A stretch of DNA of 64,000 nt from Natronomonas marina (GTDB taxonomy: Archaea; Halobacteriota; Halobacteria; Halobacteriales; Haloarculaceae), in contig NZ_CP101154.1 in the NCBI RefSeq assembly GCF_024298905.1, positions 2,356,001-2,420,000 of the forward strand. The letters run 5' to 3'. This document shows positions 1 through 64,000 of this stretch, one piece after another. Under the pieces are notes generated by a model. The model had not been told where the DNA came from. It made no database searches and worked only from the letters and a program-made list of their open reading frames with translations. How positions within the stretch are numbered: the stretch's first letter is position 1; every line of letters starts with the position of its first letter. The position numbers and the translations under genes are program-made.

Positions 1-153
1 GCGCTCAACGACGGCGACATCGGCCCGATAGACGGGATGATGTCCGGCGTCTTCGACATCGACGGCGACATGCAGAAGGTACTCCAGTACAGCGAGGCTG
101 CCGTGGCGATGACCGAGACCGGCCGGGAGATAGAGACCGACTACGAGTACTGA
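1..153 (+). CDS. SCP2-like sterol-binding domain protein, C-terminal part
   Basis: Only the last 50 codons are in the window; the frame is open from base 1 and ends in TGA at 151-153. The visible tail has the pattern of the SCP2 sterol-transfer fold near its C-terminus, with a Met-Ser-Gly turn followed by an Ile-Asp-Gly-Asp-Met segment and a helix. SCP2 domains bind lipids or acyl chains in a hydrophobic tunnel. The N-terminal part, and any fused partner domain, lie outside the window, so the physiological substrate cannot be inferred. Family assignment rests on a short segment and is moderate. Confidence 0.5.
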   Translation, partial: ALNDGDIGPIDGMMSGVFDIDGDMQKVLQYSEAAVAMTETGREIETDYEY

Positions 154-227
154 CCCCGTGTTTTTAATTGACCGGTATTGAGAGGCGATACACACAACAC
201 CGACGACGTGTACGTTGGGGTCGTACC

Positions 228-482
228 ATGGCAGACCGAGAGGCAGTCCGCGAGCAGTTCGAGGAAGCGTTCGGGGGAGCCGACTACCCCGTCAACAGTC
301 CGATGGATCTCGTGCCGGCGCTCCCGCAGGGCCCCGGAACGACCTTCGACATCGGCGACGAGACCATCACCGCGATGGAGTTGAACCAGGAAGCCTCCGG
401 GCAGGGCGACTACCCCTACGACAGCGTCGACGAGCTCGTCGACGACCTGATGGACGGTCTCGAGGACGAAGGCTACGTCTGA
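228..482 (+). CDS. MTH865 family protein
   Basis: An 84-residue acidic protein matching the small archaeal MTH865 family: an N-terminal helix with a Phe-Glu-Glu-Ala-Phe pattern, the conserved Tyr-Pro-Val-Asn-Ser-Pro turn near residue 20, an Ala-Leu-Pro-x-Gly-Pro-Gly-Thr-Thr stretch, and a C-terminal Asp-Tyr-Pro-Tyr segment before a last helix. Members are single-domain helical proteins of unknown biochemical role. The ATG at 228 is chosen over upstream in-frame codons because the family begins with a helix at this point. It stands alone between unrelated neighbours. Confidence 0.8.
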   Translation: MADREAVREQFEEAFGGADYPVNSPMDLVPALPQGPGTTFDIGDETITAMELNQEASGQGDYPYDSVDELVDDLMDGLEDEGYV

Positions 483-602
483 GTCGGCGCCGAGCCATTC
501 CGTTTTTCCGCAGCCCGTCGATTCACACCGCCACACTCTCGGCCGCACCGACGGGGAGCAACCGTTAACCGTCCCCCGGATGAACGAACTGCCGGGAAGC
601 CG

Positions 603-1274
603 ATGTCGTCGGAACGAACGACGGTGTTGATAGTCGAAGACGAGCACGACCTAGCCGACCTCTACGCCGAGTGGGTCGAGATGTCGGGCTACCGGACCCG
701 GACGGCCTACGACGGCGCATCCGCGCTGGAACAGCTGGACGAGGAGGTAGACATCGCGCTCCTCGACCGCCGGCTGCCCGAGATGCAGGGCGGAGAGATA
801 CTCGACCGGATACGCGGAGAGGGACACGACTGTTCGGTGGCGATGGTGACCGCCGTCGAACCCGAGGCCGACATCGTCGAGATGGGCTTCGACGAGTACC
901 TCGTCAAGCCGGTCGAGCGGTCGGAACTGGCCGAACTGCTCGAGGAGCTCTCCGAGCGGCTCCCAGCCGGGATAGACGATCCGACACTGGACGCGCTCGG
1001 GGACCCGAAGGCGAGACGCTGCTTCTACGAGCTCCAGAACGCACCCAAGAGCGCGAGGGAACTGGCCGGGGCGACGGGCTACTCCCGGACGACGGTGTAC
1101 CGCCGGCTCAACGCCCTGCGACAGGCCGGGCTCATCACGAGCCGGACCACCATCGATCCGGACGGCGACCACTACGAGACGTTCGTCACGGAGACGGACC
1201 TGATCCTCGTCGAACTCGACGACGGGTTCCGAATCGAGATGAACCCCGAGGCGGTGGACCGGACGGACAGCTGA
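603..1274 (+). CDS. Orphan response regulator with C-terminal winged helix
   Basis: A 223-residue two-domain signalling protein. Residues 5-120 form a receiver domain with the acidic pair Glu12-Asp13, phosphoacceptor Asp55 (Leu-Leu-Asp-Arg-Arg-Leu-Pro), the switch Thr83 and Lys102 followed by Pro, all intact. Residues about 130-195 form a winged-helix DNA-binding domain (Thr-Gly-Tyr-Ser-Arg-Thr-Thr-Val-Tyr-Arg-Arg recognition helix), followed by an acidic tail. No histidine kinase is adjacent, so the partner kinase must be elsewhere. It likely changes transcription on phosphorylation. Divergence from pdxS is absent: the two genes converge, with stops 17 bases apart. Confidence 0.85.
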   Translation: MSSERTTVLIVEDEHDLADLYAEWVEMSGYRTRTAYDGASALEQLDEEVDIALLDRRLPEMQGGEILDRIRGEGHDCSVAMVTAVEPEADIVEMGFDEYLVKPVERSELAELLEELSERLPAGIDDPTLDALGDPKARRCFYELQNAPKSARELAGATGYSRTTVYRRLNALRQAGLITSRTTIDPDGDHYETFVTETDLILVELDDGFRIEMNPEAVDRTDS

Positions 1275-1290
1275 GAACGGACGGACCGGG

Positions 1291-2196
1291 TCAGACGCCG
1301 CGACCCTGGAGCTTCTCCTCTTCGGACATCGTCTCGTTGGCCTGGCCCTTCATGCCGCGGCCGATGCCCTTGGCGATGTCCCGGAGCCGCTCGGGGTCGT
1401 CGTAGTTGTTGACCGCCTCGACGATGGCGGTGCCCATCGCGGTGGGGTCCTCGGCGCCGAAGATGCCGCTGCCCACGAAGATGCCGTCACAGCCCAGCTG
1501 CATCATCAGCGCGGCGTCGGCGGGCGTGGCGATGCCGCCCGCGGCGAAGTTGACGACCGGCAGCCGGCCCATCTCGGCCGTCTCGTGGACGAGTTCGCGC
1601 GGCGCCTCGTTCTCGCGGGCCCACTCGTCGCGCTCCTCGTAGTTCATCCCCGAGAGCTTCCGGATGGACCGCTTGATGGTCCGCTGGTGGGTGACGGCCT
1701 GGTTGACGTCGCCGGTGCCCGCCTCGCCCTTCGTGCGGATCATGGCCGCGCCCTCGTCGATGCGCCGCAGCGCCTCCCCGAGGTTCCGGGCGCCGCAGAC
1801 GAACGGCGCCGTGAACCCGCGTTTGTCGATGTGGTAGCGCTCGTCGGCCGTCGTCAGCACCTCCGACTCGTCGACCATGTCGGCGCCGGTCGCCTCCAGG
1901 ATCTGTGCCTCGGCCGTGTGCCCGATGCGACACTTGCCCATCACGGGGATGGAGACCTCGTCGATGATCTCCTCCAGGGCGGCGGGGTCGGCCATCCGGG
2001 CGACGCCGCCGCGCTTCCGGATGTCCGCGGGGACGGCCTCCAGCGACATGACGGCGACGGCGCCGGCGTCCTCGGCGATACGGGCCTGCTCGCGGGTGAC
2101 GACGTCCATGATGACGCCGCCCTTCTGCATCTTGGCGAAGCCGCGCTTGACGAGGTCCGTCCCGCGACGGAGGTCCTCGAGGTCCGTTTCGGTCAT
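1291..2196 (-). CDS. pdxS: Pyridoxal 5'-phosphate synthase, PdxS subunit
   Basis: Synthase subunit of the deoxyxylulose-independent vitamin B6 pathway: it condenses ribose 5-phosphate, glyceraldehyde 3-phosphate and ammonia (supplied by PdxT) to pyridoxal phosphate. The 301-residue length and the whole beta/alpha barrel match the family: Gly-Gly-Val-Ile-Met-Asp near residue 27, Lys88 in Met-Gly-Lys-Cys-Arg-Ile-Gly-His, Arg-Thr-Lys-Gly-Glu-Ala-Gly-Thr-Gly, and Phe-Ala-Ala-Gly-Gly-Ile-Ala-Thr-Pro. The ATG at 2196 is the family start; the open frame runs further upstream but is non-conserved. The glutaminase partner pdxT is not adjacent, so the two subunits must be expressed from separate loci. 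Confidence 0.97.
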
Positions 2197-2304
2197 GGAC
2201 GAACGAAGGGGTTGGACCCACTTAACCCGTGTCGTTCGCCCCGGTGGTTTCCGGCTGTCGCCCGTCGCCGTGGGTGTTTTGGTGGCGCGCCCGGAGTTGG
2301 GGAT

Positions 2305-3048
2305 ATGAGCATCCGAGGCCGCGCCGGGGCCGTCGCCGAACGGGGGCGCCGGCTGCTGGAGTCCGACGTCCCCCGCGATGACCTGCCGTGGTACGTCGCG
2401 CCGCTGCCGGAACCACTGGAGAACCTGGGGCTCAACCTCGCGTGGCTGGTCGTCGCCATCAACCTCGCCGGCACCGCCTTCGGGTTCTACTACTACCTGC
2501 CCCAGTTTTTCCGCACCCCCGCCGCGATGTGGCCGTTCGTGCCCGACAGCCCGCTGGCGACGCTGCTCATCGCCGCGGCGCTGGCCGCCTGGAAACTGGA
2601 CCGCCAGCAGGAGTGGCTCACCGCGCTGGCCTTCTACGGGAACGTCATCCTCGGCGGGTGGACGGTGTACGTCCACCTGGCGTTCTGGCCGCAGTTCGGC
2701 TACCTCCACCCCGCGATGCGGCAGTTCCTCATCTGGAGTCACGCCGCGATGGTCGTCCAAGCGTTCCTCCTGCACCGCATCGGCGACTTCCGGCCGTGGG
2801 CCGTCGGCGTGGCGACGCTGTGGTACACGGTCAACGCGACCGTCGACTACTTCGTCCCCGTCCTCGGCGACCCCCACCACACCCTGATTCCGCTCCAGCG
2901 CGACACGACCGTCGGACTCGGCGCGGACGCCCTCAGCGTGGCAGGGGCCGGCGCCTTCCTGCTTCTCGTCGTCTCGGTGTACCTCGCGATGCTCACGCAC
3001 GTCGAGAAACGGCGCGCCAGCCGCTCTTCGGAGTCGCTGGGTACCTGA
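2305..3048 (+). CDS. DUF1405 family membrane protein
   Basis: A 247-residue integral membrane protein with about six hydrophobic segments, starting after a cytoplasmic N-terminus of roughly 40 residues. The motifs Asn-Leu-Ala-Gly-Thr-x-Phe-Gly-Phe-Tyr-Tyr-Tyr near residue 52, Trp-Pro-Phe-Val-Pro-Asp-Ser-Pro, and a late Thr-Leu-Trp-Tyr-Thr-Val-Asn segment are those of DUF1405 (YpjA-like) proteins, which occur in haloarchaea and Firmicutes. No catalytic role is known. It is divergent from pdxS with a 108-base gap that must hold both promoters. Confidence 0.8.
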
Positions 3049-3275
3049 GTCGCCCGACCGCTGCATTTCGTGGACAAATATAACGTTCGATATATTTACA
3101 GAGAGTGTACCATGACACTTCTTACACCCCGAAACATACCGCGAAAGCGGGAAATAGCCATTGATATATGCTAACTCTTCTCAATTTCTATCGGAAATAT
3201 TAGGTTATTTACGCAGGGAGGTACTACGGTGAACCGAACGGAACAGTGCGGAAACCGAGTCCCTCCCCAACCGAT
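3049..3275. other. AT-rich intergenic region
   Basis: A 227-base stretch that is far more AT-rich than its surroundings, with several TATA-like elements (for example near 3083-3093 and 3190-3215) and a short CCGC-GAAA-GCGG hairpin with a GNRA tetraloop at 3139-3150. A 20-codon ORF from ATG 3112 has no supporting features. Most likely a promoter region for the gene at 3276; an expressed leader RNA is possible but unsupported. Confidence 0.4.
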
Positions 3276-3545
3276 ATGAAATACACGAACCTCGACATCG
3301 AGCCGATACCGCTCACGGACGCCCCGCCGGTCCGGACCGCACTCGCGGTCCCGATTCTGTTGGTCGCGTTCTTCGTCGCTCTCAGCTACCCCCTGTACGC
3401 CCTCTCGGTCGCCGTCGGCGCCCTCGTCGGGGCGCGGGTCCTCCAGTACGGCCTGGCGGCGCTGGTCGCCCGCAACCGCGGCCGCGTCCGGGCGTTTTCG
3501 CTCCCGGGCGTCGGCACCGTCGAGTTCCGGGTCACGCCGCAGTAG
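3276..3545 (+). CDS. Small two-segment membrane protein
   Basis: An 89-residue protein with two hydrophobic segments (about residues 20-42 and 45-65), a basic cluster Arg-Asn-Arg-Gly-Arg-Val-Arg and a short C-terminal beta-like tail. I do not recognise a family. The ATG at 3276 is preferred; an in-frame GTG at 3246 would add ten residues lacking conserved features. It is preceded by a 227-base AT-rich non-coding stretch, suggesting its own promoter. Confidence 0.65.
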   Translation: MKYTNLDIEPIPLTDAPPVRTALAVPILLVAFFVALSYPLYALSVAVGALVGARVLQYGLAALVARNRGRVRAFSLPGVGTVEFRVTPQ

Positions 3546-3717
3546 CGCTTTCTCGGCTTGTCGAGCGGCGCCCATCGGAGATATCCTTAGGAGTACGGGC
3601 GACGAGGTCGAAATTCGGAAGTACTGTTGGCCGATCTAAGAAGCCGTTAAAAAATGACGGCGGACAGGGGAAAGTGTGGATGCGAATCGTCAGGCAGCGC
3701 GCCTTACTCGCCGGTCG

Positions 3718-4266
3718 TCACACGAACACCTGCACGGTGTTGTCTTCCGATAGGTTACCCTCGATATTATCCTCCGATAGGTTGACTTCGATGGCTTCGT
3801 CTGCCGTGAGGGTCTCGTCGTCCTCCTCCGTCTCGACACGCACGACGTTATCTTCAGATAGGTTGCCCTCACTGGTGACGTCGTACTCTTCAGAGGCCTC
3901 GCGGGTCAGTGTCGGCTCGAAGACCTCCGTCACGGTACCGTCGGGGCCGATTTCGGCGACGACCTGTTCTTCGGCGTCGGGGGAGGGCGCGATGTGAACC
4001 TCGACCTGCTCGGTGCCTTTGACGACATCGAAGTGAACGTTATCGTCGTCGATGTATCTCTGCACCCGCTCGTTCGACCAGGCCGTCTGGATAGCTTCGT
4101 CGACTTCATCCGACGATATATCGCCGAACGGAGCGGTCACGTCGACGGTGTAGTCGTCGGGGGGCTGTTCTACTGCTGAGCTTCCGGAACCCGCACCTGC
4201 CGCGGCGATGCCACCAGTTATGGCGAGCATCGCGGCGAGTGCGAGCGCGAACAGTTTCCTGCGCAT
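3718..4266 (-). CDS. Secreted protein with PepSY-like core and NLSEDN repeats
   Basis: A 182-residue exported protein. Residues 1-25 are a signal peptide (Arg-Arg-Lys followed by an Ala/Leu-rich core). The central part, about residues 45-115, has the plan helix (Asp-Glu-Val-Asp-Glu-Ala-Ile) then beta strands ending in a Gly-Thr-Val-Thr-Glu-Val-Phe turn, like PepSY-type domains. The C-terminal 60 residues carry three copies of the hexapeptide NLSEDN, each an N-glycosylation sequon, in acidic sequence. The core resembles the protein encoded at 5119-5760, and a membrane winged-helix gene lies between them, so the three probably act together. Function unknown. A 7-bp inverted repeat (4274-4280 / 4296-4302) lies just upstream of the ATG. 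Confidence 0.75.
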   Translation of the reverse strand: MRRKLFALALAAMLAITGGIAAAGAGSGSSAVEQPPDDYTVDVTAPFGDISSDEVDEAIQTAWSNERVQRYIDDDNVHFDVVKGTEQVEVHIAPSPDAEEQVVAEIGPDGTVTEVFEPTLTREASEEYDVTSEGNLSEDNVVRVETEEDDETLTADEAIEVNLSEDNIEGNLSEDNTVQVFV

Positions 4267-4398
4267 CGCGTATCGGAGCGGCCCTCTCGGGGAATCGCTC
4301 CGGCCGGGGCTTGTGAGAAAACCCCCTTAGATACCCGTTGAGGAAGCGTTCGAAAGGAGGGAGGAAACTGTTTCGCGGAATCGGAGGTCGGGTTTCAC

Positions 4399-4974
4399 TT
4401 ACAGGAGCATGACTATGTTCCCCATCCCGCGGCGCTTGCGTTCGACGAGCTCCTTCGTCTCTAGGCTGTCGAGCGTCCGACTGACGGTCGCCTTCGAGCT
4501 GTCCGTCGCGTCGACGATGTCACTTTGGGCTATCACGCCGTCCGCGTCGAGGATTATCTCGTAGACCTCGCGCTCGTTGTTGGCCAGACGCTGGGCCGTC
4601 TCCTCCCACTCCTGACGGCGGGCTTCGAGGAGTTCGTCGCTCGGGGTCGAACCGTCAGTCCCGTCCGCACGGCCGGGGGCGCCGTAGCCGTCGGACGACA
4701 GCCGATCTGTCGGAGGCGATTCGGTGTCGGCGTCCCCCCAGTCTGTGGTGGTCAGGTACGTCCCGCTCGCTCCGAGCAGGACCGCCGCAACGACGATGAC
4801 TGCCACGTCGCTGTACTGGAAGTATCCGCCGATTTCCGCGACTTCTGTTCCGTTCTCGCCGACAGATACCACGACCGGCGTCGGCGTGATCAACTGTACC
4901 GCGAGGACGAGCGTGGCGGCAACGAAGACGGCCGCAGCGAGGAGCGACTTGCTGTGGAGGGCCCGCAGGACCAT
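4399..4974 (-). CDS. Membrane-anchored winged-helix regulator
   Basis: A 191-residue protein with two transmembrane segments (about residues 10-30 and 55-73), a short outside loop containing an Asn-Gly-Thr sequon, a polar acidic linker, and a C-terminal winged helix (about residues 128-190). The recognition helix reads Ser-Ser-Lys-Ala-Thr-Val-Ser-Arg-Thr-Leu-Asp-Ser-Leu, and the wing is basic. Such haloarchaeal proteins are presumed one-component sensors that regulate while tethered to the membrane. It is divergent from the secreted-protein gene at 5119 across a region with a striking palindrome, and 132 bases upstream of the related secreted gene, so it is the likely local regulator. Confidence 0.8.
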   Translation of the reverse strand: MVLRALHSKSLLAAAVFVAATLVLAVQLITPTPVVVSVGENGTEVAEIGGYFQYSDVAVIVVAAVLLGASGTYLTTTDWGDADTESPPTDRLSSDGYGAPGRADGTDGSTPSDELLEARRQEWEETAQRLANNEREVYEIILDADGVIAQSDIVDATDSSKATVSRTLDSLETKELVERKRRGMGNIVMLL

Positions 4975-5035
4975 GGGTCGACGTTCCGGATCCGCCTCCT
5001 AATGTGCGTCGATATTGAGTCGACAAATCCGTCGT

Positions 5036-5094
5036 GAAACGGCTTGAAACGCCTTTGAAACACGTTTCGAACGAGTTTCATCACAGCGGTGATG
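5036..5094. promoter_or_regulatory. Helically phased GAAAC/GTTTC palindromic operator plus second dyad
   Basis: Between the divergent genes at 4399-4974 and 5119-5760. GAAAC occurs at 5036-5040, 5046-5050 and 5057-5061, and its complement GTTTC at 5064-5068 and 5075-5079. The inner four elements are exactly symmetric about position 5062.5 (GAAAC-N6-GAAAC-N2-GTTTC-N6-GTTTC) with 10-11 base spacing, one helix turn. A separate dyad TCATCAC (5078-5084) / GTGATGA (5089-5095) follows. This is the layout of a cooperative binding site for a dimeric winged-helix protein; the membrane regulator next to it is the obvious candidate. Confidence 0.65.
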
Positions 5095-5118
5095 AGGCCT
5101 TTCACCGAACAGTGTAAC

Positions 5119-5760
5119 ATGCGAGGCAAGCGGACACGCATCCTCCTGCTCGGAGTCCTAGCGGCGGTCGGCATCACGCTGGCGGGAGTAGGGGTCGCGC
5201 TCGGGATCGGGAACAGCAACACGGACGACGACCGGATAGCAGAGGTCAGCGTCGCGAGGACCAACCTAACAGTCTCCGACGGCGGGAACGACGTCGTGCT
5301 GATGGAGAACGTCTCGGAGACGAGCGATATCGAGATTGTCAAAAACCGAACGGAAATCACGGTCACGGAGCACGAATCGGACCCGTTGACACAGCGCGAA
5401 CGGGAGCGCGCAATCGAAATCGCCCGGAACAACGAGACGGTCGCCTCACACCTCGAAACGGTCGATGATCCGGATTTCACCGTCGACCCCGTCGAGAGGA
5501 TCGACGCTGAGGAGATGCGGACGACCACAGTCGAGTTCGATGTCGATGAGCTGAACCACACCGGAGATTCCGTTCTGGTCGGGAACGTCACGGTCGAGGA
5601 ATCCGACGATTCCGTCACGGTAGAGCGGGAGCCGTCCCACGTCGCCGACCGGGCGGTCGTCCGGATTAGCCCTGCCGACAGCGAAGAGGCGCAATACTCC
5701 GTCGGAGTCGATCTGACAAACAGGACCGTCACCCACGTCACCGACTGGGGGAACGTATAG
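5119..5760 (+). CDS. Exported sequon-rich protein, paralogue of the 3718 gene core
   Basis: A 213-residue protein with one N-terminal hydrophobic segment (about residues 6-30; Arg-Gly-Lys-Arg before it), acting as signal peptide or anchor. The rest is acidic and holds seven N-x-S/T sequons. The second half, with Arg-Glu-Arg-Ala-Ile-Glu-Ile-Ala-Arg-Asn-Asn then beta strands and Asn-Arg-Thr-Val-Thr-His-Val, follows the same plan as residues 45-115 of the protein at 3718-4266. ATG 5119 is chosen; an upstream in-frame ATG at 5092 would lie inside the dyad. Function unknown; inferred to be an extracytoplasmic partner of the neighbouring membrane regulator. Confidence 0.75.
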   Translation: MRGKRTRILLLGVLAAVGITLAGVGVALGIGNSNTDDDRIAEVSVARTNLTVSDGGNDVVLMENVSETSDIEIVKNRTEITVTEHESDPLTQRERERAIEIARNNETVASHLETVDDPDFTVDPVERIDAEEMRTTTVEFDVDELNHTGDSVLVGNVTVEESDDSVTVEREPSHVADRAVVRISPADSEEAQYSVGVDLTNRTVTHVTDWGNV

Positions 5761-5866
5761 CAGGTTCGCCTCCGCGCACTCCGTCGATTCGGACGATCAC
5801 CTGCATCGGCGGAGGAACGATCGGTGGACGATTCTCCGGAGGGCCGGGTCGAATCGCCCGACGTTC

Positions 5867-6763
5867 TTACAACTCCGACTGGTCGGCGTGGGAGCGAACC
5901 CACAGTTCGCCGATGCGGGACAGCCGCGTCCGATAGGACTTGCCGTGTTCCTCCTGTTCGATGTAGCCCTTCCCGCCCGGTCCGAGGCGGTCGACGTTGT
6001 AGATGACCTTCGAGCGGAAGGAGTCGGTGTACTCCTCGCCCAGCTCGCGTGCCAGCGTCTGTGCGAGTTCCGAGACGGACTCGAACTCGCCGTGGTCGCC
6101 CAGCGTGAACAGGATGAGTTCCTCGAAGGGCTTGACGTTCGAGAAGGAGGCCACCGGGAGTTCGATGACGTGGCTGTCGCCGAACTTCTTTGCGCCGATG
6201 GTGGTGCCGCGCTCGTCGAACTCCGCGAGGAGTTCGCGGGCGACCTCCAGGTGCTCGGCGACGCGGTCGTCGTTGACGTCGCCCTCGAGGAGGTCGGCGA
6301 GCAGTTCGGTCTGGGCGCGCAGTTCCTCGGCGAGTTCGGTCTCGAGGTACTTCTCGGGGACCGTGTAGTAGGTGTGGATGCGGTCGCGGTCGCCCTCCCG
6401 TTCGACCATGATGGAGTGGGCCGCCGTGGCGAAGGCGAAGGAGACGGTCCGCGGCATCGCCGAGACGTTGACCCAGACGCCGCCGCCGCGGTCCAGTTCC
6501 GTGTTGACGAGGTCGTAGGCCTGCTCGAAGGCCGCGTCGTAGTCGTAGACGTCCTCGACGACGACCCGCTCGGTCTCGGCGCCCAGCAGGTTCGTGAAAT
6601 CCTGGTCCAGTTTCTCCGCCAGCCGCCGGGAGTACTCGACGTTGGCCTCGCTGCCGACGGCGCCCTCCAGGAGGACGACCCGGTCGACATCTAGCTGGTC
6701 CCTGACCAGCGGCGCGATGAGCCGGTCGTAATCGAACCCGACCGGGACGATGTGGGTCTGCAT
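5867..6763 (-). CDS. DUF6293 (HFX_2341) family CARF-like transcriptional regulator
   Basis: A 298-residue protein. The first 150 residues form a Rossmann-like fold starting with His-Ile-Val-Pro-Val-Gly-Phe-Asp-Tyr-Asp and including Val-Trp-Val-Asn-Val-Ser-Ala-Met-Pro-Arg; the last 100 residues form a winged-helix domain (Phe-Arg-Ser-Lys-Val-Ile-Tyr-Asn-Val-Asp-Arg-Leu-Gly recognition region) ending with a hydrophobic tail. This domain order matches haloarchaeal DUF6293 proteins, which are related to Csa3-type CARF regulators that sense cyclic oligonucleotides. No CRISPR array or cas gene lies in the window, so the ligand and regulon are unknown. It follows its own promoter in a 57-base gap. 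Confidence 0.78.
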   Translation of the reverse strand: MQTHIVPVGFDYDRLIAPLVRDQLDVDRVVLLEGAVGSEANVEYSRRLAEKLDQDFTNLLGAETERVVVEDVYDYDAAFEQAYDLVNTELDRGGGVWVNVSAMPRTVSFAFATAAHSIMVEREGDRDRIHTYYTVPEKYLETELAEELRAQTELLADLLEGDVNDDRVAEHLEVARELLAEFDERGTTIGAKKFGDSHVIELPVASFSNVKPFEELILFTLGDHGEFESVSELAQTLARELGEEYTDSFRSKVIYNVDRLGPGGKGYIEQEEHGKSYRTRLSRIGELWVRSHADQSEL

Positions 6764-6821
6764 ACCCGGTACGTCGGGGTGGTATTCATAAAAACCACCA
6801 GTTTCGGCACCCCGGCGGCGC

Positions 6822-7679
6822 TCAGAGGAGTAGCGCCACGAGCGGACCCGCCACGAGCGCCGAAAGCGTCGTCACCGAGCGAAACCAGGCGACGGTCGAA
6901 TCGGTCAGCGTGGAGAGGGCCCGCGTCTCGCCGTCTCCGACCGCTCCGTGGACGGTCACGCCGCAGGCTCGCAGAGCGGCCCCGAGTTCGTCGGCCAGCA
7001 GCGCCGGGACGAAGAGCGTGCCGGGCCGAAGCAGGAACCACGTCTCGTAGCGGCAGTCGATGGTCACGTACTCGCCAGCGTCGACGAACCGCGCCGAGTC
7101 CAGTTCCGCCAGACCGTACTCCGATCGCTCGTCGGTGGGGTCGCCACCGAGCGGGACGATACAGAGCACGGCAGCATCGGGGTCTACCGTCACCAGGGCG
7201 TCCGTCCCCCAGCCCGAGAGCTGCCAGACGGAGACCCACGACAGCAGCGTAAACCAGATGTAAAGCAGGGTGAGGCGTCGAAAACCGAGCAGTATCGCAC
7301 AGAGCAGTACTGCCGGCACCACCACGAACCAGCCCCACCAGACCGGGCGGCTCAGACCGGCGACCCAGTACCGCAGGCGACGCGGGAACCGCGTGACTCC
7401 CCCGAGTTCGACGGCGTAGACGAGCCGGTCGTCCGCGGTCCACCCCTCCGTGGCGGGCGGCTCGACCGTCTCCCGTTCGTCGGCGCGGGGCAACTCGTCG
7501 CGCCGCTCGATGTAGGCGGCGAGTACCAGCCAGCCGAACAGCAGGACGGTGGCGATAGCGACGGGGTACCGCCCCGGTCGTTCGAGGTTCAGGCGTCTGG
7601 CGTCGAGCCAGACGAGGACGGCAGCCGGAAACTGCAGGCCGACGAACCCGGCGGCGGCGACGAGGAGGGGGTCGGCCAT
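6822..7679 (-). CDS. Membrane protein translationally coupled to valS
   Basis: A 285-residue protein with four likely transmembrane segments: near residues 2-25, 40-58, about 115-150 (two segments) and the C-terminus. A central soluble part (about 155-225) contains an Asp-Cys-Arg-Tyr-Glu-Thr-Trp segment and looks like a small beta domain resembling a PH-like fold. I do not recognise a named family. The ATG at 7677-7679 overlaps the valS stop by one base (ATGA), so it is the last gene of a two-gene unit. Role unknown; co-transcription with a tRNA synthetase need not imply shared function. Confidence 0.7.
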   Translation of the reverse strand: MADPLLVAAAGFVGLQFPAAVLVWLDARRLNLERPGRYPVAIATVLLFGWLVLAAYIERRDELPRADERETVEPPATEGWTADDRLVYAVELGGVTRFPRRLRYWVAGLSRPVWWGWFVVVPAVLLCAILLGFRRLTLLYIWFTLLSWVSVWQLSGWGTDALVTVDPDAAVLCIVPLGGDPTDERSEYGLAELDSARFVDAGEYVTIDCRYETWFLLRPGTLFVPALLADELGAALRACGVTVHGAVGDGETRALSTLTDSTVAWFRSVTTLSALVAGPLVALLL

Positions 7680-10357
7680 CACCCCTCGTCGGATCGGACG
7701 ACGACGACGGCGTTTTCGGTTTCCGTCATCTCGCCCTCACCGGAGTAGCTCCGGGACTCCTCGATTTCGAACAGGTCCGGGCCGAGTTCGAACTCGCCGG
7801 CGACGACGAGGGTGTCGCCGTCGATCTCGTACTCGCCAGACGCGATGGCGTCGTCGATGGCGCCGACGTCGCTGCCGAACTCCGGCCCGACGACGGAGTA
7901 ATCGAGGTCGATGTCGCTGATCTCGGTCGTGACGTCGGGAGCCTCGTCGTAGGTGTCTAGTCGCTCGACGTGCATCGTCTCCGCGACGGCCTCGGCCAGG
8001 CCCCCGAGGTGACCGTAGACCTCGACGTGTTCGAGGTCGGCGTTCAGCGGCAGGCCGCGCTCGGTCTTGTATCGCCGGAGCGCGGAGACGACCTCCATGG
8101 CCGTCTCGCCGGCCACCAGATCCGCGTCGTAGCCGCCAGCGGTGGGCCAGTCGGTCGTGTGGACGGACCGGTCGGCGTCGTACAGTCGGCGCCACAGCTC
8201 CTCCGTGACGTGCGGGAGGAAGGGTGCAAACAGCTTCAGGAACGTCCGGTGGGCACGAACGAGCGTGAACTCCGTCGAGGTGTCGCCGCCCGCCGAAAGT
8301 CGCTGCTTTGCGATCTCCAGATAGTCGTCACAGAACGTGTTCCAGAAGAACGACCGGAGTTCGTTGCGGGCCTTCGAGAAAGCGTAGTCGTCGAACTTCG
8401 CCGTGACGGACTCGACGGTGGCGTCGAGTTCGGCCAGCAGCCAGCGGTCCACCGCCGAGAGGTCGGCCGGCTCGTCGGGCGCGTCGGCGGGCGTCAACTG
8501 GTCGACCAGCCGGGAGGCGTTCCAGAGCTTCTGTAGCAGCCGTTCGCCGGCTTCGAGGTCGCCCTCCTTGTAGGGGAAGTCGTCACCGATGGAGGTGCCG
8601 GCGGCCCAGTAGCGGGCGGCGTCGACCGGGAAGTTCTCCAGCACCTCGCCGGGCGGGATGACGTTGCCCTTGGATTTGGACATCGCCTCGCGGTTCTCGT
8701 CCAGCACCATCCCGTTTATCATCACGTTCTCGAAGGGCACCTCGCCGGTGTGCTCGTAACACTTGACGACGGTGTGGAACAGCCAAAAGGAGATGATGTC
8801 GTGGCCCTGCGGCCGGAGGTCGAACGGGTAGAGTTCCGGCATCTCCATGACGAAGTCCTGCCGGTCGGCGTCCCAGTCCCACCCGGCGTTGATCAGCGGC
8901 GTCAGCGACGACGTCGCCCACGTATCGAAGACGTCCTCCTCGGGAACGAAGTCGTCGTGGCCACAGGTCGGACAGCTATCGACCGGCGGGTCCGCCGAGA
9001 GCGGGTCGACGGGGAGGGACTCGCGGTCGGCCACGACCGGGTCGCCACAGTCCGCACAGTACCAGACCGGGATCGGGATGCCCGAGTCGCGCTGGCGGGA
9101 GATACACCAGTCCCACTCCAGGCCGTCGATCCAGTGTTTGTAACGACTGAACATCTTCTCGGGGTACCAGTCCATCTCCCGGCCCGCCTGGAGGTACTCG
9201 TCTTTCCGGTCGAGCAGTTCGATGTACCACTGCTCGGTGACGAGATACTCGACCTCGACGCCACAGCGTTCGTGGACCTGCACGGTGTGGTCGTGGGGCC
9301 GGGATTCGAGCAGATAGCCCGCCGAATCGAGGTCCTCGACGATGGCCTGGCGGGCCTCCGTCGTGGACATACCCTCGTAGTCGCCGGCGATTTCGGTCAT
9401 CGTCGCCGACTCGTCGATAGCGAGACGGAGGTCGAGGTCGTGGGCCTGGTACCACTCGATGTCGTTTCGGTCGCCGAACGTACAGCACATCACTACCCCG
9501 GAGCCCGTCTCCGTGTCGACGCGGTCGTCGGCCATGATGGGAACCTCCTGCTCGAACAGGGGCACGCGGGCGGTCCCGCCGACGAGGTGCCGGTTCTCGT
9601 CGTCCTCGGGGTGGACGAAGACGGAGACACACGCCGGGAGCAACTCCGGGCGCGTCGTGGAGATGGTGAAACGCTCCTCGCCGGACACCGGGCCGTCGAC
9701 GTCGGCGACCAGGTCGAAGGCGATGTCGTTGAACGTCGTGGCCTTGTCCTCGTCTTCCTGTTCGACCTGCGAGATGGCCGTCTCGCAGTCCGGACACCAG
9801 ATGGTCGGCGCGCGCTTGCGGTACTCCCGTCCCTGCTCGTAGAGGTCCAGAAAGGAGAGTTGAGAGATCCGCTGGACGCGTGGCTCGATGGTCTTGTAGG
9901 TGTTGTCCCAGTCGACGGAGATGGCGAGCGACTGGACGTCCTCGGTGAACTCCTCCTCGTAGCTGGTGCACACGTCCCGGCACTTCTCCTGAAACTCACG
10001 CCGGGAGAAGTCCTGATGGCGGATCCCCAGTTCCCGCTCGGTCAGACGCTCGGAGGCGATGCCGTTGTCGTCGTATCCGAAGGGGAAGTAGACCGTATCG
10101 TCGGCCATCCGGTGATACCGGGCGACGATGTCCTGGAGGGTGAACTGATAGAGGTGGCCCATGTGGAGGTTTCCCGACACCGTCGGCGGCGGCGTGTCGA
10201 TCGTAAAGCGGGTGTCGGCGTCTTCCCGATAGGCGTAGGTACCGTCGGTTACCCACTGTCGTTGCCAGTCGGGCTCTATCTCCTCGGGGTCGTACTCCGC
10301 CGGTAGCTGTCGGTCGGCGTCCGGTTCGTCGGTCGCTGTGTCCTGTGTGTCGCTCAT
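7679..10357 (-). CDS. valS: Valyl-tRNA synthetase
   Basis: Class I synthetase that charges tRNA-Val and edits misactivated threonine. The 892-residue protein has the ATP-binding signature Gly-Asn-Leu-His-Met-Gly-His (HIGH variant) near residue 50, the CP1 editing region, a zinc-knuckle insertion with Cys pairs, the Met-Ser-Lys-Ser-Lys signature (KMSKS variant) near residue 555, and a C-terminal anticodon-binding helical domain. The archaeal form lacks the bacterial coiled-coil extension. The ATG at 10357 (Met-Ser-Asp-Thr-Gln) is preferred over the open frame upstream to 10399 because the added residues are arginine/proline-rich and unlike the acidic start. Confidence 0.97.
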   Translation of the reverse strand: MSDTQDTATDEPDADRQLPAEYDPEEIEPDWQRQWVTDGTYAYREDADTRFTIDTPPPTVSGNLHMGHLYQFTLQDIVARYHRMADDTVYFPFGYDDNGIASERLTERELGIRHQDFSRREFQEKCRDVCTSYEEEFTEDVQSLAISVDWDNTYKTIEPRVQRISQLSFLDLYEQGREYRKRAPTIWCPDCETAISQVEQEDEDKATTFNDIAFDLVADVDGPVSGEERFTISTTRPELLPACVSVFVHPEDDENRHLVGGTARVPLFEQEVPIMADDRVDTETGSGVVMCCTFGDRNDIEWYQAHDLDLRLAIDESATMTEIAGDYEGMSTTEARQAIVEDLDSAGYLLESRPHDHTVQVHERCGVEVEYLVTEQWYIELLDRKDEYLQAGREMDWYPEKMFSRYKHWIDGLEWDWCISRQRDSGIPIPVWYCADCGDPVVADRESLPVDPLSADPPVDSCPTCGHDDFVPEEDVFDTWATSSLTPLINAGWDWDADRQDFVMEMPELYPFDLRPQGHDIISFWLFHTVVKCYEHTGEVPFENVMINGMVLDENREAMSKSKGNVIPPGEVLENFPVDAARYWAAGTSIGDDFPYKEGDLEAGERLLQKLWNASRLVDQLTPADAPDEPADLSAVDRWLLAELDATVESVTAKFDDYAFSKARNELRSFFWNTFCDDYLEIAKQRLSAGGDTSTEFTLVRAHRTFLKLFAPFLPHVTEELWRRLYDADRSVHTTDWPTAGGYDADLVAGETAMEVVSALRRYKTERGLPLNADLEHVEVYGHLGGLAEAVAETMHVERLDTYDEAPDVTTEISDIDLDYSVVGPEFGSDVGAIDDAIASGEYEIDGDTLVVAGEFELGPDLFEIEESRSYSGEGEMTETENAVVVVRSDEG

Positions 10358-10699
10358 ATCTGTCGGGTCGCGGTCGGTCGGAAACGGTACGGGCGTCAAG
10401 GGATACTGTTAGTGGGGCGTGGAGGCCCCTACGGGTACGAGAACGGGCGTGGTGGCTCGGCGCACCATTGAGCGTGTATGTGCCGACCGGGGGATTAACG
10501 ACTTCGGTCTGCCGTGGCGAGCCGAACGGGGGGCGACCGGAGAGGCCCTCGGCGGTGAAATCGGACGGGTGGCCGAACCGGGTCGTGACCCGGACCCGAT
10601 CCGGGGGCACCGGTGTCGATACGCGGCGCCTCTCCCGGCGGTGGAAGTACATCGTAGCGCACTTCAGAAACGAGAGCGCGCCGTCTCACACGGGGTCGC
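10358..10699. other. Intergenic region between divergent genes
   Basis: A 342-base stretch between valS (minus) and the small gene at 10700 (plus). It must contain the valS promoter. I see GC-rich sequence with no tRNA, no conserved reading frame and no repeat. The open frames here are unsupported arginine-rich ones. Confidence 0.5.
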
Positions 10700-10921
10700 A
10701 TGAAGACGTCACAGCTCCGCAGTTCCCTCCGCCGGGTCGCTATCGGCGCGTACGTCCTCTGGCTCGTCGCGGTAGTCCTGCACATGGTCGGTCGATACAG
10801 TTCGTTTCCGATGCTGGAACCCGCACGCACCGGGATGGTGGTCGGAGCCGCTCTTCTCACACTGTACGGGGCGGTACGGATCGTCAGAAGCGGGATCGAG
10901 CGGGCGAAAGCCCGTCTGTGA
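10700..10921 (+). CDS. Small two-segment membrane protein
   Basis: A 73-residue protein with a basic N-terminus (Lys-Thr-Ser-Gln-Leu-Arg-Ser-Ser-Leu-Arg-Arg), two hydrophobic segments (about 14-30 and 45-60) and a basic C-terminus (Arg-Ala-Lys-Ala-Arg-Leu), which predicts both ends inside. I do not recognise the family. It stands alone between valS and the DJ-1 gene. Confidence 0.6.
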   Translation: MKTSQLRSSLRRVAIGAYVLWLVAVVLHMVGRYSSFPMLEPARTGMVVGAALLTLYGAVRIVRSGIERAKARL

Positions 10922-11128
10922 GGTCCCGGCGGGAGCCTCCGGCGAGGCCGCTCGGTCTACGCCTTTCCGTGGGTGGGTCCCGAGCGAGCGGACGCGCTCT
11001 GAGGGCGCAGGTGGCTCTCGCGCCGGTCGCCCCGAATCGGACGCCCGGCGTAAAGCTACCTCCGTGGGGGCCACGGGCACCTGCGGTTTTATCCGCCAGC
11101 GCGCCCTACGTCTAGGATGGTGGTACCA

Positions 11129-11722
11129 ATGAGCAAGGACATCCTGATGATAGTCGGCGACTTCGGCGAGGACTACGAGATAATGGTGCCGTTCCAGACG
11201 CTGCAGACGGTCGGCCACGATGTCGACGCGGTCTGTCCGGAGAAGGAGGCCGGCGAGACGATCAAGACGGCGATTCACGACTTCCGGGGCGACCAGACCT
11301 ACCTGGAGGAGCGGGGCCACGACTTCGAGTTGAACGCGACGATGGCCGATGTCGACCCCGCGGACTACGACGCGCTCTGCGTGCCGGGCGGGCGCGCGCC
11401 GGAGTACCTCCGGACCCACGAACCGGTCATCGAGGCGGTCCAGCACTTCTTCGAGGCGGACAAGCCGGTGGCGGCGCTGTGTCACGGCCCACAGATACTC
11501 GCGGCCGCGGGCGTGCTGGACGGCTACGAGATGACGTCGTACCCGGCCGTTCGACCGGAGTGCGAGGCGGCGGGCTGTTCGTGGGTCGACGGCGTCGTGA
11601 CGGACGGCAACCTCGTCACCGGCCAGGCGTGGCCGGACCACCCCGAGTGGCTGGCCGGCTTCATGGACCTGCTGGGCGACGAGGTGAGCCACGGCGACGC
11701 GGTGGCCGCCGCGGACGACTGA
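11129..11722 (+). CDS. DJ-1/PfpI family protein
   Basis: A 197-residue DJ-1/PfpI superfamily protein (glyoxalase III, chaperone or amidase-like members). It has the nucleophile elbow Ala-Leu-Cys118-His119-Gly-Pro, the Val-Pro-Gly-Gly loop near residue 85, and Gly-Glu-Asp-Tyr-Glu near residue 13 that supplies the conserved acid. The start at ATG 11129 is preceded by a GGTGGT Shine-Dalgarno-like sequence; an in-frame ATG at 11117 would add four residues and sit on that site. Substrate not deducible; glyoxal or protein-glycation repair is typical for the family. Confidence 0.85.
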
Positions 11723-11752
11723 GCGCGGCCGACCGGGCGGTTTCCGCGGTCC

Positions 11753-12094
11753 TCAGTACTCGTGGAACACGCGCTCGCAACTCGCGCACTCGATTCGCGC
11801 GCTGCGGAACCAGGGGTTCCGCTTGACGACCGGCCCGTGACAGTCCGGGCAGACGCCGGTGCCGTCGCCGTCGGCCACGCGGGTCGAGAGGTCCAGTAGG
11901 AGCCCCTCCAGGTCCTCGATGCGCTCGTTCTGTTCGGCGACGGTCTCCTGCAGGTCCTCGAGACTCCGCTGGCGCTGTTCGACGGCCTCGACGTCCAGGA
12001 CCGCCTCGGACGTCGATTCCGTCTCGCTGGCCTCGATGGACGCCTCGGTCTCGACGTCGAGTTCTTCCTCGTCGGCCGGGCTGTCGTCCGCCAT
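11753..12094 (-). CDS. Coiled-coil protein with C-terminal zinc ribbon
   Basis: A 113-residue acidic protein. Residues 1-40 are disordered and rich in Glu, Asp, Ser and Thr; residues 41-72 form an amphipathic coiled coil (Glu-Asp-Leu repeats); the end carries two Cys-x2-Cys pairs (Cys-Pro-Asp-Cys and Cys-Ala-Ser-Cys) making a zinc ribbon with Trp-Phe-Arg between. Zinc ribbons of this type usually bind nucleic acid or act as protein interaction modules. No specific function is known. It is divergent from the bacteriorhodopsin gene with a 135-base gap, so it may share regulatory sequences with it. Confidence 0.75.
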   Translation of the reverse strand: MADDSPADEEELDVETEASIEASETESTSEAVLDVEAVEQRQRSLEDLQETVAEQNERIEDLEGLLLDLSTRVADGDGTGVCPDCHGPVVKRNPWFRSARIECASCERVFHEY

Positions 12095-12229
12095 ACGGAA
12101 ATGTACGGCCTTTTCTCGAATCAATCTACTGGTAAGGGAAGTGCGTGTCCGTTTTCGGAACCGCTGACAGTTCGAGCCCAACAGGTTTGGTAGTATTCTC
12201 TTAGCAATGGCGCAACTATTGCAACATGT
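12095..12229. promoter_or_regulatory. Divergent promoter region of bop
   Basis: A 135-base gap between the zinc-ribbon gene (minus) and bop (plus). An AT-rich patch TAGTATTCTCTTAG at 12191-12204 lies 26-39 bases before the bop ATG, the spacing for a TATA box and a near-leaderless transcript. TTGC/GCAA half sites (TTAGCAA, TTGCAAC) flank the start. I could not match the Halobacterium UAS element. Confidence 0.45.
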
Positions 12230-12994
12230 ATGTTCCAGGTGATGCAAGCGGCAGGGGAACTGGGCGTAGAAGGCGAGGGCGTCTGGCTGGCCCTCGGAAC
12301 GGTGCTGATGCTGCTCGGGATGGTGTACTTCATCGCGCAGGGCTGGGGCGTGCAGGACCCCCGGCAGAAGGAGTTCTACATCATCACCATCCTGATTCCG
12401 GGCATCGCGGCGGCGTCGTACCTGTCGATGTTCTTCGGGTTCGGCCTGACGGAGGTCCCGCTCACGAACGGGCGGGTCGTCGACGTCTACTGGGCCCGGT
12501 ACGCCGACTGGCTGTTCACGACGCCGCTGCTGTTGCTCGACATCGGGCTGCTGGCGGGCGCCAGCAACCGCGACATCGGGGCCCTCGTCGGTCTCGACGC
12601 GTTCATGATCGTCACGGGGCTGGCCGCGACGCTGATGAAGGTCCCCATCGCGCGGTACGCCTTCTGGACCATCAGCACCATCGCGATGCTGTTCCTGCTG
12701 TACTTCCTGTTCGTGGTGTTCTCGGAGGCAGCCTCGGACCTCGACGAGGACTCGAAGTCGACGTTCAACGTCCTCCGGAACCTGATACTGGTGACGTGGG
12801 CGCTGTACCCCATCGTGTGGCTGGTGGGGACCGAAGGGGTCGCCGCGGTCGGCCTCTTCACCGAGACGCTGCTGTTCATGGTACTGGACGTGACCGCCAA
12901 GGTCGGCTTCGGCTTCATCCTGCTCCGCAGTCGCGCCATCGTCGGCGAGGAGTCGGCTCCGACCCCGTCCAGTGAGGAAGCGGCCGCGGACTGA
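12230..12994 (+). CDS. bop: Bacteriorhodopsin, light-driven proton pump
   Basis: A 254-residue seven-helix retinal protein. All residues for outward proton pumping are present with a constant +8 offset to Halobacterium bacteriorhodopsin numbering: Arg90, proton acceptor Asp93, Thr97, proton donor Asp104, Asp123, release-group Glu202 and Glu212, counter-ion Asp220 and retinal Schiff-base Lys224. The helix C motif is Arg-Tyr-Ala-Asp-Trp-Leu-Phe-Thr-Thr-Pro. No transducer follows, so it is a pump and not a sensory rhodopsin. Start: ATG 12230; an overlapping ATG at 12226 is out of frame. No brp/blh retinal synthesis gene is adjacent. Confidence 0.96.
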   Translation: MFQVMQAAGELGVEGEGVWLALGTVLMLLGMVYFIAQGWGVQDPRQKEFYIITILIPGIAAASYLSMFFGFGLTEVPLTNGRVVDVYWARYADWLFTTPLLLLDIGLLAGASNRDIGALVGLDAFMIVTGLAATLMKVPIARYAFWTISTIAMLFLLYFLFVVFSEAASDLDEDSKSTFNVLRNLILVTWALYPIVWLVGTEGVAAVGLFTETLLFMVLDVTAKVGFGFILLRSRAIVGEESAPTPSSEEAAAD

Positions 12995-13052
12995 GGAGCG
13001 ACGCCCGCCAACCGAACCCGTTTTTTCGGGTGCCAACGAGGGAGTCACACGC

Positions 13053-13286
13053 ATGACCAACGGCGAGGAGGAACTGGCCGTCGAGGAACTGAACGTCCGT
13101 GCGGTCGTCGGACTCGTCGCCTCCGTCGCCGTCGCGCTGGTGGGGCTGTTCGCGCTGCCGGCGCTGCGGTCGTTCGGGCTGAGCTTCTGGGTCGCGTTCT
13201 GGTCGCTGCTGGCCGTCGAGTTCCTCGCCTTCCTCGGCGTCGCCGTCTCGGTGCTACGACTTCACGAGGAACGGTCCTTCGAGTGA
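13053..13286 (+). CDS. Small membrane protein downstream of bop
   Basis: A 77-residue protein: 14 acidic residues at the N-terminus, two hydrophobic segments (about 17-38 and 45-66), short polar tail. I do not recognise the family. It follows bop by 58 bases on the same strand and could be co-transcribed. Its end overlaps the convergent CDC48-like gene by 25 bases. Confidence 0.65.
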   Translation: MTNGEEELAVEELNVRAVVGLVASVAVALVGLFALPALRSFGLSFWVAFWSLLAVEFLAFLGVAVSVLRLHEERSFE

Positions 13287-15379
13287 CCGAGGCGGTCGTC
13301 CAGCGACTCGTAGTAGGCCCGCTCGTCGGCCGAAACGGACGGCTCGACGGCCTCCAGTGCCCGCTCGAAGTGCCGGCGGCGAACGACGAGGTCGTCCTCG
13401 CCGCCCGCCGCCGGGTCCTCAATGTCCTCCTCGATGGCGAACAGACCGGCCTCCCGGACGACCGCCTCGATGTCGCTGCCGGTGTAGCCCTCGGTTCGGG
13501 CCGCGAGCGCCCCGTAGTCGAGGTCCTCGACCGGCCGGTCCCGGGTGTGGACGCGGAATATCTCGGCCCGGCCGGTCTCGTCGGGAATCGGCACCTCGAC
13601 GAGGCGGTCGAAGCGTCCCGGCCGCAGCAGCGCGTCGTCGAGCCGGTCGGGGCGGTTCGTCGCGCCGACGACCGTGACGCCGTCGGGCCCGCCGATCCCG
13701 TCCATCTCGGTGAGCAGCTGCGAGACGACCCGCTCGGGCGCCGAGCCGTCGCCGTCCGTCGAGCGGGCCGACCCGAGGCCGTCCACCTCGTCGAAGAAGA
13801 TCACCGTCGGGGCGCTGGCCCGCGCCTGCTCGAAGACCGTCCGGACGGCCCGCTCGCTCTCGCCGACGTACTTGTTCATCAGTTCGGGACCGCTGACGGA
13901 GACGAAGTTCGCGTCGGTCGTCGAGGCCACCGCCCGCGCCAGCATCGTCTTGCCGGTGCCGGGCGGCCCGTACAGCAGGACGCCCCCGCCCGGGTCGATG
14001 CCGACGGACTCGAAGGCCTCGGGGTACCGCAGCGGCCACTCGACGGCCCGACGGAGCTCGCGCTTCGCGGCGTCGAGACCGCCGACATCCTCGAAGGCCG
14101 TCGTCGGTACCTGCCGACGCGTCCCCTCGAGTTCCCGCGGTCCCGTCGCCGAAAGCGCCGTCTCGAAGTCCGCAGCGGTGACCGTTGGCCGGCCGTCGGC
14201 CGCACGGTCGGCCGCCGCCTCGACCGCCCGGGACCGCAGCACCAGCAGGTCGGCGGCGACGTAGCCGAACGCCCGGCGCCCGACCGAACCGACGTCGACC
14301 GACGGGTCGACCGGCGTGTCCCGGGTGGCGACCGCGAGGATCGCGGCCCGGTCGTCGTCTGTCGGCCGGCCGACCCGAACCGTCCGGGCGAGGAGGTCGC
14401 CGCGCAGGAACGACGCCGGCACATCGTCGGCCGTTCGCGCCTCGCCCACGACGACTACGCCGGGTTCGTCGGCGACGCCGCGGAGCCACTCCCGCAACCG
14501 GGCGGCGCCCGCGCTGTCGGCGACGTCGGCCAGGAAGTCGTCCAGGCCGTCGAGGTGGACGACGCCGGGACCGTATCCCGACACGGCCGCGCCGGCCGCG
14601 CGGAGCCTCTCGTCGACGGCGTCTGGGTCGCCCGGCGGCAGGGCCCGCGCGTCCACCGAATGGACGGTCGCGTTCGCCCGCCAGACCGCGTGCCCGAGGA
14701 GGTGGGTCTTGCCGACGCCGCCCGGGCCGACGAGCAGGACGCCCGCCCGTCCCGTGCCGCCGAGGGCGGCGAACCGCTCGTCGTCGGTCAGCGGCGCGAC
14801 GACAGCGGCGTCGAGTTCCTCGATGGTCGACTCGTAGCCGCCGACGGCGTCGGGACCGACCGGTTCGACGCGCCGCCTGGCCGCGGTGGGGGCGGGCCCG
14901 TCCGTCAACTCGACGGTCGTCGTCTCGTCGACGACGACCAGGCCGTCGGGCCGCGTCTCGGTCACCCGCAGCGGGACCGACAGCGTCCCGTCGAGGAACG
15001 ACACCTCGAGTTCGTCCTCGGGGGCGAGGGGACGCCTGCCGACCGCCTCCCGGACCGCTCCCTCGCCGCCCGAAAGCGAGAGGCCGGGTACCGGCGCCAC
15101 CTCGACGGTCTCCGCCGGGACCGGGGAGGTCGGCTCCAGCAGCGCCGTGGCGCCCGACTCGACGCCGAGGTCGTCAGCGATTCCGGGGGCCAGCCGTACC
15201 GTCCCGGCCTCGAGTGCGTCGTCGGTGCCGGCTCGCCGGACGGTCGACCCGCCGACCCCGTCGAGGACGCGAACCGCCTCGCCCGCCTCGACGTCGAGGG
15301 AGGCGGCGACGTCGGCCGCCAGTTCCAGCGACCGCTCGGAATCCGCGACGGTGACGACGGCACGGGTGCGTCGGGCCAT
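13262..15379 (-). CDS. CDC48/p97-like AAA ATPase with degenerate first ATPase domain
   Basis: A 705-residue protein with an N-terminal double-psi-like region (residues 1-160) and two AAA modules. The second (about 425-680) is complete: Walker A Gly-Pro-Pro-Gly-Thr-Gly-Lys-Thr 471-478, pore loop Lys-Tyr-Val-Gly-Glu-Ser-Glu near 504, Walker B Asp530-Glu531, and Arg fingers in Arg-Pro-Gly-Arg-Phe-Asp-Arg. The first has a Walker A (218-225) but its Walker B is Asp277-Gly278, lacks the catalytic Glu, and lacks the pore loop and the Arg-Pro-Gly-Arg-Phe-Asp segment. It probably unfolds or remodels protein complexes using only the second ring. True Cdc48 homologues are larger and have both active. 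Confidence 0.88.
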   Translation of the reverse strand: MARRTRAVVTVADSERSLELAADVAASLDVEAGEAVRVLDGVGGSTVRRAGTDDALEAGTVRLAPGIADDLGVESGATALLEPTSPVPAETVEVAPVPGLSLSGGEGAVREAVGRRPLAPEDELEVSFLDGTLSVPLRVTETRPDGLVVVDETTTVELTDGPAPTAARRRVEPVGPDAVGGYESTIEELDAAVVAPLTDDERFAALGGTGRAGVLLVGPGGVGKTHLLGHAVWRANATVHSVDARALPPGDPDAVDERLRAAGAAVSGYGPGVVHLDGLDDFLADVADSAGAARLREWLRGVADEPGVVVVGEARTADDVPASFLRGDLLARTVRVGRPTDDDRAAILAVATRDTPVDPSVDVGSVGRRAFGYVAADLLVLRSRAVEAAADRAADGRPTVTAADFETALSATGPRELEGTRRQVPTTAFEDVGGLDAAKRELRRAVEWPLRYPEAFESVGIDPGGGVLLYGPPGTGKTMLARAVASTTDANFVSVSGPELMNKYVGESERAVRTVFEQARASAPTVIFFDEVDGLGSARSTDGDGSAPERVVSQLLTEMDGIGGPDGVTVVGATNRPDRLDDALLRPGRFDRLVEVPIPDETGRAEIFRVHTRDRPVEDLDYGALAARTEGYTGSDIEAVVREAGLFAIEEDIEDPAAGGEDDLVVRRRHFERALEAVEPSVSADERAYYESLDDRLGHSKDRSS

Positions 15380-15382
15380 CGT

Positions 15383-15583
15383 TCAGGTGTCCCGCAGTGC
15401 GTCGGGCAGCGGGCTCCCGTGGAGGGCGTAGCGGACGACGCCGAAGGCGACGACGGCCAGCGGCGCGAACAGGATGGTCAGGTGGACAGTCCAGCCGTTG
15501 AGGAAGCCGACGACGTTGCCGAGGACCAGCACCAGCGAGGCGGCGACGAGCGGCGGCCAGTCCTCCGAGGCGATTCCGGTCAT
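15383..15583 (-). CDS. Small membrane protein
   Basis: A 66-residue protein with two hydrophobic segments (about 11-30 and 34-52). It lies just 3 bases upstream of the CDC48-like gene on the same strand, so the two are probably one transcript. I do not recognise the family; the pairing with an ATPase suggests a membrane link only by context. Confidence 0.6.
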   Translation of the reverse strand: MTGIASEDWPPLVAASLVLVLGNVVGFLNGWTVHLTILFAPLAVVAFGVVRYALHGSPLPDALRDT

Positions 15584-15614
15584 GGTTCGTCAGTTCGTCG
15601 TTCGGTGGGACCGT

Positions 15615-15848
15615 TCATCGACGCGCCGCGAGACGGCCGACCGACCGGCCGAGGACGAGTATCAGGACGCCGACGCCGATGACGGGGACCGCCCCCAGGC
15701 CGGCCCCCTCGAGGAGGCCGATACCGCCGAGGGCGAACGCGCCGACGGCGACGACGGCGTGGGCGGCGAACACCCAGGGGTGGACGTCGCCGAGACCGAC
15801 CCGCTCGAGCCCCCGGGAGGGGTTCCCGGCACGGTCGTTTTCGGACAC
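15615..15848 (-). CDS. Small membrane protein
   Basis: A 77-residue protein from GTG 15848, with two hydrophobic segments (about 30-50 and 53-70) and an Arg-rich end. An in-frame ATG at 15890 would add 14 non-hydrophobic residues and is less likely. It lies 31 bases upstream of the gene at 15383 on the same strand, forming a run of three genes with the CDC48-like ATPase. Family not recognised. Confidence 0.55.
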   Translation of the reverse strand: MSENDRAGNPSRGLERVGLGDVHPWVFAAHAVVAVGAFALGGIGLLEGAGLGAVPVIGVGVLILVLGRSVGRLAARR

Positions 15849-15905
15849 GGGTTCAGCAGAGGGCCTCCACCGGCAAGAAGGTAGCGTCACCCCGAAGGGA
15901 TGGCC

Positions 15906-17393
15906 TCAATCGGCCCGCTGGACGGCGAACCGGTCGACGTCCTCGCCCGGTGCGCGGGCGGTGAGCGCGGAGACCCCGACCACGAGCAACAGCGACAGCG
16001 CTATGCCGGGAATCCCGGGGTGCCACCCGAGGTAGTAAGCTGCGCCGAGGGCGGCCATGCTGTCGGCGACGCCGAAGAAGACGACGGCCGCGAGGTTGCC
16101 GAGGTAGAACAGCTGCGAGCCGGCGATGGCGACGACCATGCCGGTCCGGGTGGTCCGGGTCCAGTACAGTGCCGCGATGACCGGCACGGCCAGCTGTGCG
16201 AACCCGCCGAAGGCGGTGTTGCCGATCTCGACGATGGTGCCGGGCGCCGACAGCGACAGGACGAAGCCGGCCAGCGCGAAGACGACGACGACGGCGCGGC
16301 CGAGCAGCGCCTCGCGGTCGGGTTCGCCGGCGATGGGTCCGTAGACGTCGCGGGTGAAGTACGACGACCCCGACAGCAGCATCGAGTCGCTGGAGGACAT
16401 CATCGCCGCCAGCGCGCCGGCGATGACCAGCGCCGCGAACCAGGCCGGCGTGAACTCCCGGAGCAGGAGGGGGACGACGTTGCTCCCCTCGGGGACGGCG
16501 ACGCCGAGGCCGGCCGCCCACGTTCCCAGCAGGAACGCCGGGACGAAGAGCAGGAGGACGAGGACGGGCCACAGCGTGAACGTCCGCTTGAGCACCGTCT
16601 CGGAACCGGCGGCGAAGAACCGCTGGTTGATCTGCGGGAACATCGTGACGCCGAAGGCGATGTAGACGGCGGTGCCGACGACGAACTGCGGCGAGTAGAG
16701 GCCGCCGCCCAGCGCGAGGAACTCGGGGTTGCTCTCGGCGAGCGCCTCGGTGGCGGCCGTCGGGCCGCCGACGACTGCGAGTATCCACGCCAGCGCGCCC
16801 CACACGAGGACGAGCATGAACACCCCCTGGAGGGTGTCCGTCCAGGCGACGCCGCGCATGCCGCTGGCGACGACGTAGGCTATCATGAACAGCGTGATGC
16901 CGCCGGCGCCGACCCAGAACGGGACCGCGCCGTCAGTGAGGCCGACGACCGCCTGGCCGGCGCCCTTCTGCTGGAGCATCACGTACGGCAGCAGCCAGAA
17001 CAGCGAGACGGCGGCCACGAGTACCCGAAGGCCCGTCGAGCCGAACCGGTCGCCGAGCATCTCTCCCAGCGTGACGTAGCCCTCGCGTTTCCCGACGAGC
17101 CACTGCTTGTAGCCGACGAGGTACCACAGCAGCGCGAAGAGAATCCCGTCCATCAGCCCCATCACGAGTATCCACTCGGGACCGTTGCCGTACGCCAGGT
17201 TCGGCCCGCCGAAGAACGTGAACGCCGACAGCAGCGTGGCGAACGTGGTAAACAGCAGGACGACGGTGCCCAGCGAGCGGGAGGCCAGGTAGTAGTCCTC
17301 GGCGGTGTTCTCGGTCAGCCGGTAGGCGACCAGCCCGACCGCGAGCGCCACGAGGAGGTAGCCGACGATGACGAGGAGTTCCACGGCCACCAT
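15906..17393 (-). CDS. Sodium:solute symporter family transporter
   Basis: A 495-residue sodium/solute symporter (SSS) with about 13 transmembrane helices. Family signatures are visible: Asp-Tyr-Tyr-Leu-Ala-Ser-Arg-Ser-Leu-Gly after helix 1, Ala-Phe-Thr-Phe-Phe-Gly-Gly-Pro, Gly-Met-Arg-Gly-Val-Ala-Trp-Thr-Asp-Thr-Leu-Gln-Gly near the middle and Ala-Ala-Met-Met-Ser-Ser-Ser-Asp-Ser-Met-Leu in helix 8. It couples sodium entry to uptake of a solute. The substrate cannot be told; proximity to a DUF3311 partner is typical of pantothenate/monocarboxylate-type members. The DUF3311 gene ends where this one starts. Confidence 0.92.
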   Translation of the reverse strand: MVAVELLVIVGYLLVALAVGLVAYRLTENTAEDYYLASRSLGTVVLLFTTFATLLSAFTFFGGPNLAYGNGPEWILVMGLMDGILFALLWYLVGYKQWLVGKREGYVTLGEMLGDRFGSTGLRVLVAAVSLFWLLPYVMLQQKGAGQAVVGLTDGAVPFWVGAGGITLFMIAYVVASGMRGVAWTDTLQGVFMLVLVWGALAWILAVVGGPTAATEALAESNPEFLALGGGLYSPQFVVGTAVYIAFGVTMFPQINQRFFAAGSETVLKRTFTLWPVLVLLLFVPAFLLGTWAAGLGVAVPEGSNVVPLLLREFTPAWFAALVIAGALAAMMSSSDSMLLSGSSYFTRDVYGPIAGEPDREALLGRAVVVVFALAGFVLSLSAPGTIVEIGNTAFGGFAQLAVPVIAALYWTRTTRTGMVVAIAGSQLFYLGNLAAVVFFGVADSMAALGAAYYLGWHPGIPGIALSLLLVVGVSALTARAPGEDVDRFAVQRAD

Positions 17394-17606
17394 CTACGCC
17401 ACCTCCCCGACGCCGAGCCCCCAGGCGCGTTCCGTGAACAGCCAAAAGAGGGCCGAGGCGAGCACCATCCAGCCGACGTGCCACCAAAGCCACAGCGGGA
17501 GTCCCAGCGCCGTCCTGCCGTCGCCCCAGAGGAACCACGGCACCGCGAGCGCGACCAGCACCGCCGCCACGAGCGCCCACCCGTACCGTTCGGCTCTCGA
17601 AACCAT
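17394..17606 (-). CDS. DUF3311 family small membrane protein, SSS transporter partner
   Basis: A 70-residue membrane protein with two hydrophobic segments and the motif Val-Pro-Trp-Phe-Leu-Trp and Trp-Leu-Trp-Trp-His typical of DUF3311. These proteins are normally encoded directly before an SSS transporter, as here: the stop codon (17394-17396) abuts the transporter ATG at 17393. It is taken to be an accessory subunit or folding factor. Start ATG 17606. Confidence 0.85.
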
Positions 17607-17692
17607 CTGTGGCGACGTTTTTCGTCCGTATCGGCCTAAGTCTTGCTAAACATTCCACAATCGCCGCGGTCGAAGAACAATCCTCTTCAGAG

Positions 17693-18040
17693 TCAGTAGA
17701 CGCGGGTCCCGTTGGGCACCTCGCGTTCGGGCTGGAGGTGGACGACGCCGCCGTCGCCGTCATCAACGCCGGTGACGAGACACTCGCTTTCGAAGCCGGC
17801 GACGGTGACGGTTCCGAGGTTGACGACGGCGACGACCTGCTGGCCCACGAGGTCGTCGGGGTCGTAGTTGTCGGTCAGGCCCGCCGCCGACCGTCGCGTC
17901 TCGCTCTCGAAGTCGACGGTCAGTTTGTAGAGGTCCTTCCGCGCTTCGGGGAACGGTTCGGCACTCGTCACCTCGCCGACCCGCATCTCGACGTCCTCGA
18001 GGAAGGTTGCGGGGTCGACATCGTCGAGTTCGATTCCCAT
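17693..18040 (-). CDS. tRNA-binding domain (CsaA/EMAP-II type) protein
   Basis: A 115-residue stand-alone OB-fold of the tRNA-binding family. Signs include [12 protein letters not shown] at the first strand, [13 protein letters not shown] near residue 65-77 and Glu-Cys-Leu-Val-Thr-Gly-Val near residue 85. Homologues such as CsaA act as export-related chaperones or bind tRNA. It is divergent from dnaG. Confidence 0.85.
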
Positions 18041-18184
18041 ACCCGGCGGTCGGCGCCCGCCGAGATAAACGGCCCGTCAACAGGTCGCATGGTTTATGTG
18101 TCGCGCTCGACGTATTTAAGATGCCCATGGGGTCACTCATGGATTCACCATCACGATTCACGCCCGGTGACGGGCAGTTCACCA

Positions 18185-19588
18185 ATGCAAGACACAGCCA
18201 AATACCTCGTTCACGCGGACATCACGGCGAACGGAGTGGTCGAGCGGTCGGACGTCGTCGGCGCGGTCTTCGGGCAGACCGAGGGCTTGCTCGGCGACGA
18301 ACTGGACCTCCGGGAGCTGCAGGACTCCTCGAAGGTGGGCCGCATCGACGTCGAAATCGACTCGGAGAACGGCCAGTCGTTCGGCCGCATCACCATCGCG
18401 ACCAGCCTCGACCAGGTCGAGACGGCCATCCTCGGGGCGGCCCTGGAGACCATCGACCGGGTCGGACCCTGCCGGTCGACCATCGAGGTCCGCCGCATCG
18501 AGGACGTCCGCGCGGCGAAGCGCCGTGAGGTCGTCGAGCGCGCCAAGACGCTGCTGACGGACGCCTTCGACGAGTCGATGCGCTCCAGCCGCGACCTCGT
18601 CGAGGAGGTCCGGGAGGCGGTGCGCGTCGAAGACATAAGCGAGTACGAGGGGCTGCCCGCCGGCCCGAACGTCGTCGATTCGGACGCCATCGTCGTCGTC
18701 GAGGGTCGGGCCGACGTGCTGACGCTGCTCCGCTACGGCATCAAGAACGCCGTCGCGGTCGAGGGCACCGACGTCCCCGAGGCTATCGCGGACCTCACCG
18801 AAGCGCGGACCGTCACCGCCTTCCTCGACGGCGACCGAGGCGGCGAACTCATCCTGAAGGAACTGGCCCAGGTCGGCGACGTCGACTACGTCGCCTTCGC
18901 CCCGGAGGGCCGCTCCGTCGAGGACCTCGCCCGCCGGGAGGTGATGGCCGCCCTCCGGGAGAAGGTGCCCTACGACCGGGCCGCCGAACTGGAGAGTCCG
19001 AGCGAGGTGGCCGCCGCCGGTGCCGTGCCCGCTGGCCCGGACGGCGCTTCCTCGGAAGCTTCCGGGGCAGCAGCCCCGGCAACGGACTCGCCGACCGGAC
19101 CCACGAGGGGCGATTCGGCCGGCGAGACCGATGCCTCAGTCGACGACGGGGCCGACGACGACCCGACCCACGAGGACGCCGAGGAACCGGAGGCGGCGCC
19201 CGAAGCGTCCGAGGTCGACGGTGCGTCCGCGGATGCCGATGCCGACGGTTCGACGGCCGACACGGACGGGACGACCGACCCGGAGACCCTCCCAGGGCAC
19301 GTCCGGGAGGTCGTCGAGGCGGAAACGGGCCGCGTCCGGCTGCTCGACGCCGATTTCGGGACGCTGGCGGAGGGCGACGCCGGGGAGGCGTTCGACCTCG
19401 TGGCCGACGCCGAGGAGACGCCCGCGGCGGTCGTCCTCGACGGCGAACTCGACCAGCGGGTCCTCGACGTGGCCGCACAGCGCGGCGTCGGCCAGGTCGT
19501 CGCCGCCTCGACGGGCGAGTTCGTCAAGCAGCCGACGAGCGTCCGCGTCCGGACGGCCGACCAGCTACTCGCGGCGAACGAGGCGTAG
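18185..19588 (+). CDS. dnaG: DNA primase DnaG (archaeal type)
   Basis: A 467-residue archaeal DnaG. The Toprim domain (about 165-250) carries Glu173 in Val-Val-Glu-Gly-Arg-Ala-Asp and Asp215/Asp217 in Asp-Gly-Asp-Arg-Gly-Gly, the metal-binding residues. Residues about 285-375 form an acidic Asp/Glu/Ala/Thr-rich linker, longer than in methanogens and typical of halophiles, before a conserved C-terminal domain. In archaea this protein is associated with RNA turnover in the exosome as well as with primase activity. The ATG at 18185 is preceded by a 144-base gap with AT-rich promoter patches. The last 24 bases overlap the convergent GNAT gene. Confidence 0.95.
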
Positions 19589-19972
19589 CGCGTCGCCGTC
19601 GCCGTAGAAACCCTCGAGTCGCGCCTCCTTCTCGAAGTCCAGCGCCCGGTAGAACGCGACTGCATCGTCGTCGCTCGCGGGCGTCGTCACGACGAGTCGG
19701 TCGGCGTCGGCGGCCGCCGCCACCGCGTCCAGGAGGTCGCGGCCGTGTCCCTCCCGGCGGTGCTCGGGGGCAACGACTAGCTCCGAGACGGTCGTCTCGT
19801 CGCCGGGGAGTGCGATGGCGTAGCCGACGATGTCTCCCGACTCGACGGCGACGCGACAGTGGAACGGCCCCTCGAGTGCGGCGTCGATCAACTCGGGGTC
19901 GGCATGCGTCAGGAGCGCCTGCAGCGAGCGTATCGCCGGCGTCTCGCCGGTCGTTGGCGCCCGGACGGTCAC
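19565..19972 (-). CDS. GNAT family N-acetyltransferase
   Basis: A 135-residue single-domain GNAT acetyltransferase that uses acetyl-CoA. Strand beta4 and the acetyl-CoA loop read [15 protein letters not shown] (motif A, R/Q-x2-G-x-G/A variant), and a late Phe-Tyr-Arg-Ala-Leu-Asp-Phe is motif B. It starts at GTG 19972, overlapping the DUF92 stop by four bases, so the two are co-translated. Substrate unknown. Confidence 0.85.
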
Positions 19973-21300
19973 AGCAGTGCACCGCCGGCGGCCGCGATCA
20001 GCCCCGCCGACAGCGTCGCCAGCAGGTTCACGCTCTGGTTGTCGAGGCGGCCCCCTTCCAGCGTCGCGCCGAGGACGCTGTCGACGGTCATGCCGGCGAA
20101 GCCGGCGAGCGCAACGAGCGCGATCGCTACGAGCGTGAATCCGAAGAAGATGCCACCCAACCCGCCGATTACGGCCGCGCCAGCCAGCCCGGCGACCGCT
20201 CCCTGCCAGGTGACGCCGCCGTCGGTTCCGGGGGCGACCCGTTCGAAGGTCGTTATCAGCCGCGGCGAATCGAAGAGCCCGCCGAACTCGCTGGAGAAGG
20301 TGTCGGCCAGGGCGGCAGCCACGGCCCCGGCGAAGGCGACGCGGAACAGCGAGGCGTCCATGCCGACGTGGTCGCTGGCGGCGTAGGCGATCACCGCGAC
20401 GAGCGCCACCGCCGAGTTCGCCAGGACGTTGCCGCTGCCGCGAGCGCCTTCGTTCTCCTGGGCGATGCCGCGCTCGAGCTTCTCGTCGTAGCGGTACTTC
20501 GAGGCCAGCCCGCCCAGCCCGAAGAACGTCACCAGCAGAACGAACCAGCCGTAGCCGCCCAGGACCACGGCGAAGAACGCCAGCAGGACGCCGGTCAGCA
20601 TGCCGGTGATCGACGCCGTTCCCAGGGCGTAGGCGACGTAGCCGAGCGCGACGGTGAGCGCGAGGCCGGCCGCGACGCGGCCCAGCGAGGGCCCCGGCGT
20701 TCCGGCCTCCAGTTCTATCAACAGCCAGATGACCAGCCCCCCGGACAGCAGGACGAGCGAGTCGTCCCGGATGTACAGCGCCGAGCGGATGAGCGCCCCC
20801 AAGAGGGCGCCGCTGGCCGCGACGAAGACGGCGAGCGGCGGCGAGGGGGTCGCCGCCCCCAGGAGGCCGGCGACGGACATCGAGGCGACGCCGCCGAGGG
20901 TCCCGACGGCGGCGAAGGCGGTCGTCCCTGCCACCGCTCCCGGGATTCGTCGGGCTAGCAAATCCTGTGCGAGGTTGCCGGTCGTGAAGACGAACACGGC
21001 GGCGACGAAGCCGGTCGTCGGGAGATCGAACCCGACGGTGAGGATGGCGAGTCCGGCCACCGCGAGCGCGAACGACGCCAGCCCGTAGAGCCGGCCCTCC
21101 TCCCGGTCACCCTCGTGGGCGAAGGTCTCGAAGAGCCGCCCTTCCCGGGAGACCAGGGCGACGACGGCGACGAGTACGAAGGGCGCGACGGTGCCGACGG
21201 CCGCGAGCGTCTCGTCGGCGTGGCCGTCGAGCAGCGGCGCGATCAGGCCGATGGCCCCGACGAGGAAGAAGCCGACGGCCCGACGTACGTCGCCAGTCAC
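19969..21300 (-). CDS. DUF92 (TMEM19-like) membrane protein
   Basis: A 443-residue integral membrane protein of the DUF92/TMEM19 family, with roughly a dozen hydrophobic segments. The hallmark segment [10 protein letters not shown] near residue 340, with [11 protein letters not shown] and a final Gly-Ala-Thr-Leu-Glu-Gly-Gly, matches this family, related to prenol kinase-like membrane enzymes. GTG 21300 is chosen over the open frame to ATG 21360 because it avoids a hydrophilic non-conserved extension and overlap with the divergent gene. In the DUF92 superfamily, phytol/polyprenol kinases act on isoprenoid alcohols; the neighbouring cis-prenyltransferases make that notable. Confidence 0.85.
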
Positions 21301-21390
21301 GGCCCGAGATTCCGTCGTCGCCCACTTAACCTTCCCGAAGGCGTGGCCGCGGACCGACACGTTGAGGCCGCTCGAGGTGGACCTCCGGAC

Positions 21391-21999
21391 GTGGGCCTGT
21401 ACGACCGCTATCTGGCCGCCCGGGTTCGGTGGAGCGACGCCACCGTCCCCGAGCGAATCGCGCTGGTCATCACCGAACAGGACCTGCTCGAACAGGGCGC
21501 CTACGAGACGCTGTCGTCGTTTCTCGAGTGGGCCTTCGAGGCCGATGCCGAGCGCGTGCTCATCTACGTGAGCGTCCTCGATCAGGCCGCCGTCCCGACG
21601 CTCCGGAACACGCTGTCGGACCTGGAGAGTCCCCGCGAGGTGGCGGTTCGCGGGCCCGACGCCGACGACGCCGCCGACGCGCCGGTGCAGGTCTCCATCG
21701 GTCTCGGCGGCCGCGAGGAGTTCGCCAGCGCCGTCCGGCAGATAGCCGAGGACGCCGCGGCGGGCGACCTCGACTCCGAGGCCGTCGACGAGGCCGAAAT
21801 CGAGCGCCGTCTCGTCTTCCAGACGCCGCCGGACCTGGTCATCAAGACGGGCGCCGAACGGCTCTCGGATTTCCTCATCTGGCAGTCGGTCTACTCGGAA
21901 CTGTACTTCACCGACGTCAACTGGCGGGACTTCCGCCGCCGGGACTTCCTGCGGGCGGTCCGGGACTACCAGGAACGGCAGCGGCGGTTCGGCCGGTAG
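21391..21999 (+). CDS. Non-catalytic cis-prenyltransferase homologue (NgBR/Nus1-like)
   Basis: A 202-residue member of the undecaprenyl diphosphate synthase fold, starting at GTG 21391. Against the catalytic paralogue at 22519-23430, its first motif Arg22-Ile-Ala-Leu-Val-Ile-Thr-Glu-Gln replaces His-Val-Ala-Val-Ile-Gln-Asp-Gly-Asn: Thr28 takes the place of the catalytic Asp33, and the Phe-Ser-x-Glu-Asn region is also lost. The second half is conserved (Asp-Leu-Val-Ile-Lys-Thr-Gly, Leu-Ile-Trp-Gln, Phe-Arg-Arg-Arg-Asp-Phe-Leu-Arg-Ala). It ends in Arg199-Phe-Gly201-Arg, an R-x-G C-terminus. This combination matches the non-catalytic subunit of heteromeric cis-prenyltransferases, so it probably activates its paralogue in dolichol-type lipid synthesis. 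Confidence 0.8.
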
Positions 22000-22009
22000 G
22001 CCGAACGTC

Positions 22010-22034
22010 GGGAGACGAGCGAGGCGAGTCTCCC
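22010..22034 (+). terminator. Hairpin downstream of the 21391 gene
   Basis: GGGAGAC (22010-22016) and GTCTCCC (22028-22034) form a perfect 7-bp stem with an 11-base loop, 10 bases after the stop codon. The 13-base string TTCGGCCGGTAGG occurs on both sides (21988-22000 and 22040-22052), so the hairpin is flanked by a direct repeat. A transcript-end or processing element is the likely role. Confidence 0.4.
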
Positions 22035-22150
22035 AGTAGTTCGGCCGGTAGGTAGAGTGTGATAAAATGGTTCACATACCCAGTCCGACTGGCCGTGAAC
22101 CGTTCGATAGAGGGGGCCCCTGCAGAGAAGCGAACCCACTCCCCTCAAGG

Positions 22151-22158
22151 TTTAAATA
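22151..22158 (+). promoter_or_regulatory. TATA box of the 22180 gene
   Basis: TTTAAATA at 22151-22158 in an otherwise GC-rich region. The ATG at 22180 lies 22-29 bases downstream, the normal distance to a haloarchaeal transcription start, so the mRNA is probably leaderless. Confidence 0.6.
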
Positions 22159-22179
22159 TCAACAGATGGTGTGATTGAT

Positions 22180-22392
22180 ATGAACGATTTCATCGGTCTC
22201 GGCGTTCTACCAGGGGCAGCCGGTATTTTCGGTTTAGTGCTTGGGGGCCCAATAGGGGGTTTCATCGGACTATTCATCGCATTCCTTGTGGGAGTACTTG
22301 GTCTCTACACCGAAGATGATAGCGACGAACGAATCGAGGAACTGGAACAGGAAGTACAAGAGTTAAAACGAGAAGTGGATGACGACCATTAA
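22180..22392 (+). CDS. Small glycine-rich membrane protein with coiled-coil tail
   Basis: A 70-residue protein. Residues 3-42 are two Gly-rich hydrophobic segments (Gly-Leu-Val-Leu-Gly-Gly-Pro-Ile-Gly-Gly-Phe-Ile-Gly), and residues 45-70 form an acidic heptad coiled coil (Ile-Glu-Glu-Leu-Glu-Gln-Glu-Val). ATG 22180 is chosen from the TATA box spacing; a GTG at 22171 is in frame. The codon use is visibly less GC-rich than its neighbours, suggesting later acquisition. Family not recognised. Confidence 0.6.
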   Translation: MNDFIGLGVLPGAAGIFGLVLGGPIGGFIGLFIAFLVGVLGLYTEDDSDERIEELEQEVQELKREVDDDH

Positions 22393-22518
22393 GCAGCCAC
22401 GTTCGTTCGGCTACCTCTCTGAGGTGAGAGTGAAAGTAACCCCCTGGGAATAGTTCTACGACACCCTCCGTTAGGCCGAAGCACACGGCGCGAGGAACCC
22501 CGACGAAAGAGGGCGGTG

Positions 22519-23430
22519 TCAGTCCGCGGTCTCGACATCGAGGAGGTCGGCCGACTCGTCGTCCTCGGAGCGGTCCCGGAACCGGCCGACGACGCGGCGT
22601 GCCTCCTCGAGTTCGACGTCGCCGACGGCCCGCAGCAGGGCGGCGGCTCGGCGGGCGCGGGTCCGTCGCCACGACTCCTGTCGGGCCTGGTAGGTCCGCA
22701 GCGCCCGCAGGAAGTCCACACGGGAGAACTCCGGCCAGTAGGGCGTACAGAAGTAGACGGCGGCCTCGTTGCCGTTAGCCTGCCACGGGAGGAAGTTCGA
22801 GGTCCGTTCGGCGCCGCCGGTGCGGATGATGAGGTCGACGGCCCGCGCCGGGCCAGTGGTCAGGCGCCGCTCTATCTCGGCGACATCGACGGACTCGGGC
22901 GCGATGTCGCCGGCGGCGGCCTCGCTTGCGACATCGCGGGCGACGCCGAGCAGTTCGGCGCGGCCGCCGTAGGCCAGGGCGACGTTCAGGTAGAGTTCGT
23001 CGTAGTCGGCCGTCCGGCGCTCGGCGTACTCGACGGCGTCGCGGACCCGGTCGGGGAGCCGGTGGGTCTCGCCGATGGCCTGGATGCGGACCTCCCGGTC
23101 GTGGACCTCCTCGCCGTCGGCGAAGGTCCGTAGCTTCTCGGTGATGAGGTCGAACAGCGCCTCCTGCTCGTCGGGCGGGCGCTCGAAGTTCTCCGTGGAG
23201 AACGCATAGAGGGTGAGTTCCTCGATACCGAGGTCGCCGCACCACCGCAGCACCTGCTCGGTCGTGTCGGCGCCGGCCCGGTGGCCCTCGGTCTTCTCTT
23301 CGCCCTGCTTTCGGGCGTACCGGCGGTTGCCGTCCTGAATGACCGCGACGTGGGTCGGCGCACCGGAGATCTCCCGTTCCAGCAGGCGTTCGTAGACGCC
23401 CTCCAGTCGCCGCTGGACTCCTCGAACCAT
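22519..23430 (-). CDS. uppS: cis-Prenyltransferase (polyprenyl diphosphate synthase), catalytic
   Basis: A 303-residue undecaprenyl/polyprenyl diphosphate synthase that chains isopentenyl diphosphate onto an allylic primer in cis to make the lipid carrier for glycosylation. The catalytic motif His-Val-Ala-Val-Ile-Gln-Asp33-Gly-Asn-Arg-Arg, the Tyr-Ala-Phe-Ser-Thr-Glu-Asn-Phe motif and Asp-Leu-Ile-Ile-Arg-Thr-Gly-Gly-Ala-Glu-Arg-Thr-Ser-Asn-Phe-Leu-Pro-Trp-Gln are complete. The C-terminal extension (about residues 255-303) is acidic and, unlike homodimeric enzymes, I see no R-x-G there; the neighbouring non-catalytic homologue carries one. It is divergent from the cold-shock gene. Confidence 0.93.
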   Translation of the reverse strand: MVRGVQRRLEGVYERLLEREISGAPTHVAVIQDGNRRYARKQGEEKTEGHRAGADTTEQVLRWCGDLGIEELTLYAFSTENFERPPDEQEALFDLITEKLRTFADGEEVHDREVRIQAIGETHRLPDRVRDAVEYAERRTADYDELYLNVALAYGGRAELLGVARDVASEAAAGDIAPESVDVAEIERRLTTGPARAVDLIIRTGGAERTSNFLPWQANGNEAAVYFCTPYWPEFSRVDFLRALRTYQARQESWRRTRARRAAALLRAVGDVELEEARRVVGRFRDRSEDDESADLLDVETAD

Positions 23431-23620
23431 CTATCAGGCACGTAACACCCCAGCTAAATCAGTGTGCTGGTGGACCGCAGCACCGACCGTCCACCGACCG
23501 CCCCGCACCCCCCGGCGGAACCCCGAGTCCCAGCCGGATGCCGCGTTCCGGGCCACAGATCGGGGAACACCGGCATTTCGACGCCGAGACCCGTCGTTCT
23601 GCCGTCATGTAGCCGCAGGG

Positions 23621-23628
23621 TTTTTATT
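23621..23628 (+). promoter_or_regulatory. TATA box of the cold-shock gene
   Basis: TTTTTATT at 23621-23628, 26-33 bases upstream of ATG 23654, standing out from the GC-rich surroundings. Spacing predicts a leaderless or near-leaderless mRNA. Confidence 0.55.
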
Positions 23629-23653
23629 CGGGCACGTCCACCCCTCACCTGCA

Positions 23654-23848
23654 ATGGCGAAAGGCGTGGTTGACTTCTTCAACGACACGGGCGGTTACGG
23701 CTTCATCGAGACTGACGAATCCGACGAGGACGTCTTCTTCCACATGGAGGACGTCGGCGGACCGGATCTCGAGGAGGGCCAGGAGGTCGAGTTCGACATC
23801 GAACAGGCCGAAAAGGGTCCCCGAGCGACGAACCTCGAACGGCTGTAA
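23654..23848 (+). CDS. Cold-shock protein, CspA family
   Basis: A 64-residue cold-shock domain, an OB-fold that binds single-stranded RNA/DNA and melts RNA structure. It contains the two RNP motifs: Gly-Gly-Tyr-Gly-Phe-Ile-Glu (RNP1) and Asp-Val-Phe-Phe-His (RNP2), and starts with Met-Ala-Lys-Gly-Val-Val-Asp-Phe-Phe-Asn. The surface is highly acidic, as in halophilic homologues. The frame ends in TAA at 23846-23848. It is a single-gene unit. Confidence 0.95.
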   Translation: MAKGVVDFFNDTGGYGFIETDESDEDVFFHMEDVGGPDLEEGQEVEFDIEQAEKGPRATNLERL

Positions 23849-23948
23849 CCCGGCGAGAACGGCAGCGTGGACGAACGGGTACGGTGCGGACGGCTCGACG
23901 ATCGTCGCGGACCGTGACCTGTATTACTCTCGGTAGCGACCCGTAGGT

Positions 23949-24353
23949 ATGAGCGACGCTATCGACGACGACCTCTACCGGCGGACGGAGGCGCTCCTGG
24001 AACCCGGCGACATCCGGCTGAACGGCGTCATCGTCCGCACGGGGCTGTCCGGCGACGAGGAGCCGACACTCCACCAGGCGACGCTGGACGTCGGCGACGT
24101 CATCAGCGAGGCCGCGGGCATCGACCCGGGCGAAACGTACGTTTACTCGGGCAACGACGACGAGCGCTTCGGCGTCAACCAGCACCAGGGCCGCACGCTC
24201 GAAGAGGAGGAGTTCGTCTGGGAGTGCCAGCAACTCATGCGGGACGGCACCTACGACGTGGTGTTCTACTACGAGGCCGACGCCGACCAGACGGCCATCG
24301 TCGAGGGCGTCGAAGAACTCGGCTTCGACGCCACCGGCGTCCGCGGGGACTGA
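23949..24353 (+). CDS. DUF5778 family protein
   Basis: A 134-residue acidic, soluble protein. It contains Leu-Asn-Gly-Val-Ile-Val-Arg-Thr, [36 protein letters not shown] and Val-Val-Phe-Tyr-Tyr-Glu-Ala, which I associate with the haloarchaeal DUF5778. No catalytic residues or known ligand can be named. It ends 76 bases before the siroheme/haem operon and has no visible link to it. Confidence 0.65.
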   Translation: MSDAIDDDLYRRTEALLEPGDIRLNGVIVRTGLSGDEEPTLHQATLDVGDVISEAAGIDPGETYVYSGNDDERFGVNQHQGRTLEEEEFVWECQQLMRDGTYDVVFYYEADADQTAIVEGVEELGFDATGVRGD

Positions 24354-24399
24354 CACCGGCGCCGGCTGTCGCCCGGTCGAAGCCGCCGCGAACGGGCAT

Positions 24400-24406
24400 C
24401 TTATTG
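24400..24406 (+). promoter_or_regulatory. TATA box of the haem operon
   Basis: CTTATTG at 24400-24406, 24-30 bases before ATG 24430. It is the only AT-rich element in the gap and gives a leaderless-type spacing for the operon of ahbAB, siroheme synthase and hemA. Confidence 0.5.
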
Positions 24407-24429
24407 CCGGGAAACCCGAACCGCCGACA

Positions 24430-25488
24430 ATGACCGAGACTGCGGGACTTGACCGTCTCGACCGGGCCGTCCTCAACGCCTTCCAGGGCGGGTTTCCGGT
24501 CGTCGAGTCGCCGTTCGAACCTGCGGCCGCGGCGCTGCGGGACCGCGGCGTCGACGTGACTGCCGAGGAACTCCTCGAACGGGTCCGCGAACTGGACGAG
24601 GAGGGCGTCCTCACGCGGTTCGGCGCCCTCATCGACGCCCAGGAGATCGGCGGCGCGGCGACGCTCGTGGCGATGCACGCCCCCGAGGAGCGCTTCGAGG
24701 CGGTGGCCGAGCAGGTCAACGCCCACCGGGAGGTCGCACACAACTACGAGCGGGAACACCCCCACCTGAACATGTGGTTCGTCGTCTCGGTGGCCGATCC
24801 CGACGCCGTCAAGCGCGTCCTCGCCGACATCGAGGCGGAGACGGGCCAGGAAACGTACAACCTCCCGAAACGGGAGGAGTTCCGGGTCGAGGCGAAGTTC
24901 CTGCTGGACGGACCGGTCCCGGAGGGCGGCGTCGACCTCTCGGGGCTGGGGCCGGACGTCGAACCGGTCGACCGAGAGACGCTGACGCCCGAGGAACGGG
25001 ACCTCGTCGTCGCCATTCAGGACGGCCTGCCGGTCACGCCGACGCCGTACGCCGACGTGGCCGACGAACTGGGCGCCGACCCGGCGTGGGTCCGGCGGAC
25101 GATAAAGCGGTTCGACGCCGAGGGGAAGGTCCGGCGGGTCGGTGTCGTCCCGAACCACTACGCGCTGGGCTACACCGAAAACGGGATGACCGTCTGGGAC
25201 GTGCCCGACGGCCTCGTCGAGGAGGTGGGGCCGGCGGTCGCCTCCCTGGATTTCGTCACGCACTGCTACCGGCGGCCACGCCACGAGGGCGTGTGGCCGT
25301 ACAACTTCTTCGCGATGACGCACGGCCGCTCGGAGGCCGAAAGCGACCAGCGCATCCGGGAGGTCAAATCGACGATGGACGAGTACTGGGACGTCGGCGC
25401 CGACGACTGGGACACGCTGTTCTCGACGCGAATCCTCAAGAAGACCGGCATCAGGATGGCCGAGCGAGCCGACGCGAACACGGAGTGA
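24430..25488 (+). CDS. Siroheme decarboxylase, AhbA-AhbB fusion
   Basis: A 352-residue protein made of two similar Lrp/AsnC-like halves (about 1-165 and 180-345). Each begins with a winged helix and continues with a ferredoxin-like domain; the second contains Val-Pro-Asn-His-Tyr-Ala-Leu-Gly-Tyr and Cys-Tyr-Arg-Arg-Pro, the region of the siroheme-binding His in AhbB. In archaea AhbA and AhbB act together to decarboxylate siroheme to didecarboxysiroheme in the alternative haem route. Here both halves are one polypeptide. Next gene: siroheme synthase, supporting the assignment. Start: ATG 24430, leaderless spacing. Confidence 0.85.
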   Translation: MTETAGLDRLDRAVLNAFQGGFPVVESPFEPAAAALRDRGVDVTAEELLERVRELDEEGVLTRFGALIDAQEIGGAATLVAMHAPEERFEAVAEQVNAHREVAHNYEREHPHLNMWFVVSVADPDAVKRVLADIEAETGQETYNLPKREEFRVEAKFLLDGPVPEGGVDLSGLGPDVEPVDRETLTPEERDLVVAIQDGLPVTPTPYADVADELGADPAWVRRTIKRFDAEGKVRRVGVVPNHYALGYTENGMTVWDVPDGLVEEVGPAVASLDFVTHCYRRPRHEGVWPYNFFAMTHGRSEAESDQRIREVKSTMDEYWDVGADDWDTLFSTRILKKTGIRMAERADANTE

Positions 25489-25494
25489 GTCGTC

Positions 25495-26142
25495 GTGATA
25501 CCGCTGTACCACGATTTCACGGACGAGACGGTGCTGGTGTTCGGCGGCGGGCCGGTCGGCGCACGGAAGGCCCGCCGGTTCGTCCGCGAGGCGTCGGTCG
25601 TCGTCGTCGGCCCGGAGTTTCCGGCCGACGACTACGGCGGTGCCGAGACGGTGCGGGCGGCGCCGAATCCGGGCGACGTCGCCGGCTGGTTCGACCGGAC
25701 CGACCCGGCGCTCGCGGTCGCGGCGACCGACGACGAGGCGGTCAACGAGGCCGTCGAGGCGGCCGCCAGGGAGCGCGGTGTCCTCGTCAACCGGGCCGAC
25801 CGGGCGGGCGGGCGCGACGCGGGCAGCGTCGTCGTGCCCGCGACGGTCCGGGACGGCGACGTGACGGTCTCTATCTCGACGGGCGGGGCGAGTCCGGCGC
25901 TGGCCCGGGAGCTACGGAAGCGCATCGAGACCGAAATCGAGGGTGCGGGCGAACTCGCCGCCGCCACTGCGGACCTGCGGGCGGAGTTGAAAGCCCGCGG
26001 GGTCGCCCCGGAGCGCCGGCGGGAAGCCGTGCGGGCGGCCGTGGGATCGCCGAGGGTTTGGAAGGATTTAGGTACGGGAGGGTCCAAGGTCGGGCGAACG
26101 GTAGACGACGTCGCCGATTCGACGCTAGGTGAGACCGAGTGA
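25495..26142 (+). CDS. Precorrin-2 dehydrogenase / sirohydrochlorin ferrochelatase-type protein
   Basis: A 215-residue NAD-dependent siroheme synthase (CysG N-terminal, Met8/SirC-like), starting at GTG 25495. It has the Rossmann motif Val-Phe-Gly-Gly-Gly-Pro-Val-Gly near residue 14, Ala-Val-Ala-Ala-Thr-Asp-Asp-Glu-Ala-Val-Asn near residue 79, Asn-Arg-Ala-Asp and the Ser-Ile-Ser-Thr-Gly-Gly-Ala-Ser-Pro-Ala-Leu-Ala motif typical of the family. It oxidises precorrin-2 to sirohydrochlorin; some members also insert iron. It supplies the substrate pathway for the preceding AhbAB. Its stop overlaps the hemA GTG by four bases. Confidence 0.88.
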   Translation: MIPLYHDFTDETVLVFGGGPVGARKARRFVREASVVVVGPEFPADDYGGAETVRAAPNPGDVAGWFDRTDPALAVAATDDEAVNEAVEAAARERGVLVNRADRAGGRDAGSVVVPATVRDGDVTVSISTGGASPALARELRKRIETEIEGAGELAAATADLRAELKARGVAPERRREAVRAAVGSPRVWKDLGTGGSKVGRTVDDVADSTLGETE

Positions 26143-27497
26143 CTACGGGATCAGAGATAATCGCCGGTGTAAGCGTCTCTCACAGCCACGCCGGCGTCGC
26201 CGACATAGAGGCGGCCTGCGCCGCGAGCCAGCGGGCGGCCGTCTCGAAACTCCTCGAGGAACCGCGGGTCTCTGAGGCGTTCGTCCTCCAGACGTGCAAC
26301 CGTGCGGAGGCCTACGTCGTCGCCGACGACGAGGCGACGGCCAAGAGGACGCTCGATTCGCACTTCGAGGCGGTCGGGGACGATGCGCTGCGGGAGCTGG
26401 GCCACGAGGCCAGCCTGCAGCACCTGATGCGGGTCGCGTGCGGACTCGAGTCGCTCGTCCTCGGCGAGGACCAGATAATCGGGCAGGTCCGGGAGGCCTA
26501 CGAGGAGGCCCGCGCAGCCGGCGGCATCGGCCCGACGCTCGACGACGCCGTCCTCAAGGCGCTGCACGTCGGCGAGCGGGCCCGCGACGAGACCGAGATA
26601 AACGAGGGTGTCCTCTCTTTGGGTTCGGCAGCCGTCCGGCTGGCCGAAGCCGAACGCGACCTCGAGGGCGCGACGGTACTCGTGGTCGGCGCCGGCGAGA
26701 TAGCGACGCTGGCCGCCCGGTCGGTGGCCGATCCGGCCGACCGCGTCGTCGTCGCCAATCGGACGATTCCGCACGCCGAACACGTCGTCAACGAACTCGA
26801 CTGCGAGGGCGCCGCCGTCGGCATCGACGCCGTCCCGGTCGCCGCCGCGGAGGCCGACATCCTCATCACCGCCACCGGCAGTGACGAACACATCGTCGAC
26901 CGCGAGGCACTCTCGACGGCCGGCGAGACGTTCGTCGTCGACCTCGCTCAACCGCGAGACGTGGCCCCCGACGCCGAGAGCCTCGACGACGTTGCGGTCC
27001 GCGACCTCGACGCCCTGGAGTCGGTCACCGACGAGACCCGGCGACAGCGCCGACGGGCCGCCGAGACGGTCGAGGCGATGATCGACGAGGAGTTCGACCG
27101 CCTGCTGGAGCAGTACAAGCGGAAGCGCGCCGACGAGGTCATCGCCGCGATGTACGAGGGCGCCGAACGAATCAAGGGCCGGGAACTCCGCACCGCCATC
27201 TCGAAGCTCGAATCCGAGGGCGACGGCGTCACCGACCACGAGCGCGAGGTGCTGGAGTCGATGGCGGACGCCCTGGTCGGTCAGTTGCTCTCGGCACCGA
27301 CCCGGGGACTCCGGGATGCCGCCGAGAACGACGACTGGTCCACGATCAACACCGCCCTCCAGCTGTTCGGTCCCGACCTGGAACCGACCCCGACCGACAT
27401 CTCGACGCTCCCCGACGGCCCCGACTCGCTTCCCGAGGAGATGCGCCAGCAGATGCCCCCCGCCGTCCTCGAGCAGTTGCAAACCGAGGAGGACTGA
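26139..27497 (+). CDS. hemA: Glutamyl-tRNA reductase
   Basis: A 452-residue glutamyl-tRNA reductase, the first committed enzyme of tetrapyrrole synthesis: it reduces Glu-tRNA to glutamate 1-semialdehyde with NADPH. Visible are the catalytic Cys53 in Leu-Gln-Thr-Cys-Asn-Arg-Ala-Glu, the His-Leu-Met-Arg-Val-Ala-Cys-Gly-Leu-Glu-Ser-Leu-Val-Leu-Gly-Glu signature, the NADP Rossmann motif Val-Val-Gly-Ala-Gly-Glu-Ile, and the C-terminal dimerisation helices. The start codon is GTG 26139, coupled to the siroheme synthase stop. Confidence 0.95.
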   Translation: MTTGSEIIAGVSVSHSHAGVADIEAACAASQRAAVSKLLEEPRVSEAFVLQTCNRAEAYVVADDEATAKRTLDSHFEAVGDDALRELGHEASLQHLMRVACGLESLVLGEDQIIGQVREAYEEARAAGGIGPTLDDAVLKALHVGERARDETEINEGVLSLGSAAVRLAEAERDLEGATVLVVGAGEIATLAARSVADPADRVVVANRTIPHAEHVVNELDCEGAAVGIDAVPVAAAEADILITATGSDEHIVDREALSTAGETFVVDLAQPRDVAPDAESLDDVAVRDLDALESVTDETRRQRRRAAETVEAMIDEEFDRLLEQYKRKRADEVIAAMYEGAERIKGRELRTAISKLESEGDGVTDHEREVLESMADALVGQLLSAPTRGLRDAAENDDWSTINTALQLFGPDLEPTPTDISTLPDGPDSLPEEMRQQMPPAVLEQLQTEED

Positions 27498-27547
27498 GGG
27501 AACGCGCCCCGGAAACGGTTTTGACGTCGCCGCTCGCAGGACGAACC

Positions 27548-27985
27548 GTGACGACCGTCAGGGACCTCTCGCCCGACGACGCCGCGGCATTGACGGAGCT
27601 GTACGCCGACTACGAGTGGTGGAGCGACCGGAGCGAGGCCGACGTCCGCGCGGCGCTGGACGGAACGGAGGTGGCCGTCGGCGTCGAGGCCGAGGGCAAT
27701 CTCGTCGCCGCCGCGCGGGTCCTCACGGACTACGTCTACTACGCGACGGTCTTCGACGTGATCGTCGCCGCGGATCGCCGCGGGGAGGACCTCGGTGCCG
27801 AGTTGATGAGCGCCGTCGTCGACCACCCCGACCTCCGGGGGACCCCCGGCGTCTCGCTGCTGTGTCGGGAGGGGCTCGTTCCCTTCTACGAGTCGGTCGG
27901 CTTCGAGCGGTTCGAGCGGGAGATGGCGGTCCCCGAGGGCGGCCGCGAGGAGATGGTCAGGATGACCTACGAGCGGACGGAGTAG
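27548..27985 (+). CDS. GNAT family N-acetyltransferase
   Basis: A 145-residue GNAT acetyltransferase. Motif A lies in Asp-Val-Ile-Val-Ala-Ala-Asp-Arg-Arg-Gly-Glu-Asp-Leu-Gly (acetyl-CoA loop) and motif B in Pro-Phe-Tyr-Glu-Ser-Val-Gly-Phe-Glu. GTG 27548 is preferred to a TTG at 27521. Substrate unknown; it follows hemA by 50 bases and may share its transcript. Confidence 0.82.
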   Translation: MTTVRDLSPDDAAALTELYADYEWWSDRSEADVRAALDGTEVAVGVEAEGNLVAAARVLTDYVYYATVFDVIVAADRRGEDLGAELMSAVVDHPDLRGTPGVSLLCREGLVPFYESVGFERFEREMAVPEGGREEMVRMTYERTE

Positions 27986-28296
27986 CGGTGGTTAGTGCTG
28001 TGGTTTCTTCGCTCGGAGTCGGGCTGGAACGGATAGGAGAGCCGGCCTGCGAATCGAGCGGCTGATTCACTCTTTGTAAACTGAAACGAATTTACCTGAA
28101 CCACGGGGACCAGCATCCGCCGAGCGGGGCCTTCGGAGAAGGCCCCCGAGGCGGTTCGCGGCGCCGACCGCAGGGAGGCGCCGTAGCGCGCGCGGACTGG
28201 AGCGAGCGAAGCGAGCGAAAGGAGCACGCGCGCATATTTTCCCCACGTTTTTGCCGGCCCCCTCGCGTAGCGAGGGGGTCGTGTAAAAAGTGGTTG
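27986..28296. other. Intergenic region with two strong hairpins
   Basis: A 311-base gap between the GNAT gene (plus) and the RNase H gene (minus). It holds a 9-bp hairpin GGGGCCTTC (28126-28134) / GAAGGCCCC (28138-28146) with a 3-base loop, a (GAGCGAGCGAA)-like tandem repeat at about 28198-28219, and the terminator-like hairpin at 28256-28280. AT-rich promoter-like sequence lies near 28070-28095. No ORF is supported. A structured non-coding RNA is possible. Confidence 0.4.
28256..28280 (-). terminator. Hairpin downstream of the RNase H gene
   Basis: CCCCCTCG (28258-28265) pairs with CGAGGGGG (28271-28278) over a 5-base loop; the outer bases 28256 and 28280 can also pair. It sits 17 bases past the stop codon of the minus-strand RNase H gene, and is followed on that strand by an A-rich run. 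Confidence 0.5.
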
Positions 28297-28962
28297 TTAA
28301 TCGGAGGCGGGTTCGCTGCCGGCCAGGCCGCTGGTGCGGTCGCGTTCGGCCCGGGAGGGCGGCGGGTACCGGTCGTCGTCGGGCGCCCGCCAGCGTTCGT
28401 CGCGGGGCAGCACACACCGGTCGGGTTCACGGTTGACGTGGGCGTACTGGTCGGGCGTGTTGGCGAGCGGGTGGGCGGGGTTGTCGCCGCTGTCGATGCG
28501 GGCAGCGCGCAGTTCGCCGAAGCCGGCGACGCGGGCGCGGATGCCCCGCCAGTGGCGGGCGGTCCCCCGGGGGATGTCGTAGGGGTGCGGCGGCCGCGTG
28601 TCGGGGGCCTGCGTGGCCAGCATCGCGCGGTTGACGTTCGCCGCGAGGTCGTCGTGGTCGATGCAGACCCCGACCCGGGCACCGTCCGGCGCACGCGCCG
28701 CCAGCACGTCCAGTCCGAGGTGCAGTGCCCGGTACTCGGCGACGTTGTTGTCCGGCGCCGAGTGCGGCACCGACAGGCGGGCGACGCGTTCGCCGCCGCG
28801 GGTCTGGATGACGACCCCCAGGCCGCCGCGGTCGTCGTCGCGGTAGGAACCGTCGGTCGCGACGTAGAAATCGCGGCGGTGGGTGCGCGGCGGATGCGCG
28901 ATGTGGGGGGTGGGTGAATCGTCGAACAGGTTCCGCAAGACCGGCCGACGGTAGGCGGCCAT
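28297..28962 (-). CDS. RNase H-like protein
   Basis: A 221-residue protein with an RNase H fold: Asp37 in Val-Ala-Thr-Asp-Gly-Ser-Tyr, Glu76 in Asn-Val-Ala-Glu-Tyr-Arg-Ala-Leu, and Asp102 in Val-Cys-Ile-Asp-His-Asp-Asp are spaced as the catalytic acidic residues. The remaining catalytic Asp/His are not clear in the second half, which is Arg/Pro-rich and unlike RNase HI. It probably binds RNA/DNA hybrids or acts as an RNase H on a specialised substrate. It is followed by a terminator hairpin. Confidence 0.78.
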   Translation of the reverse strand: MAAYRRPVLRNLFDDSPTPHIAHPPRTHRRDFYVATDGSYRDDDRGGLGVVIQTRGGERVARLSVPHSAPDNNVAEYRALHLGLDVLAARAPDGARVGVCIDHDDLAANVNRAMLATQAPDTRPPHPYDIPRGTARHWRGIRARVAGFGELRAARIDSGDNPAHPLANTPDQYAHVNREPDRCVLPRDERWRAPDDDRYPPPSRAERDRTSGLAGSEPASD

Positions 28963-29084
28963 ACGTGACGTTCGGCAGCCGCGATATATAAATCCACGGG
29001 CGGAACGTCGGACGCGCGTCGGGTGCGGCCACGGGCCGGCCGGAGACCCGAACGCCTACGGGTGCCCGCGGCCAAGCGCCCGGT

Positions 29085-29579
29085 ATGGTAACCGCCAGGG
29101 ACATCATGACCCGCGACGTGGAGACGGTCTCGCCGGACGACGACGTCAGCGAGGTGCTCACGCGGCTGGCCCGCGCCGACTTCAACGGCTTTCCCGTGAC
29201 CGAGGACGGCCTCGTGGTCGGTATCGTCACGCAGGGGGACCTGGTCGACCTGTTTCAGCCCTCCGACCGGACGCTGTGGATTCCGGTCGGTTTCCCGCCC
29301 TTCCTGGAGTCGCTTACCTACGCCATCGACCTCTCGTGGGACGAATTCGACGTCGGACTCGATCTGGCCCGCAACGCCGGCCGACCCATCGAGGCGGTGA
29401 TGACGACCGACGTGGTGACGGTCGGCCCGAAGGCAGACATCGACGAGATGCTGTCGCTTTTGGCGGACGACGAACGGGACATAAACCGACTGCCGGTCGT
29501 CGACGAGGCCAGGGCGCTTCTGGGAATCGTCGCCCGGCAGGACCTGCTCCGGGCGCTCAGGGACGAACGGAACGCCTGA
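29085..29579 (+). CDS. CBS-pair protein
   Basis: A 164-residue protein of two CBS domains (about 3-60 and 103-160), forming one Bateman module. Each has the Asp-Ile-Met-Thr or Val-Met-Thr-Thr start, and Phe-Pro-Val and Leu-Pro-Val cores. A helical insert of about 40 residues separates them. CBS pairs bind adenosine ligands such as AMP, ATP or SAM and control other proteins; the effector partner here is unknown. The stop TGA overlaps the start of the small membrane gene at 29579, so the two are coupled. Confidence 0.85.
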   Translation: MVTARDIMTRDVETVSPDDDVSEVLTRLARADFNGFPVTEDGLVVGIVTQGDLVDLFQPSDRTLWIPVGFPPFLESLTYAIDLSWDEFDVGLDLARNAGRPIEAVMTTDVVTVGPKADIDEMLSLLADDERDINRLPVVDEARALLGIVARQDLLRALRDERNA

Positions 29580-29758
29580 TGGAACCGGACGAGCGCCGGC
29601 GCCGAGTCACCCGTCTCATCACGCTCTCGGGCCTCGCCGTCGCCGCCCTCGTCCCGCTGACTGCGCTGGTCGTCGCCGTCGAGACCGACTCGCCGGCGCT
29701 GGGCGCCGTCGGCATCGTCCTTCTGGCCGTCCTCTTCGTTCTCGTGTGGCACGGCTGA
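29579..29758 (+). CDS. Small membrane protein coupled to the CBS gene
   Basis: A 59-residue protein from ATG 29579, overlapping the CBS gene stop (TGATG). It has an N-terminal basic cluster (Glu-Arg-Arg-Arg-Arg-Val-Thr-Arg) and two hydrophobic segments (about 13-34 and 40-58). No family recognised. Coupling suggests the CBS protein and this membrane protein work together. Confidence 0.55.
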   Translation: MEPDERRRRVTRLITLSGLAVAALVPLTALVVAVETDSPALGAVGIVLLAVLFVLVWHG

Positions 29759-29822
29759 CCCGTCGGCCACCCGACGGGACCGCTTTCGAAAGGTTGAGGC
29801 GCCCGCCAGTCCCCGTTCCGAC

Positions 29823-30737
29823 GTGCGCTACCGGAACACCCTGCTGTTCTGCGTGCTGGCGGCGGTGTGGGGGTCGGCGTTCATGGCCATCAAGGCCGGC
29901 CTGGGCACGCCCGATTCGCCGGCGTACTTCTACGAGGCGCCCGTCCTCTTCGCGGCGGCCCGGTTCGACGTCGCCGGCGTCGTCATGCTCGGCTACGGCG
30001 CGTGGGCGACCGACCGCTGGCGGCCGCGCGGCCGCGAGGAGTGGCTGCTCGTCGCCGTCGGCGCCGTATTCCTCATCGCGGGCTATCACGCGCTCTTGTT
30101 CGTCGGCGAGCGCGGCACCACGAGCGCGGCCGCGGCCGTCATTATCTCGCTGTCGCCCGTGCTGACGACCGCCTTCGCGCGGGCCTTTCTCCCCGACGAG
30201 CGGCTGACGGCGGTCGGACTGGTCGGGATGGCGCTCGGCCTGCTCGGGGTCGCCGTCCTCGCCCGCCCGGACCCGGCGAACCTCGTCGGCTCCCGGTTCG
30301 AGGCGCTGGTGTTCGGCGCCGCCGTCGCCTTCGCCCTCGGGAGCGTCCTCACCCAACGGATCGAGACGGCACTGCCCATCGAGACGATGGAGGCGTGGTC
30401 GATGCTCGGCGGTGCCGTCCTCATGCACGCCCTCAGCGTCGCGCTGGGCGAGTCCGTCGACGGGGCGCCGCCGGCCACCGAGACGGTCGCCCTGGCGTAT
30501 CTGGCCCTCGCCGCCAGCGCCGGGGGCTTCCTCATCTACTTCGATTTGCTGGACCGGCTCGGCCCCATCGAGATCAACCTCGTCTCCTACGTCGCGCCGG
30601 TCTTCGCCGCCATCAGCGGTTTTCTCTTTCTGGACGAGGTCATCGACCTCCCGACGCTGGTCGGCTTTCTGGTCATCGTCGTCGGGTTCGTCCTCCTCAA
30701 GCGGCGCGCCATCCGCGAGGAACTGGCCCGGCGCTAG
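29823..30737 (+). CDS. EamA/DMT family transporter
   Basis: A 304-residue membrane protein with about ten helices in two EamA repeats, starting at GTG 29823. The first repeat begins Val-Trp-Gly-Ser-Ala-Phe-Met-Ala-Ile-Lys and ends with Leu-Gly-Leu-Leu-Gly-Val; the second ends Phe-Leu-Phe-Leu-Asp-Glu followed by Gly-Phe-Leu-Val-Ile-Val-Val-Gly. The drug/metabolite transporter superfamily exports or imports small metabolites; the substrate is unknown. The stop overlaps the convergent aldo-keto reductase by four bases. Confidence 0.9.
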   Translation: MRYRNTLLFCVLAAVWGSAFMAIKAGLGTPDSPAYFYEAPVLFAAARFDVAGVVMLGYGAWATDRWRPRGREEWLLVAVGAVFLIAGYHALLFVGERGTTSAAAAVIISLSPVLTTAFARAFLPDERLTAVGLVGMALGLLGVAVLARPDPANLVGSRFEALVFGAAVAFALGSVLTQRIETALPIETMEAWSMLGGAVLMHALSVALGESVDGAPPATETVALAYLALAASAGGFLIYFDLLDRLGPIEINLVSYVAPVFAAISGFLFLDEVIDLPTLVGFLVIVVGFVLLKRRAIREELARR

Positions 30738-31690
30738 CCCGCTTCCGTCAGTCGCCGGTACTGACTGTCCGTGAGCGCGACGTCGACGGCCCCGAGATTC
30801 GTCTCCAGTTGTGCCGGCGTCCGGGCGCCGACGATGGGGACGGCTCCCTGCTCGCGGAGCCACGCCAGGGCGACGGCGACGGGCGGGGCGTCGACCTCCG
30901 AGGCCACCTCCCGCAGGGCGTCCAGTACCCGGAAGTTCGCCTCCGTGAAGTAGCGGTCGGCGAACTCGTCGCTGCGGGCCGCCCGCGAGTTCTCGGGAAT
31001 CGTCCGCTCGCGGTCGTACTTGCCGGTGAGGAAGCCGCCCGCCAGCGGCGACCACGGACAGACGCCCAGCCCGTAGTGGTCGCACATGTCGAGGTAGTTG
31101 CCGGCGATTTCCCGGTCGACGAGGTTGTACCGCGGCTGGACGACGGTGAACGGTTCGTAGCCGCGGCGCTCGGCGATCTCGTTGGCGCGGGCGACCTTCC
31201 AGGCGTTCGGCTCGAAGGTGGAGGTACCGAGGTAGTGGACGCGGCCGTCCTCGACGAAGCCGTCCAGCGTCCGCATGACCTCCTCGGCCGGCGTGTCGTC
31301 GTCCCACCGGTGGGTGTAGAGAACGTCGACGTAGTCGGTGCCGAGGCGGTCGAGGATGCCGTCCAGGGACCACCGCAGGTGCTTGCGGCCCAGCCCCCGG
31401 CCGTTGGCGTCCTCGCGGGTCGGCCAGTAGACCTTCGAGGCGACGACGAACTCCTCGCGGTCGCGGGTGTCGAGCCACTCGCCGATCCACTGCTCGGCGA
31501 GACCGTCGCCGTACATGTCGGCGGTGTCGATGAAGCGCCCCCCGCTGTCGGCGTAGGTGTCCAGCAGTTCGAACGCCCGTTGCTCGTCGATTTCCGGGGT
31601 TCCAGTGGCGTCCTCGCGGCCGAACCGCCAGGTCCCGAGGGCTATCTCGGAGACGCGCAGGCCCGTCGAGCCGAGGTGGACCGAATCCAT
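30734..31690 (-). CDS. Aldo/keto reductase
   Basis: A 318-residue NADPH-dependent aldo/keto reductase, a TIM barrel. Catalytic residues Asp55, Tyr60 (Phe-Ile-Asp-Thr-Ala-Asp-Met-Tyr-Gly) and Lys86 (Val-Ala-Ser-Lys-Val) are present, with the active-site His in Tyr-Thr-His-Arg-Trp. The family signature Leu-Gly-Thr-Trp-Arg-Phe-Gly occurs at the N-terminus and Val-Pro-Ile-Val-Gly-Ala-Arg-Thr near the end. It reduces sugar or carbonyl compounds; substrate not deducible. Start ATG 31690 gives the family N-terminus; the open frame upstream is not conserved. Confidence 0.93.
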   Translation of the reverse strand: MDSVHLGSTGLRVSEIALGTWRFGREDATGTPEIDEQRAFELLDTYADSGGRFIDTADMYGDGLAEQWIGEWLDTRDREEFVVASKVYWPTREDANGRGLGRKHLRWSLDGILDRLGTDYVDVLYTHRWDDDTPAEEVMRTLDGFVEDGRVHYLGTSTFEPNAWKVARANEIAERRGYEPFTVVQPRYNLVDREIAGNYLDMCDHYGLGVCPWSPLAGGFLTGKYDRERTIPENSRAARSDEFADRYFTEANFRVLDALREVASEVDAPPVAVALAWLREQGAVPIVGARTPAQLETNLGAVDVALTDSQYRRLTEAG

Positions 31691-31736
31691 ACGCCGGCGT
31701 AGGGCGGCCCGACGTATGGCTGTACGGGTCGGGGCG

Positions 31737-31955
31737 CTACCGTCCGTAGCCGTGCCCGACGACGAGTGCGGCGACGTTCGCGGCCAGCAGCGACCCGAGC
31801 GTCGGCGAATCCGTGACGAACCCCATCGAAACCAGCGCCACAGAGAGGAACGGCAACACGATGGCGGCCCAGAACGCTGCGGCTCTGACGGGCCACAGCA
31901 CCGTCGACAGTCCACTCGACGTCGGAACGCTCCCTCGGGACGTGGAGGTGCTCAT
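31737..31955 (-). CDS. Small membrane protein
   Basis: A 72-residue protein from ATG 31955 with two hydrophobic segments (about 22-43 and 50-66) and a Ser/Thr-rich N-terminus. ATG 31979 is also in frame. No family recognised. It lies 46 bases upstream of the aldo/keto reductase gene on the same strand and may precede it on one transcript. Confidence 0.5.
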   Translation of the reverse strand: MSTSTSRGSVPTSSGLSTVLWPVRAAAFWAAIVLPFLSVALVSMGFVTDSPTLGSLLAANVAALVVGHGYGR

Positions 31956-31979
31956 CCTTGGTTTCACGTCCGCCGGCAT

Positions 31980-32125
31980 CCACTAATAACGGGCCGAGTA
32001 TTCAGTTCGTTTCACCTATTTTACGCTGCCTATAACGTCGGTCGGAACGTTTTATTACCGGTCAAAATATACTGAAACGTTTTATCGGCGAACGTCAGTC
32101 CGTGAGACGAGACCCGGGGCGAAGA
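31980..32125. promoter_or_regulatory. AT-rich region with two AACGTTTTAT repeats
   Basis: The decamer AACGTTTTAT occurs at 32046-32055 and 32076-32085, 30 bases apart, or about three helix turns. On the minus strand an AT-rich element at 32015-32024 could be a TATA box for the gene starting at 31955. Neither flanking gene starts close to the repeats. A regulator binding site or small transcript is possible. Confidence 0.4.
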
Positions 32126-32551
32126 TCACTCCAGCACCGAGACGTCGACCCCGTGGGGACCGGCCGGCGTCTCCACGGTCGTTCGGTCGACGAAGGAGTC
32201 CCGCACCGACGCCCGCCACTCCTCGAGTGCGGTCTCGTGGCGCCGACGATGGGTCTCGGCGTCGTACTCGACGGTCGGGTCGGCCCGGATTTCGTCCTCG
32301 GTTCCGTCGGGCGTCGGGACCGGCGGCGGCGAGGTCACGAACCGCTCCGGCGGGACGTGCAGCGGTTCGGGACTCCCGTAGTCCGACGCCGTACCCGAGC
32401 GGTGGAGTCGAGCGCGCATCCGGCCGCTGAACGGCGGCGTCACGCGGAGGACGGCTCCCGCCGACCGCCGACGGTTCGCCTCCAGAGCCGCCACCACGTC
32501 GTCGTCGGTCACCACGAGCGAGCGAACGACGGTCGGGTCGTCGGATTCCAC
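32126..32551 (-). CDS. Conserved-looking haloarchaeal protein of unknown function
   Basis: A 141-residue soluble acidic protein. It opens with a helix (Val-Val-Ala-Ala-Leu-Glu-Ala-Asn-Arg-Arg-Arg), then a beta segment with Leu-Arg-Val-Thr-Pro-Pro-Phe-Ser-Gly-Arg-Met-Arg-Ala-Arg, a proline-rich middle and a helical end. I do not recognise a named domain. The basic cluster after Gly suggests nucleic-acid or protein contact, but this is inference. Confidence 0.6.
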   Translation of the reverse strand: MESDDPTVVRSLVVTDDDVVAALEANRRRSAGAVLRVTPPFSGRMRARLHRSGTASDYGSPEPLHVPPERFVTSPPPVPTPDGTEDEIRADPTVEYDAETHRRRHETALEEWRASVRDSFVDRTTVETPAGPHGVDVSVLE

Positions 32552-32673
32552 GGTCCGACTCGGTCGGCCGCCACAAAGAGCGTGTCGGCGCCCTCGCGCC
32601 GTTCTCGGCTACCGCAGCGCCGACCCGAGTCCGTCCCGTAGACGGGTCACACCGCGGCCGCAGTCGACTCCCC

Positions 32674-32781
32674 TCAGAGGCCGGCGAACACGAAGAACAG
32701 GACCAGCAAAACGAGCGCCACGACCAGCCCGGTAAAACCCATGATTGCGGCCTGATGAAAGGCACTGACGCCGTCGTTCAT
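32674..32781 (-). CDS. 35-residue single-helix membrane protein
   Basis: A very short ORF from ATG 32781: a 13-residue polar start (Asn-Asp-Gly-Val-Ser-Ala-Phe-His-Gln-Ala-Ala) and one strongly hydrophobic helix of about 20 residues (Gly-Leu-Val-Val-Ala-Leu-Val-Leu-Leu-Val). Length and composition fit real haloarchaeal small membrane proteins. No function can be given. Confidence 0.45.
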   Translation of the reverse strand: MNDGVSAFHQAAIMGFTGLVVALVLLVLFFVFAGL

Positions 32782-33023
32782 ACGCTCACTACGACCCGTG
32801 TCGTCGTAACTCCCTGACAGTAGCTTCACACCGTGAGAACGCCGACAGGGACCACCCGATGCGGCACGGCGGGCGAACCCGTGGCGTTCACCTCCTCGTG
32901 CCGGGACGGGACCGTGACTGTATCCTCTCGGGCGCCGTCGAGACGCCGTAGCTCCCGGTTCGGTCGCGTCCCAGAACGTCCGGGACAGTGGCCGTTTTGT
33001 TCGTGGGGGCCCTCCGACCGACA

Positions 33024-33947
33024 ATGAGCGAGTCCCCGGAGGCGCTGGCGGGCGTCGCGGACGTGGACTGTCGCGGCAAACAGGCACTCGTCACCGGGTC
33101 GACCAGCGGCATCGGCCGGGCGGCCGCGCTCGCGCTGGGTCAGCTCGGGGCCGACGTCGTCGTCCACGGGCGGGACCCGGCGGCCGGCGACGCCGTCGTC
33201 GACGAACTCGAAGGGATCGGCGTCGACGGAACGTTCATCGCGGCGGACTTCGCCGACGTCGGAGCGGTCCGTGACCTCGCGGCGGGCGTCCGGGCCGAGA
33301 CCGACGGGCTGGACCTCCTCGTCAACAACGCCGGCGGGTTCTTCCGGGAGGGTAGGCTGACCGACCTCGGCGTCGAGTACACCTTCCACGTCAACCACCT
33401 CTCACCGTACCTGCTGACGGCCGACCTGCTGGACCACCTCCGGGCGGGTGCCCGGGTCGTCACCACCGCGTCGGGGGCCCACCAGGGGGCGTCGCTGGAC
33501 CTCGAGGGCGTCCGTGACGTCGACGACTACTCGGCGACCCGCGCGTACGCCCGCTCGAAACTGGCAAACGTCCTCTTCGCGTCGGAACTGGCGCGGCGAC
33601 TCGATGCCGCCGACCGCGACGTCACCTCCAACAGTCTCCACCCCGGCGCGATTCCGGGCAGCGGGTTCAGCCGGTTCCTTCCCGGCCCGCTCCCCCGACT
33701 CGTGCAGGTGCTGGAGGCGGTGCCCGGCGTCACCACCGTCGCCGACGGCGCCGCGGAGCTGCTGTTCGCGGCCGTCTCGCCCCGGACTGCCGACGTCTCG
33801 GGTCGCTACTTCTCGAACCGGCAACCCACGACGCCCTCCAGCGCCGCCCGGGACCCCGAGGCGGCGCGACGCCTCTGGGAGTTCAGCGCCGACGTTCTCG
33901 ACGTCGAGGAACCGCTCGAATCCGCCGGGTCGGCGGTCGACGCCTGA
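33024..33947 (+). CDS. Short-chain dehydrogenase/reductase
   Basis: A 307-residue SDR, NAD(P)-dependent oxidoreductase. The cofactor motif Thr-Gly-Ser-Thr-Ser-Gly-Ile-Gly is at 24-31, His-Gly-Arg follows strand 2 (suggesting NADPH), Asn-Asn-Ala-Gly is at 101-104, and the catalytic triad is Ser150, Tyr175 and Lys179 in Tyr-Ala-Arg-Ser-Lys. It resembles retinol-dehydrogenase-like SDRs and the paralogue at 52753-53676. Substrate unknown. Confidence 0.9.
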   Translation: MSESPEALAGVADVDCRGKQALVTGSTSGIGRAAALALGQLGADVVVHGRDPAAGDAVVDELEGIGVDGTFIAADFADVGAVRDLAAGVRAETDGLDLLVNNAGGFFREGRLTDLGVEYTFHVNHLSPYLLTADLLDHLRAGARVVTTASGAHQGASLDLEGVRDVDDYSATRAYARSKLANVLFASELARRLDAADRDVTSNSLHPGAIPGSGFSRFLPGPLPRLVQVLEAVPGVTTVADGAAELLFAAVSPRTADVSGRYFSNRQPTTPSSAARDPEAARRLWEFSADVLDVEEPLESAGSAVDA

Positions 33948-34052
33948 CCGCACCGGGAGGCGCCCCTCTCGCCGAGGTTCGACCGTCCCCGGGCTTCCAA
34001 GCCCGTGGGAACCTGCGGCCCGATATACGTCGTCGCCGATCTAGGGGTGCGT

Positions 34053-35987
34053 ATGACCTCCCAACTGCGGGCGCCGGCGCTCGTCGCCCTGCTCGTCGTC
34101 CTCGTCGTGGTCCAGGCGGCCACACCGGTCGCGGCGACCGCCCGGGAGCCGCCGACGCGCGAACTCTCCGACCCGGCCGAGTTCGAATCGTACGTCGACG
34201 GCGTGATGGCCAGCCACATGGAGAGCCACCGCATCCCGGGCGCCACGGTGGCCGTCGTGAAGGACGGCGAGCTGTTCTTCTCGAAGGGCTACGGCTACGC
34301 CGACGTCGAGGAGCGGACGCCCGTCCGGGCGAACCGGACGCTGTTCCGCGTCGGGTCGGTCTCGAAGCTCGTCACCTACACCGCCGTGATGCAGGGCGTC
34401 GAGGACGGGCGACTCGACCTGGACACCGACGTGAACCGGTATCTGGCTGACTCCGAGGTGACGGTCCCCGCCACCTACGAGGAGCCGGTCACGCTCCGGC
34501 ACCTCGGCACCCACACGGCCGGCTTCGAGGACACCTACGAGGGGCTGTTCCTCTACGAGCAGTCCGACCTCCAGCCGCTCGAGGCGGCGCTGGCCGACTC
34601 CCGGCCCGCCCGCGTCCGGCCGCCGGGTACCTACGCCGCCTACTCCAACTGGGGCGCTGCCCTCGCCGGCCACGTCGTCGCCGAGGAGACCGACACCGCC
34701 TACGACGAGTACGTCGAGACCAACGTCTTCGAGCCGCTCGGCATGGAGCGCTCGACGTTCCGCCAGCCCACGCCGGACCGCCTCGCGGACGACATGGCGA
34801 CCGGCTACCGGTACCGGAACGGCGCCTACGAGGCCGGCCGCTTCGAGTACGTCGGCATCCCGCCGGCGGGGTCGATGGGCGCCACCGCGACGGACATGGC
34901 CCGCTTCATGAACGCCCACCTCCAGGACGGGGCGACTGCGGAGGGCCGCATCCTGAACGCCTCCACGGTCGAGACGATGCACAGTCGCCAGTTCAGCCAC
35001 GACCCCCGGCTCAACGGGATGGCCTACGGGTTCGCCGAGCGGGACCGGAACGGCGAGCGGATTCTCGGCCACGACGGCGCGACCGAACTGTTCCACACCC
35101 AGATGATCCTGTTGCCCGAGCACGACGTCGGCCTGTTCGTCTCCTACAACGCGCCCGGCGGCGCCGTCGCCGGTCCCCGGTTCGTCGAGAGCTTCCTCGA
35201 CCGCTACTACCCCGGCGCGGAGGCGCCCGCCCTGCAGACGCCCGAGGGCGCTGCCGAGCGCGCCACCGACCTGACGGGCGAGTACCGCTCGACGCGCGTT
35301 CCGTACACCTCGTGGTGGAAGTTCGCCGGACTGGCCCAGACGGTTTCGGTCCGGGCGACGCCGGAGGGCGACCTCGTCACCTCGTTCCCTGCCGGCGAAC
35401 AGTTCGGCATCGGGTCGACGCGGTGGGTCGAAGTCGAGCCGATGGTCTACCGGGAGGTCGGCGGCGACGACACGATGGTGTTCGACGACGACGGGCCGGG
35501 CGGGATGCACCTGTTCTTCGGGAGCAACCCCGCGGCGGCCTTCGGCCGCGTCGCGTGGTGGGAGACGGCGGACGTGACGCTCACGGTCGCGCTCGGGAGT
35601 CTCGCCCTGCTGCTCTCGGCCGCGCTCCTCTGGCTGGTGCTCGCGGCGTATCGGTGGCGGACCGGTATGACGGCGTGGTCGCGTCGCACCTGGGCCGCAC
35701 GGGGTCTCGTCGCGGCCCTCGGCGGACTCCTGGCGGCGTTTCTCGCCGGACTCGCGAGCGTCTCGAGCGACCCGTACGCCGTCTTCGCCGGCGGGTCGAC
35801 GCTCCTCGACGTCACGCTGGCGCTCCCCTGGGTCGCGGCCCTCCTGACCCTCGGCGTCGTCGGGGTCGCGGGACTCGCCTGGCGGGACCGCGAGTGGGGT
35901 CTCGGCACCCGCCTTCACTACACGCTCCTGGCGCTGGTCGCGCTCGTCGTCGTCTGGGAACTGTACTACTGGCAGTTCCTCGTCTGA
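34053..35987 (+). CDS. Membrane-anchored serine hydrolase, beta-lactamase/PBP-like
   Basis: A 644-residue exported protein. After a signal sequence (residues 7-28) comes a penicillin-binding-like domain (about 40-400) with Ser102-x-x-Lys105, Tyr197-Ser-Asn199 and a late Leu-Gly-His-Asp-Gly-Ala that serves as the third motif. Residues about 420-500 form a small beta domain; four transmembrane segments (about 515-535, 555-575, 585-608 and 620-640) anchor the C-terminus. Archaea have no peptidoglycan, so the substrate is likely a D-amino-acid peptide, ester or lipid. Family members of this type act as esterases or DD-peptidases. The N-terminal catalytic part would face outside. Confidence 0.85.
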   Translation: MTSQLRAPALVALLVVLVVVQAATPVAATAREPPTRELSDPAEFESYVDGVMASHMESHRIPGATVAVVKDGELFFSKGYGYADVEERTPVRANRTLFRVGSVSKLVTYTAVMQGVEDGRLDLDTDVNRYLADSEVTVPATYEEPVTLRHLGTHTAGFEDTYEGLFLYEQSDLQPLEAALADSRPARVRPPGTYAAYSNWGAALAGHVVAEETDTAYDEYVETNVFEPLGMERSTFRQPTPDRLADDMATGYRYRNGAYEAGRFEYVGIPPAGSMGATATDMARFMNAHLQDGATAEGRILNASTVETMHSRQFSHDPRLNGMAYGFAERDRNGERILGHDGATELFHTQMILLPEHDVGLFVSYNAPGGAVAGPRFVESFLDRYYPGAEAPALQTPEGAAERATDLTGEYRSTRVPYTSWWKFAGLAQTVSVRATPEGDLVTSFPAGEQFGIGSTRWVEVEPMVYREVGGDDTMVFDDDGPGGMHLFFGSNPAAAFGRVAWWETADVTLTVALGSLALLLSAALLWLVLAAYRWRTGMTAWSRRTWAARGLVAALGGLLAAFLAGLASVSSDPYAVFAGGSTLLDVTLALPWVAALLTLGVVGVAGLAWRDREWGLGTRLHYTLLALVALVVVWELYYWQFLV

Positions 35988-36015
35988 CCGTCGCCGGACC
36001 GCCTCCGTCCAGCTA

Positions 36016-37020
36016 TCACCCGAACCCCTCGAACTGCGTGTGTTCGGGCGGCACGCCGAGCGTCTCGACGGCGTCGACGAGACTGGAGACCATCGCGTTC
36101 AGCCCGCAGGCGTACACCTCCATCTCGTCCGGCCGCAGTCGCTGGGAAATCGACCCGCGCGGTGGGGACTCCCGATACCGCGCGAACGCCCCGGGAAGCG
36201 ACGCCGAATCGAGGGCCGTCTCGTCCAGGTACTTCGTCAGCACGTACTGGACGTAGGCGGTTTCGCCGTCCCAGTCGGACAGGTACGACTCGCGGCTCAG
36301 CGTCGGCACGTAGTGGAAGTTCGCCCGCTCGTCGGCCAGCGCCCGGAACGCCCCGTGGTAGGGCACCTGGTCCCGCCAGCCGGCACCCAGTATCAACCAG
36401 ACGTCCCGCTCGTGGCCCGCGAATCGGTCGCGGCCGGTCTCGAAGAGGTACTCTATCATGCTCCTGAACGGCGCCACGCCCGTCCCGGTGGCGAGGAACA
36501 CCAGGTCCCGGGACGAGGGGTCCTCGAGGAGCAGGTCACCGTACGGGCCGCGGAGCGTCACCGTGTCGCCCGCCTCGAGGTGGACCGCAAGGTCCGAGGT
36601 GAGTTCGCCGCCGGGCACCCGCCGGACGCAGAACTCGATCTCCCCGCGGGTCGGCGAGGACGCGACGGAGTACACGCGCGGCGTGTCCCGAAAGCGGACC
36701 GCGAGGTACTGGCCGGCGGCGAACTCGACCGGGTCGTCCGTCTCGACGGTGATGCCCAGAAGCGAGGGGTACGGCTGGAGGTACCGTCCCTGGAGCGCGG
36801 CGACCTTCTCCCCGACTGCAGCCTCCCGGTCGTCGGCCGGGAGGTAGTCGGCGAGCGGCGCGTCGCCCGCGACGTGATCGACGGCATCGAGGCGGTCGGC
36901 CAGGAAGTCCTCGCACGCCGCGTCGGTTGCGGGCCGGTCGCGGCGCCAGTCGTCGGTCCCGTGGGCGTCCAGCGTCGCGCGGAGTTCGCGGAGTACCTCG
37001 TCGGTCCGGTTTTTGTCCAT
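36016..37020 (-). CDS. FAD/NAD(P)-binding oxidoreductase (ferredoxin-reductase type)
   Basis: A 334-residue flavoprotein of the ferredoxin-NADP reductase superfamily. FAD binding: Arg-Val-Tyr-Ser-Val-Ala-Ser-Ser-Pro (R-x-Y-S). NAD(P) binding: Gly-Thr-Gly-Val-Ala-Pro-Phe. The C-terminal Tyr-Ala-Cys-Gly-Leu-Asn-Ala-Met closes the cofactor site. An N-terminal helical region of about 90 residues precedes it. ATG 37020 is chosen; ATG 37110 is in frame upstream. It transfers electrons between NAD(P)H and an unknown redox partner. Confidence 0.85.
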   Translation of the reverse strand: MDKNRTDEVLRELRATLDAHGTDDWRRDRPATDAACEDFLADRLDAVDHVAGDAPLADYLPADDREAAVGEKVAALQGRYLQPYPSLLGITVETDDPVEFAAGQYLAVRFRDTPRVYSVASSPTRGEIEFCVRRVPGGELTSDLAVHLEAGDTVTLRGPYGDLLLEDPSSRDLVFLATGTGVAPFRSMIEYLFETGRDRFAGHERDVWLILGAGWRDQVPYHGAFRALADERANFHYVPTLSRESYLSDWDGETAYVQYVLTKYLDETALDSASLPGAFARYRESPPRGSISQRLRPDEMEVYACGLNAMVSSLVDAVETLGVPPEHTQFEGFG

Positions 37021-37314
37021 CGCCGAAACGTCCGTCACGACGGCGGCGTCGGTGACGAGGGGCAGCGCCTCGGCAGCCTCGTGCTGTGAGAGATGGGGAC
37101 GTATCCGCATTCCCGACCGTGTACTCGGGTGTCACCAATGTGTGTTCCGGCCGCCGACGGGCGTCGCGGGTGGGTTCCTCCCGCGTCCGGTCCGAAATGC
37201 TCGAAAGGACCGGGCGACCATGGCCGCGCGGGACTCGCCCGATTCGGGACCACGACGGCCGTGTTGATTCCGGACGCCTCGCTCGTGGCGTCGCTCTTCG
37301 TGCAGAAATCTGAG

Positions 37315-37447
37315 TGCCCGGGGAGGGCTCCGAACCCTCGATCTCCGCATGTCCCAGGAACGAGGCGTAGGCGAGGCCTCGGGACATCGCGGGTGCCGCC
37401 TCGTGACCCTATGAGTGCGGCGCTATGTCCAGCTAAGCCACCCGGGC
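37315..37447 (-). tRNA. tRNA-Met (CAT) with intron
   Basis: Mature exons are 37410-37447 (5' half) and 37351 excluded: 37315-37350 (3' half), giving 74 nt without encoded CCA. The acceptor stem GCCCGGG/CCCGGGC, D-arm, anticodon stem CCGCA/TGCGG with loop CT-CAT-A, and T-stem GAGGG/CCCTC all pair, followed by discriminator A. The intron, 37351-37409 (59 nt), lies between tRNA positions 37 and 38, the classical archaeal site, spliced by the endonuclease through a bulge-helix-bulge. The acceptor stem and the known intron in haloarchaeal elongator tRNA-Met favour elongator Met over tRNA-Ile2. Intron ends could shift by a base or two. Confidence 0.9.
37351..37409 (-). other. Intron of tRNA-Met
   Basis: A 59-nt canonical-position (37/38) intron. 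It contains self-complementary parts (for example GAGGC...GCCTC) that could build the central helix. Boundaries are set by exon pairing and should be correct to one or two bases. Confidence 0.75.
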
Positions 37448-37531
37448 TCACCTGTCGGTTGCCCGCTCGCACCCTTCAAGGTTCCTATCTCCCTCCCTCG
37501 ATACGGCCCGCTACCGAACCGCACGACCACC

Positions 37532-37541
37532 CTATTTTATG
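37532..37541 (+). promoter_or_regulatory. TATA box of the 37566 gene
   Basis: CTATTTTATG at 37532-37541, 25-34 bases before ATG 37566. This spacing supports that ATG over the one at 37539, which overlaps the box. Confidence 0.55.
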
Positions 37542-37565
37542 TCAGACTGCGGGCACAGCACACGC

Positions 37566-38567
37566 ATGGACGAACTCCCGGACCGGCTCCGCGAGGCGGC
37601 CGGCGACGACCCGGTCATCGGAACCGTCGACATCGGCGGCGGCGACGCGCTCGTCGTCACGCCTGCCCGGACCCACCTCTACCGTTCGGAGGGGCTGCTC
37701 TCCGACGAGAGCGTCGAGTCGTTCCACCACGACGTGACGCGGCTCGCCGTCGAGACGGGCCGCCGGAAGTGCTCTCTGACACTCGAGTCCATCGACGGCG
37801 AGCGGAGCTTCACCGTCCCCGCCAAGGTCGCCGACGCCGTCGTCGAGGCGGTGCTGGAGGGGATCCTCCGGACCACCGGCGTCGTCGACCCCGACGAGAC
37901 CGTCGAGGCGCAGTTCCGGTTCAGCGACCTCACGCTCGTCGTCACCGACACGACACTGTTCAAGCACGTCGGCCCCTCGGTGTGGAACGAGGACTTCGAG
38001 ATGTTCGACTACGAGAGCCTCACCGACCTCGCTTTCGAGGAGGGCAGCGTCGCCACGCAGGTCGTCCTCGGCGTCGGGGGCCGCCAGCACCGGGTGAAGG
38101 TGCCGAACGAGCAGGCCGGACGCGTCCGCCGGGAAGTCCAGAGCGCCGTCTTCGACTACCACGGCGTCTCCTCGCTGGGCGGCCTCCGGGACGCCGTCGA
38201 CGTCGAGGGCGACGAGACGGAGTCGGGGACGGAACCGGACCCCGACCCGGGCGTCACCGAACCCGCTGCCGAATCGACCGACTCGGACGCCCTCTCGGGA
38301 ACCGACTGGTCGCCGCCGGCCGACCAGGACGTCACCGGTCCCCGCGGCGGGACCGGCCGCGACACGAGCGCCGAGGCCGGGACATCCGAAGCGGGGTCGA
38401 CCGCCGAAGCGACCGGCGACGACGCCGGCGACGCGGACCCGGCGGTGGCTCGCCTCGCGGACCGGGTCGACGACCTCGAGGCGCAACTGGAACGGCAGAA
38501 CGAACTGCTCGAAGAGCAGAAAGCCGCCATCGAGCAGCTCGTCGAGGAGCTCCGTCGCGGGCGGTGA
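37566..38567 (+). CDS. DUF7115-like acidic protein with coiled-coil end
   Basis: A 333-residue protein. Residues 1-190 form a beta-rich globular part (Gly-Asp-Asp-Pro-Val-Ile-Gly-Thr-Val-Asp-Ile-Gly-Gly-Gly-Asp-Ala-Leu-Val-Val-Thr-Pro start; a PH-like duplicated fold); residues about 200-290 are a disordered acidic linker; the last 45 form an amphipathic coiled coil (Leu-Glu-Arg-Gln-Asn-Glu-Leu-Leu-Glu-Glu-Gln). I associate it with the haloarchaeal DUF7115. Role unknown; membrane- or complex-associated scaffold is only an inference. Confidence 0.6.
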   Translation: MDELPDRLREAAGDDPVIGTVDIGGGDALVVTPARTHLYRSEGLLSDESVESFHHDVTRLAVETGRRKCSLTLESIDGERSFTVPAKVADAVVEAVLEGILRTTGVVDPDETVEAQFRFSDLTLVVTDTTLFKHVGPSVWNEDFEMFDYESLTDLAFEEGSVATQVVLGVGGRQHRVKVPNEQAGRVRREVQSAVFDYHGVSSLGGLRDAVDVEGDETESGTEPDPDPGVTEPAAESTDSDALSGTDWSPPADQDVTGPRGGTGRDTSAEAGTSEAGSTAEATGDDAGDADPAVARLADRVDDLEAQLERQNELLEEQKAAIEQLVEELRRGR

Positions 38568-38576
38568 CGCCGGGCG

Positions 38577-38981
38577 TCACTCGAAGAGCGGCGACGATGT
38601 CCGGACGACCACGAGCGCGGTGACGTTGGCGACCAGCCACAGCAACGCCTGCGGGCGGGGGTCGGCGCCCGAGAGTTCGAGTCCGGACGCGACGACCAGC
38701 ACCGCGCCGAGGAGTCCCCACCCGATCAGTGCCGCCGCCAGCGCGAAGACGAACTCCCCGAGGGCGCCGAGCGAGCGTTCGCCGGCGAAGACGGCGTAGG
38801 TGCTGCCGAGCGCGGCCACGCCGACGAGGAGACGCAGCGTCGACGGCTCCAGCGGCGCGCCGACGAGTTCGTTGCCGAGCGCGAGCGTCGGGTACCAGAC
38901 CGCCGCGAGCACGAGGAGTACGAGTCCGACGTCAATCGTGGCCCGGAGGTAGGACTCGACCGTTCGGAGGGCGGCGTTCAT
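38577..38981 (-). CDS. Four-helix membrane protein of unknown function
   Basis: A 134-residue membrane protein with four hydrophobic segments at about 13-33, 45-65, 73-97 and 108-126. No conserved residues of a known family stand out. It converges on the DUF7115-like gene with stops 9 bases apart. Confidence 0.6.
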   Translation of the reverse strand: MNAALRTVESYLRATIDVGLVLLVLAAVWYPTLALGNELVGAPLEPSTLRLLVGVAALGSTYAVFAGERSLGALGEFVFALAAALIGWGLLGAVLVVASGLELSGADPRPQALLWLVANVTALVVVRTSSPLFE

Positions 38982-39052
38982 GGACGGGCCCACTCGGGCG
39001 ACGGACAAACAGCTTTCGGGGACCCCACGGGACCGGCGTACGAGAGGACGGC

Positions 39053-39415
39053 TCACTCCCGGCCGGTCACCTTCCGGATGCACGAGGAGCCGAACGGGCC
39101 GTGTTCGCCGGCCTCCAGTTTCATGAAGTAGCCCGTCGAGATGGCGGCCCCGCAGCGCCGGCACTCGAAGTCGCCGTCCCTGGAGACGACCTCGCTCTCG
39201 AAACTGAGAAACCGGCCGCCGGCGGGCTTTACAGTCTCGCCGTCGCGGACGATGTGGCCGCGCTTCTCGGCTTCCTCCAGGATGGCCCGCGTCGTCTCCG
39301 GGTGGGTCGTGATCGTCTCGATGCGGTCGATGACCGCGGGCAGCGGGAGTTCGCCGTCCTCGAGGCGGGCCAGCAGTTGCACGCCCAACTCGACGGGATC
39401 GGTCTCGCGGTCCAC
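39053..39415 (-). CDS. DUF5830 family protein
   Basis: A 120-residue soluble protein from GTG 39415. It begins with an Asp-Pro-Val-Glu-Leu-Gly-Val-Gln-Leu-Leu-Ala-Arg-Leu segment, a helical region with Glu-Thr-Ile-Thr-Thr-His-Pro, and ends in a zinc-ribbon-like module with Cys-Arg-Arg-Cys-Gly and a single Cys in Ser-Ser-Cys-Ile-Arg-Lys. I associate it with haloarchaeal DUF5830. Start choice is the main uncertainty, since the open frame extends far upstream. Confidence 0.65.
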   Translation of the reverse strand: MDRETDPVELGVQLLARLEDGELPLPAVIDRIETITTHPETTRAILEEAEKRGHIVRDGETVKPAGGRFLSFESEVVSRDGDFECRRCGAAISTGYFMKLEAGEHGPFGSSCIRKVTGRE

Positions 39416-39520
39416 ACGCGGGACTCGGCGCACCCGAGCTAAAAGCCACCGGGCGGGACGGCACGCGACCCGCACCCGTGGGACCACAAGGCGTTTGCCA
39501 CCCGAGGGACATTCCCGACC

Positions 39521-40177
39521 GTGAAGCGCGCGTCGCTCCGACAGCTCGCCGGAATCGCGGTCGTCCTCGCGGTCGCCGGCGTCGCCGCCCTGACGGCCTC
39601 CCCGGAGGCGCTCTTCGCCCACGCCGAGCGGCTCGCCGAACGGCCGGCGCTGTTCGCCGCCGTCCTCCTCTGTGTCTACCTCGTCCGGCCGCTGTTGGCG
39701 TGGCCCATCAGCGCCCTCTCGATACTGCTCGGGTACGTCCTCGGGCCGGTCGCCGTTCCCGTCGCGCTGGCCGGCGCCGTCGTGACGGCCCTGCCGGCCT
39801 ACGGGACGGCACGGTACCTCGGCCACGACGCCGGACTGCTGGCCCGCGTCGGCGACGCCGGCGGCGTCGTCCGCCGGACGACCGGCGACCTCCGCGGCGT
39901 CGTCGCCGTCCGCCTGGCGCCGCTGCCGACCGACCCCGTCTCGTACGCCGCCGGTCTCGCCGAGGTTCCGCTTCGCCCCTACGTCGCCGGCACCGCCCTC
40001 GGCGAGGCTCCCTGGGTCGTCGCCGGCGTCCTGCTCGGCGCCTCCGCCGGCGAGTTGACGGCTGCCGGCACCGCCGCCGACCCCCTCCTCGTCGTGACGG
40101 CCGCCGCACTCGCTGCCCTGCTGGCGCTCTCGGGACCGGCCTACCGCCGGGTCGCCGGCGAACTGGACGAGGTCTGA
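39521..40177 (+). CDS. TVP38/TMEM64 (VTT/DedA-like) membrane protein
   Basis: A 218-residue integral membrane protein starting at GTG 39521. It shows the SNARE-associated/VTT domain features Phe/Leu-Gly-Tyr-Val-Leu-Gly-Pro near residue 68, Gly-Thr-Ala-Arg-Tyr-Leu-Gly in a re-entrant region and Arg-Leu-Ala-Pro-Leu-Pro-Thr-Asp-Pro-Val-Ser-Tyr-Ala-Ala-Gly. VTT proteins are proposed lipid scramblases or lipid transporters. Conserved basic and acidic residues in the re-entrant loop are present. Substrate unknown. Confidence 0.85.
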   Translation: MKRASLRQLAGIAVVLAVAGVAALTASPEALFAHAERLAERPALFAAVLLCVYLVRPLLAWPISALSILLGYVLGPVAVPVALAGAVVTALPAYGTARYLGHDAGLLARVGDAGGVVRRTTGDLRGVVAVRLAPLPTDPVSYAAGLAEVPLRPYVAGTALGEAPWVVAGVLLGASAGELTAAGTAADPLLVVTAAALAALLALSGPAYRRVAGELDEV

Positions 40178-40274
40178 GCGACGGCGGAGACGGACTCGAT
40201 CCCGCCGTTCCGGCTACCGACGACTCCCCTGGTGGTCGTCGAGCGTCCCGATAGCCGGCGGGAGCGCGACCGGT

Positions 40275-40394
40275 TCAGTAGAAGGTGTCGGCGCAGTCGT
40301 AGACGACGCCGTGGTTCGGGCAGACGTACTTGCAGTGCCGCTCGAACAGCGGTTCCTCACATCGCGGGCACGGCCGGCCGCCCGTCTCGTCCAT
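40275..40394 (-). CDS. HVO_2523-type small zinc-finger protein
   Basis: A 39-residue protein with two zinc-binding pairs: Cys-Pro-Arg-Cys near residue 9 and a Cys-x4-Cys plus Cys (Tyr-Val-Cys-Pro-Asn-His, Tyr-Asp-Cys) in the second half. The pattern Gly-Gly-Arg-Pro-Cys-Pro-x-Cys and His-Cys-Lys-Tyr-Val-Cys-Pro-x-His-Gly-Val-Val-Tyr-Asp-Cys matches the HVO_2523 family of haloarchaeal zinc-finger microproteins. ATG at 40394. Such proteins are expressed but their targets are unknown. It is too short to be flagged by ordinary length filters. Confidence 0.85.
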   Translation of the reverse strand: MDETGGRPCPRCEEPLFERHCKYVCPNHGVVYDCADTFY

Positions 40395-40440
40395 ACCGCA
40401 CCGGGGGGCGACCGCATCAAAAAGCCTCGGTTCCGCTACG

Positions 40441-43400
40441 TCAGCACTCCGACCAGCCGCAGGACTCGCAGGTCTTGCAGCCCTCCGAGTAGTACAGCGT
40501 CATGCTGGAGCACTCGGGGCACTCGGGCGATTCCCCGGAGTCGATGAGCGACTGGGTGTCGCCGGTGTCGTCGTTCGGGGACGCACCGGCCTCGGCGCCG
40601 GGCGAGACGGCCGACGTCTCGCCGCCGTCGGTCTCGCGGGAGGCGACCTCCCGCTCTTCGTGTTCACCGTCGTCGGCCTGCTGGGCGGTCTGGTCGAGCG
40701 TGGCCTGGTCGGGGTAGGCCTTGTCGACCTCGCCGTCGAGGTAGCGGCGCATCGCGGTGCCGATGGCGTCCGGGATGGAGTTGATCTGCTCGCCCTTGTC
40801 CCAGGCGACCTTCGGCGACCGGATGCCCTGGAGTTCGTCGGCTATCTCGGCGGGGTCGACGCCCGAGCGCAGCGCCGTCGAGATGGTCTTGGCCAGCGCC
40901 TCCGTGAAGGAGGCCGTGAAGCCGCCGGAGTTGCCGATGTTGGCGAACAGTTCGAACGGTCGGCCCGTCTCGGGGTCCTCGTTGATGTTGACGTAGAGCT
41001 TCCCGTAGCCGGTGTCGATGCGCTGGGTGACGCCGTGCAACACGTCCGGCCGGGGCTGCTTGCGGCCCAACTCGACCTCCAGCCCGAGGAGTTCCTCGAC
41101 GTCCGTCTCGAGGGCGGCCTCGACCTCCTCGCTCTCGAGGAAGCCGTCGATGCCGCCGAATATCTCCTCGATGTTCTCGACGATGGCCTCGGCGGCCTCG
41201 GCCTCGTCCATGTCGGCGAACTCCGTGTTCTGGGCGCGGGTGGTGAGCACCTGCTTCGAGCGGGTGCCGTCGCGGTAGTAGGTGACGCCCTTGCCGCCGT
41301 GCTCGTAGATGTACTCGAAGACGTCCTTGGCGTCCTCGACGGTGGAGTCGTTGGGCGCGTTAACCGTCTTCGAGATGGCCGAGTCGACGCCCTCCTGGCA
41401 GGCGACCTGGACGCCGGCGTGCTGCTTCGCCGAGAGGGCGCCCGTCGTCACGAACAGTTCGCCGATGGCGTCCGGCACCGTCTCGAGGCCGTCGATGCCG
41501 TCGAAGCGGTTCTCGGCCATCTGCGCCTGGGCCTCCTCCTTGACGGCCTCGACGTCGAGGCCGTTCTCCTCCAGTACCCGGAGGAAGTAGTCGTCGAACT
41601 CCACGAGCATCTCGTCGCCCTGGACGTCGTCGGAGACGTTCTTGTAGTAGGCGACGTTGTAGATGGGCTCACAGCCGCCGGTGGTGTTGCCGACCATCGA
41701 GGTGGTGCCCGTCGGCGCGATGGTGGTGGTGTTGTGGTTGCGGATGGCGAAGCCGTCGGCCCACTCGTCGGCGTCGAGACCGGTCTGCTTTTCGAACCAC
41801 TCGCGGTACTCCGTCGGGTTCGCGTACTTCGATTTCTCCCACTCGCCGAAGGCGCCGCGCTCCTCGGCGAGTTCGTGGCTCGCCCACTTCGAGCCGTGGT
41901 TGATGTGCCGCATCACCTGCCGAGCGAGTTCGTTGCCCTCCTCTGAGCCGTACTCGATGCCGAGCTGGATGTACAGCTGTGCCAGCCCCATCACGCCCAG
42001 GCCGATCTTCCGCATCTCCCGGACCTTCTCTTCGATTTCGGGGACGGGGAAGTCCGACATCGTGACGACGTTCTCGAGGAACCGCGTCCCGAGTTCGATG
42101 CGGCGGTCGAACTCCTCGAAGTCGACCGCCTCCTCGAGGAACGCGGAGACGGCGGCCTCCAGGTCGTCGTACTCGTCGCCGTGGGCCTCCTGCCAGACGC
42201 GCCAGTCCGGGGAGTCCTCCGCGGCGAGCGTCGAGAGGTTGATGTGGCCGAGGTTGCAGGCCTCATATTCTTCTAACGGTTGTTCCCCGCAATTATGCGT
42301 TACAAGACCGCTAGCGACGAACGAGTGGGTTTCCGGCTCGGTCAGATCGTACACGCTTTCGTGTCCATCAGGCGTGACAGCTTCGACCGTCGCAGTGAAT
42401 GCCTCGTTCTGTGGACTGTACGTATACGAGTCGAGGTTCTCTCGAAGCTGTTCGGCTTTGTCCTCGCGAAGGAACCCGATTTCCTCGGCAAATCGTTGCT
42501 GATTGTCTTTGGTTATCGCCAGTTCGTGTTGAGCCTTCGTCTCGTACTCTTTCGTTCCTCCGTTCCCATCTGGGAGTTCTCGTGTCTGTGCAGGACGACG
42601 GTTCTCGTAGATGCGACTCGCGATACCAAAATTGAGGAGGAGTTGCTGTGTCTCCTTGAGCAGACCGAGCTCCGAACTCGCAAGTCTGATGCTGCGTCCG
42701 TTTCTACTGCTTCCCTGAACACTCCCGTCGGCGGTGAACAACGCCTGCAGGAACCCGCGGGCCATCTCCTCGCTTCCGCGCATGACGGCGTCGGGGACCT
42801 GCAGTTTCTCGTCGACGAGACCGGCCTCCTCGGCGTACTCGTAGAGTCGAGCGGACCGAATCCGCTGTTCGACCGCCTGGGCACCCCGGTACTCGTCGCT
42901 CCGGCTGATTTCGTTGACGCCGACCTCGTAATCGCCGTTTCCGAGTGGGTCGCGGACGACCTCGTTGACGTCCTCGGCGAACTGCGCCGAGACGTCCGCG
43001 TCCTCGTCGTAGAAGTTCAGGACGGCACGCTCCTCGCCCTCCTTGAGGTGGCCGTCACCGACGAGCCACCCGAGTACTCGCCCTTCCTCGGCGCTTCCGT
43101 GCCGGCCGAACTCGCCCTTCCGGTTCTGGATGTGGACGGTGTCGCCGGCGTCGAGGTCCCCCGCTTCGACCCAGCCGTCGTCGGTCATCACGCGGTGGTC
43201 GGCAGTCAGACGGAGTTCGTATCCCTCCTCGGTTTCGAGTTTGTAGACGTCCTTCTCGCCGGTCTTGAAGACGCTGCTTGCCTCCTTGAGCGTGTCCTCG
43301 CTCAGGCGACCGTCCACGACGACGTCGCGGGCGACGCCCTGCTCGTACAGTTCCTCCGCCGGGACGAGGCCGTCCTCGGTGCTAACGAGCGTGTCGCCGG

Positions 43401-45858
43401 TGACACACGGGTTCGTCGCCAGGATTCGGTGGTCGGGGTGTTTCTCGACGTCGAAGGAGTGTTCCTTGTTCACTCGTTCGAGATAGATGACGCCGGGTTC
43501 GCCGTTCTCGTGGGCGCCCTCGACGATGTCGTCCCACAGTTCGCGGGCGGGGATGGACAGTTCCTCGCCCACCTCGACGTGCTCGCCGAGACCGAACATA
43601 TCGTACAGTTCCTTCGTCTCGGGGGTGGCGACGTGGGCCTCGCCCGTCCGGGGGTTGGTGAACGTGAACTCCTCGTCCGCTTTCACCGCCTCCATGAAGC
43701 CGTCGGTGATGCCCACGGAGATGTTGAAGTTCGAGAGGTGGCCCTCGACGGCGTTCCGGAGGTGCTCGGGGACCTTGCCGTCGTCGTCGACGAGTTCGCG
43801 GGCCTCCTCCAGCGCCTCGGAGAAGGAGTTGTGGGTGAAGTCGTCGGGGTCGTTGAGCCGCAGCGTCTCGGCCAGCGAGACGTCCTTGTTCTTGGCGTGG
43901 ATGAACTGGATGACGTCGGGGTGAGAGACCCGCATGACGCCCATCTGGGCGCCCCGTCTCGCGCCGCCCTGGGCGATGGTCTCACAGTTATGGACGACCA
44001 CATCTTCGGCGACATAGGTGTGGGTGTCCGCAACCTCGGCGTTGTAGACCGGGCCCTCGTAGTCGACCCGGTCGACGGAATCGATGGCGACGACCTCCCG
44101 TCCGTTGGCCTGCTTCGATCGGTCGCGGGGGGCAAAGTCAGCGGGAACGTCATCAAAGAGACGTTCGAGGGGGGTGCCGAGTGCCGTGCTGACGCTTGCG
44201 GCGACCTCGTAGGTCGGCTGTCGGTCGTCCGGTTCCCTGTCGTGTCGCGAAAACTGCACTCCACAGCGGAGTCCAACTTGGAAGGCGAAGTCAACGACGT
44301 TCTCGTTGGCGAGTTTCAGTTTGGCCCGCTGGCTCTTGCCGCGCTTTTCCAGTCGCCCGTCCCCCGCAAAGAGCCCCTCCAGAACGCGTGCCTGCGTCTC
44401 CGGCGGAGCGTTCCACAGTACGTCGGGAACTCGCTTTTCGCTGGCACCAGTTCCGAACAGGCTCTCGACGAACTGTGCGAAGCTCGAATGTTCGGCGTGG
44501 ACATGCAGGGTGTTGCGCTCCTCGACGAGCTGAATTCGGGTGTCGACCCCGAACGCCTCAAGGGCACGCTGGATTTCGTCGGCCGCATCGCGTTCATTGC
44601 TGTTGAGGGTGAACGTGACCTCATTCGGCATCCCGCGCCGATAGACGACACATCCCTCTGCCAGGTACCAGCCGGCCATCGTTGCGAAGGCATCGACGGA
44701 CACCTCGTCGGCGAATGCCTGGGGGGACGCGCCCTTCGAGGCGCCGTAGTAGTCCCGGTTGACGGTCACGCCGCCGTCAGCGAACACGAGCGGTCCGCTC
44801 GCAATCTCATCAAGCGCGACGCGCTGGTTGAGTTCGAGGTCGTTCGTTTCGGCGGACTGTCCGAGTACGAGCAGGTCGCCTTCCTGCAGATCCGCGGCGT
44901 CGACCCACTCGAAGCCGTCTCCCCGCACTACTTTGAACGGATGTTCGCCGGTCGCGCGGATAGACCGATTGAGCCGCTCAGGCGTCACCTCGACGAGTGC
45001 TTCGTCTACGGACCGCTCCATCGTCTCGGTGACGGGCTGTTCGTCACCGTTCTCGTCGACGACAACATCCCCGACTTCGAGGTCTTCAATGGGGCGTTGT
45101 CCGCTCGGCGTCAGCACTCTGGTTTCCGGCGGGAAGCACATCTGATCGTAGGTCCGCATAAAGGTGATGGGGCCCGACGCGATGCCACCGGTCGAGCCGA
45201 CGGCGTCGCCGTACGGACGCAGCCGCCAGAAGGCATAGCCCATGCCGCCGCCGCTCTGGAAGACCTGGGCGGCCTCCTTCGCGGTCTGGTGGATGTCGTC
45301 GATGTCGTCCTCGGGGGAGTCGACGAAGCAGGCCGACAGCTGCTGGAGTTCGTCGCCGGCGTTCATCAGCGTCGGCGAGTTCGGCATGAAGGAGAGGTTC
45401 TCCATCTGCGCCTGGAACTCGGCGGCCTTCTCTTCGACGTGTTCGCGGACCTCGTCGGGCAGTTCGGGGACCAGCGTCTCGTAGGCGAACTTGTTGACGT
45501 TGTATATCGAGAGAGTCGTCTCGGCGTCGTCGTCGGCGGTGACGCCGGCGCCGAACACCTCGGCGGCCAGTTCGTCCCGGCGGGGGTGGTCGGGCTTGAG
45601 CTGGTCGGGCGTGACCGTGATCTCGTGGCCGCGTTTGTCGGCCTCGAAGACCGCCTCGGCCAGCGCGATGTTCTTTGCGACCCGCTCGAAGAGGTCCTCC
45701 TGTTCTTCGATCAGGTCACCGTCGGCGTCCTTGCGGAGGTACCGGGCGGGGAGGATGTTGTGGTAGGCGTTGCCGGTGAGACGGTCCTCCAGCGTGTCGC
45801 CCTCGGTTCGCTTTACCGGAAGGGTGAGTTCGCCCGCGGAGAGGTCACCCCCTGACAT
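40441..45858 (-). CDS. nrdJ: B12-dependent (class II) ribonucleotide reductase with two inteins
   Basis: Reduces ribonucleotides to deoxyribonucleotides using adenosylcobalamin to make a thiyl radical. The precursor is 1805 residues; removal of two inteins (384 and 372 residues) leaves 1049. Extein signs: Ser-Pro-Thr-Leu-Met-Asn, Leu-Ser-Ala-Cys-Phe-Val (first redox Cys), Gly-Gly-Ala-Arg-Arg-Gly-Ala-Gln-Met, the finger loop Asn-Pro-Cys-Gly-Glu with its thiyl Cys, and a second redox Cys 11 residues later, in Glu-Ala-Cys-Asn-Leu-Gly. The end has a zinc-ribbon of Cys-x2-Cys pairs. ATG 45858 is preferred to the open frame to 46143. Only one splicing order gives an active enzyme. Confidence 0.96.
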   Translation of the reverse strand: MSGGDLSAGELTLPVKRTEGDTLEDRLTGNAYHNILPARYLRKDADGDLIEEQEDLFERVAKNIALAEAVFEADKRGHEITVTPDQLKPDHPRRDELAAEVFGAGVTADDDAETTLSIYNVNKFAYETLVPELPDEVREHVEEKAAEFQAQMENLSFMPNSPTLMNAGDELQQLSACFVDSPEDDIDDIHQTAKEAAQVFQSGGGMGYAFWRLRPYGDAVGSTGGIASGPITFMRTYDQMCFPPETRVLTPSGQRPIEDLEVGDVVVDENGDEQPVTETMERSVDEALVEVTPERLNRSIRATGEHPFKVVRGDGFEWVDAADLQEGDLLVLGQSAETNDLELNQRVALDEIASGPLVFADGGVTVNRDYYGASKGASPQAFADEVSVDAFATMAGWYLAEGCVVYRRGMPNEVTFTLNSNERDAADEIQRALEAFGVDTRIQLVEERNTLHVHAEHSSFAQFVESLFGTGASEKRVPDVLWNAPPETQARVLEGLFAGDGRLEKRGKSQRAKLKLANENVVDFAFQVGLRCGVQFSRHDREPDDRQPTYEVAASVSTALGTPLERLFDDVPADFAPRDRSKQANGREVVAIDSVDRVDYEGPVYNAEVADTHTYVAEDVVVHNCETIAQGGARRGAQMGVMRVSHPDVIQFIHAKNKDVSLAETLRLNDPDDFTHNSFSEALEEARELVDDDGKVPEHLRNAVEGHLSNFNISVGITDGFMEAVKADEEFTFTNPRTGEAHVATPETKELYDMFGLGEHVEVGEELSIPARELWDDIVEGAHENGEPGVIYLERVNKEHSFDVEKHPDHRILATNPCVTGDTLVSTEDGLVPAEELYEQGVARDVVVDGRLSEDTLKEASSVFKTGEKDVYKLETEEGYELRLTADHRVMTDDGWVEAGDLDAGDTVHIQNRKGEFGRHGSAEEGRVLGWLVGDGHLKEGEERAVLNFYDEDADVSAQFAEDVNEVVRDPLGNGDYEVGVNEISRSDEYRGAQAVEQRIRSARLYEYAEEAGLVDEKLQVPDAVMRGSEEMARGFLQALFTADGSVQGSSRNGRSIRLASSELGLLKETQQLLLNFGIASRIYENRRPAQTRELPDGNGGTKEYETKAQHELAITKDNQQRFAEEIGFLREDKAEQLRENLDSYTYSPQNEAFTATVEAVTPDGHESVYDLTEPETHSFVASGLVTHNCGEQPLEEYEACNLGHINLSTLAAEDSPDWRVWQEAHGDEYDDLEAAVSAFLEEAVDFEEFDRRIELGTRFLENVVTMSDFPVPEIEEKVREMRKIGLGVMGLAQLYIQLGIEYGSEEGNELARQVMRHINHGSKWASHELAEERGAFGEWEKSKYANPTEYREWFEKQTGLDADEWADGFAIRNHNTTTIAPTGTTSMVGNTTGGCEPIYNVAYYKNVSDDVQGDEMLVEFDDYFLRVLEENGLDVEAVKEEAQAQMAENRFDGIDGLETVPDAIGELFVTTGALSAKQHAGVQVACQEGVDSAISKTVNAPNDSTVEDAKDVFEYIYEHGGKGVTYYRDGTRSKQVLTTRAQNTEFADMDEAEAAEAIVENIEEIFGGIDGFLESEEVEAALETDVEELLGLEVELGRKQPRPDVLHGVTQRIDTGYGKLYVNINEDPETGRPFELFANIGNSGGFTASFTEALAKTISTALRSGVDPAEIADELQGIRSPKVAWDKGEQINSIPDAIGTAMRRYLDGEVDKAYPDQATLDQTAQQADDGEHEEREVASRETDGGETSAVSPGAEAGASPNDDTGDTQSLIDSGESPECPECSSMTLYYSEGCKTCESCGWSEC
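42292..43407 (-). mobile_element. Intein 2 of NrdJ (372 residues), at the catalytic cysteine
   Basis: Starts at Cys-Val-Thr-Gly-Asp-Thr-Leu-Val directly after Thr-Asn-Pro and ends with Leu-Val-Thr-His-Asn before Cys-Gly-Glu. The residue after the intein is therefore the thiyl-radical Cys of the Asn-Pro-Cys-Gly-Glu loop, and serves as the splicing nucleophile first. Block C Val-Leu-Gly-Trp-Leu-Val-Gly-Asp-Gly and block E Gly-Phe-Leu-Gln-Ala-Leu-Phe-Thr-Ala-Asp-Gly show an intact LAGLIDADG endonuclease. Its DNA looks less GC-rich than the exteins, which fits later arrival. Confidence 0.95.
43987..45138 (-). mobile_element. Intein 1 of NrdJ (384 residues)
   Basis: Begins at Cys241 (Cys-Phe-Pro-Pro-Glu-Thr-Arg-Val-Leu-Thr) after Tyr-Asp-Gln-Met, ends with Val-Val-Val-His-Asn before the extein Cys at 43986-43984 (Cys-Glu-Thr-Ile-Ala). 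Splicing blocks A, B (Gly-Glu-His-Pro-Phe), F and G are present. The dodecapeptide blocks Met-Ala-Gly-Trp-Tyr-Leu-Ala-Glu-Gly and Leu-Glu-Gly-Leu-Phe-Ala-Gly-Asp-Gly identify an intact LAGLIDADG homing endonuclease. The intein inserts next to the conserved glycine-rich active-site segment. Confidence 0.95.
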
Positions 45859-46396
45859 TACTCGGCCCTCCGGGTCCGAGCGGTTGGTTGCCCTGCGATG
45901 CGTGCGCGAGTGAGACGTGAGACGTGGGTCATCTGTGACGACGGGTCCGTGTGCGGCGATGCCGATTAACCCTTCGACATCAGCGGGCGTCTTGTCCGAA
46001 TTCCGATACAGTACGGGGGCACTGGTCGTTTTTCGAGCCAGGTCCGATGAATGTGCGCGTGCCCCTGCGCGTACGAACTGTTGGATTCGGTCGGAGTCGT
46101 ATAAGTGTGGGCAGACCGAAGTGAAAGTGAAAATAGAACCCACCTAACCGCAATACAGGAGCGGCGTTTCCATTGGAAATTAGCGGGGGTTGGCGGCCTG
46201 AAAACAGCGCGAGGAACCGGCCCCTCGATGGGTCCGTTCTCCGACCCGCACGACGCGGTCACCGTGGCCGGCAGTCGTTCACGGTTCGCGTCCGAGACGG
46301 CGGCGGTATCGCCCGGAACCCTATCCTTTTTGATACTAGCGTAGCGACGAGCAGCGCCCCACCGTCGACGCCTCTCGCCGTCGTGGGACCGCCCGG
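45859..46396. other. Intergenic region upstream of nrdJ
   Basis: A 538-base gap. On the minus strand, ACTTATAC at 46096-46103 is a plausible TATA box for nrdJ, predicting a long leader of about 215 bases. An open reading frame runs in front of the nrdJ ATG but has no conserved features. I looked for a cobalamin riboswitch and did not recognise its conserved core. Nothing else found; the part next to trpG has a short T-run on the plus strand. Confidence 0.4.
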
Positions 46397-46981
46397 TTAA
46401 ACTGCCTTGAGGAAGTTCCCGATTATCTCGTGGCCGACGCCGGTCAGCACCGATTCGGGATGGAACTGGACACACTCGATAGGGTGCTCGCGGTGTCGGA
46501 CGCCCATCACCAGCCGCTCGTCGCCGTGGGTCGTCGTCGCCGTCACTTCGAAGACGTCCGGAACGTCGAGGGCGACCAGCGAGTGATAGCGGCCGCCCTG
46601 AAAGCCCTGTTCGAGACCGTCGAAGACGCCGCGGCCGTCGTGATCGACGGGGAACGCCTTGCCGTGGATCGGCTCGGGCGCCCGGTCGACGGTGCCGCCG
46701 TACTCGTAGACGGCGGCCTCCAGGCCGAGACAGACGCCCAGCGTCGGCACGTCGGGACTCGTCTCCCGGAGGACGTCCATCGTCACGCCGACGTCGCGGT
46801 CGTTCTTCGGATGGCCCGGTCCCGGAGAGATGACGACGGCGTCGGGGTCGACCGCCTCGACGTCGGCCAGCGAGGCCGTGTTCCGCAGCACCTCGGTCTC
46901 GGTGTCGTCGTGCTGGCTGACGTACTCGACGAGGTTGTACGTGAAGGAGTCGTAGTTGTCGACGAACAGGACGCGGGTCAT
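46397..46981 (-). CDS. trpG: Anthranilate synthase component II (glutamine amidotransferase)
   Basis: A 194-residue class I glutamine amidotransferase that supplies ammonia to TrpE. Visible are the start Val-Asp-Asn-Tyr-Asp-Ser-Phe-Thr-Tyr-Asn, Ser-Pro-Gly-Pro-Gly-His-Pro, nucleophile Cys84 in Gly-Val-Cys-Leu-Gly, and the His/Glu pair in Gln-Phe-His-Pro-Glu-Ser. After Cys-Leu-Gly this protein has Leu-Glu where the family has His/Met-Gln, an unusual oxyanion-side variant. It is the last gene of the trpDFEG cluster, its ATG overlapping the trpE stop by four bases. Confidence 0.95.
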   Translation of the reverse strand: MTRVLFVDNYDSFTYNLVEYVSQHDDTETEVLRNTASLADVEAVDPDAVVISPGPGHPKNDRDVGVTMDVLRETSPDVPTLGVCLGLEAAVYEYGGTVDRAPEPIHGKAFPVDHDGRGVFDGLEQGFQGGRYHSLVALDVPDVFEVTATTTHGDERLVMGVRHREHPIECVQFHPESVLTGVGHEIIGNFLKAV

Positions 46982-48555
46982 CGGGTCGCCTCCCCCGGAG
47001 CGGTTTCGATGCGGTCCAGCGCCGCGAGCACGCCGTCCATCTTCTTCTCCGTCTCGTCGTACTCGGCGGCGGGATTCGAGTCGGCGACGATGCCCGCCCC
47101 CGCGCGGACGGTCACCCGGTCGGTGCCGTCGACGCCGCGGCCGCGCTCGACCGTGGCGGTCCGGATGACGATGGCGAAGTCGGCGTCGCCGCTCCACGAG
47201 TAGTAGCCGACGCCGCCGCCGTAGACGCCGCGCGGTTCGGCCTCCAGGTCGTCGATGATTTCCATGGCCCGTATCTTCGGCGCTCCCGACAAGGTGCCGG
47301 CGGGGAAGGCCGCACGCGTCGCGTCGAAGGCGTCACACTCCGGGCGCAGACGGCCGGTGACCGTCGACTCGATGTGCTGGACGTGGCTGTACTTCAGGAC
47401 GTTCATGAACTCCTCGACGCGGACGCTGCCGGCCTCGCCGACCCGCCTCACGTCGTTGCGCGCGAGGTCGACCAGCATCGTGTGCTCGGCGCGTTCCTTC
47501 CCGTCGGCCAGCATCTCGCCGGCCAGCCGCCGGTCCTCGACAGGGCTGGTGCCGCGGTCGCAGGTGCCGGCGATGGGGTTGCTCATCACCTCCCGGCCGC
47601 GGACGGAGACCAGCGTCTCCGGCGAGGCGCCGACGACGACGAGGTCGTCGTAGTCCAGCACGTACATGTACGGCGAGGGGTTGACCTCCCGAAGCGCCTC
47701 GTACAGCGCAAGCGGGTCGACGTCGCCGTCCAGTTCCCGGGTACGGGAGACGACGCCCTGGTAGATGTCGCCGTCGAGGACGTGCTCCTTGGCCCGGCGG
47801 ACCGCCGCCTCGTAGTCGTCCCTCGGGCCGGCCCGCTCCTCGACCGGGCGGAATCCGCCGGTCGTCGGCGCCTCGGCCCCCGAGAGCAGGTCCTCGACCC
47901 GGTCGCGCTCGGCGGCCAGTCGGTCGTAGACCGCGCCGGCGTCGTCGCCGTCGCGGACGAGCGGCGTGAAGACGAGCGAGACGGTCCCGGCGGCGTCGTC
48001 GAAGACGAGCGTCTTCGTCGAGAGGACGAACTGCGCGTCCGGGAACCGCGAGTCAGGCCGCTGCCGGCCGACCTCCTCGAGCCAGAGGTCGTAGACCGCG
48101 TCGTAGGCGAGAAATCCCACGAGTCCGCCCTGCAATCGCTGGCGTTCGGTCTCGGGGAAGTTGCGCAACTCGGCGTCGGGCAGCGCCGCCCGGAGCGTGT
48201 CGAGGCTGTCGCCGCCGTTCGGTTCGAGCAGGCCCTCGTAGCGGTCGTCGAGCACGTCGACGGTGGCGCCGTCGTCGACAGTGACGACGGCGGCGGGGTC
48301 GTAGCCGACGAAGGAGTAGCGGGCGTGTCTGTCGGCGCCGCGGCCGGCGGTGAAGGCGCCGTCGGGGTCGCTGGAGGCGACCTTCTCGGCGCTCTCCAGG
48401 AGGAAGGCGTACTCGTCGTCGGTCGCGTCGGTCGTCCGGCCGGTCAGCGCCGCGTACGCCGAGAGTGGCTCGGGGTCGGCCGACAGTTCGGCGACGGCAC
48501 GGACGACCGCCGGGCCGTCCTCGGCCGCCTCGACGAACCGCTCGCGGGAGATCAT
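46978..48555 (-). CDS. trpE: Anthranilate synthase component I
   Basis: A 525-residue chorismate-utilising enzyme forming anthranilate from chorismate with ammonia from TrpG. The chorismate-binding signature Ser-Asn-Pro-Ile-Ala-Gly-Thr, the Gly-Thr-Leu-Ser-Gly-Ala-Pro-Lys motif, and the Arg-Asn-Asp-Val-Arg-Arg-Val and Val-Arg-Ala-Gly-Ala-Gly-Ile-Val-Ala-Asp-Ser regions are present. A feedback Leu-Leu-Glu-Ser segment is near residue 50. ATG 48555; the stop overlaps trpG, and the start overlaps trpF by four bases. Confidence 0.96.
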   Translation of the reverse strand: MISRERFVEAAEDGPAVVRAVAELSADPEPLSAYAALTGRTTDATDDEYAFLLESAEKVASSDPDGAFTAGRGADRHARYSFVGYDPAAVVTVDDGATVDVLDDRYEGLLEPNGGDSLDTLRAALPDAELRNFPETERQRLQGGLVGFLAYDAVYDLWLEEVGRQRPDSRFPDAQFVLSTKTLVFDDAAGTVSLVFTPLVRDGDDAGAVYDRLAAERDRVEDLLSGAEAPTTGGFRPVEERAGPRDDYEAAVRRAKEHVLDGDIYQGVVSRTRELDGDVDPLALYEALREVNPSPYMYVLDYDDLVVVGASPETLVSVRGREVMSNPIAGTCDRGTSPVEDRRLAGEMLADGKERAEHTMLVDLARNDVRRVGEAGSVRVEEFMNVLKYSHVQHIESTVTGRLRPECDAFDATRAAFPAGTLSGAPKIRAMEIIDDLEAEPRGVYGGGVGYYSWSGDADFAIVIRTATVERGRGVDGTDRVTVRAGAGIVADSNPAAEYDETEKKMDGVLAALDRIETAPGEATR

Positions 48556-49178
48556 GGTCGGCCTCCCGCCGCCCGGACGAACGCCGCGACGGCCTCGGGG
48601 TCCTTCCGGCCCGGGTCGGCCTCGACGCCGCTGGCGACGTCGACCGCGAAGGGCCGGACCGTCTCGACGGCCTCGGCGACGTTGTCCGGCGTCAGTCCCC
48701 CGGCCAGCACGACCGGCGAGGACAGCGACTCGACGAGTTCCCGGCTCCGTTCCCAGTCGTGGGTCTCGCCCGTGCCGCCGGCGCCCGACTCGTCCAGCGA
48801 GTCGACGACCAGACCGTCAGCGACGGTGTCGTGAGCGGGCGCCTCATCCGGCGTGACGGCCCGCATCACGTCGCCGCTGACGTTCGCCGACAGGTAGGCC
48901 AGATCGCCCGGCGTGAGGTCGCCGTGCACCTGGACGACGTCGGGCTGGACGCGCCCGGCGAGGTCGACCGCCCGGTCCGGCTGTCCCGGCATCGTCACGA
49001 GGACGGTCGTCACGAACGGCGGGGCCGCACGCGACAGTTCGACCGCCCGGTCCGGCTGGACAGCTCGCGGCGTGTCGGTCGAGACGTCGGCGACGATGCC
49101 GACCGCGTCGGCCCCGGCCTCGACCGCCGTCTCGAGGTCCTCGTCGGTGGTGATACCACAGACCTTCACGCGGGTCAT
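48552..49178 (-). CDS. trpF: Phosphoribosylanthranilate isomerase
   Basis: A 208-residue beta/alpha barrel that isomerises phosphoribosylanthranilate. The catalytic Cys is in Val-Lys-Val-Cys-Gly-Ile-Thr (residue 7), the general acid Asp in Val-Asp-Val-Ala-Ser-Gly-Val-Glu, and Leu-Ala-Gly-Gly-Leu-Thr-Pro-Asn-Val is the phosphate loop. Start ATG 49178 overlaps the trpD stop by four bases, so the operon is tightly coupled. Confidence 0.96.
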   Translation of the reverse strand: MTRVKVCGITTDEDLETAVEAGADAVGIVADVSTDTPRAVQPDRAVELSRAAPPFVTTVLVTMPGQPDRAVDLAGRVQPDVVQVHGDLTPGDLAYLSANVSGDVMRAVTPDEAPAHDTVADGLVVDSLDESGAGGTGETHDWERSRELVESLSSPVVLAGGLTPDNVAEAVETVRPFAVDVASGVEADPGRKDPEAVAAFVRAAGGRP

Positions 49179-50182
49179 GGGTCGAACTCGCGGAGCGCCT
49201 CCAGGCGGGCGGCGGCGGCGCCGGAGTCGATGGACTCGCGTGCGGCGTCGACGCCCCCGGCGAGGCTGTCGGTCTCGCCGGCGACGTAGATGGCCGCGCC
49301 CGCGTTCGCCAGCACGATGTCGCGCTTTGCGCCGTCGACGTCGCCCTCGAGGATGCCGCGCATGTCGGCGGCGTTCTCGGTCGGCGAACCGCCGGCGACC
49401 GCGCCGAGGTCGTAGGTACCGACGCCGAGGTCCTCCGGGGTGACCGTGTACTGGGTGACCGAATCGTCGTCGACCTCGGCGACGGTCGACTCGCCGTGGA
49501 CGCCGATCTCGTCGAGGCCGTCGCCGTGGACGACGAGCGCCCGTTCGACGGCCATCTTCGAGAGCGCGTCCGCGAGCACGGGAACGAGGTCCGCGTCGTA
49601 GACGCCGACGACCTGTGCGTCGGCGCCCGCGGGGTTCGTCAGCGGCCCGAGCACGTTGAAGATGGTGCGCATCCCCAGTTCCTTCCGGGGGCCGATGACG
49701 GCCTTCATCGCCGGGTGGAAGACGGGCGCGAGCATGAACCCCATGTCGCGCTCCTCGATGCACCGCTCGACTACCGGAGGTTCGGCGTCGATGGTGACGC
49801 CCAGTTCCTCGAGGACATCCGCGCTGCCCGACGAGGAGGACACCGAGTAGTTGCCGTGCTTGGCGACGGGGACGCCGCTCCCGCTGACGACGAAGGCGCT
49901 CGTCGTCGAGACGTTGATGGTGTCGTGACCGTCGCCGCCGGTCCCGCAGGTGTCGACGAGCGGGCTACGATTCGGGTCGATGGTCCGGGCCGCGTCGGCC
50001 ATTCCCTGTGCGAAGCCGGCTATCTCGGCTTCGGTCTCGCCCTTCGCGCGCAGCGCCGACAGCAGCGCGCCGATCTGTGCCTCCGTCGCCTCCTCGAAGA
50101 CGAGCGACGACGCCGTGCGCGCCTCCTCGATGGAGAGGTCCTCGCCGTCGGCCACCCGTTCGATGTACTCCGTCATACTCAT
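49175..50182 (-). CDS. trpD: Anthranilate phosphoribosyltransferase
   Basis: First gene of the operon. A 335-residue enzyme transferring phosphoribose from PRPP to anthranilate. It has Asp-Thr-Cys-Gly-Thr-Gly-Gly-Asp-Gly (PRPP/anthranilate loop), the Lys-His-Gly-Asn-Tyr-Ser-Val-Ser-Ser motif, and Gly-Ile-Arg-Thr-Ile-Phe-Asn-Val-Leu-Gly-Pro-Leu-Thr-Asn-Pro. ATG 50182 or 50176 are both possible; two residues differ. The operator at 50215-50230 sits just upstream. Confidence 0.96.
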   Translation of the reverse strand: MSMTEYIERVADGEDLSIEEARTASSLVFEEATEAQIGALLSALRAKGETEAEIAGFAQGMADAARTIDPNRSPLVDTCGTGGDGHDTINVSTTSAFVVSGSGVPVAKHGNYSVSSSSGSADVLEELGVTIDAEPPVVERCIEERDMGFMLAPVFHPAMKAVIGPRKELGMRTIFNVLGPLTNPAGADAQVVGVYDADLVPVLADALSKMAVERALVVHGDGLDEIGVHGESTVAEVDDDSVTQYTVTPEDLGVGTYDLGAVAGGSPTENAADMRGILEGDVDGAKRDIVLANAGAAIYVAGETDSLAGGVDAARESIDSGAAAARLEALREFDP

Positions 50183-50214
50183 GCTGAACACCAATGTCCA
50201 ATACTGTGTTACGA

Positions 50215-50230
50215 TGTACAAAACAGTACA
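50215..50230. promoter_or_regulatory. trp operator-like inverted repeat TGTAC-N6-GTACA
   Basis: A perfect 5-bp inverted repeat, TGTAC (50215-50219) and GTACA (50226-50230), containing the hexamer TGTACA. It lies 33-48 bases upstream of the trpD ATG. A minus-strand TATA-like patch (50231-50240) lies just behind it, so the repeat would cover the transcription start. TGTACA is the TRP box bound by TrpY in Methanothermobacter. Here, a Trp-responsive repressor site is a reasonable inference. Confidence 0.6.
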
Positions 50231-50313
50231 TCAGCATAAGGCTGTCGCTACGGCCGCGGCTGGTGGGTCGTCGGAACGGAGGGAGGAAACCGAAAGGAGA
50301 GGAACCGCAGCAG

Positions 50314-51375
50314 TTACTCGCCGGTCCAGATCGGCTGCGGGACGGCGGGGTACTCGGTGAAGGTGGGGATGCCGGAGGTTCCGGGCTGGCACTCGCCGGC
50401 CGAACAGTCGGCGTTTGCGCCCGCCGCACCGAACGGCGCGTCCACGTCGGTCGCCGCGTCGGCCGTCGAGGTGTCGCCCCGGACCATCGGATCGACGGTG
50501 TAGGTCTGGGCGCCGTCGTCGAGGTTCACCGAGGGGTCGGCTCCGACGCCGCTGGTGGTGGCGATACCGCCGGCGAAACCGGAGACGCTCGGCCCGGATT
50601 CGCCGAGCGTCGCCTCGTAGTAGACCCGCAGGACGCCGCCGTCCTGGTAGGGGCCGGCCCTGATGACGCTGACCGTGGTGTCGGGGTCGCTCGGCGGGTC
50701 GGTCGGATCGATCGAGGGATCGTTCGGGTCCTGGATCTCACACTGGTTGGGCACCACACCGAGGACGATGTTGGCGGCGCTCTTGGGCCCAATGAACGGC
50801 GGGACCGGGTTCGGAACCTGCTCGGGGAGTTCCTCCTGCGGGGACGGAACCATCTCGTAGGGGACGTTCTCGTTGACCCGCCCCGGAACGTCGGTGCAGG
50901 CGGCCTCGGGCGCCGACATACCGGGCTCGACCCGGACCGTCGTGCTGTCGTTGTCGGCACCGCTCTGGACGGTAGCGGTGTGGTTGCCGGCGTCCTGGAA
51001 GGAGGTCTCCCAGGTGAAGTTCACCGTGTCCTCCTGGCCGGGCGCGAAGCCCTCCTGGTCGACGGACTCGCCGTCGATGAGGAGTTCCGCGGTGCCCCCC
51101 TCGTTGGACTGGACGGCGACGGTGACGTTGAGCGGTTCGCCGGTCTGAACCGGGCTGTTCGTCTCGACTATGCGCACTTCGACTCCCTGCGTTTCACTGC
51201 TGGAGTCGGACGTCCCAGCGTCGAGCTCGCCGGTGTCGACGATGTCGTCGACGACGTCGTCGTCGAGGATGGAATCCTGGGTGAGAGCCGCTGCCGGGGC
51301 GGCAGTGAATCCGACAACCATCATCACGGCGACGAGGCAGGACGCGGTCGTTCTGATCGTGCTCTGTTCGACCAT
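50314..51375 (-). CDS. Secreted Ig-like/CARDB-like protein
   Basis: A 353-residue exported protein from ATG 51375. Signal peptide: residues about 10-30 (hydrophobic, ending Ala-Pro-Ala-Ala-Ala). Residues about 65-145 form a beta-sandwich similar to CARDB/Ig-like cell-surface domains (Ser-Pro-Val-Gln-Thr-Gly-Glu-Pro-Leu-Asn-Val-Thr start and Asp-Ala-Gly-Asn-His-Thr-Ala end). The second half is less typical, with Cys residues at about 170, 215, 330 and 335. No anchor at the C-terminus; a disulfide-stabilised secreted protein is likely. Function unknown. The stop TAA is at 50314-50316. Confidence 0.72.
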   Translation of the reverse strand: MVEQSTIRTTASCLVAVMMVVGFTAAPAAALTQDSILDDDVVDDIVDTGELDAGTSDSSSETQGVEVRIVETNSPVQTGEPLNVTVAVQSNEGGTAELLIDGESVDQEGFAPGQEDTVNFTWETSFQDAGNHTATVQSGADNDSTTVRVEPGMSAPEAACTDVPGRVNENVPYEMVPSPQEELPEQVPNPVPPFIGPKSAANIVLGVVPNQCEIQDPNDPSIDPTDPPSDPDTTVSVIRAGPYQDGGVLRVYYEATLGESGPSVSGFAGGIATTSGVGADPSVNLDDGAQTYTVDPMVRGDTSTADAATDVDAPFGAAGANADCSAGECQPGTSGIPTFTEYPAVPQPIWTGE

Positions 51376-51591
51376 CGTTACTTCCACGTTCCCGTGTTGG
51401 GGGATTACGCTTGCGCCCGGCATCCACGGGGGTTTATACGAAACGAGCAGAAACTGCCGTGTCCGTGTGATATAGCCACACACAGCGCCTCTCCTCGCCG
51501 ATGTGGTGGTGCGGCCGACCGACACGACGGATATTCCGAAAGGTTCAATTACGTCACCGGGCTACCCACGAGTGCAGCCGAAAACGAGTGC

Positions 51592-51666
51592 GGGTTCGTG
51601 GTCTAGGTCGGTTATGACACCTCCTTGACATGGAGGAGGTCGGCAGTTCAAATCTGCCCGAACCCA
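51592..51666 (+). tRNA. tRNA-Val (GAC)
   Basis: A 75-nt intron-less tRNA. Acceptor stem GGGTTCG/CGAACCC, D-arm with GG, anticodon stem CCTCC/GGAGG around loop TTGACAT with anticodon GAC (valine GUC/GUU), T-stem GGCAG/CTGCC with loop TTCAAAT, and discriminator A. CCA is not encoded. It is a single gene between the secreted-protein gene and the dehalogenase-like gene. Confidence 0.97.
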
Positions 51667-51757
51667 CTCTCCCGTTTTCCGACGCCCGGCAGATAGCCGG
51701 GGAATCCACTGTTGTTCGGAACCATACCTTTGAGTAGCCGTTCGACCTTGGGATGGT

Positions 51758-52654
51758 ATGGCACTCGTCAGCACGCCGGCCGAACGGTTCGAGGACCTGC
51801 AGGAGTACGACTACCCTCACGACAGCGTGACGGTCACCGACGACGGCGCCGAGATGGCCTACGTCGATGTCGACGGAAGCGGCGAGGAGACGTTCCTCTG
51901 TCTGCACGGCGAACCGACCTGGGGGTTTCTCTACCGGAAGATGATACCCGACCTCCGCACGCGCGGTCGCGTGGTCGTCCCCGACTTCGTCGGCTTCGGC
52001 CGGTCGGACAAGTACACCGACATCGACGCCTACGGCTTCGAGACCCACTACGAGACGCTCCAGCGGTTCGTCGAGGCGCTGGACCTCGAGGGAGTCACCC
52101 TGGTCTGTCAGGACTGGGGCAGCATCCTCGGGCTCCCGTACGCGGTCTCGGAGGCCCCCGAGCGGTTCGACCGCATTGTGGCGATGAACGCGCTCTTGAC
52201 CGACGGCGAGACCGAACTCATCGAGACGTGGCACCGGTTCAAGGAGATGGTCGTCAACGCGGACGATCTCGACATCGCGCGGGTGATCGACGGTGGCTGC
52301 GTCTCGGATCTCTCGGCGGCGGCAAAGGCGGGATACAGCGCGCCGTTCCCCGACGATGCCTCGAAGGCCGGCGCCTACGCGTGGCCCCCGATGGTGCCAC
52401 AGGACCCCGACATGCCGGGGGCCGACCGCCACGCACGACTGCGCGAAGATCTCCGAGAGTGGGAGAAGCCGTTCTTCGTGCTGTTCTCGGACAGCGACCC
52501 GATGACCGAGCAGTACCGGGACCTGTTCCGCGAGCTGGTACCGACGGCCGACGACGAGCCCGACGTGTGGATCGAGGACGCTGGTCACTTCCTGCAGGAG
52601 GACGCCGGTGAGGCGTGCGCCGAGCAGATCGTCGAGTTCGTCGACCGGCACTAG
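51758..52654 (+). CDS. Haloalkane dehalogenase-like alpha/beta hydrolase
   Basis: A 298-residue alpha/beta hydrolase. It carries the haloalkane-dehalogenase I pattern: His-Gly-Glu-Pro-Thr-Trp (residues 50-55; oxyanion Glu), nucleophile Asp119 in Cys-Gln-Asp-Trp-Gly-Ser with the halide-binding Trp120 next to it, a candidate acid Asp245/Asp247 in Ser-Asp-Ser-Asp-Pro, and catalytic His277 in Ala-Gly-His-Phe-Leu-Gln-Glu-Asp. Length fits (DhlA type about 310). The native substrate may be a haloalkane or an epoxide-like compound. No related catabolic genes are adjacent. Confidence 0.88.
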   Translation: MALVSTPAERFEDLQEYDYPHDSVTVTDDGAEMAYVDVDGSGEETFLCLHGEPTWGFLYRKMIPDLRTRGRVVVPDFVGFGRSDKYTDIDAYGFETHYETLQRFVEALDLEGVTLVCQDWGSILGLPYAVSEAPERFDRIVAMNALLTDGETELIETWHRFKEMVVNADDLDIARVIDGGCVSDLSAAAKAGYSAPFPDDASKAGAYAWPPMVPQDPDMPGADRHARLREDLREWEKPFFVLFSDSDPMTEQYRDLFRELVPTADDEPDVWIEDAGHFLQEDAGEACAEQIVEFVDRH

Positions 52655-52752
52655 CCGACACCGAGTCGGACCCGGACTGCAGCGCGGTACGGACCGGGGC
52701 GCCGGAAACCGACGCCTCGTGCGGAGCTTTGTAGATCGTACGGCGGGCCGTA

Positions 52753-53676
52753 TCAGCCCTCGACGGCGTCGGCGAGCGGCTCCTCGATGCCCAGCAGTTC
52801 GGCGCTGCGGGTCCAGAGCTTCCGCTGGGCTTCGGCGTCGACGGCGTCGGGAGCGGGACGTCGCTCGCGGCACCGCGCGAAGTACTTGCCTGTGACGCCC
52901 TCGACGGCCTCAGAGGCCGCCAGATAGACGATGGTGGCGGCGCCGTCCTCGACGGAGTCGGTCGTCGGGAACTCGCCGACGAGTTCGCCGATCTGGGGCG
53001 CCGGGGCGGGCAGCGCCCGCGAGAACTCGCTGCCCGGGACGATGCCGGGGTGCAGCGAGTTCGAGGTGACGTTGCGGCCGGCGGCGACCAGTCGGCGGGC
53101 CAGTTCGTTCGCAAAGAGGATGTTGGCGAGCTTCGAGCGGCAGTAGGCGGCCCACGGCGAGAGGCCGGTCAGGGCCGCAAGCCGATCGAGGTTCAGCGTC
53201 GCGATGCGGTGGCCGACCGACGCCGTCGTGATCACGCGTGCGCCCGGCGATAGCGCCGGCAGCAGCTCCGCGGTCAGCTGGTACGGCGAGAGGTGGTTGA
53301 TGTGGAAGGTCCGCTCGACGCCGAGGTCGGTCTCGGAGTTGTCCTGAAACAGTCCGCCGGCGTTGTTGCAGAGCACGGCGAGTTCCCCGACCTCCTCGCG
53401 GACGGTCTCGGCCAGCGCCGACACCTCCTCGGGCCGCTCGAAGTCCGCGGCGACGAACCGTGCGTCGGCGCCGACGGCCTCGAGGTCGTCGACGACCCGC
53501 TGGCCAGCGTCGCGGTCGCGTCCGTGGACGACGATGTCGGCGCCGAGTCGCCCCAGCGACAGTGCGGCCTCACGCCCGAGGCCGCTTGTCGAACCGGTCA
53601 CCAGGGCGGTCCGCCCCGAAAGGTCGACGTCCTCGATGCCAGCCTTCGTCTCCGGGTCCGCCTCGGAACCGAACAT
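52753..53676 (-). CDS. Short-chain dehydrogenase/reductase, second paralogue
   Basis: A 307-residue SDR similar over its length to the one at 33024-33947: Thr-Gly-Ser-Thr-Ser-Gly-Leu-Gly, His-Gly-Arg-Asp, Asn-Asn-Ala-Gly-Gly and Tyr-Cys-Arg-Ser-Lys with the conserved Ser before it (Thr-Thr-Ala-Ser). It has the retinol-dehydrogenase-like Thr-Phe-His-Ile-Asn-His-Leu motif. NADPH is predicted from the Arg after strand 2. Substrate unknown. It is divergent from nothing directly; the dehalogenase converges on it. Confidence 0.9.
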   Translation of the reverse strand: MFGSEADPETKAGIEDVDLSGRTALVTGSTSGLGREAALSLGRLGADIVVHGRDRDAGQRVVDDLEAVGADARFVAADFERPEEVSALAETVREEVGELAVLCNNAGGLFQDNSETDLGVERTFHINHLSPYQLTAELLPALSPGARVITTASVGHRIATLNLDRLAALTGLSPWAAYCRSKLANILFANELARRLVAAGRNVTSNSLHPGIVPGSEFSRALPAPAPQIGELVGEFPTTDSVEDGAATIVYLAASEAVEGVTGKYFARCRERRPAPDAVDAEAQRKLWTRSAELLGIEEPLADAVEG

Positions 53677-53734
53677 GTCGTCTCCGCGTACGGAACGGAG
53701 CGGTATTTATTACGCGGTTCCCGCGAGAACGCGG

Positions 53735-54661
53735 TCACCGACGGCGGCGGTAGAGCCCAGCGACAGCGAGCGCCACCAGTGCCGACAGCGGCGCAAAGCC
53801 CGCCCCGTCACTGACCGAGGGCGTCGCTCCCGTCCCGGAAGTCGCCGTTCCGCCGCCTGCGTTCCCGGTCGACGCCGCCGTCGGCGTCGGCGTCGCCGTG
53901 GCGGTCGGAGTCGAGGTCGACGTGGGAGTCGCCGTCGGCGTGGGGGTCGCCGTCGGCGTCGCCGTGGCAGTCGGGGTCGGCGTGGGCGTCGCCGTGGGCG
54001 TCGGTGTCGGTGTCGCTGTCGGCGTCGGCGTGGCGACCGGCCCGGAGGGTGGGGGGCCGAGTTCCGCCCGTGCGTCCTCGTCGGACGCACAGCCCTCACA
54101 GACGCCGAAGTAGTGCGAGAAGGCCGTGATGTTCGCCGTCTCGCCGGACGGCGTCTCGCCCTCGGCGTTGACGAGCCCCCGGTACCAGCCCGATTCCGCC
54201 GGGTTGACGACGCAGCCACCCAGTTCGAAGACGAGGGTGTCCCCGACGCCGATGGCGGGCTGGTCTCCGTCGCCCAGTCCGACGAGCGCCGCCTCGCCGT
54301 CCCAGACGACGGCGTCGACGTTCAGCGAGGTCCGGTCGCCGTCGGGACCTTCGACGTACAGCGAGTGCGGAAGGTCGGCGAATGCCTCGCCACCGCCGCT
54401 ACAGGGTTCGAGGTTCGCCCCGTCGACCGCGAAGATGATCTGTTCCGGGGACTCGATACGCTCGTATCCCTCGAACTCGTCGGTTACCTCGACGGCGAAA
54501 CGGTAGTCGACGCCGTCGGCGCCCGGCGAGCGGTCGTCGGGCGTCGTCTCGAAGTCGGTGTACTCGTGGTCGTGGTTCGCCGTGACGGCACCGGGCACGA
54601 CGGCAAGGCCGACGAGAAGCCAGGCTGCGACGAGGACGTGGACCGTCGAAAACCTATCCAT
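53735..54661 (-). CDS. Secreted protein with Thr-Pro linker and C-terminal sorting helix
   Basis: A 308-residue cell-surface protein. Signal peptide about 1-27. A globular domain (30-205) has several Cys (Glu-Pro-Cys-Ser-Gly-Gly-Gly, Gly-Gly-Cys, Val-Cys-Glu-Gly-Cys). Residues about 210-265 are an (Ala/Thr)-Pro-Thr tandem repeat, likely O-glycosylated, encoded by a highly repetitive stretch (about 53875-54045). The end is Gly-Phe-Ala-Pro-Leu-Ser-Ala-Leu-Val-Ala-Leu-Ala-Val-Ala followed by Tyr-Arg-Arg-Arg-Arg, a tripartite signal like PGF-CTERM but without Pro-Gly-Phe. It is probably lipid-anchored or membrane-retained after processing. Confidence 0.78.
   Translation of the reverse strand: MDRFSTVHVLVAAWLLVGLAVVPGAVTANHDHEYTDFETTPDDRSPGADGVDYRFAVEVTDEFEGYERIESPEQIIFAVDGANLEPCSGGGEAFADLPHSLYVEGPDGDRTSLNVDAVVWDGEAALVGLGDGDQPAIGVGDTLVFELGGCVVNPAESGWYRGLVNAEGETPSGETANITAFSHYFGVCEGCASDEDARAELGPPPSGPVATPTPTATPTPTPTATPTPTPTATATPTATPTPTATPTSTSTPTATATPTPTAASTGNAGGGTATSGTGATPSVSDGAGFAPLSALVALAVAGLYRRRR
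53875..54045 (-). repeat. Thr-Pro encoding tandem repeat
   Basis: A GTCGGCGT/GTCGCC-type array of 6-base units inside the 53735-54661 gene, encoding repeated Ala/Thr-Pro-Thr-Pro units. Such arrays slip easily in replication, so length may vary between strains. Confidence 0.75.
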
Positions 54662-54714
54662 AGATGGAGTGTCTCCCGAAAAGAAACGTAATTATCGGCC
54701 GTTCGGAACCGTCG

Positions 54715-55014
54715 TTAGGGGGTCGGCAGCTCGCCGCCCTCCGGCGGGACTTCCTGGTCCAGCACGGTCAGTTCGCAGGCCTCGGTGGGGTTCTCGGCGG
54801 AGAACTCACAGTCGATCTCCAGCAGCGTGACGCCGAAGACGTCCGCCAACAGGCTAGCCGACTGCTCTTGGGCGCTGGCGTCACCGCTGATCTCGATGCC
54901 CTCGTTCGGGTCCGGTTCGGGCACTTCCTGTGCCGCCGCCGGCAGTGCGAACATGCTAATAAGTCCGAAAGCCAATACCGCCGTCAGGACCACCCTGGCG
55001 TGTTTGCGTGACAT
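54715..55014 (-). CDS. Small secreted acidic protein
   Basis: A 99-residue exported protein from ATG 55014 with signal peptide about 1-28 (basic Arg-Lys-His-Ala-Arg, then a Leu/Val core ending Ala-Ala-Ala). The mature part is acidic and Glu/Asp-rich, with two Cys (Ile-Asp-Cys-Glu, Ala-Cys-Glu) that could form one disulfide, and a proline-rich end. I do not recognise a family. It sits 53 bases before the repeat-rich surface-protein gene on the same strand, so the two may be co-transcribed. Confidence 0.6.
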   Translation of the reverse strand: MSRKHARVVLTAVLAFGLISMFALPAAAQEVPEPDPNEGIEISGDASAQEQSASLLADVFGVTLLEIDCEFSAENPTEACELTVLDQEVPPEGGELPTP

Positions 55015-55150
55015 CGCATCACAGTATCCGTCGGAGTGTCTGTTGGGCTTTACTCCGTCTATTTTCGGCGTTTTAAGAGTGGATAGTGACCGGTCGTTTA
55101 AATTGTCGCAGTAAGAAGCACCAGGTATAGTCGGCCGCCACGTACGTCGA

Positions 55151-55468
55151 TTACTCCTCCCGGGAGGCACGGCACTCCTCGAGTGCCTCCGCCGTTCCCA
55201 CCACCATCGAGGGGACGACGAACATGAAGAGGTGTTCCTCCAGCGGGATGCCCGCTATCTCGATGCCCGTCCGCATGGGGATGTCGAAGACGCCGACCTC
55301 GAGGGTGTAGCGGTCCCACGCGTACGCGAAGGGGTACAGGACCAGGGAGACGCGCAGCGCCTTCCGGGTGGAGTTCGTCCGCCGGAGCAACGCCAGCGCG
55401 ACGGCACCCCAGAACAGCTCCGTCACGAGATACGTGTACCGACCGAACACCGTGATGTCGGGTCGCAT
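55151..55468 (-). CDS. Half-size lycopene cyclase-domain membrane protein
   Basis: A 105-residue protein with three hydrophobic segments. The region Arg-Thr-Gly-Ile-Glu-Ile-Ala-Gly-Ile-Pro-Leu-Glu-Glu-His-Leu-Phe-Met-Phe matches the conserved Pro-x-Glu-Glu motif of CrtYc/CrtYd-type lycopene beta-cyclases, which normally exist as two such halves, separate or fused. Here I see only one half. ATG 55468 is chosen; ATG 55489 is in frame. Whether it cyclises lycopene alone, or with a partner elsewhere, is unknown. Retinal synthesis for bacteriorhodopsin would need this chemistry. Confidence 0.75.
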   Translation of the reverse strand: MRPDITVFGRYTYLVTELFWGAVALALLRRTNSTRKALRVSLVLYPFAYAWDRYTLEVGVFDIPMRTGIEIAGIPLEEHLFMFVVPSMVVGTAEALEECRASREE

Positions 55469-55550
55469 ACCCACGCCCACGCGTCCCACACGTTAGTATG
55501 TGGGGAGTACTTTGAAGGCCCGGCGCGGCGAACTCGAAGCGGGAAGAGAG

Positions 55551-56696
55551 ATGAATATTGCAGACATCGCCACCCGGGAGTACATCCAGGTGGACATCGA
55601 CGAGCGGCTCGGCAAGGTTCGGTCCCTCTTCGAGCGCGAGAACCCGAAGGGAATCGTCGTGACGGACGATGGTGACTACGAGGGGATCGTGACCGAACGA
55701 CAGCTCCTCCAGTCACATATCGAAGACGACGCGAAGGTGCAGGTGATGGTCCGGAACAACGTCCCGACCGTCGAGCGAACCAACGGCGTCCGCGAGGTCG
55801 CCCGAATGCTGGTCGAGGGCGGGACCAAGATAGCACCGGTGATGGAGGGCGACGAGCTGTGGGGCATCGTCACCGAGGACGCCATCCTCGAGTCCGTCAT
55901 CGAGAACCTGGACGTTCTGACCGTCGAACAGATCTACACCGAGGAGGTCATCACGCTCACGGAGGACGACAGCCTGGGCAAGGCCATCAACCACCTCCGC
56001 GAGCACGGCATCTCGCGGCTCCCGGTCGTCAACGAGAACGGCAAGCTGACGGGGATGGTGACGACCCACGACATCGCGGACTTCGCCGTCCGCACCATGG
56101 AGCGCCAGCAGAAGGGCGACCGCTCCGGCGAAGCCGACCGAATGTTGGACCTGCCCGTCTACGACCTGATGAACAGCCCGGTCCAGACCGTCGACCGCGA
56201 GGAGAGCGTCCGGGCGGCCGTCGAGCGGATGCTCGACAGCGACTACGCCGGCCTCGTCGTCACGCCCGAGCACGACGACGCCGCGATTGCCGGCATCCTG
56301 ACCAAGACCGACGTGCTGCGCGCGCTGACCTACACCGAAAAGGAGAGTATGGACGTCCAGATCACGAACATCAACCACCTGGACACCATCTCCCGGCAGG
56401 ACATCTACGACGCCATCACGGAGGTCACCGACAAGTACCGCGACATGCAGGTCCAACACGCCCACGTCCGGTTCCACGAGCACAAGGAGAAGCTCCGCGG
56501 GACGCCGCTCATCCAGTGTCAGATCCGCCTCCGGACGAACCGCGGACAGGTCGGCGGCACCGGCGAGGGCTACGGCGCCGAGACCGCCTTCCACGTCGCC
56601 GTCGACAAACTCGAACGGAACGTCCTCGAACTGAAGGGCACTCGCGCCGACGCCGAGTACGAGGGACAGGTCCTCCGGAAGCTGGGCGAGCTGTAA
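55551..56696 (+). CDS. Four-CBS protein with C-terminal HPF-like ribosome-binding domain
   Basis: A 381-residue protein. Residues 5-270 hold four CBS domains (two Bateman modules), each with the usual Ile-Ala-Thr/Met-Val-x-Asn/Ile-Tyr-Thr/Leu-Met-Asn start and Gly-Ile-Val-Thr turn. The last 100 residues (about 280-380) carry Val-Gln-Ile-Thr-Asn, Ile-Tyr-Asp-Ala-Ile-Thr-Glu-Val, and Glu-Thr-Ala-Phe-His-Val-Ala-Val-Asp-Lys-Leu-Glu-Arg-Asn, resembling the HPF/RaiA fold that binds the 30S decoding site in ribosome hibernation. An adenine-nucleotide sensor fused to a ribosome factor is the natural reading. Start ATG 55551. Confidence 0.8.
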   Translation: MNIADIATREYIQVDIDERLGKVRSLFERENPKGIVVTDDGDYEGIVTERQLLQSHIEDDAKVQVMVRNNVPTVERTNGVREVARMLVEGGTKIAPVMEGDELWGIVTEDAILESVIENLDVLTVEQIYTEEVITLTEDDSLGKAINHLREHGISRLPVVNENGKLTGMVTTHDIADFAVRTMERQQKGDRSGEADRMLDLPVYDLMNSPVQTVDREESVRAAVERMLDSDYAGLVVTPEHDDAAIAGILTKTDVLRALTYTEKESMDVQITNINHLDTISRQDIYDAITEVTDKYRDMQVQHAHVRFHEHKEKLRGTPLIQCQIRLRTNRGQVGGTGEGYGAETAFHVAVDKLERNVLELKGTRADAEYEGQVLRKLGEL

Positions 56697-57170
56697 CCCC
56701 ACTCTCCTCCCCTTCGAGGCCCGTATCGCGGCTTTCGTGACCTCGCCCCCGAGGTCGTACCCCGCCGCCCGGTAGGCCGCTGTCACCGCCTCGGCCCCCT
56801 CGGAGACCGGCTGAGAGCAGCGGGACCTCCCGGTTGCCCGCGACGACGGGGAGCGTCGTCTCTCGGTGACGCGAGCGAAGCGGTCGAGGGATCGGTATCA
56901 CTCCGGACTGCCCGGCGGCCGACGGAGCCGTGACGGCCGAAAGGGAGTACGGAGCGTCCGTATCCGCGACCCGTGTTCGCTTCGCACGGACACCGAAATC
57001 GGGTCCGTGAGACTGCCGGGTCGCAGTACAGCGCCCCGGTGACGGGAAACGGGTGGCGAACGCGAGGAGGTCGATTCCCGCGAGCAGGACGTCCGCAATC
57101 AGGAGCACGGTGTACCTGCGTACTGACCGCCGGCCGTACTACCGGTCCCCGAAAAGAGACGGACCGACCG
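56697..57170. other. Intergenic region, no supported gene
   Basis: A 474-base gap between convergent genes. On the minus strand a frame around 56700-57120 contains protein-like pieces (Val-Leu-Leu-Ile-Ala-Asp-Val-Leu-Leu-Ala near 57110; Tyr-Arg-Ala-Ala-Gly-Tyr-Asp-Leu near 56750) in different frames, so it may be a decayed gene, but I cannot identify a homologue. No tRNA and no strong repeat seen. Confidence 0.35.
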
Positions 57171-59600
57171 CTACCCGACCGGGTCGCCGACCCGCCAGGC
57201 GTCGATCACGTCCCGCAGCAGGCCCGTGTCGATGTCGCCGGCCCGCCAGTCGTCGATTGCATCCCGGAGGCCCTCAGTGCGAACGATATTCTCGTTGTCG
57301 GCGTAGTCTTCGATCGACGCGTCGGCGGATCCCTCGGCGAACGCGCCGAACGTCGAGAACGTCGTGATATTGGCGCTGATGCTCCGGTCGGTGGTGTCGA
57401 CGCTCGAGGCGGAGAGTTCGCTCCAGGCGCCCCCGTCGTAGCGCCACAGCGTCAGCGTTTCCTCGTCGACGCCCGTGGCGTCGGCCCCCTCGTAGTGGAG
57501 GTCGACGTCGAGGAACGCGCCGGTGGATGTGTTCCGGGCGTCGAAGTACCGGCCGATGCTCGCCGCGTCGGGGTTGTTCGGCGGCGCCGACATCTCGTCG
57601 ACGACGACCCCGCTGGCCTCGAACGACAGCGTCGCGTTCGTCGACGTTCCGGCCCCGACCGTGAACGCCGAGGCAGTGACGTTCGTCGTCGACGCCTCGA
57701 CCTCGATGGCCCCGGTTTCGGTCCCGGAGACCCGCACCGACTCGAGGCTCACGTTCGCGCTGTCCCCGCGGACGGTGACGGCGGAGTCGGCTCCGTGGGT
57801 GTTGTTCAGGATGGTGACGTTGTCGACCGTCGTGTCCCGCGTGTTCCGCAGGTCGACTGCGACGACCCGACCGTCGATGAAGCTGCTGGCGTCGTCGCCG
57901 TCCATCGGATTGTCGACGATTTCCAGTTCGCTGACTGACGCGTTGTCGACGCCGGTCAACCGTATCACGCGGATGGACGACTCCTCGTCGGAATCGTCGT
58001 GGCCCGTGACCGTGACCCCTCTGACGGTGGCCTCGCTGACGTCGTCGAGCACGAGCGCGCCGTCCTGGCCACCGACCGCGGTGACGTTGTCTATCGTGAC
58101 GTCGTCGGATTCGGCCGCCGACACCGAGGCCGCCGCGTCGTTGTCCGTTATCTCGGCGTCCGAGACGGTGACGTTCCGCGGCCGGTCGTCGAAGCCGCGT
58201 TCGATCCGGACGGTGCCGTTCTCGAGCGTCAGCGCCGAAATCGAGAGGTTCTGGTAGGAGCGAACCAGCACGTCCCCGGCCACGGTGTTGTTGGTCATCG
58301 AGAAGCCGTCGTACGTTTCCCCGGATTCGCCCTGGATTTCGACCGCCCGGGCGCCGGCCCGGACGGTGTTGTCGGCCAGCCGCTCCGGGTCGGCGTCGAC
58401 GATCTCGATGGCTCTGAACGAGGCGTCGATTTCGTTCCCGACCACGGCCGTCCCGGTCGCCCCCTCGATGTGGATCTTGCCGTCGTTGCTCTCGGTGAAC
58501 AGCCGGTTGTTCCGGACCGCGACGGCCGCGGAGTCGACTACCCGAATCCCGTCCGTCCGGTCGAGGTGGTTGTCTCGCACGGTCGAACCGTCGGCGTCCC
58601 CCCGAAGGACGACCCCGGCGTCGCCGGTCTTCCGTATCTCGTTGTCGGCGACGAGCGCGTTCGGCGTGCCGAGGTCGGTTCGCGAGAGTCGGATCCCCTC
58701 CCCGTCGACCCCGAGGACGGTGTTGTTCGTGACGACCGCACCGGTGGTGTTCCGAACCAGGATTCCCATCGGCGTGTCGAACTCTCCGGCTTCCTCGGTG
58801 TTGTTCCGGTCGTCGACCGTGTTGTTCGTGATCTCCACGCCCGGGGCGTCCCGAACCGAAATCGCCTGTCGCGTCCCGTCGGAACGCTCGATGTCGATGT
58901 CGGCGACGACCGCGGCCTCGACTTCCCGGACCGACACGACGACGTCGCTGGCCTCGTCGGTCGCCGTCACTCCGGTGACCCGGGCGTTCGCACCGCTCTC
59001 GTAGGATACGTCCGCGCCGCCGGTGGTGTTCTGCAGGTCGATATCCCGGACGACGACGTCCTCGGCGCCCCGAAGACTGACGGCATTCGACCAGCCCCTC
59101 GTGTCGACGTTTCGTACGGTGACGTTGTCCAGCCAGTTGTCGGGGTCGTCGGTCGCGGTGACCTGCGTCTCGTTGCGGACCAGAACCCCCCGGGTGTTGG
59201 CGACGCCCGAAACGCTGGTCCCGTCGATGGTGTGTCCCATCCCATCGAGGGTCACGCTGCTGGCGTTGATGACGATGCAGGCGTCGAAAATCTCCCACTC
59301 TCCCGGCTCCTCCGGTTCGATGTCCCCGCCGAGGTGGTAGCTCCCCGAGACGTTGAGTTGCGTACAGGAGGTGATTTCGGTCGAGTCCCCGTCGGCGGCC
59401 GCCGCGGTACCACCGACCCCCAAGAGGAGTGCTGCCGCGACCGCGACCGTGACCGCAGCGAGCAGCATCCGTCGACCGACCCGGTTTCCGGCCCGGGTCG
59501 CTCCGTTGGGACCTGTGACCGGTCGGTGCCGAGACCGCTCCGGTCGTCCGGGACCGGTCGGTGTGCGGCGACGAGATGTCGGTTCCGCATAGTCTGTCAT
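57171..59600 (-). CDS. Parallel beta-helix surface protein with dockerin-like end
   Basis: An 809-residue exported protein. Signal peptide core: about residues 44-68, after a long Arg/Pro-rich start, Tat-like in its Arg-Arg-Met context. Most of the protein is a right-handed parallel beta-helix of NosD/pectate-lyase type, with repeated Val-Ile-x-x-Asn-x-Val-x-Gly turns and very many N-glycosylation sequons. A beta-sandwich-like part follows (about 690-760), and the last 45 residues (Asp-Ala-Ile-Asp-Asp-Trp-Arg-Ala-Gly-Asp-Ile and Asp-Val-Ile-Asp-Ala-Trp-Arg-Val-Gly) form a duplicated dockerin-like helix pair typical of haloarchaeal surface proteins. Polysaccharide binding or cleavage is possible. 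Confidence 0.82.
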   Translation of the reverse strand: MTDYAEPTSRRRTPTGPGRPERSRHRPVTGPNGATRAGNRVGRRMLLAAVTVAVAAALLLGVGGTAAAADGDSTEITSCTQLNVSGSYHLGGDIEPEEPGEWEIFDACIVINASSVTLDGMGHTIDGTSVSGVANTRGVLVRNETQVTATDDPDNWLDNVTVRNVDTRGWSNAVSLRGAEDVVVRDIDLQNTTGGADVSYESGANARVTGVTATDEASDVVVSVREVEAAVVADIDIERSDGTRQAISVRDAPGVEITNNTVDDRNNTEEAGEFDTPMGILVRNTTGAVVTNNTVLGVDGEGIRLSRTDLGTPNALVADNEIRKTGDAGVVLRGDADGSTVRDNHLDRTDGIRVVDSAAVAVRNNRLFTESNDGKIHIEGATGTAVVGNEIDASFRAIEIVDADPERLADNTVRAGARAVEIQGESGETYDGFSMTNNTVAGDVLVRSYQNLSISALTLENGTVRIERGFDDRPRNVTVSDAEITDNDAAASVSAAESDDVTIDNVTAVGGQDGALVLDDVSEATVRGVTVTGHDDSDEESSIRVIRLTGVDNASVSELEIVDNPMDGDDASSFIDGRVVAVDLRNTRDTTVDNVTILNNTHGADSAVTVRGDSANVSLESVRVSGTETGAIEVEASTTNVTASAFTVGAGTSTNATLSFEASGVVVDEMSAPPNNPDAASIGRYFDARNTSTGAFLDVDLHYEGADATGVDEETLTLWRYDGGAWSELSASSVDTTDRSISANITTFSTFGAFAEGSADASIEDYADNENIVRTEGLRDAIDDWRAGDIDTGLLRDVIDAWRVGDPVG

Positions 59601-60145
59601 GCGGTACTATCATTAAAACTGGTATTTTAATGTTACTACAGGGGTTTTTTGATACACCGTGACGGGTGTTCAACCTGTAGATTGAAGACCGGATTTTCTC
59701 CCTCACTTCCCCCATTCTGTTGACGATTTGGGCGGTACTATCCGTCCGGTGCGCCGGGCCGACCACCCCGTGTGGCGTCTCGACATCTCGAACTCCTGTC
59801 CGTTCCCCGCCGTGTATTCACACGCTACGAAGAACGTTTATCGCAACTAACAGAACGACCGAAGGCGAGACGTCTATACTACCGCAATCGCCACTGTCGG
59901 TCACGACGGGAGTGCCCCAGCGCCCGTTCATCCATCGAACGAAAGGATGAATCTTGCGTTCGACCGGGGCTCTGACCCGCCGCACTCATTCGGATTTGGC
60001 CCCGAAACCCCGACATGGGCGCTGCAGGCCTCAGTCATTAGGCGTGATAACCCTTCATTTTGGCCGATTGAGTTGCTGTAGTCGAAGATCTGTGATAGGC
60101 AGTAACCGGGACTCATGGGGTTCGCTGACTCGGAGAAGACCAACT
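59601..60145. other. Intergenic region before the integrase
   Basis: A 545-base gap. It holds the dyad at 59611-59632, an 11-base direct repeat GCGGTACTATC (59601-59611 and 59732-59742), and a 7-bp inverted repeat TTCATCC (59927-59933) / GGATGAA (59945-59951). No tRNA and no supported ORF. The integrase attachment site could lie here, but I cannot identify a core. Confidence 0.4.
59611..59632. promoter_or_regulatory. Perfect dyad upstream of the beta-helix gene
   Basis: CATTAAAA (59611-59618) and TTTTAATG (59625-59632) form a perfect 8-bp inverted repeat with a 6-base spacer, 11 bases upstream of the ATG at 59600. Its AT core can also be the TATA box. A dimeric repressor covering the promoter is a natural reading. 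Confidence 0.5.
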
Positions 60146-61156
60146 ATGAGTCTCGAACCAATCGAACCGGAAGCAGCGCTTGAACTGTTTCTCAAAGACA
60201 AGGAGGCTGAGCTTGCAGATGCCTCGATCAAGGGGCACGACTACCGGCTTCGGCACTTCGTCCGCTGGTGCCACGAGCAAGGCATCGAGAATCTCAACAC
60301 GCTCACCGGCCGGCAGCTCCACGAGTACCGGCTCTGGCGGCGTGACGACGGTGACCTGAACAAGGTCAGCGAGAAGACGCAGATGGACTCCCTTCGCTCG
60401 TTCGTCCGCTGGTTAGAAGCCGTGGACGGCGTCGAACAGGATCTCAGCGAGAAGGTGTTGTCCCCGACGATCACTGCGGACGAGAACTCCCGGGACGTGA
60501 TGCTCGATAGCGACCACGCGTCCTCGGTGCTCTCCCACCTAGAGAAGTACGAGTACGCTGGTCCACAGCACGTCGCGCTCACGTTGATGTGGCACACGAT
60601 GATGCGAGTTGGTGGCGTTCACGCGATGGATGTCGACGACTACAACGCAGACGAGCAGTACGTGAAAGTTCGGCATCGGCCGGACACCGACACGCCGATC
60701 AAGAACAAGGGCGATGGTGAGCGACTCGTCGCCCTCTCGGACGACATCTGCGAGCTGCTCAACGACTGGATAACCAACAAGCGACCCGATGTGACCGACG
60801 ATCACGGCAGAGAGCCGTTACTGGCCTCTCGTGAAGGACGACTACAGAAGACGACGCTCCGAATGTACGTGTACCGGTGGACGCGTCCCTGTTCCTATGG
60901 GGACGAGTGTCCGCACGACCGCGACCCGGATGACTGCGAGGCAAACACGCGGGATGCCGCTTCGAAGTGTCCATCGAGTGTGAGCCCGCACGCCATCCGT
61001 CGTGGAAGCATCACGCACAGCCTGAACAGCGACATGCCAGACAAGGTCGTTAGCGACCGGGCAAATGTCAGCCCGAAGGTTATTGAGCAGCACTACGACC
61101 GCCGTACTGAGCAGGAACGGATGGAACAACGGAGGGATTACTTGGACAATCTGTAA
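60146..61156 (+). CDS. Tyrosine recombinase/integrase with inserted Cys cluster
   Basis: A 336-residue XerC/D-type recombinase. The N-terminal SAM-like core-binding domain covers about 1-105. Catalytic residues: Arg154 in Met-Met-Arg-Val-Gly-Gly, His282-x-x-Arg285 in His-Ala-Ile-Arg-Arg-Gly, His/Lys positions between, and Tyr317 in Gln-His-Tyr-Asp-Arg-Arg. Between Arg and His-x-x-Arg is a Cys cluster (Cys249, Cys255, Cys264, Cys275) that probably binds zinc. It opens a region of lower GC content with unrelated genes, so it is probably the integrase of a haloarchaeal provirus or integrative element. No tRNA lies beside it. Confidence 0.88.
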   Translation: MSLEPIEPEAALELFLKDKEAELADASIKGHDYRLRHFVRWCHEQGIENLNTLTGRQLHEYRLWRRDDGDLNKVSEKTQMDSLRSFVRWLEAVDGVEQDLSEKVLSPTITADENSRDVMLDSDHASSVLSHLEKYEYAGPQHVALTLMWHTMMRVGGVHAMDVDDYNADEQYVKVRHRPDTDTPIKNKGDGERLVALSDDICELLNDWITNKRPDVTDDHGREPLLASREGRLQKTTLRMYVYRWTRPCSYGDECPHDRDPDDCEANTRDAASKCPSSVSPHAIRRGSITHSLNSDMPDKVVSDRANVSPKVIEQHYDRRTEQERMEQRRDYLDNL

Positions 61157-61303
61157 TCCGTCTCCACAGAACCATCGTAGAATCGGCTGAAGAACTCTTT
61201 TTAATATTATTTGACGGTCGTCTTCATTGGAACCCACGAGCAGTGATCGGCTTCGACATCACGATGTAAGATACTATTATCGGACAGAATGCATGTGGGG
61301 CGT

Positions 61304-61469
61304 ATGGACAAAGACGACATTGAGAAGTGGAGCAAACGGTACGATGACGAATATGAACAACGACTACAGGCCATCCAGGATGACCTCTCTTCTGCGCTCT
61401 ATGATCGAGGCTATTTGACTCAAGACGAAGTTGTAGATGCTATCCGATGGAAATTAGCAGATTGGGCGA
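61304..61469 (+). pseudogene. 5' fragment of a helix-hairpin-helix gene split by a TnpB element
   Basis: The first 55 codons of an acidic protein (Met-Asp-Lys-Asp-Asp-Ile-Glu-Lys-Trp, ending Trp-Lys-Leu-Ala-Asp-Trp-Ala). The reading frame then runs into the left end of the insertion and stops at 61522. Joining base 61469 to 62882 continues the frame into the second fragment at 62884-63258, giving one open 180-codon gene. The unsplit gene looks like a glycosylase-like HhH protein. Confidence 0.7.
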
Positions 61470-61583
61470 GAAGCCCCCACCCTCAAGGAGCGACCGGATG
61501 GGAGCGAGTAGGGTGGGGATGAATCGCCCTGCGAGGGATGCTTATCTTTAAGTTTCTACAGGTGGATAATCGAGGTACGGCGC

Positions 61584-62852
61584 ATGGATTACGCACTCAA
61601 GTATCGGTTGTTTCCTGACAGTCAGCAGCGGGAGCAACTGGACTGGGTGCGTGACACCGTGCGACAACTCTACAACCACAGTCTGTACCGCTACAACCGG
61701 ATACCCGAAACCGAGGGCACTGTCAAACAGCGCGTCACACAGGTCAGAGATGAGATCCCCGATTTGAAAGACTGGTGGACTGATCTGACGAACATCTACT
61801 CGACAGTCCTTCAACAGGCTGTTGAGCAGATTGCCACCAACATCGAAAACCTCGGGAAACTCAAGCAGAAAGGCTACTCGGTTGGGTCGTTAAACTGGAA
61901 AGCGCCACAGGAGTATCGGAGTTTCACGTATCGCCAACGGGGTTTCGAACTCGATGAGAAGAGTGGCCCCAATGGACGTGGACTCCTGACACTCAAGAAA
62001 GTCAACGGCGACACCATCGACGTTCCGATACGGCTCCATCGACCACTCCCAGACGACGTTGACGTGAAACACGTCACGGTCAAAAAAGACCAGACGGGTG
62101 CATGGTATGCCTGCCTCAACATTGAAGAAGGCGCACCTGAGAAACCGGCCCCCGACGAGATTGACACCGAGGATACTGTCGGGTTGGACCTCGGCATCAC
62201 GAACTTCATCCATGACTCTGATGGACGCCAAATCAGTCGTCTCGACTTATCCAGTGACCGTGAACGCTTGGAGCGGGAACAACGGAAGCTCTCCCGGAAA
62301 GAACACCGGTCGAACAACTGGGAAAAACAGCGACAGACGGTGGCTGAAGTGCATAAGCGGATGCGGCAGAAGAAACTGGACTTCAAGCATAAGGTTGCGG
62401 CGTTCTACACCAGCGAGTTCGACGCTGTGTTTGTGGAAGACCTCAACGTGAAGTCACTGCTTGAAGACGACAAGAACGGTCGGAACACCCACGAAATTGG
62501 ATGGCGAGCCTTCATCACTATTCTCAAACACCACGGTAACAAGCGTGGGTGTCACGTCGTGGAAGTTGACCCGGAAGACACGACGAAAGAATGCAATCAG
62601 TGTGGTGTGAAAACCGAGAAGCCGTTGTGGGTCCGGGAACACTCATGCCCGAGTTGCGGTTTTGAAACCGACCGTGACTATAATGCCGCGTTGAACGTCT
62701 GGGAACGGGGCTTGCGGAAGCTAGGAGTGGTTCACTCCGAAGCAACGCCTGCGGAGACTGGAACCGCTGTGGACACGGATGCCATCCATGAAGTGTCTGC
62801 AAGTTCCGTCGTGGAAACAGGAAGCCCCTGCCTCAAGGAACGAACGGCATAG
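61584..62852 (+). CDS. tnpB: TnpB RNA-guided endonuclease
   Basis: A 422-residue TnpB. RuvC-like residues: Asp202 in Gly-Leu-Asp-Leu-Gly-Ile, Glu285 in Val-Phe-Val-Glu-Asp-Leu-Asn, and Asp365 in Asp-Arg-Asp-Tyr-Asn-Ala-Ala; the zinc finger is Cys337, Cys340, Cys355, Cys358. The catalytic set is complete, so the protein should be an active nuclease guided by the element's omega RNA. The last 28 codons run through the right-end hairpin (Gly-Ser-Pro-Cys-Leu-Lys-Glu-Arg-Thr-Ala), as in other TnpB genes whose 3' end overlaps the RNA. The upstream AT-rich CTTATCTTTAAG patch near 61540 may be the promoter. Confidence 0.92.
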   Translation: MDYALKYRLFPDSQQREQLDWVRDTVRQLYNHSLYRYNRIPETEGTVKQRVTQVRDEIPDLKDWWTDLTNIYSTVLQQAVEQIATNIENLGKLKQKGYSVGSLNWKAPQEYRSFTYRQRGFELDEKSGPNGRGLLTLKKVNGDTIDVPIRLHRPLPDDVDVKHVTVKKDQTGAWYACLNIEEGAPEKPAPDEIDTEDTVGLDLGITNFIHDSDGRQISRLDLSSDRERLEREQRKLSRKEHRSNNWEKQRQTVAEVHKRMRQKKLDFKHKVAAFYTSEFDAVFVEDLNVKSLLEDDKNGRNTHEIGWRAFITILKHHGNKRGCHVVEVDPEDTTKECNQCGVKTEKPLWVREHSCPSCGFETDRDYNAALNVWERGLRKLGVVHSEATPAETGTAVDTDAIHEVSASSVVETGSPCLKERTA

Positions 62853-62881
62853 CCGTGAGTGAGTAGGCAGGGGTAGTTCAC
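62760..62881 (+). ncRNA. Predicted TnpB omega RNA scaffold
   Basis: TnpB elements express a guide RNA from the 3' end of tnpB through the right end. Here the two nested stems at 62825-62873 (9 bp and 5 bp) and the end sequence to 62881 make a plausible scaffold. The guide would be the flanking bases from 62882, starting ACGCCCAAGGCGG, within the split host gene. The 5' limit is arbitrary. Confidence 0.45.
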
Positions 62882-63258
62882 ACGCCCAAGGCGGTCGCCG
62901 GAGTGGGAATATCGAAAAAGTCCGCAAGCTTCCGGAAGCGTTTGTCGAAAAGGTGACCGAAACGGCACTACTCGTGGAGGATCCGAAGGTACAAGCTAGC
63001 ACTCTTAACTCCATTCCGGGCGTCGGGGCTGCAACCGCGAGTGCCATCCTCACGTTCTACGATCCGGAGAATTACGCAGTCGGAGACCGATATCTCATGG
63101 ACGAGTTTCTTGATAGAGACCGAACAATGGGCATTGCCGACTACCCAAAGATCCTCCAGGCATTACAGGATCGAAACCCAGGAGGCTACGACCTCCGGAC
63201 CGTTGAGAAAGCCTACTGGAAGAGATACACGGTTGAAAACGACGTCGGGAATTGGTAG
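62882..63258 (+). pseudogene. 3' fragment of the split helix-hairpin-helix gene
   Basis: The remainder of the interrupted gene in frame with 61304: Asn-Ile-Glu-Lys-Val-Arg-Lys-Leu-Pro then a helix-hairpin-helix Ile-Pro-Gly-Val-Gly-Ala-Ala-Thr-Ala-Ser-Ala-Ile-Leu-Thr and Asp-Pro-Glu-Asn-Tyr-Ala-Val-Gly-Asp-Arg, ending Glu-Asn-Asp-Val-Gly-Asn-Trp. The HhH and the Pro/Asp turn resemble DNA glycosylase-type folds. Alone, an internal GTG at 62953 could begin a 101-residue product, but this is probably not a natural gene. Confidence 0.72.
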
Positions 63259-63317
63259 CTGTGGCACTCATTTTGGCCAGTCGCTAATATTTAGACTGTG
63301 CGCTCGTACGTCCCGGT

Positions 63318-63665
63318 ATGGATTCTGCCAAGGAGTATCGTGTTCAAGAGAATACGGAGGTTCCAGCTCACCCATCGGTTGATACGGTCATCAGTCGGGC
63401 GTTAGAACGAGCTGCTGATCCGCGACCGACCGATCATCCAAACGGTCATTTCGATCGGTACATCAGGGATGCTCTCGACCGATTTGGTGAAGAGGACGTG
63501 GTCAACTGTATCCGTCTTACCCTTGTTGACGGCTATACGCACCGAATGGCAGGCACGGCTGCCTTCGGTGAGGAGGACTATGTCTGGGGAATCAACGTTG
63601 GTGTCGCAGCAACCGCCTACCTTCGAGAACTTCTCCAGGAGCGGGAAACGGCCCGTAATTCCTGA
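63318..63665 (+). CDS. Unknown protein in the accessory region
   Basis: A 115-residue soluble protein with acidic and basic helices (Arg-Ala-Leu-Glu-Arg-Ala-Ala-Asp near residue 27, Gly-Glu-Glu-Asp-Val-Val-Asn-Cys-Ile-Arg) and no membrane segment. I do not recognise a domain. Start ATG 63318. It ends 5 bases before the convergent winged-helix gene. Confidence 0.55.
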   Translation: MDSAKEYRVQENTEVPAHPSVDTVISRALERAADPRPTDHPNGHFDRYIRDALDRFGEEDVVNCIRLTLVDGYTHRMAGTAAFGEEDYVWGINVGVAATAYLRELLQERETARNS

Positions 63666-63667
63666 AT

Positions 63668-64000
63668 TTATTCGTTAAACGCATCGCGCTTCCCCGTATC
63701 AATGAACCCTGAGTCGGTCTGTTCGACGTACCCGTACGTTTCGAGTTGCTCTAACTGCTCTACAACGTGACTCCGATCGAGACCGCGCTCTTCGGCAATC
63801 GCCTCGACCGACATCGGCTCGTCCTCACTCAACACGAGTCTGACTTCCAACTCGTCCATATACTGCGCGTAGTACTCATCGACAACGCCTTCGAGCGGTG
63901 TTTGTACCTCGTATTGGTCGTACAAAGTATCGAGCGATTCGCGGATGTGCGTCGTGAATTGCTTTCCATCTAATAACTCGATTTGCGCTGCGATTTCACG
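63668..64000 (-). CDS. Winged-helix/HTH protein, 5' end beyond the window
   Basis: The frame is open from base 64000 (minus strand) through stop at 63668-63670, so this is the last 110 codons of a longer gene. The visible part begins with a helical segment (Ile-Ala-Ala-Gln-Ile-Glu-Leu-Leu), continues with Glu-Tyr-Tyr-Ala-Gln-Tyr, then a helix-turn-helix: Met-Ser-Val-Glu-Ala-Ile-Ala-Glu-Glu-Arg-Gly-Leu-Asp-Arg-Ser-His-Val-Val-Glu-Gln. This is the pattern of a regulator that would fit an integrated element. Its partner sites are not visible. Confidence 0.65.
   Translation of the reverse strand, partial: REIAAQIELLDGKQFTTHIRESLDTLYDQYEVQTPLEGVVDEYYAQYMDELEVRLVLSEDEPMSVEAIAEERGLDRSHVVEQLEQLETYGYVEQTDSGFIDTGKRDAFNE

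Follow-up and report, generated by a model that had tools for sequence, protein, structure and literature searches.

A conserved haloarchaeal cassette of a membrane-tethered DUF7343 regulator and exported PepSY-like proteins: a candidate extracytoplasmic signaling system

Sensing at or outside the cell surface is poorly known in archaea, of whose membrane-tethered regulators only a few have been studied. A 64,000-nucleotide stretch of Natronomonas marina (contig NZ_CP101154.1, positions 2,356,001 to 2,420,000), referred to here as the window, holds three neighboring genes that bear on this subject. The original prediction, made from the letters of the window, described a membrane-bound winged-helix protein lying between two related exported proteins, and proposed that the exported proteins act on the outside of the regulator. 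The three reading frames, which we call A, R, and B, are present on the strands and in the places described (Table 1). Do these genes form a working unit, and if so, of what kind? We think it rather probable that R, B, and, where present, A make up a self-contained extracytoplasmic signaling cassette, i.e., a self-regulated one-component regulator with its partners. Gene linkage, domain architecture, the kinship of the A and B cores, and an operator that is conserved and nearly unique in the genome support this reading, as follows.

Table 1. Features of the A-R-B locus (window coordinates)
Feature	Coordinates	Strand	Basis and remarks
A, exported protein	3718-4266	-	182 aa; ORF, family alignments, AlphaFold model
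Hairpin in the 5' leader of A, GGAGCG...CGCTCC (A sense)	4275-4302	-	Sequence; 8 nt before the start codon
Candidate R operator preceding A, GAAACTGTTTC	4364-4374		One of 8 GAAACN{0,3}GTTTC sites in the genome
Further GTTTC box upstream of A	4392-4396
R, membrane-tethered regulator	4399-4974	-	191 aa; ORF, Pfam PF24034 (47 bits), family alignments
Candidate operator array between R and B	5036-5079		Conserved in haloarchaeal loci, near-unique in genome
GAAAC boxes of the array	5036-5040, 5046-5050, 5057-5061
Core palindrome of the array, GAAACACGTTTC	5057-5068
GTTTC boxes of the array	5064-5068, 5075-5079
Core-promoter-like element, GGnCTTTC type	5095-5104	+	Common to A and B promoters; putative role
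B, exported or N-terminally anchored protein	5119-5760	+	213 aa; ORF, alignments, AlphaFold model; alternative GTG start at 5089 gives 223 aa

R carries a winged helix at its C-terminal end. Residues 131-190 match DUF7343 (PF24034) with a score of 47 bits, where the gathering cut-off is 27.6, and the MarR_2 model also scores above its cut-off, at 31 bits. The recognition helix, SKATVSRTLDSLE, is nearly invariant in the family alignments. N-terminal to this domain, two hydrophobic segments flank a predicted outside loop of about 25 residues, PTPVVVSVGENGTEVAEIGGYF. Both segments are kept across R proteins, as judged from the alignments rather than by a dedicated topology predictor. The description of the middle protein as having two membrane helixes and a cytoplasmic winged helix is thus borne out by the DUF7343 score and the two hydrophobic segments: R is a predicted two-helix membrane protein with its N- and C-terminal ends and its winged helix inside. 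It shows both marks of one-component transmembrane regulators, namely a DNA-binding domain and at least one hydrophobic membrane segment in the same chain, and a profile scan of R found no kinase or receiver domain.

A and B both have hydrophobic N-termini. In A, the signal peptide is followed by one PepSY/cystatin-like core, at residues ~36-120, and an acidic tail modeled at low confidence. B begins with N-terminal β-hairpins (residues 42-85), which precede a core resembling PepSY and amine-oxidase N domains (residues 86-213). The AlphaFold model of A reaches a pLDDT of ~85-96 over its core, residues 33-123; that of B reaches ~85-97 in residues 91-130 and 171-213, with an insert at 131-170 of low confidence. 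Because BLASTP aligned the signal peptides of A and B and nothing further, family profiles were needed to compare them. These profiles align over the core with 95-96% probability and E values from 1.7e-8 to 3.6e-9, while a control pairing of R with A gave 1.7%. The two models also share an order of elements: a strand, a helix of 13 residues, a helix of 6 or 7, and strands. The proposal that A and B share a plan is therefore upheld by profiles and models alike, and the outcome that the original prediction named as fatal to it, unrelated folds in the two exported proteins, did not occur. The same prediction called both proteins rich in N-glycosylation sequons. That holds for B, which has seven (shuffle p 0.003), and not clearly for A, which has three (p 0.08). 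The C-terminal tail of A (window 3718-3865) contains three copies of NLSEDN, each a potential N-glycosylation site; the exact repeat is absent from the relatives of A in the alignment.

What fold do these cores have? The top structural matches of the models are the N-terminal domains (N2/N3) of copper amine oxidases, with a Z of 9.0 (rmsd 3.1 over 83 residues) for B and 6.8 (rmsd 2.4 over 65) for A. PepSY-type structures follow. For B these are YpmB (Z 5.7), the Clostridium lipoprotein 4exr (Z 5.5), and the vibriolysin propeptide (Z 4.9); for A they are UipA (Z 6.2, rmsd 3.0 over 61) and the fungalysin propeptide (Z 4.9), all values in a range where common arrangements score too. The ToxR and ToxRS structures appear among the matches of A at Z 4.2-4.5 only, and the PepSY/amine-oxidase N-domain structures match best. 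Foldseek against the PDB gave no match at E 0.001 for either model; the best match of A, at 0.014, was to ribosome hibernation factors, which we took as a common α/β arrangement. Sequence-profile matches to PDB entries were likewise set aside as marginal or chance, e.g., a minor capsid protein A1 fusion matching 29 residues of B at E 7e-4. Neither A nor B scores above cut-off against any Pfam or NCBIfam model. In particular, the Pfam PepSY profile, PF03413, matches neither A, B, nor the family members scanned; it matches none of 10 distant B-like proteins at E 0.5, and finds nothing over its cut-off in the Natronomonas marina genome. Membership of A and B in PF03413 was therefore rejected for want of a profile match. 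We describe the modeled core as PepSY-like, on account of its fold, without assigning it to PepSY. The cores resemble those of copper amine oxidase N2/N3, UipA, YpmB, and thermolysin-type propeptides in model comparison, with no detectable sequence relationship, and a common fold of this kind shows no function.

R and B point away from each other across a gap of 144 bases, and A lies downstream of R after a gap of 132 bases. Because B diverges from R and A has a gap of its own, the three do not form one transcription unit. Their association across genomes is strong. R occurs in 38 and B in 39 of the 146 genomes of the family, and 37 have both (Fisher 5e-31); A occurs in 17, of which 15 also have R (Fisher 1e-8). 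In all 40 R copies checked in the family, B lies within 200 bp. Of 53 loci from named genomes, 46 have B when the threshold is E 1e-20, and 36 have A at a threshold of E 1e-3. The commonest order is that of the window, with B and R divergent and A after R; Haloarcula, Halomicrobium, and some Halorubrum have B and R co-directional without A. The distance matrices of R and B correlate (r 0.78), as do those of R and A (r 0.72), a result that shared vertical descent alone would also give. Co-occurrence and adjacency of the three genes across haloarchaea, the neighborhood check that the original prediction had set for itself, were thus found, and the cassette is real. A is its less frequent third member, missing from many cassettes and not essential to the circuit.

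Some loci depart from this layout. Several Natrinema and Halopiger genomes (L096, L097, L098, L101, L107, and L123) encode an A homologue of 430-515 residues with three or four tandem core domains, and a Natrialba genome (L127) has a shorter form of 304 residues. In Halorussus amylolyticus (L108) and Halorientalis regularis (L130), two A-like genes or pieces lie near R; the Halorientalis regularis pair is possibly an interrupted A. Adjoining B in the window, at 5867-6763, is a transcriptional regulator of the HFX_2341 family (NCBIfam, 582 bits), which also matches the model of the CRISPR-associated CARF protein Csa3, below cut-off.

If R acts at this locus, its binding site should be found there. 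The sequence between R and B contains an array of GAAAC and GTTTC boxes, the core of which is GAAAC-GC-GTTTC with flanking boxes at a spacing of ~11 bp. A common design is seen upstream of B, TGAAAC-n5-TGAAACGCGTTTC-n6-GTTTC. At 45 of 47 haloarchaeal loci, B has the palindrome, with at least 9 of 10 positions, ahead of it; a Markov null gives 0.8 such loci and a maximum of 5 in 500 simulations. The exact palindrome occurs in 27 of the 47 (null 0.04) and the 11-bp tandem boxes in 41 (null 0.13). These loci are related by descent, so that the simulations overstate their independence; yet R identity among them falls below 50%, and much of the other intergenic sequence varies. Whether B is divergent from R or co-directional with it, the operator stays upstream of B.

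The sites are also nearly confined to this locus. The strict palindrome GAAACN{0,3}GTTTC occurs eight times in the genome of 3.99 Mb: two are at the cassette and six are inside predicted ORFs. The full array is found at the cassette and at one weaker site only. A wider regulon in the genome was considered and rejected, as predicted ORFs contain the remaining strict palindromes and tandem boxes. Control by R of its own locus is the simplest interpretation. Upstream of A, the regions average 1.9 boxes where 0.65 are expected. The GGnCTTTC element is present in 34 of the 39 A-upstream regions (null 3.5) and in 15 of the 30 divergent B-upstream regions (null 1.9), as against 3 of the 30 R-upstream regions (null 2.1). 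The operator boxes that the A and B promoters have in common add support to a single predicted regulatory circuit. The leaders of A tend to fold into stable hairpins just before the start codon, of sequences that differ between genera: the folding energies of A leaders have a mean z of -1.9, with 17 of 39 below -2, as compared with 0.04 and 0 of 30 upstream of R and 9 of 30 upstream of B.

We propose the following sequence of events. R would sit in the membrane as a one-component transcription regulator that exposes a short hairpin-like loop to the outside. From there B and, in second place, A would act on this loop or on the transmembrane helixes and so set the activity of R. Dimers of R are predicted to bind, on one face of the DNA, the GAAAC-nn-GTTTC palindrome together with the boxes next to it, and R at the operator would then control the promoters of B, A, and probably R itself. 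Once outside the cell, newly synthesized B and A would report back to R, closing a feedback loop. Both the binding of R to the operator and the contact of B and A with R are steps that we infer. Activation by R appears somewhat more likely than repression, because the array abuts the weak core promoter of B. Chief among the candidate signals are a perturbation of the cell surface and a surface ligand; envelope stress, the signal named in the original prediction, is plausible as one reasonable candidate.

Systems of comparable design are known in bacteria. Co-component regulators of the ToxR/ToxS type consist of a transmembrane regulator and an extracytoplasmic partner (PMC10269533). ToxR/ToxS, TcpP/TcpH, and VtrA/VtrC resemble R in that a membrane-tethered DNA-binding protein is encoded next to its extracytoplasmic partner: B stands beside R in the family, and an exported PepSY-like neighbor is present at many distant R loci. 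They differ from R in that R has two helixes, a loop of ~25 residues, and a C-terminal DUF7343 winged helix, and is found in archaea. In addition, the candidate partners of R look more PepSY-like than lipocalin-like in their models, the lipocalin-like fold being common in such systems but not strictly defining; they are possibly two in number, and their contact with R is a proposal. A second comparison is with DbfQRS of Vibrio cholerae. DbfQ is a small PepSY protein, encoded beside dbfRS, which binds the outside domain of the DbfS sensor; the pathway responds to membrane damage and autoregulates (PMC12714742). In DbfQRS and similar modules, as proposed here, a small exported PepSY-type protein is encoded beside the membrane sensor it controls; there are sometimes two PepSY proteins, sometimes on the opposite strand, and the module autoregulates. 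The differences are that a single membrane-tethered R takes the place of the histidine kinase and response regulator, and that A and B have no Pfam PepSY match. No histidine kinase/response regulator pair of the DbfQRS kind lies beside A or B; the response regulator at 603-1274 is 2.4 kb from A.

Among archaeal proteins, the closest in description are ArnR and ArnR1 of Sulfolobus acidocaldarius, which, like R, are membrane-bound one-component regulators with a helix-turn-helix. ArnR differs in having no listed exported partner (PMC10269533) and an N-terminal HTH (PMC13286277). The DUF7343 family, in which the winged helix of R falls well above cut-off, has a Pfam entry that gives no function, partners, or operator. 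A search of the literature on DUF7343, COG2512, haloarchaeal PepSY proteins, and the GTTTC operator found no description of the cassette. It is apparently undescribed in the literature searched, with which the novelty first claimed for it agrees, but the general principle, in which a transmembrane regulator has an extracytoplasmic partner or a PepSY protein modulates the sensor next to it, is already known from bacteria.

How far does the pairing extend? With the R profile, relatives turn up in 56 of 295 genomes of the phylum, Halobacteriota. Many of these genomes lie outside the order of Natronomonas, non-haloarchaeal ones among them, and R usually has an exported PepSY-like neighbor there. 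At eight of these distant loci (L169, L175, L177, L179, L180, L181, L183, and L184), the gene directly upstream of R on the same strand encodes an exported protein that contains between one and three PepSY-like repeats. An exported PepSY-like gene also lies directly upstream of R in metagenome-assembled genomes (MAGs) labeled Diapherotrites (L131) and Altiarchaeales (L134), labels that may be wrong. A profile of six distant upstream proteins matches that of B at 97% and E 2e-10, in an alignment that includes the signal region and is weaker than that of A with B. The sequence GAAACCAGTTTC is found upstream of the pair in L131 and L169, both distant from haloarchaea; no operator site was found upstream of the pairs in L134, L175, L177, L179, L180, L181, L183, and L184. 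Four distant R copies (L170, L171, L174, and L178) have no clear PepSY-like neighbor in the sequence examined, and in L174 the sequence upstream of R resembles a broken or unlisted PepSY-like gene. In the MAG labeled Diapherotrites (L131:1410-5258), genes for a permease, a large surface protein, and the ATPase of an ABC transporter come directly after the R pair; at this locus they may be what is regulated.

The main rival explanation is that R is an ordinary local regulator that senses the membrane through its helixes, and that A and B are effectors, e.g., protease inhibitors, metal binders, or surface proteins, that make no contact with R. The outside loop of R speaks for it: ~25 residues is small for a protein-protein sensor surface, which counts against the co-component reading. 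Further, it has been suggested that transmembrane regulators poor in sensory domains sense the membrane (PMC10269533), PepSY domains have been tied to protease inhibition and metal binding (PMC12714742), and the operator data fit this explanation equally well. The linkage, however, survives changes of gene order and persists in very distant archaea, with PepSY-like partners that vary in size and domain number, and a pure target gene need not remain adjacent over such distances. We regard a purely local regulator as unlikely, though the most serious of the alternatives.

The distribution of the cassette suggests a second explanation, a mobile or selfish addiction-like module whose exported proteins act on neighboring cells while R sets dosage only. 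The cassette is patchily spread, being present in 4 of 20 genomes of its own genus and in one copy on a plasmid (L104), and fast-evolving secreted proteins of archaeal dark-matter islands have been proposed to serve in conflicts (PMC4158269). Yet neither A nor B has a toxin-like, nuclease, or immunity domain above cut-off, B and R are tightly co-inherited, and the same pair recurs in distant lineages, which makes such a module improbable. That the genes are unrelated neighbors, their common features due to chance or haloarchaeal composition, is most improbable and is refuted by the data: single-sequence searches do stop at the signal peptides, and acidic haloarchaeal proteins can resemble each other, but the co-occurrence, the conserved adjacency, the agreement of profiles and folds, and the operator all stand against it.

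The signaling cassette that we prefer to these alternatives comprises three definite genes and a predicted DNA target, and it can be tested in culturable haloarchaea. A profile finds it in distant archaea as well. It is possible, and we put it forward tentatively, that DUF7343 membrane regulators and exported PepSY-like co-components, with an operator GAAACnnGTTTC found from haloarchaea to MAGs labeled Diapherotrites, constitute a pan-archaeal class of signaling systems for cell-surface sensing with self-contained feedback. If the cassette works as proposed, exported PepSY-type proteins would modulate archaeal membrane sensors in the manner of the bacterial DbfQ, with a one-component regulator in place of the kinase. 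This suggests a previously undescribed way in which archaea may sense events at the cell surface.
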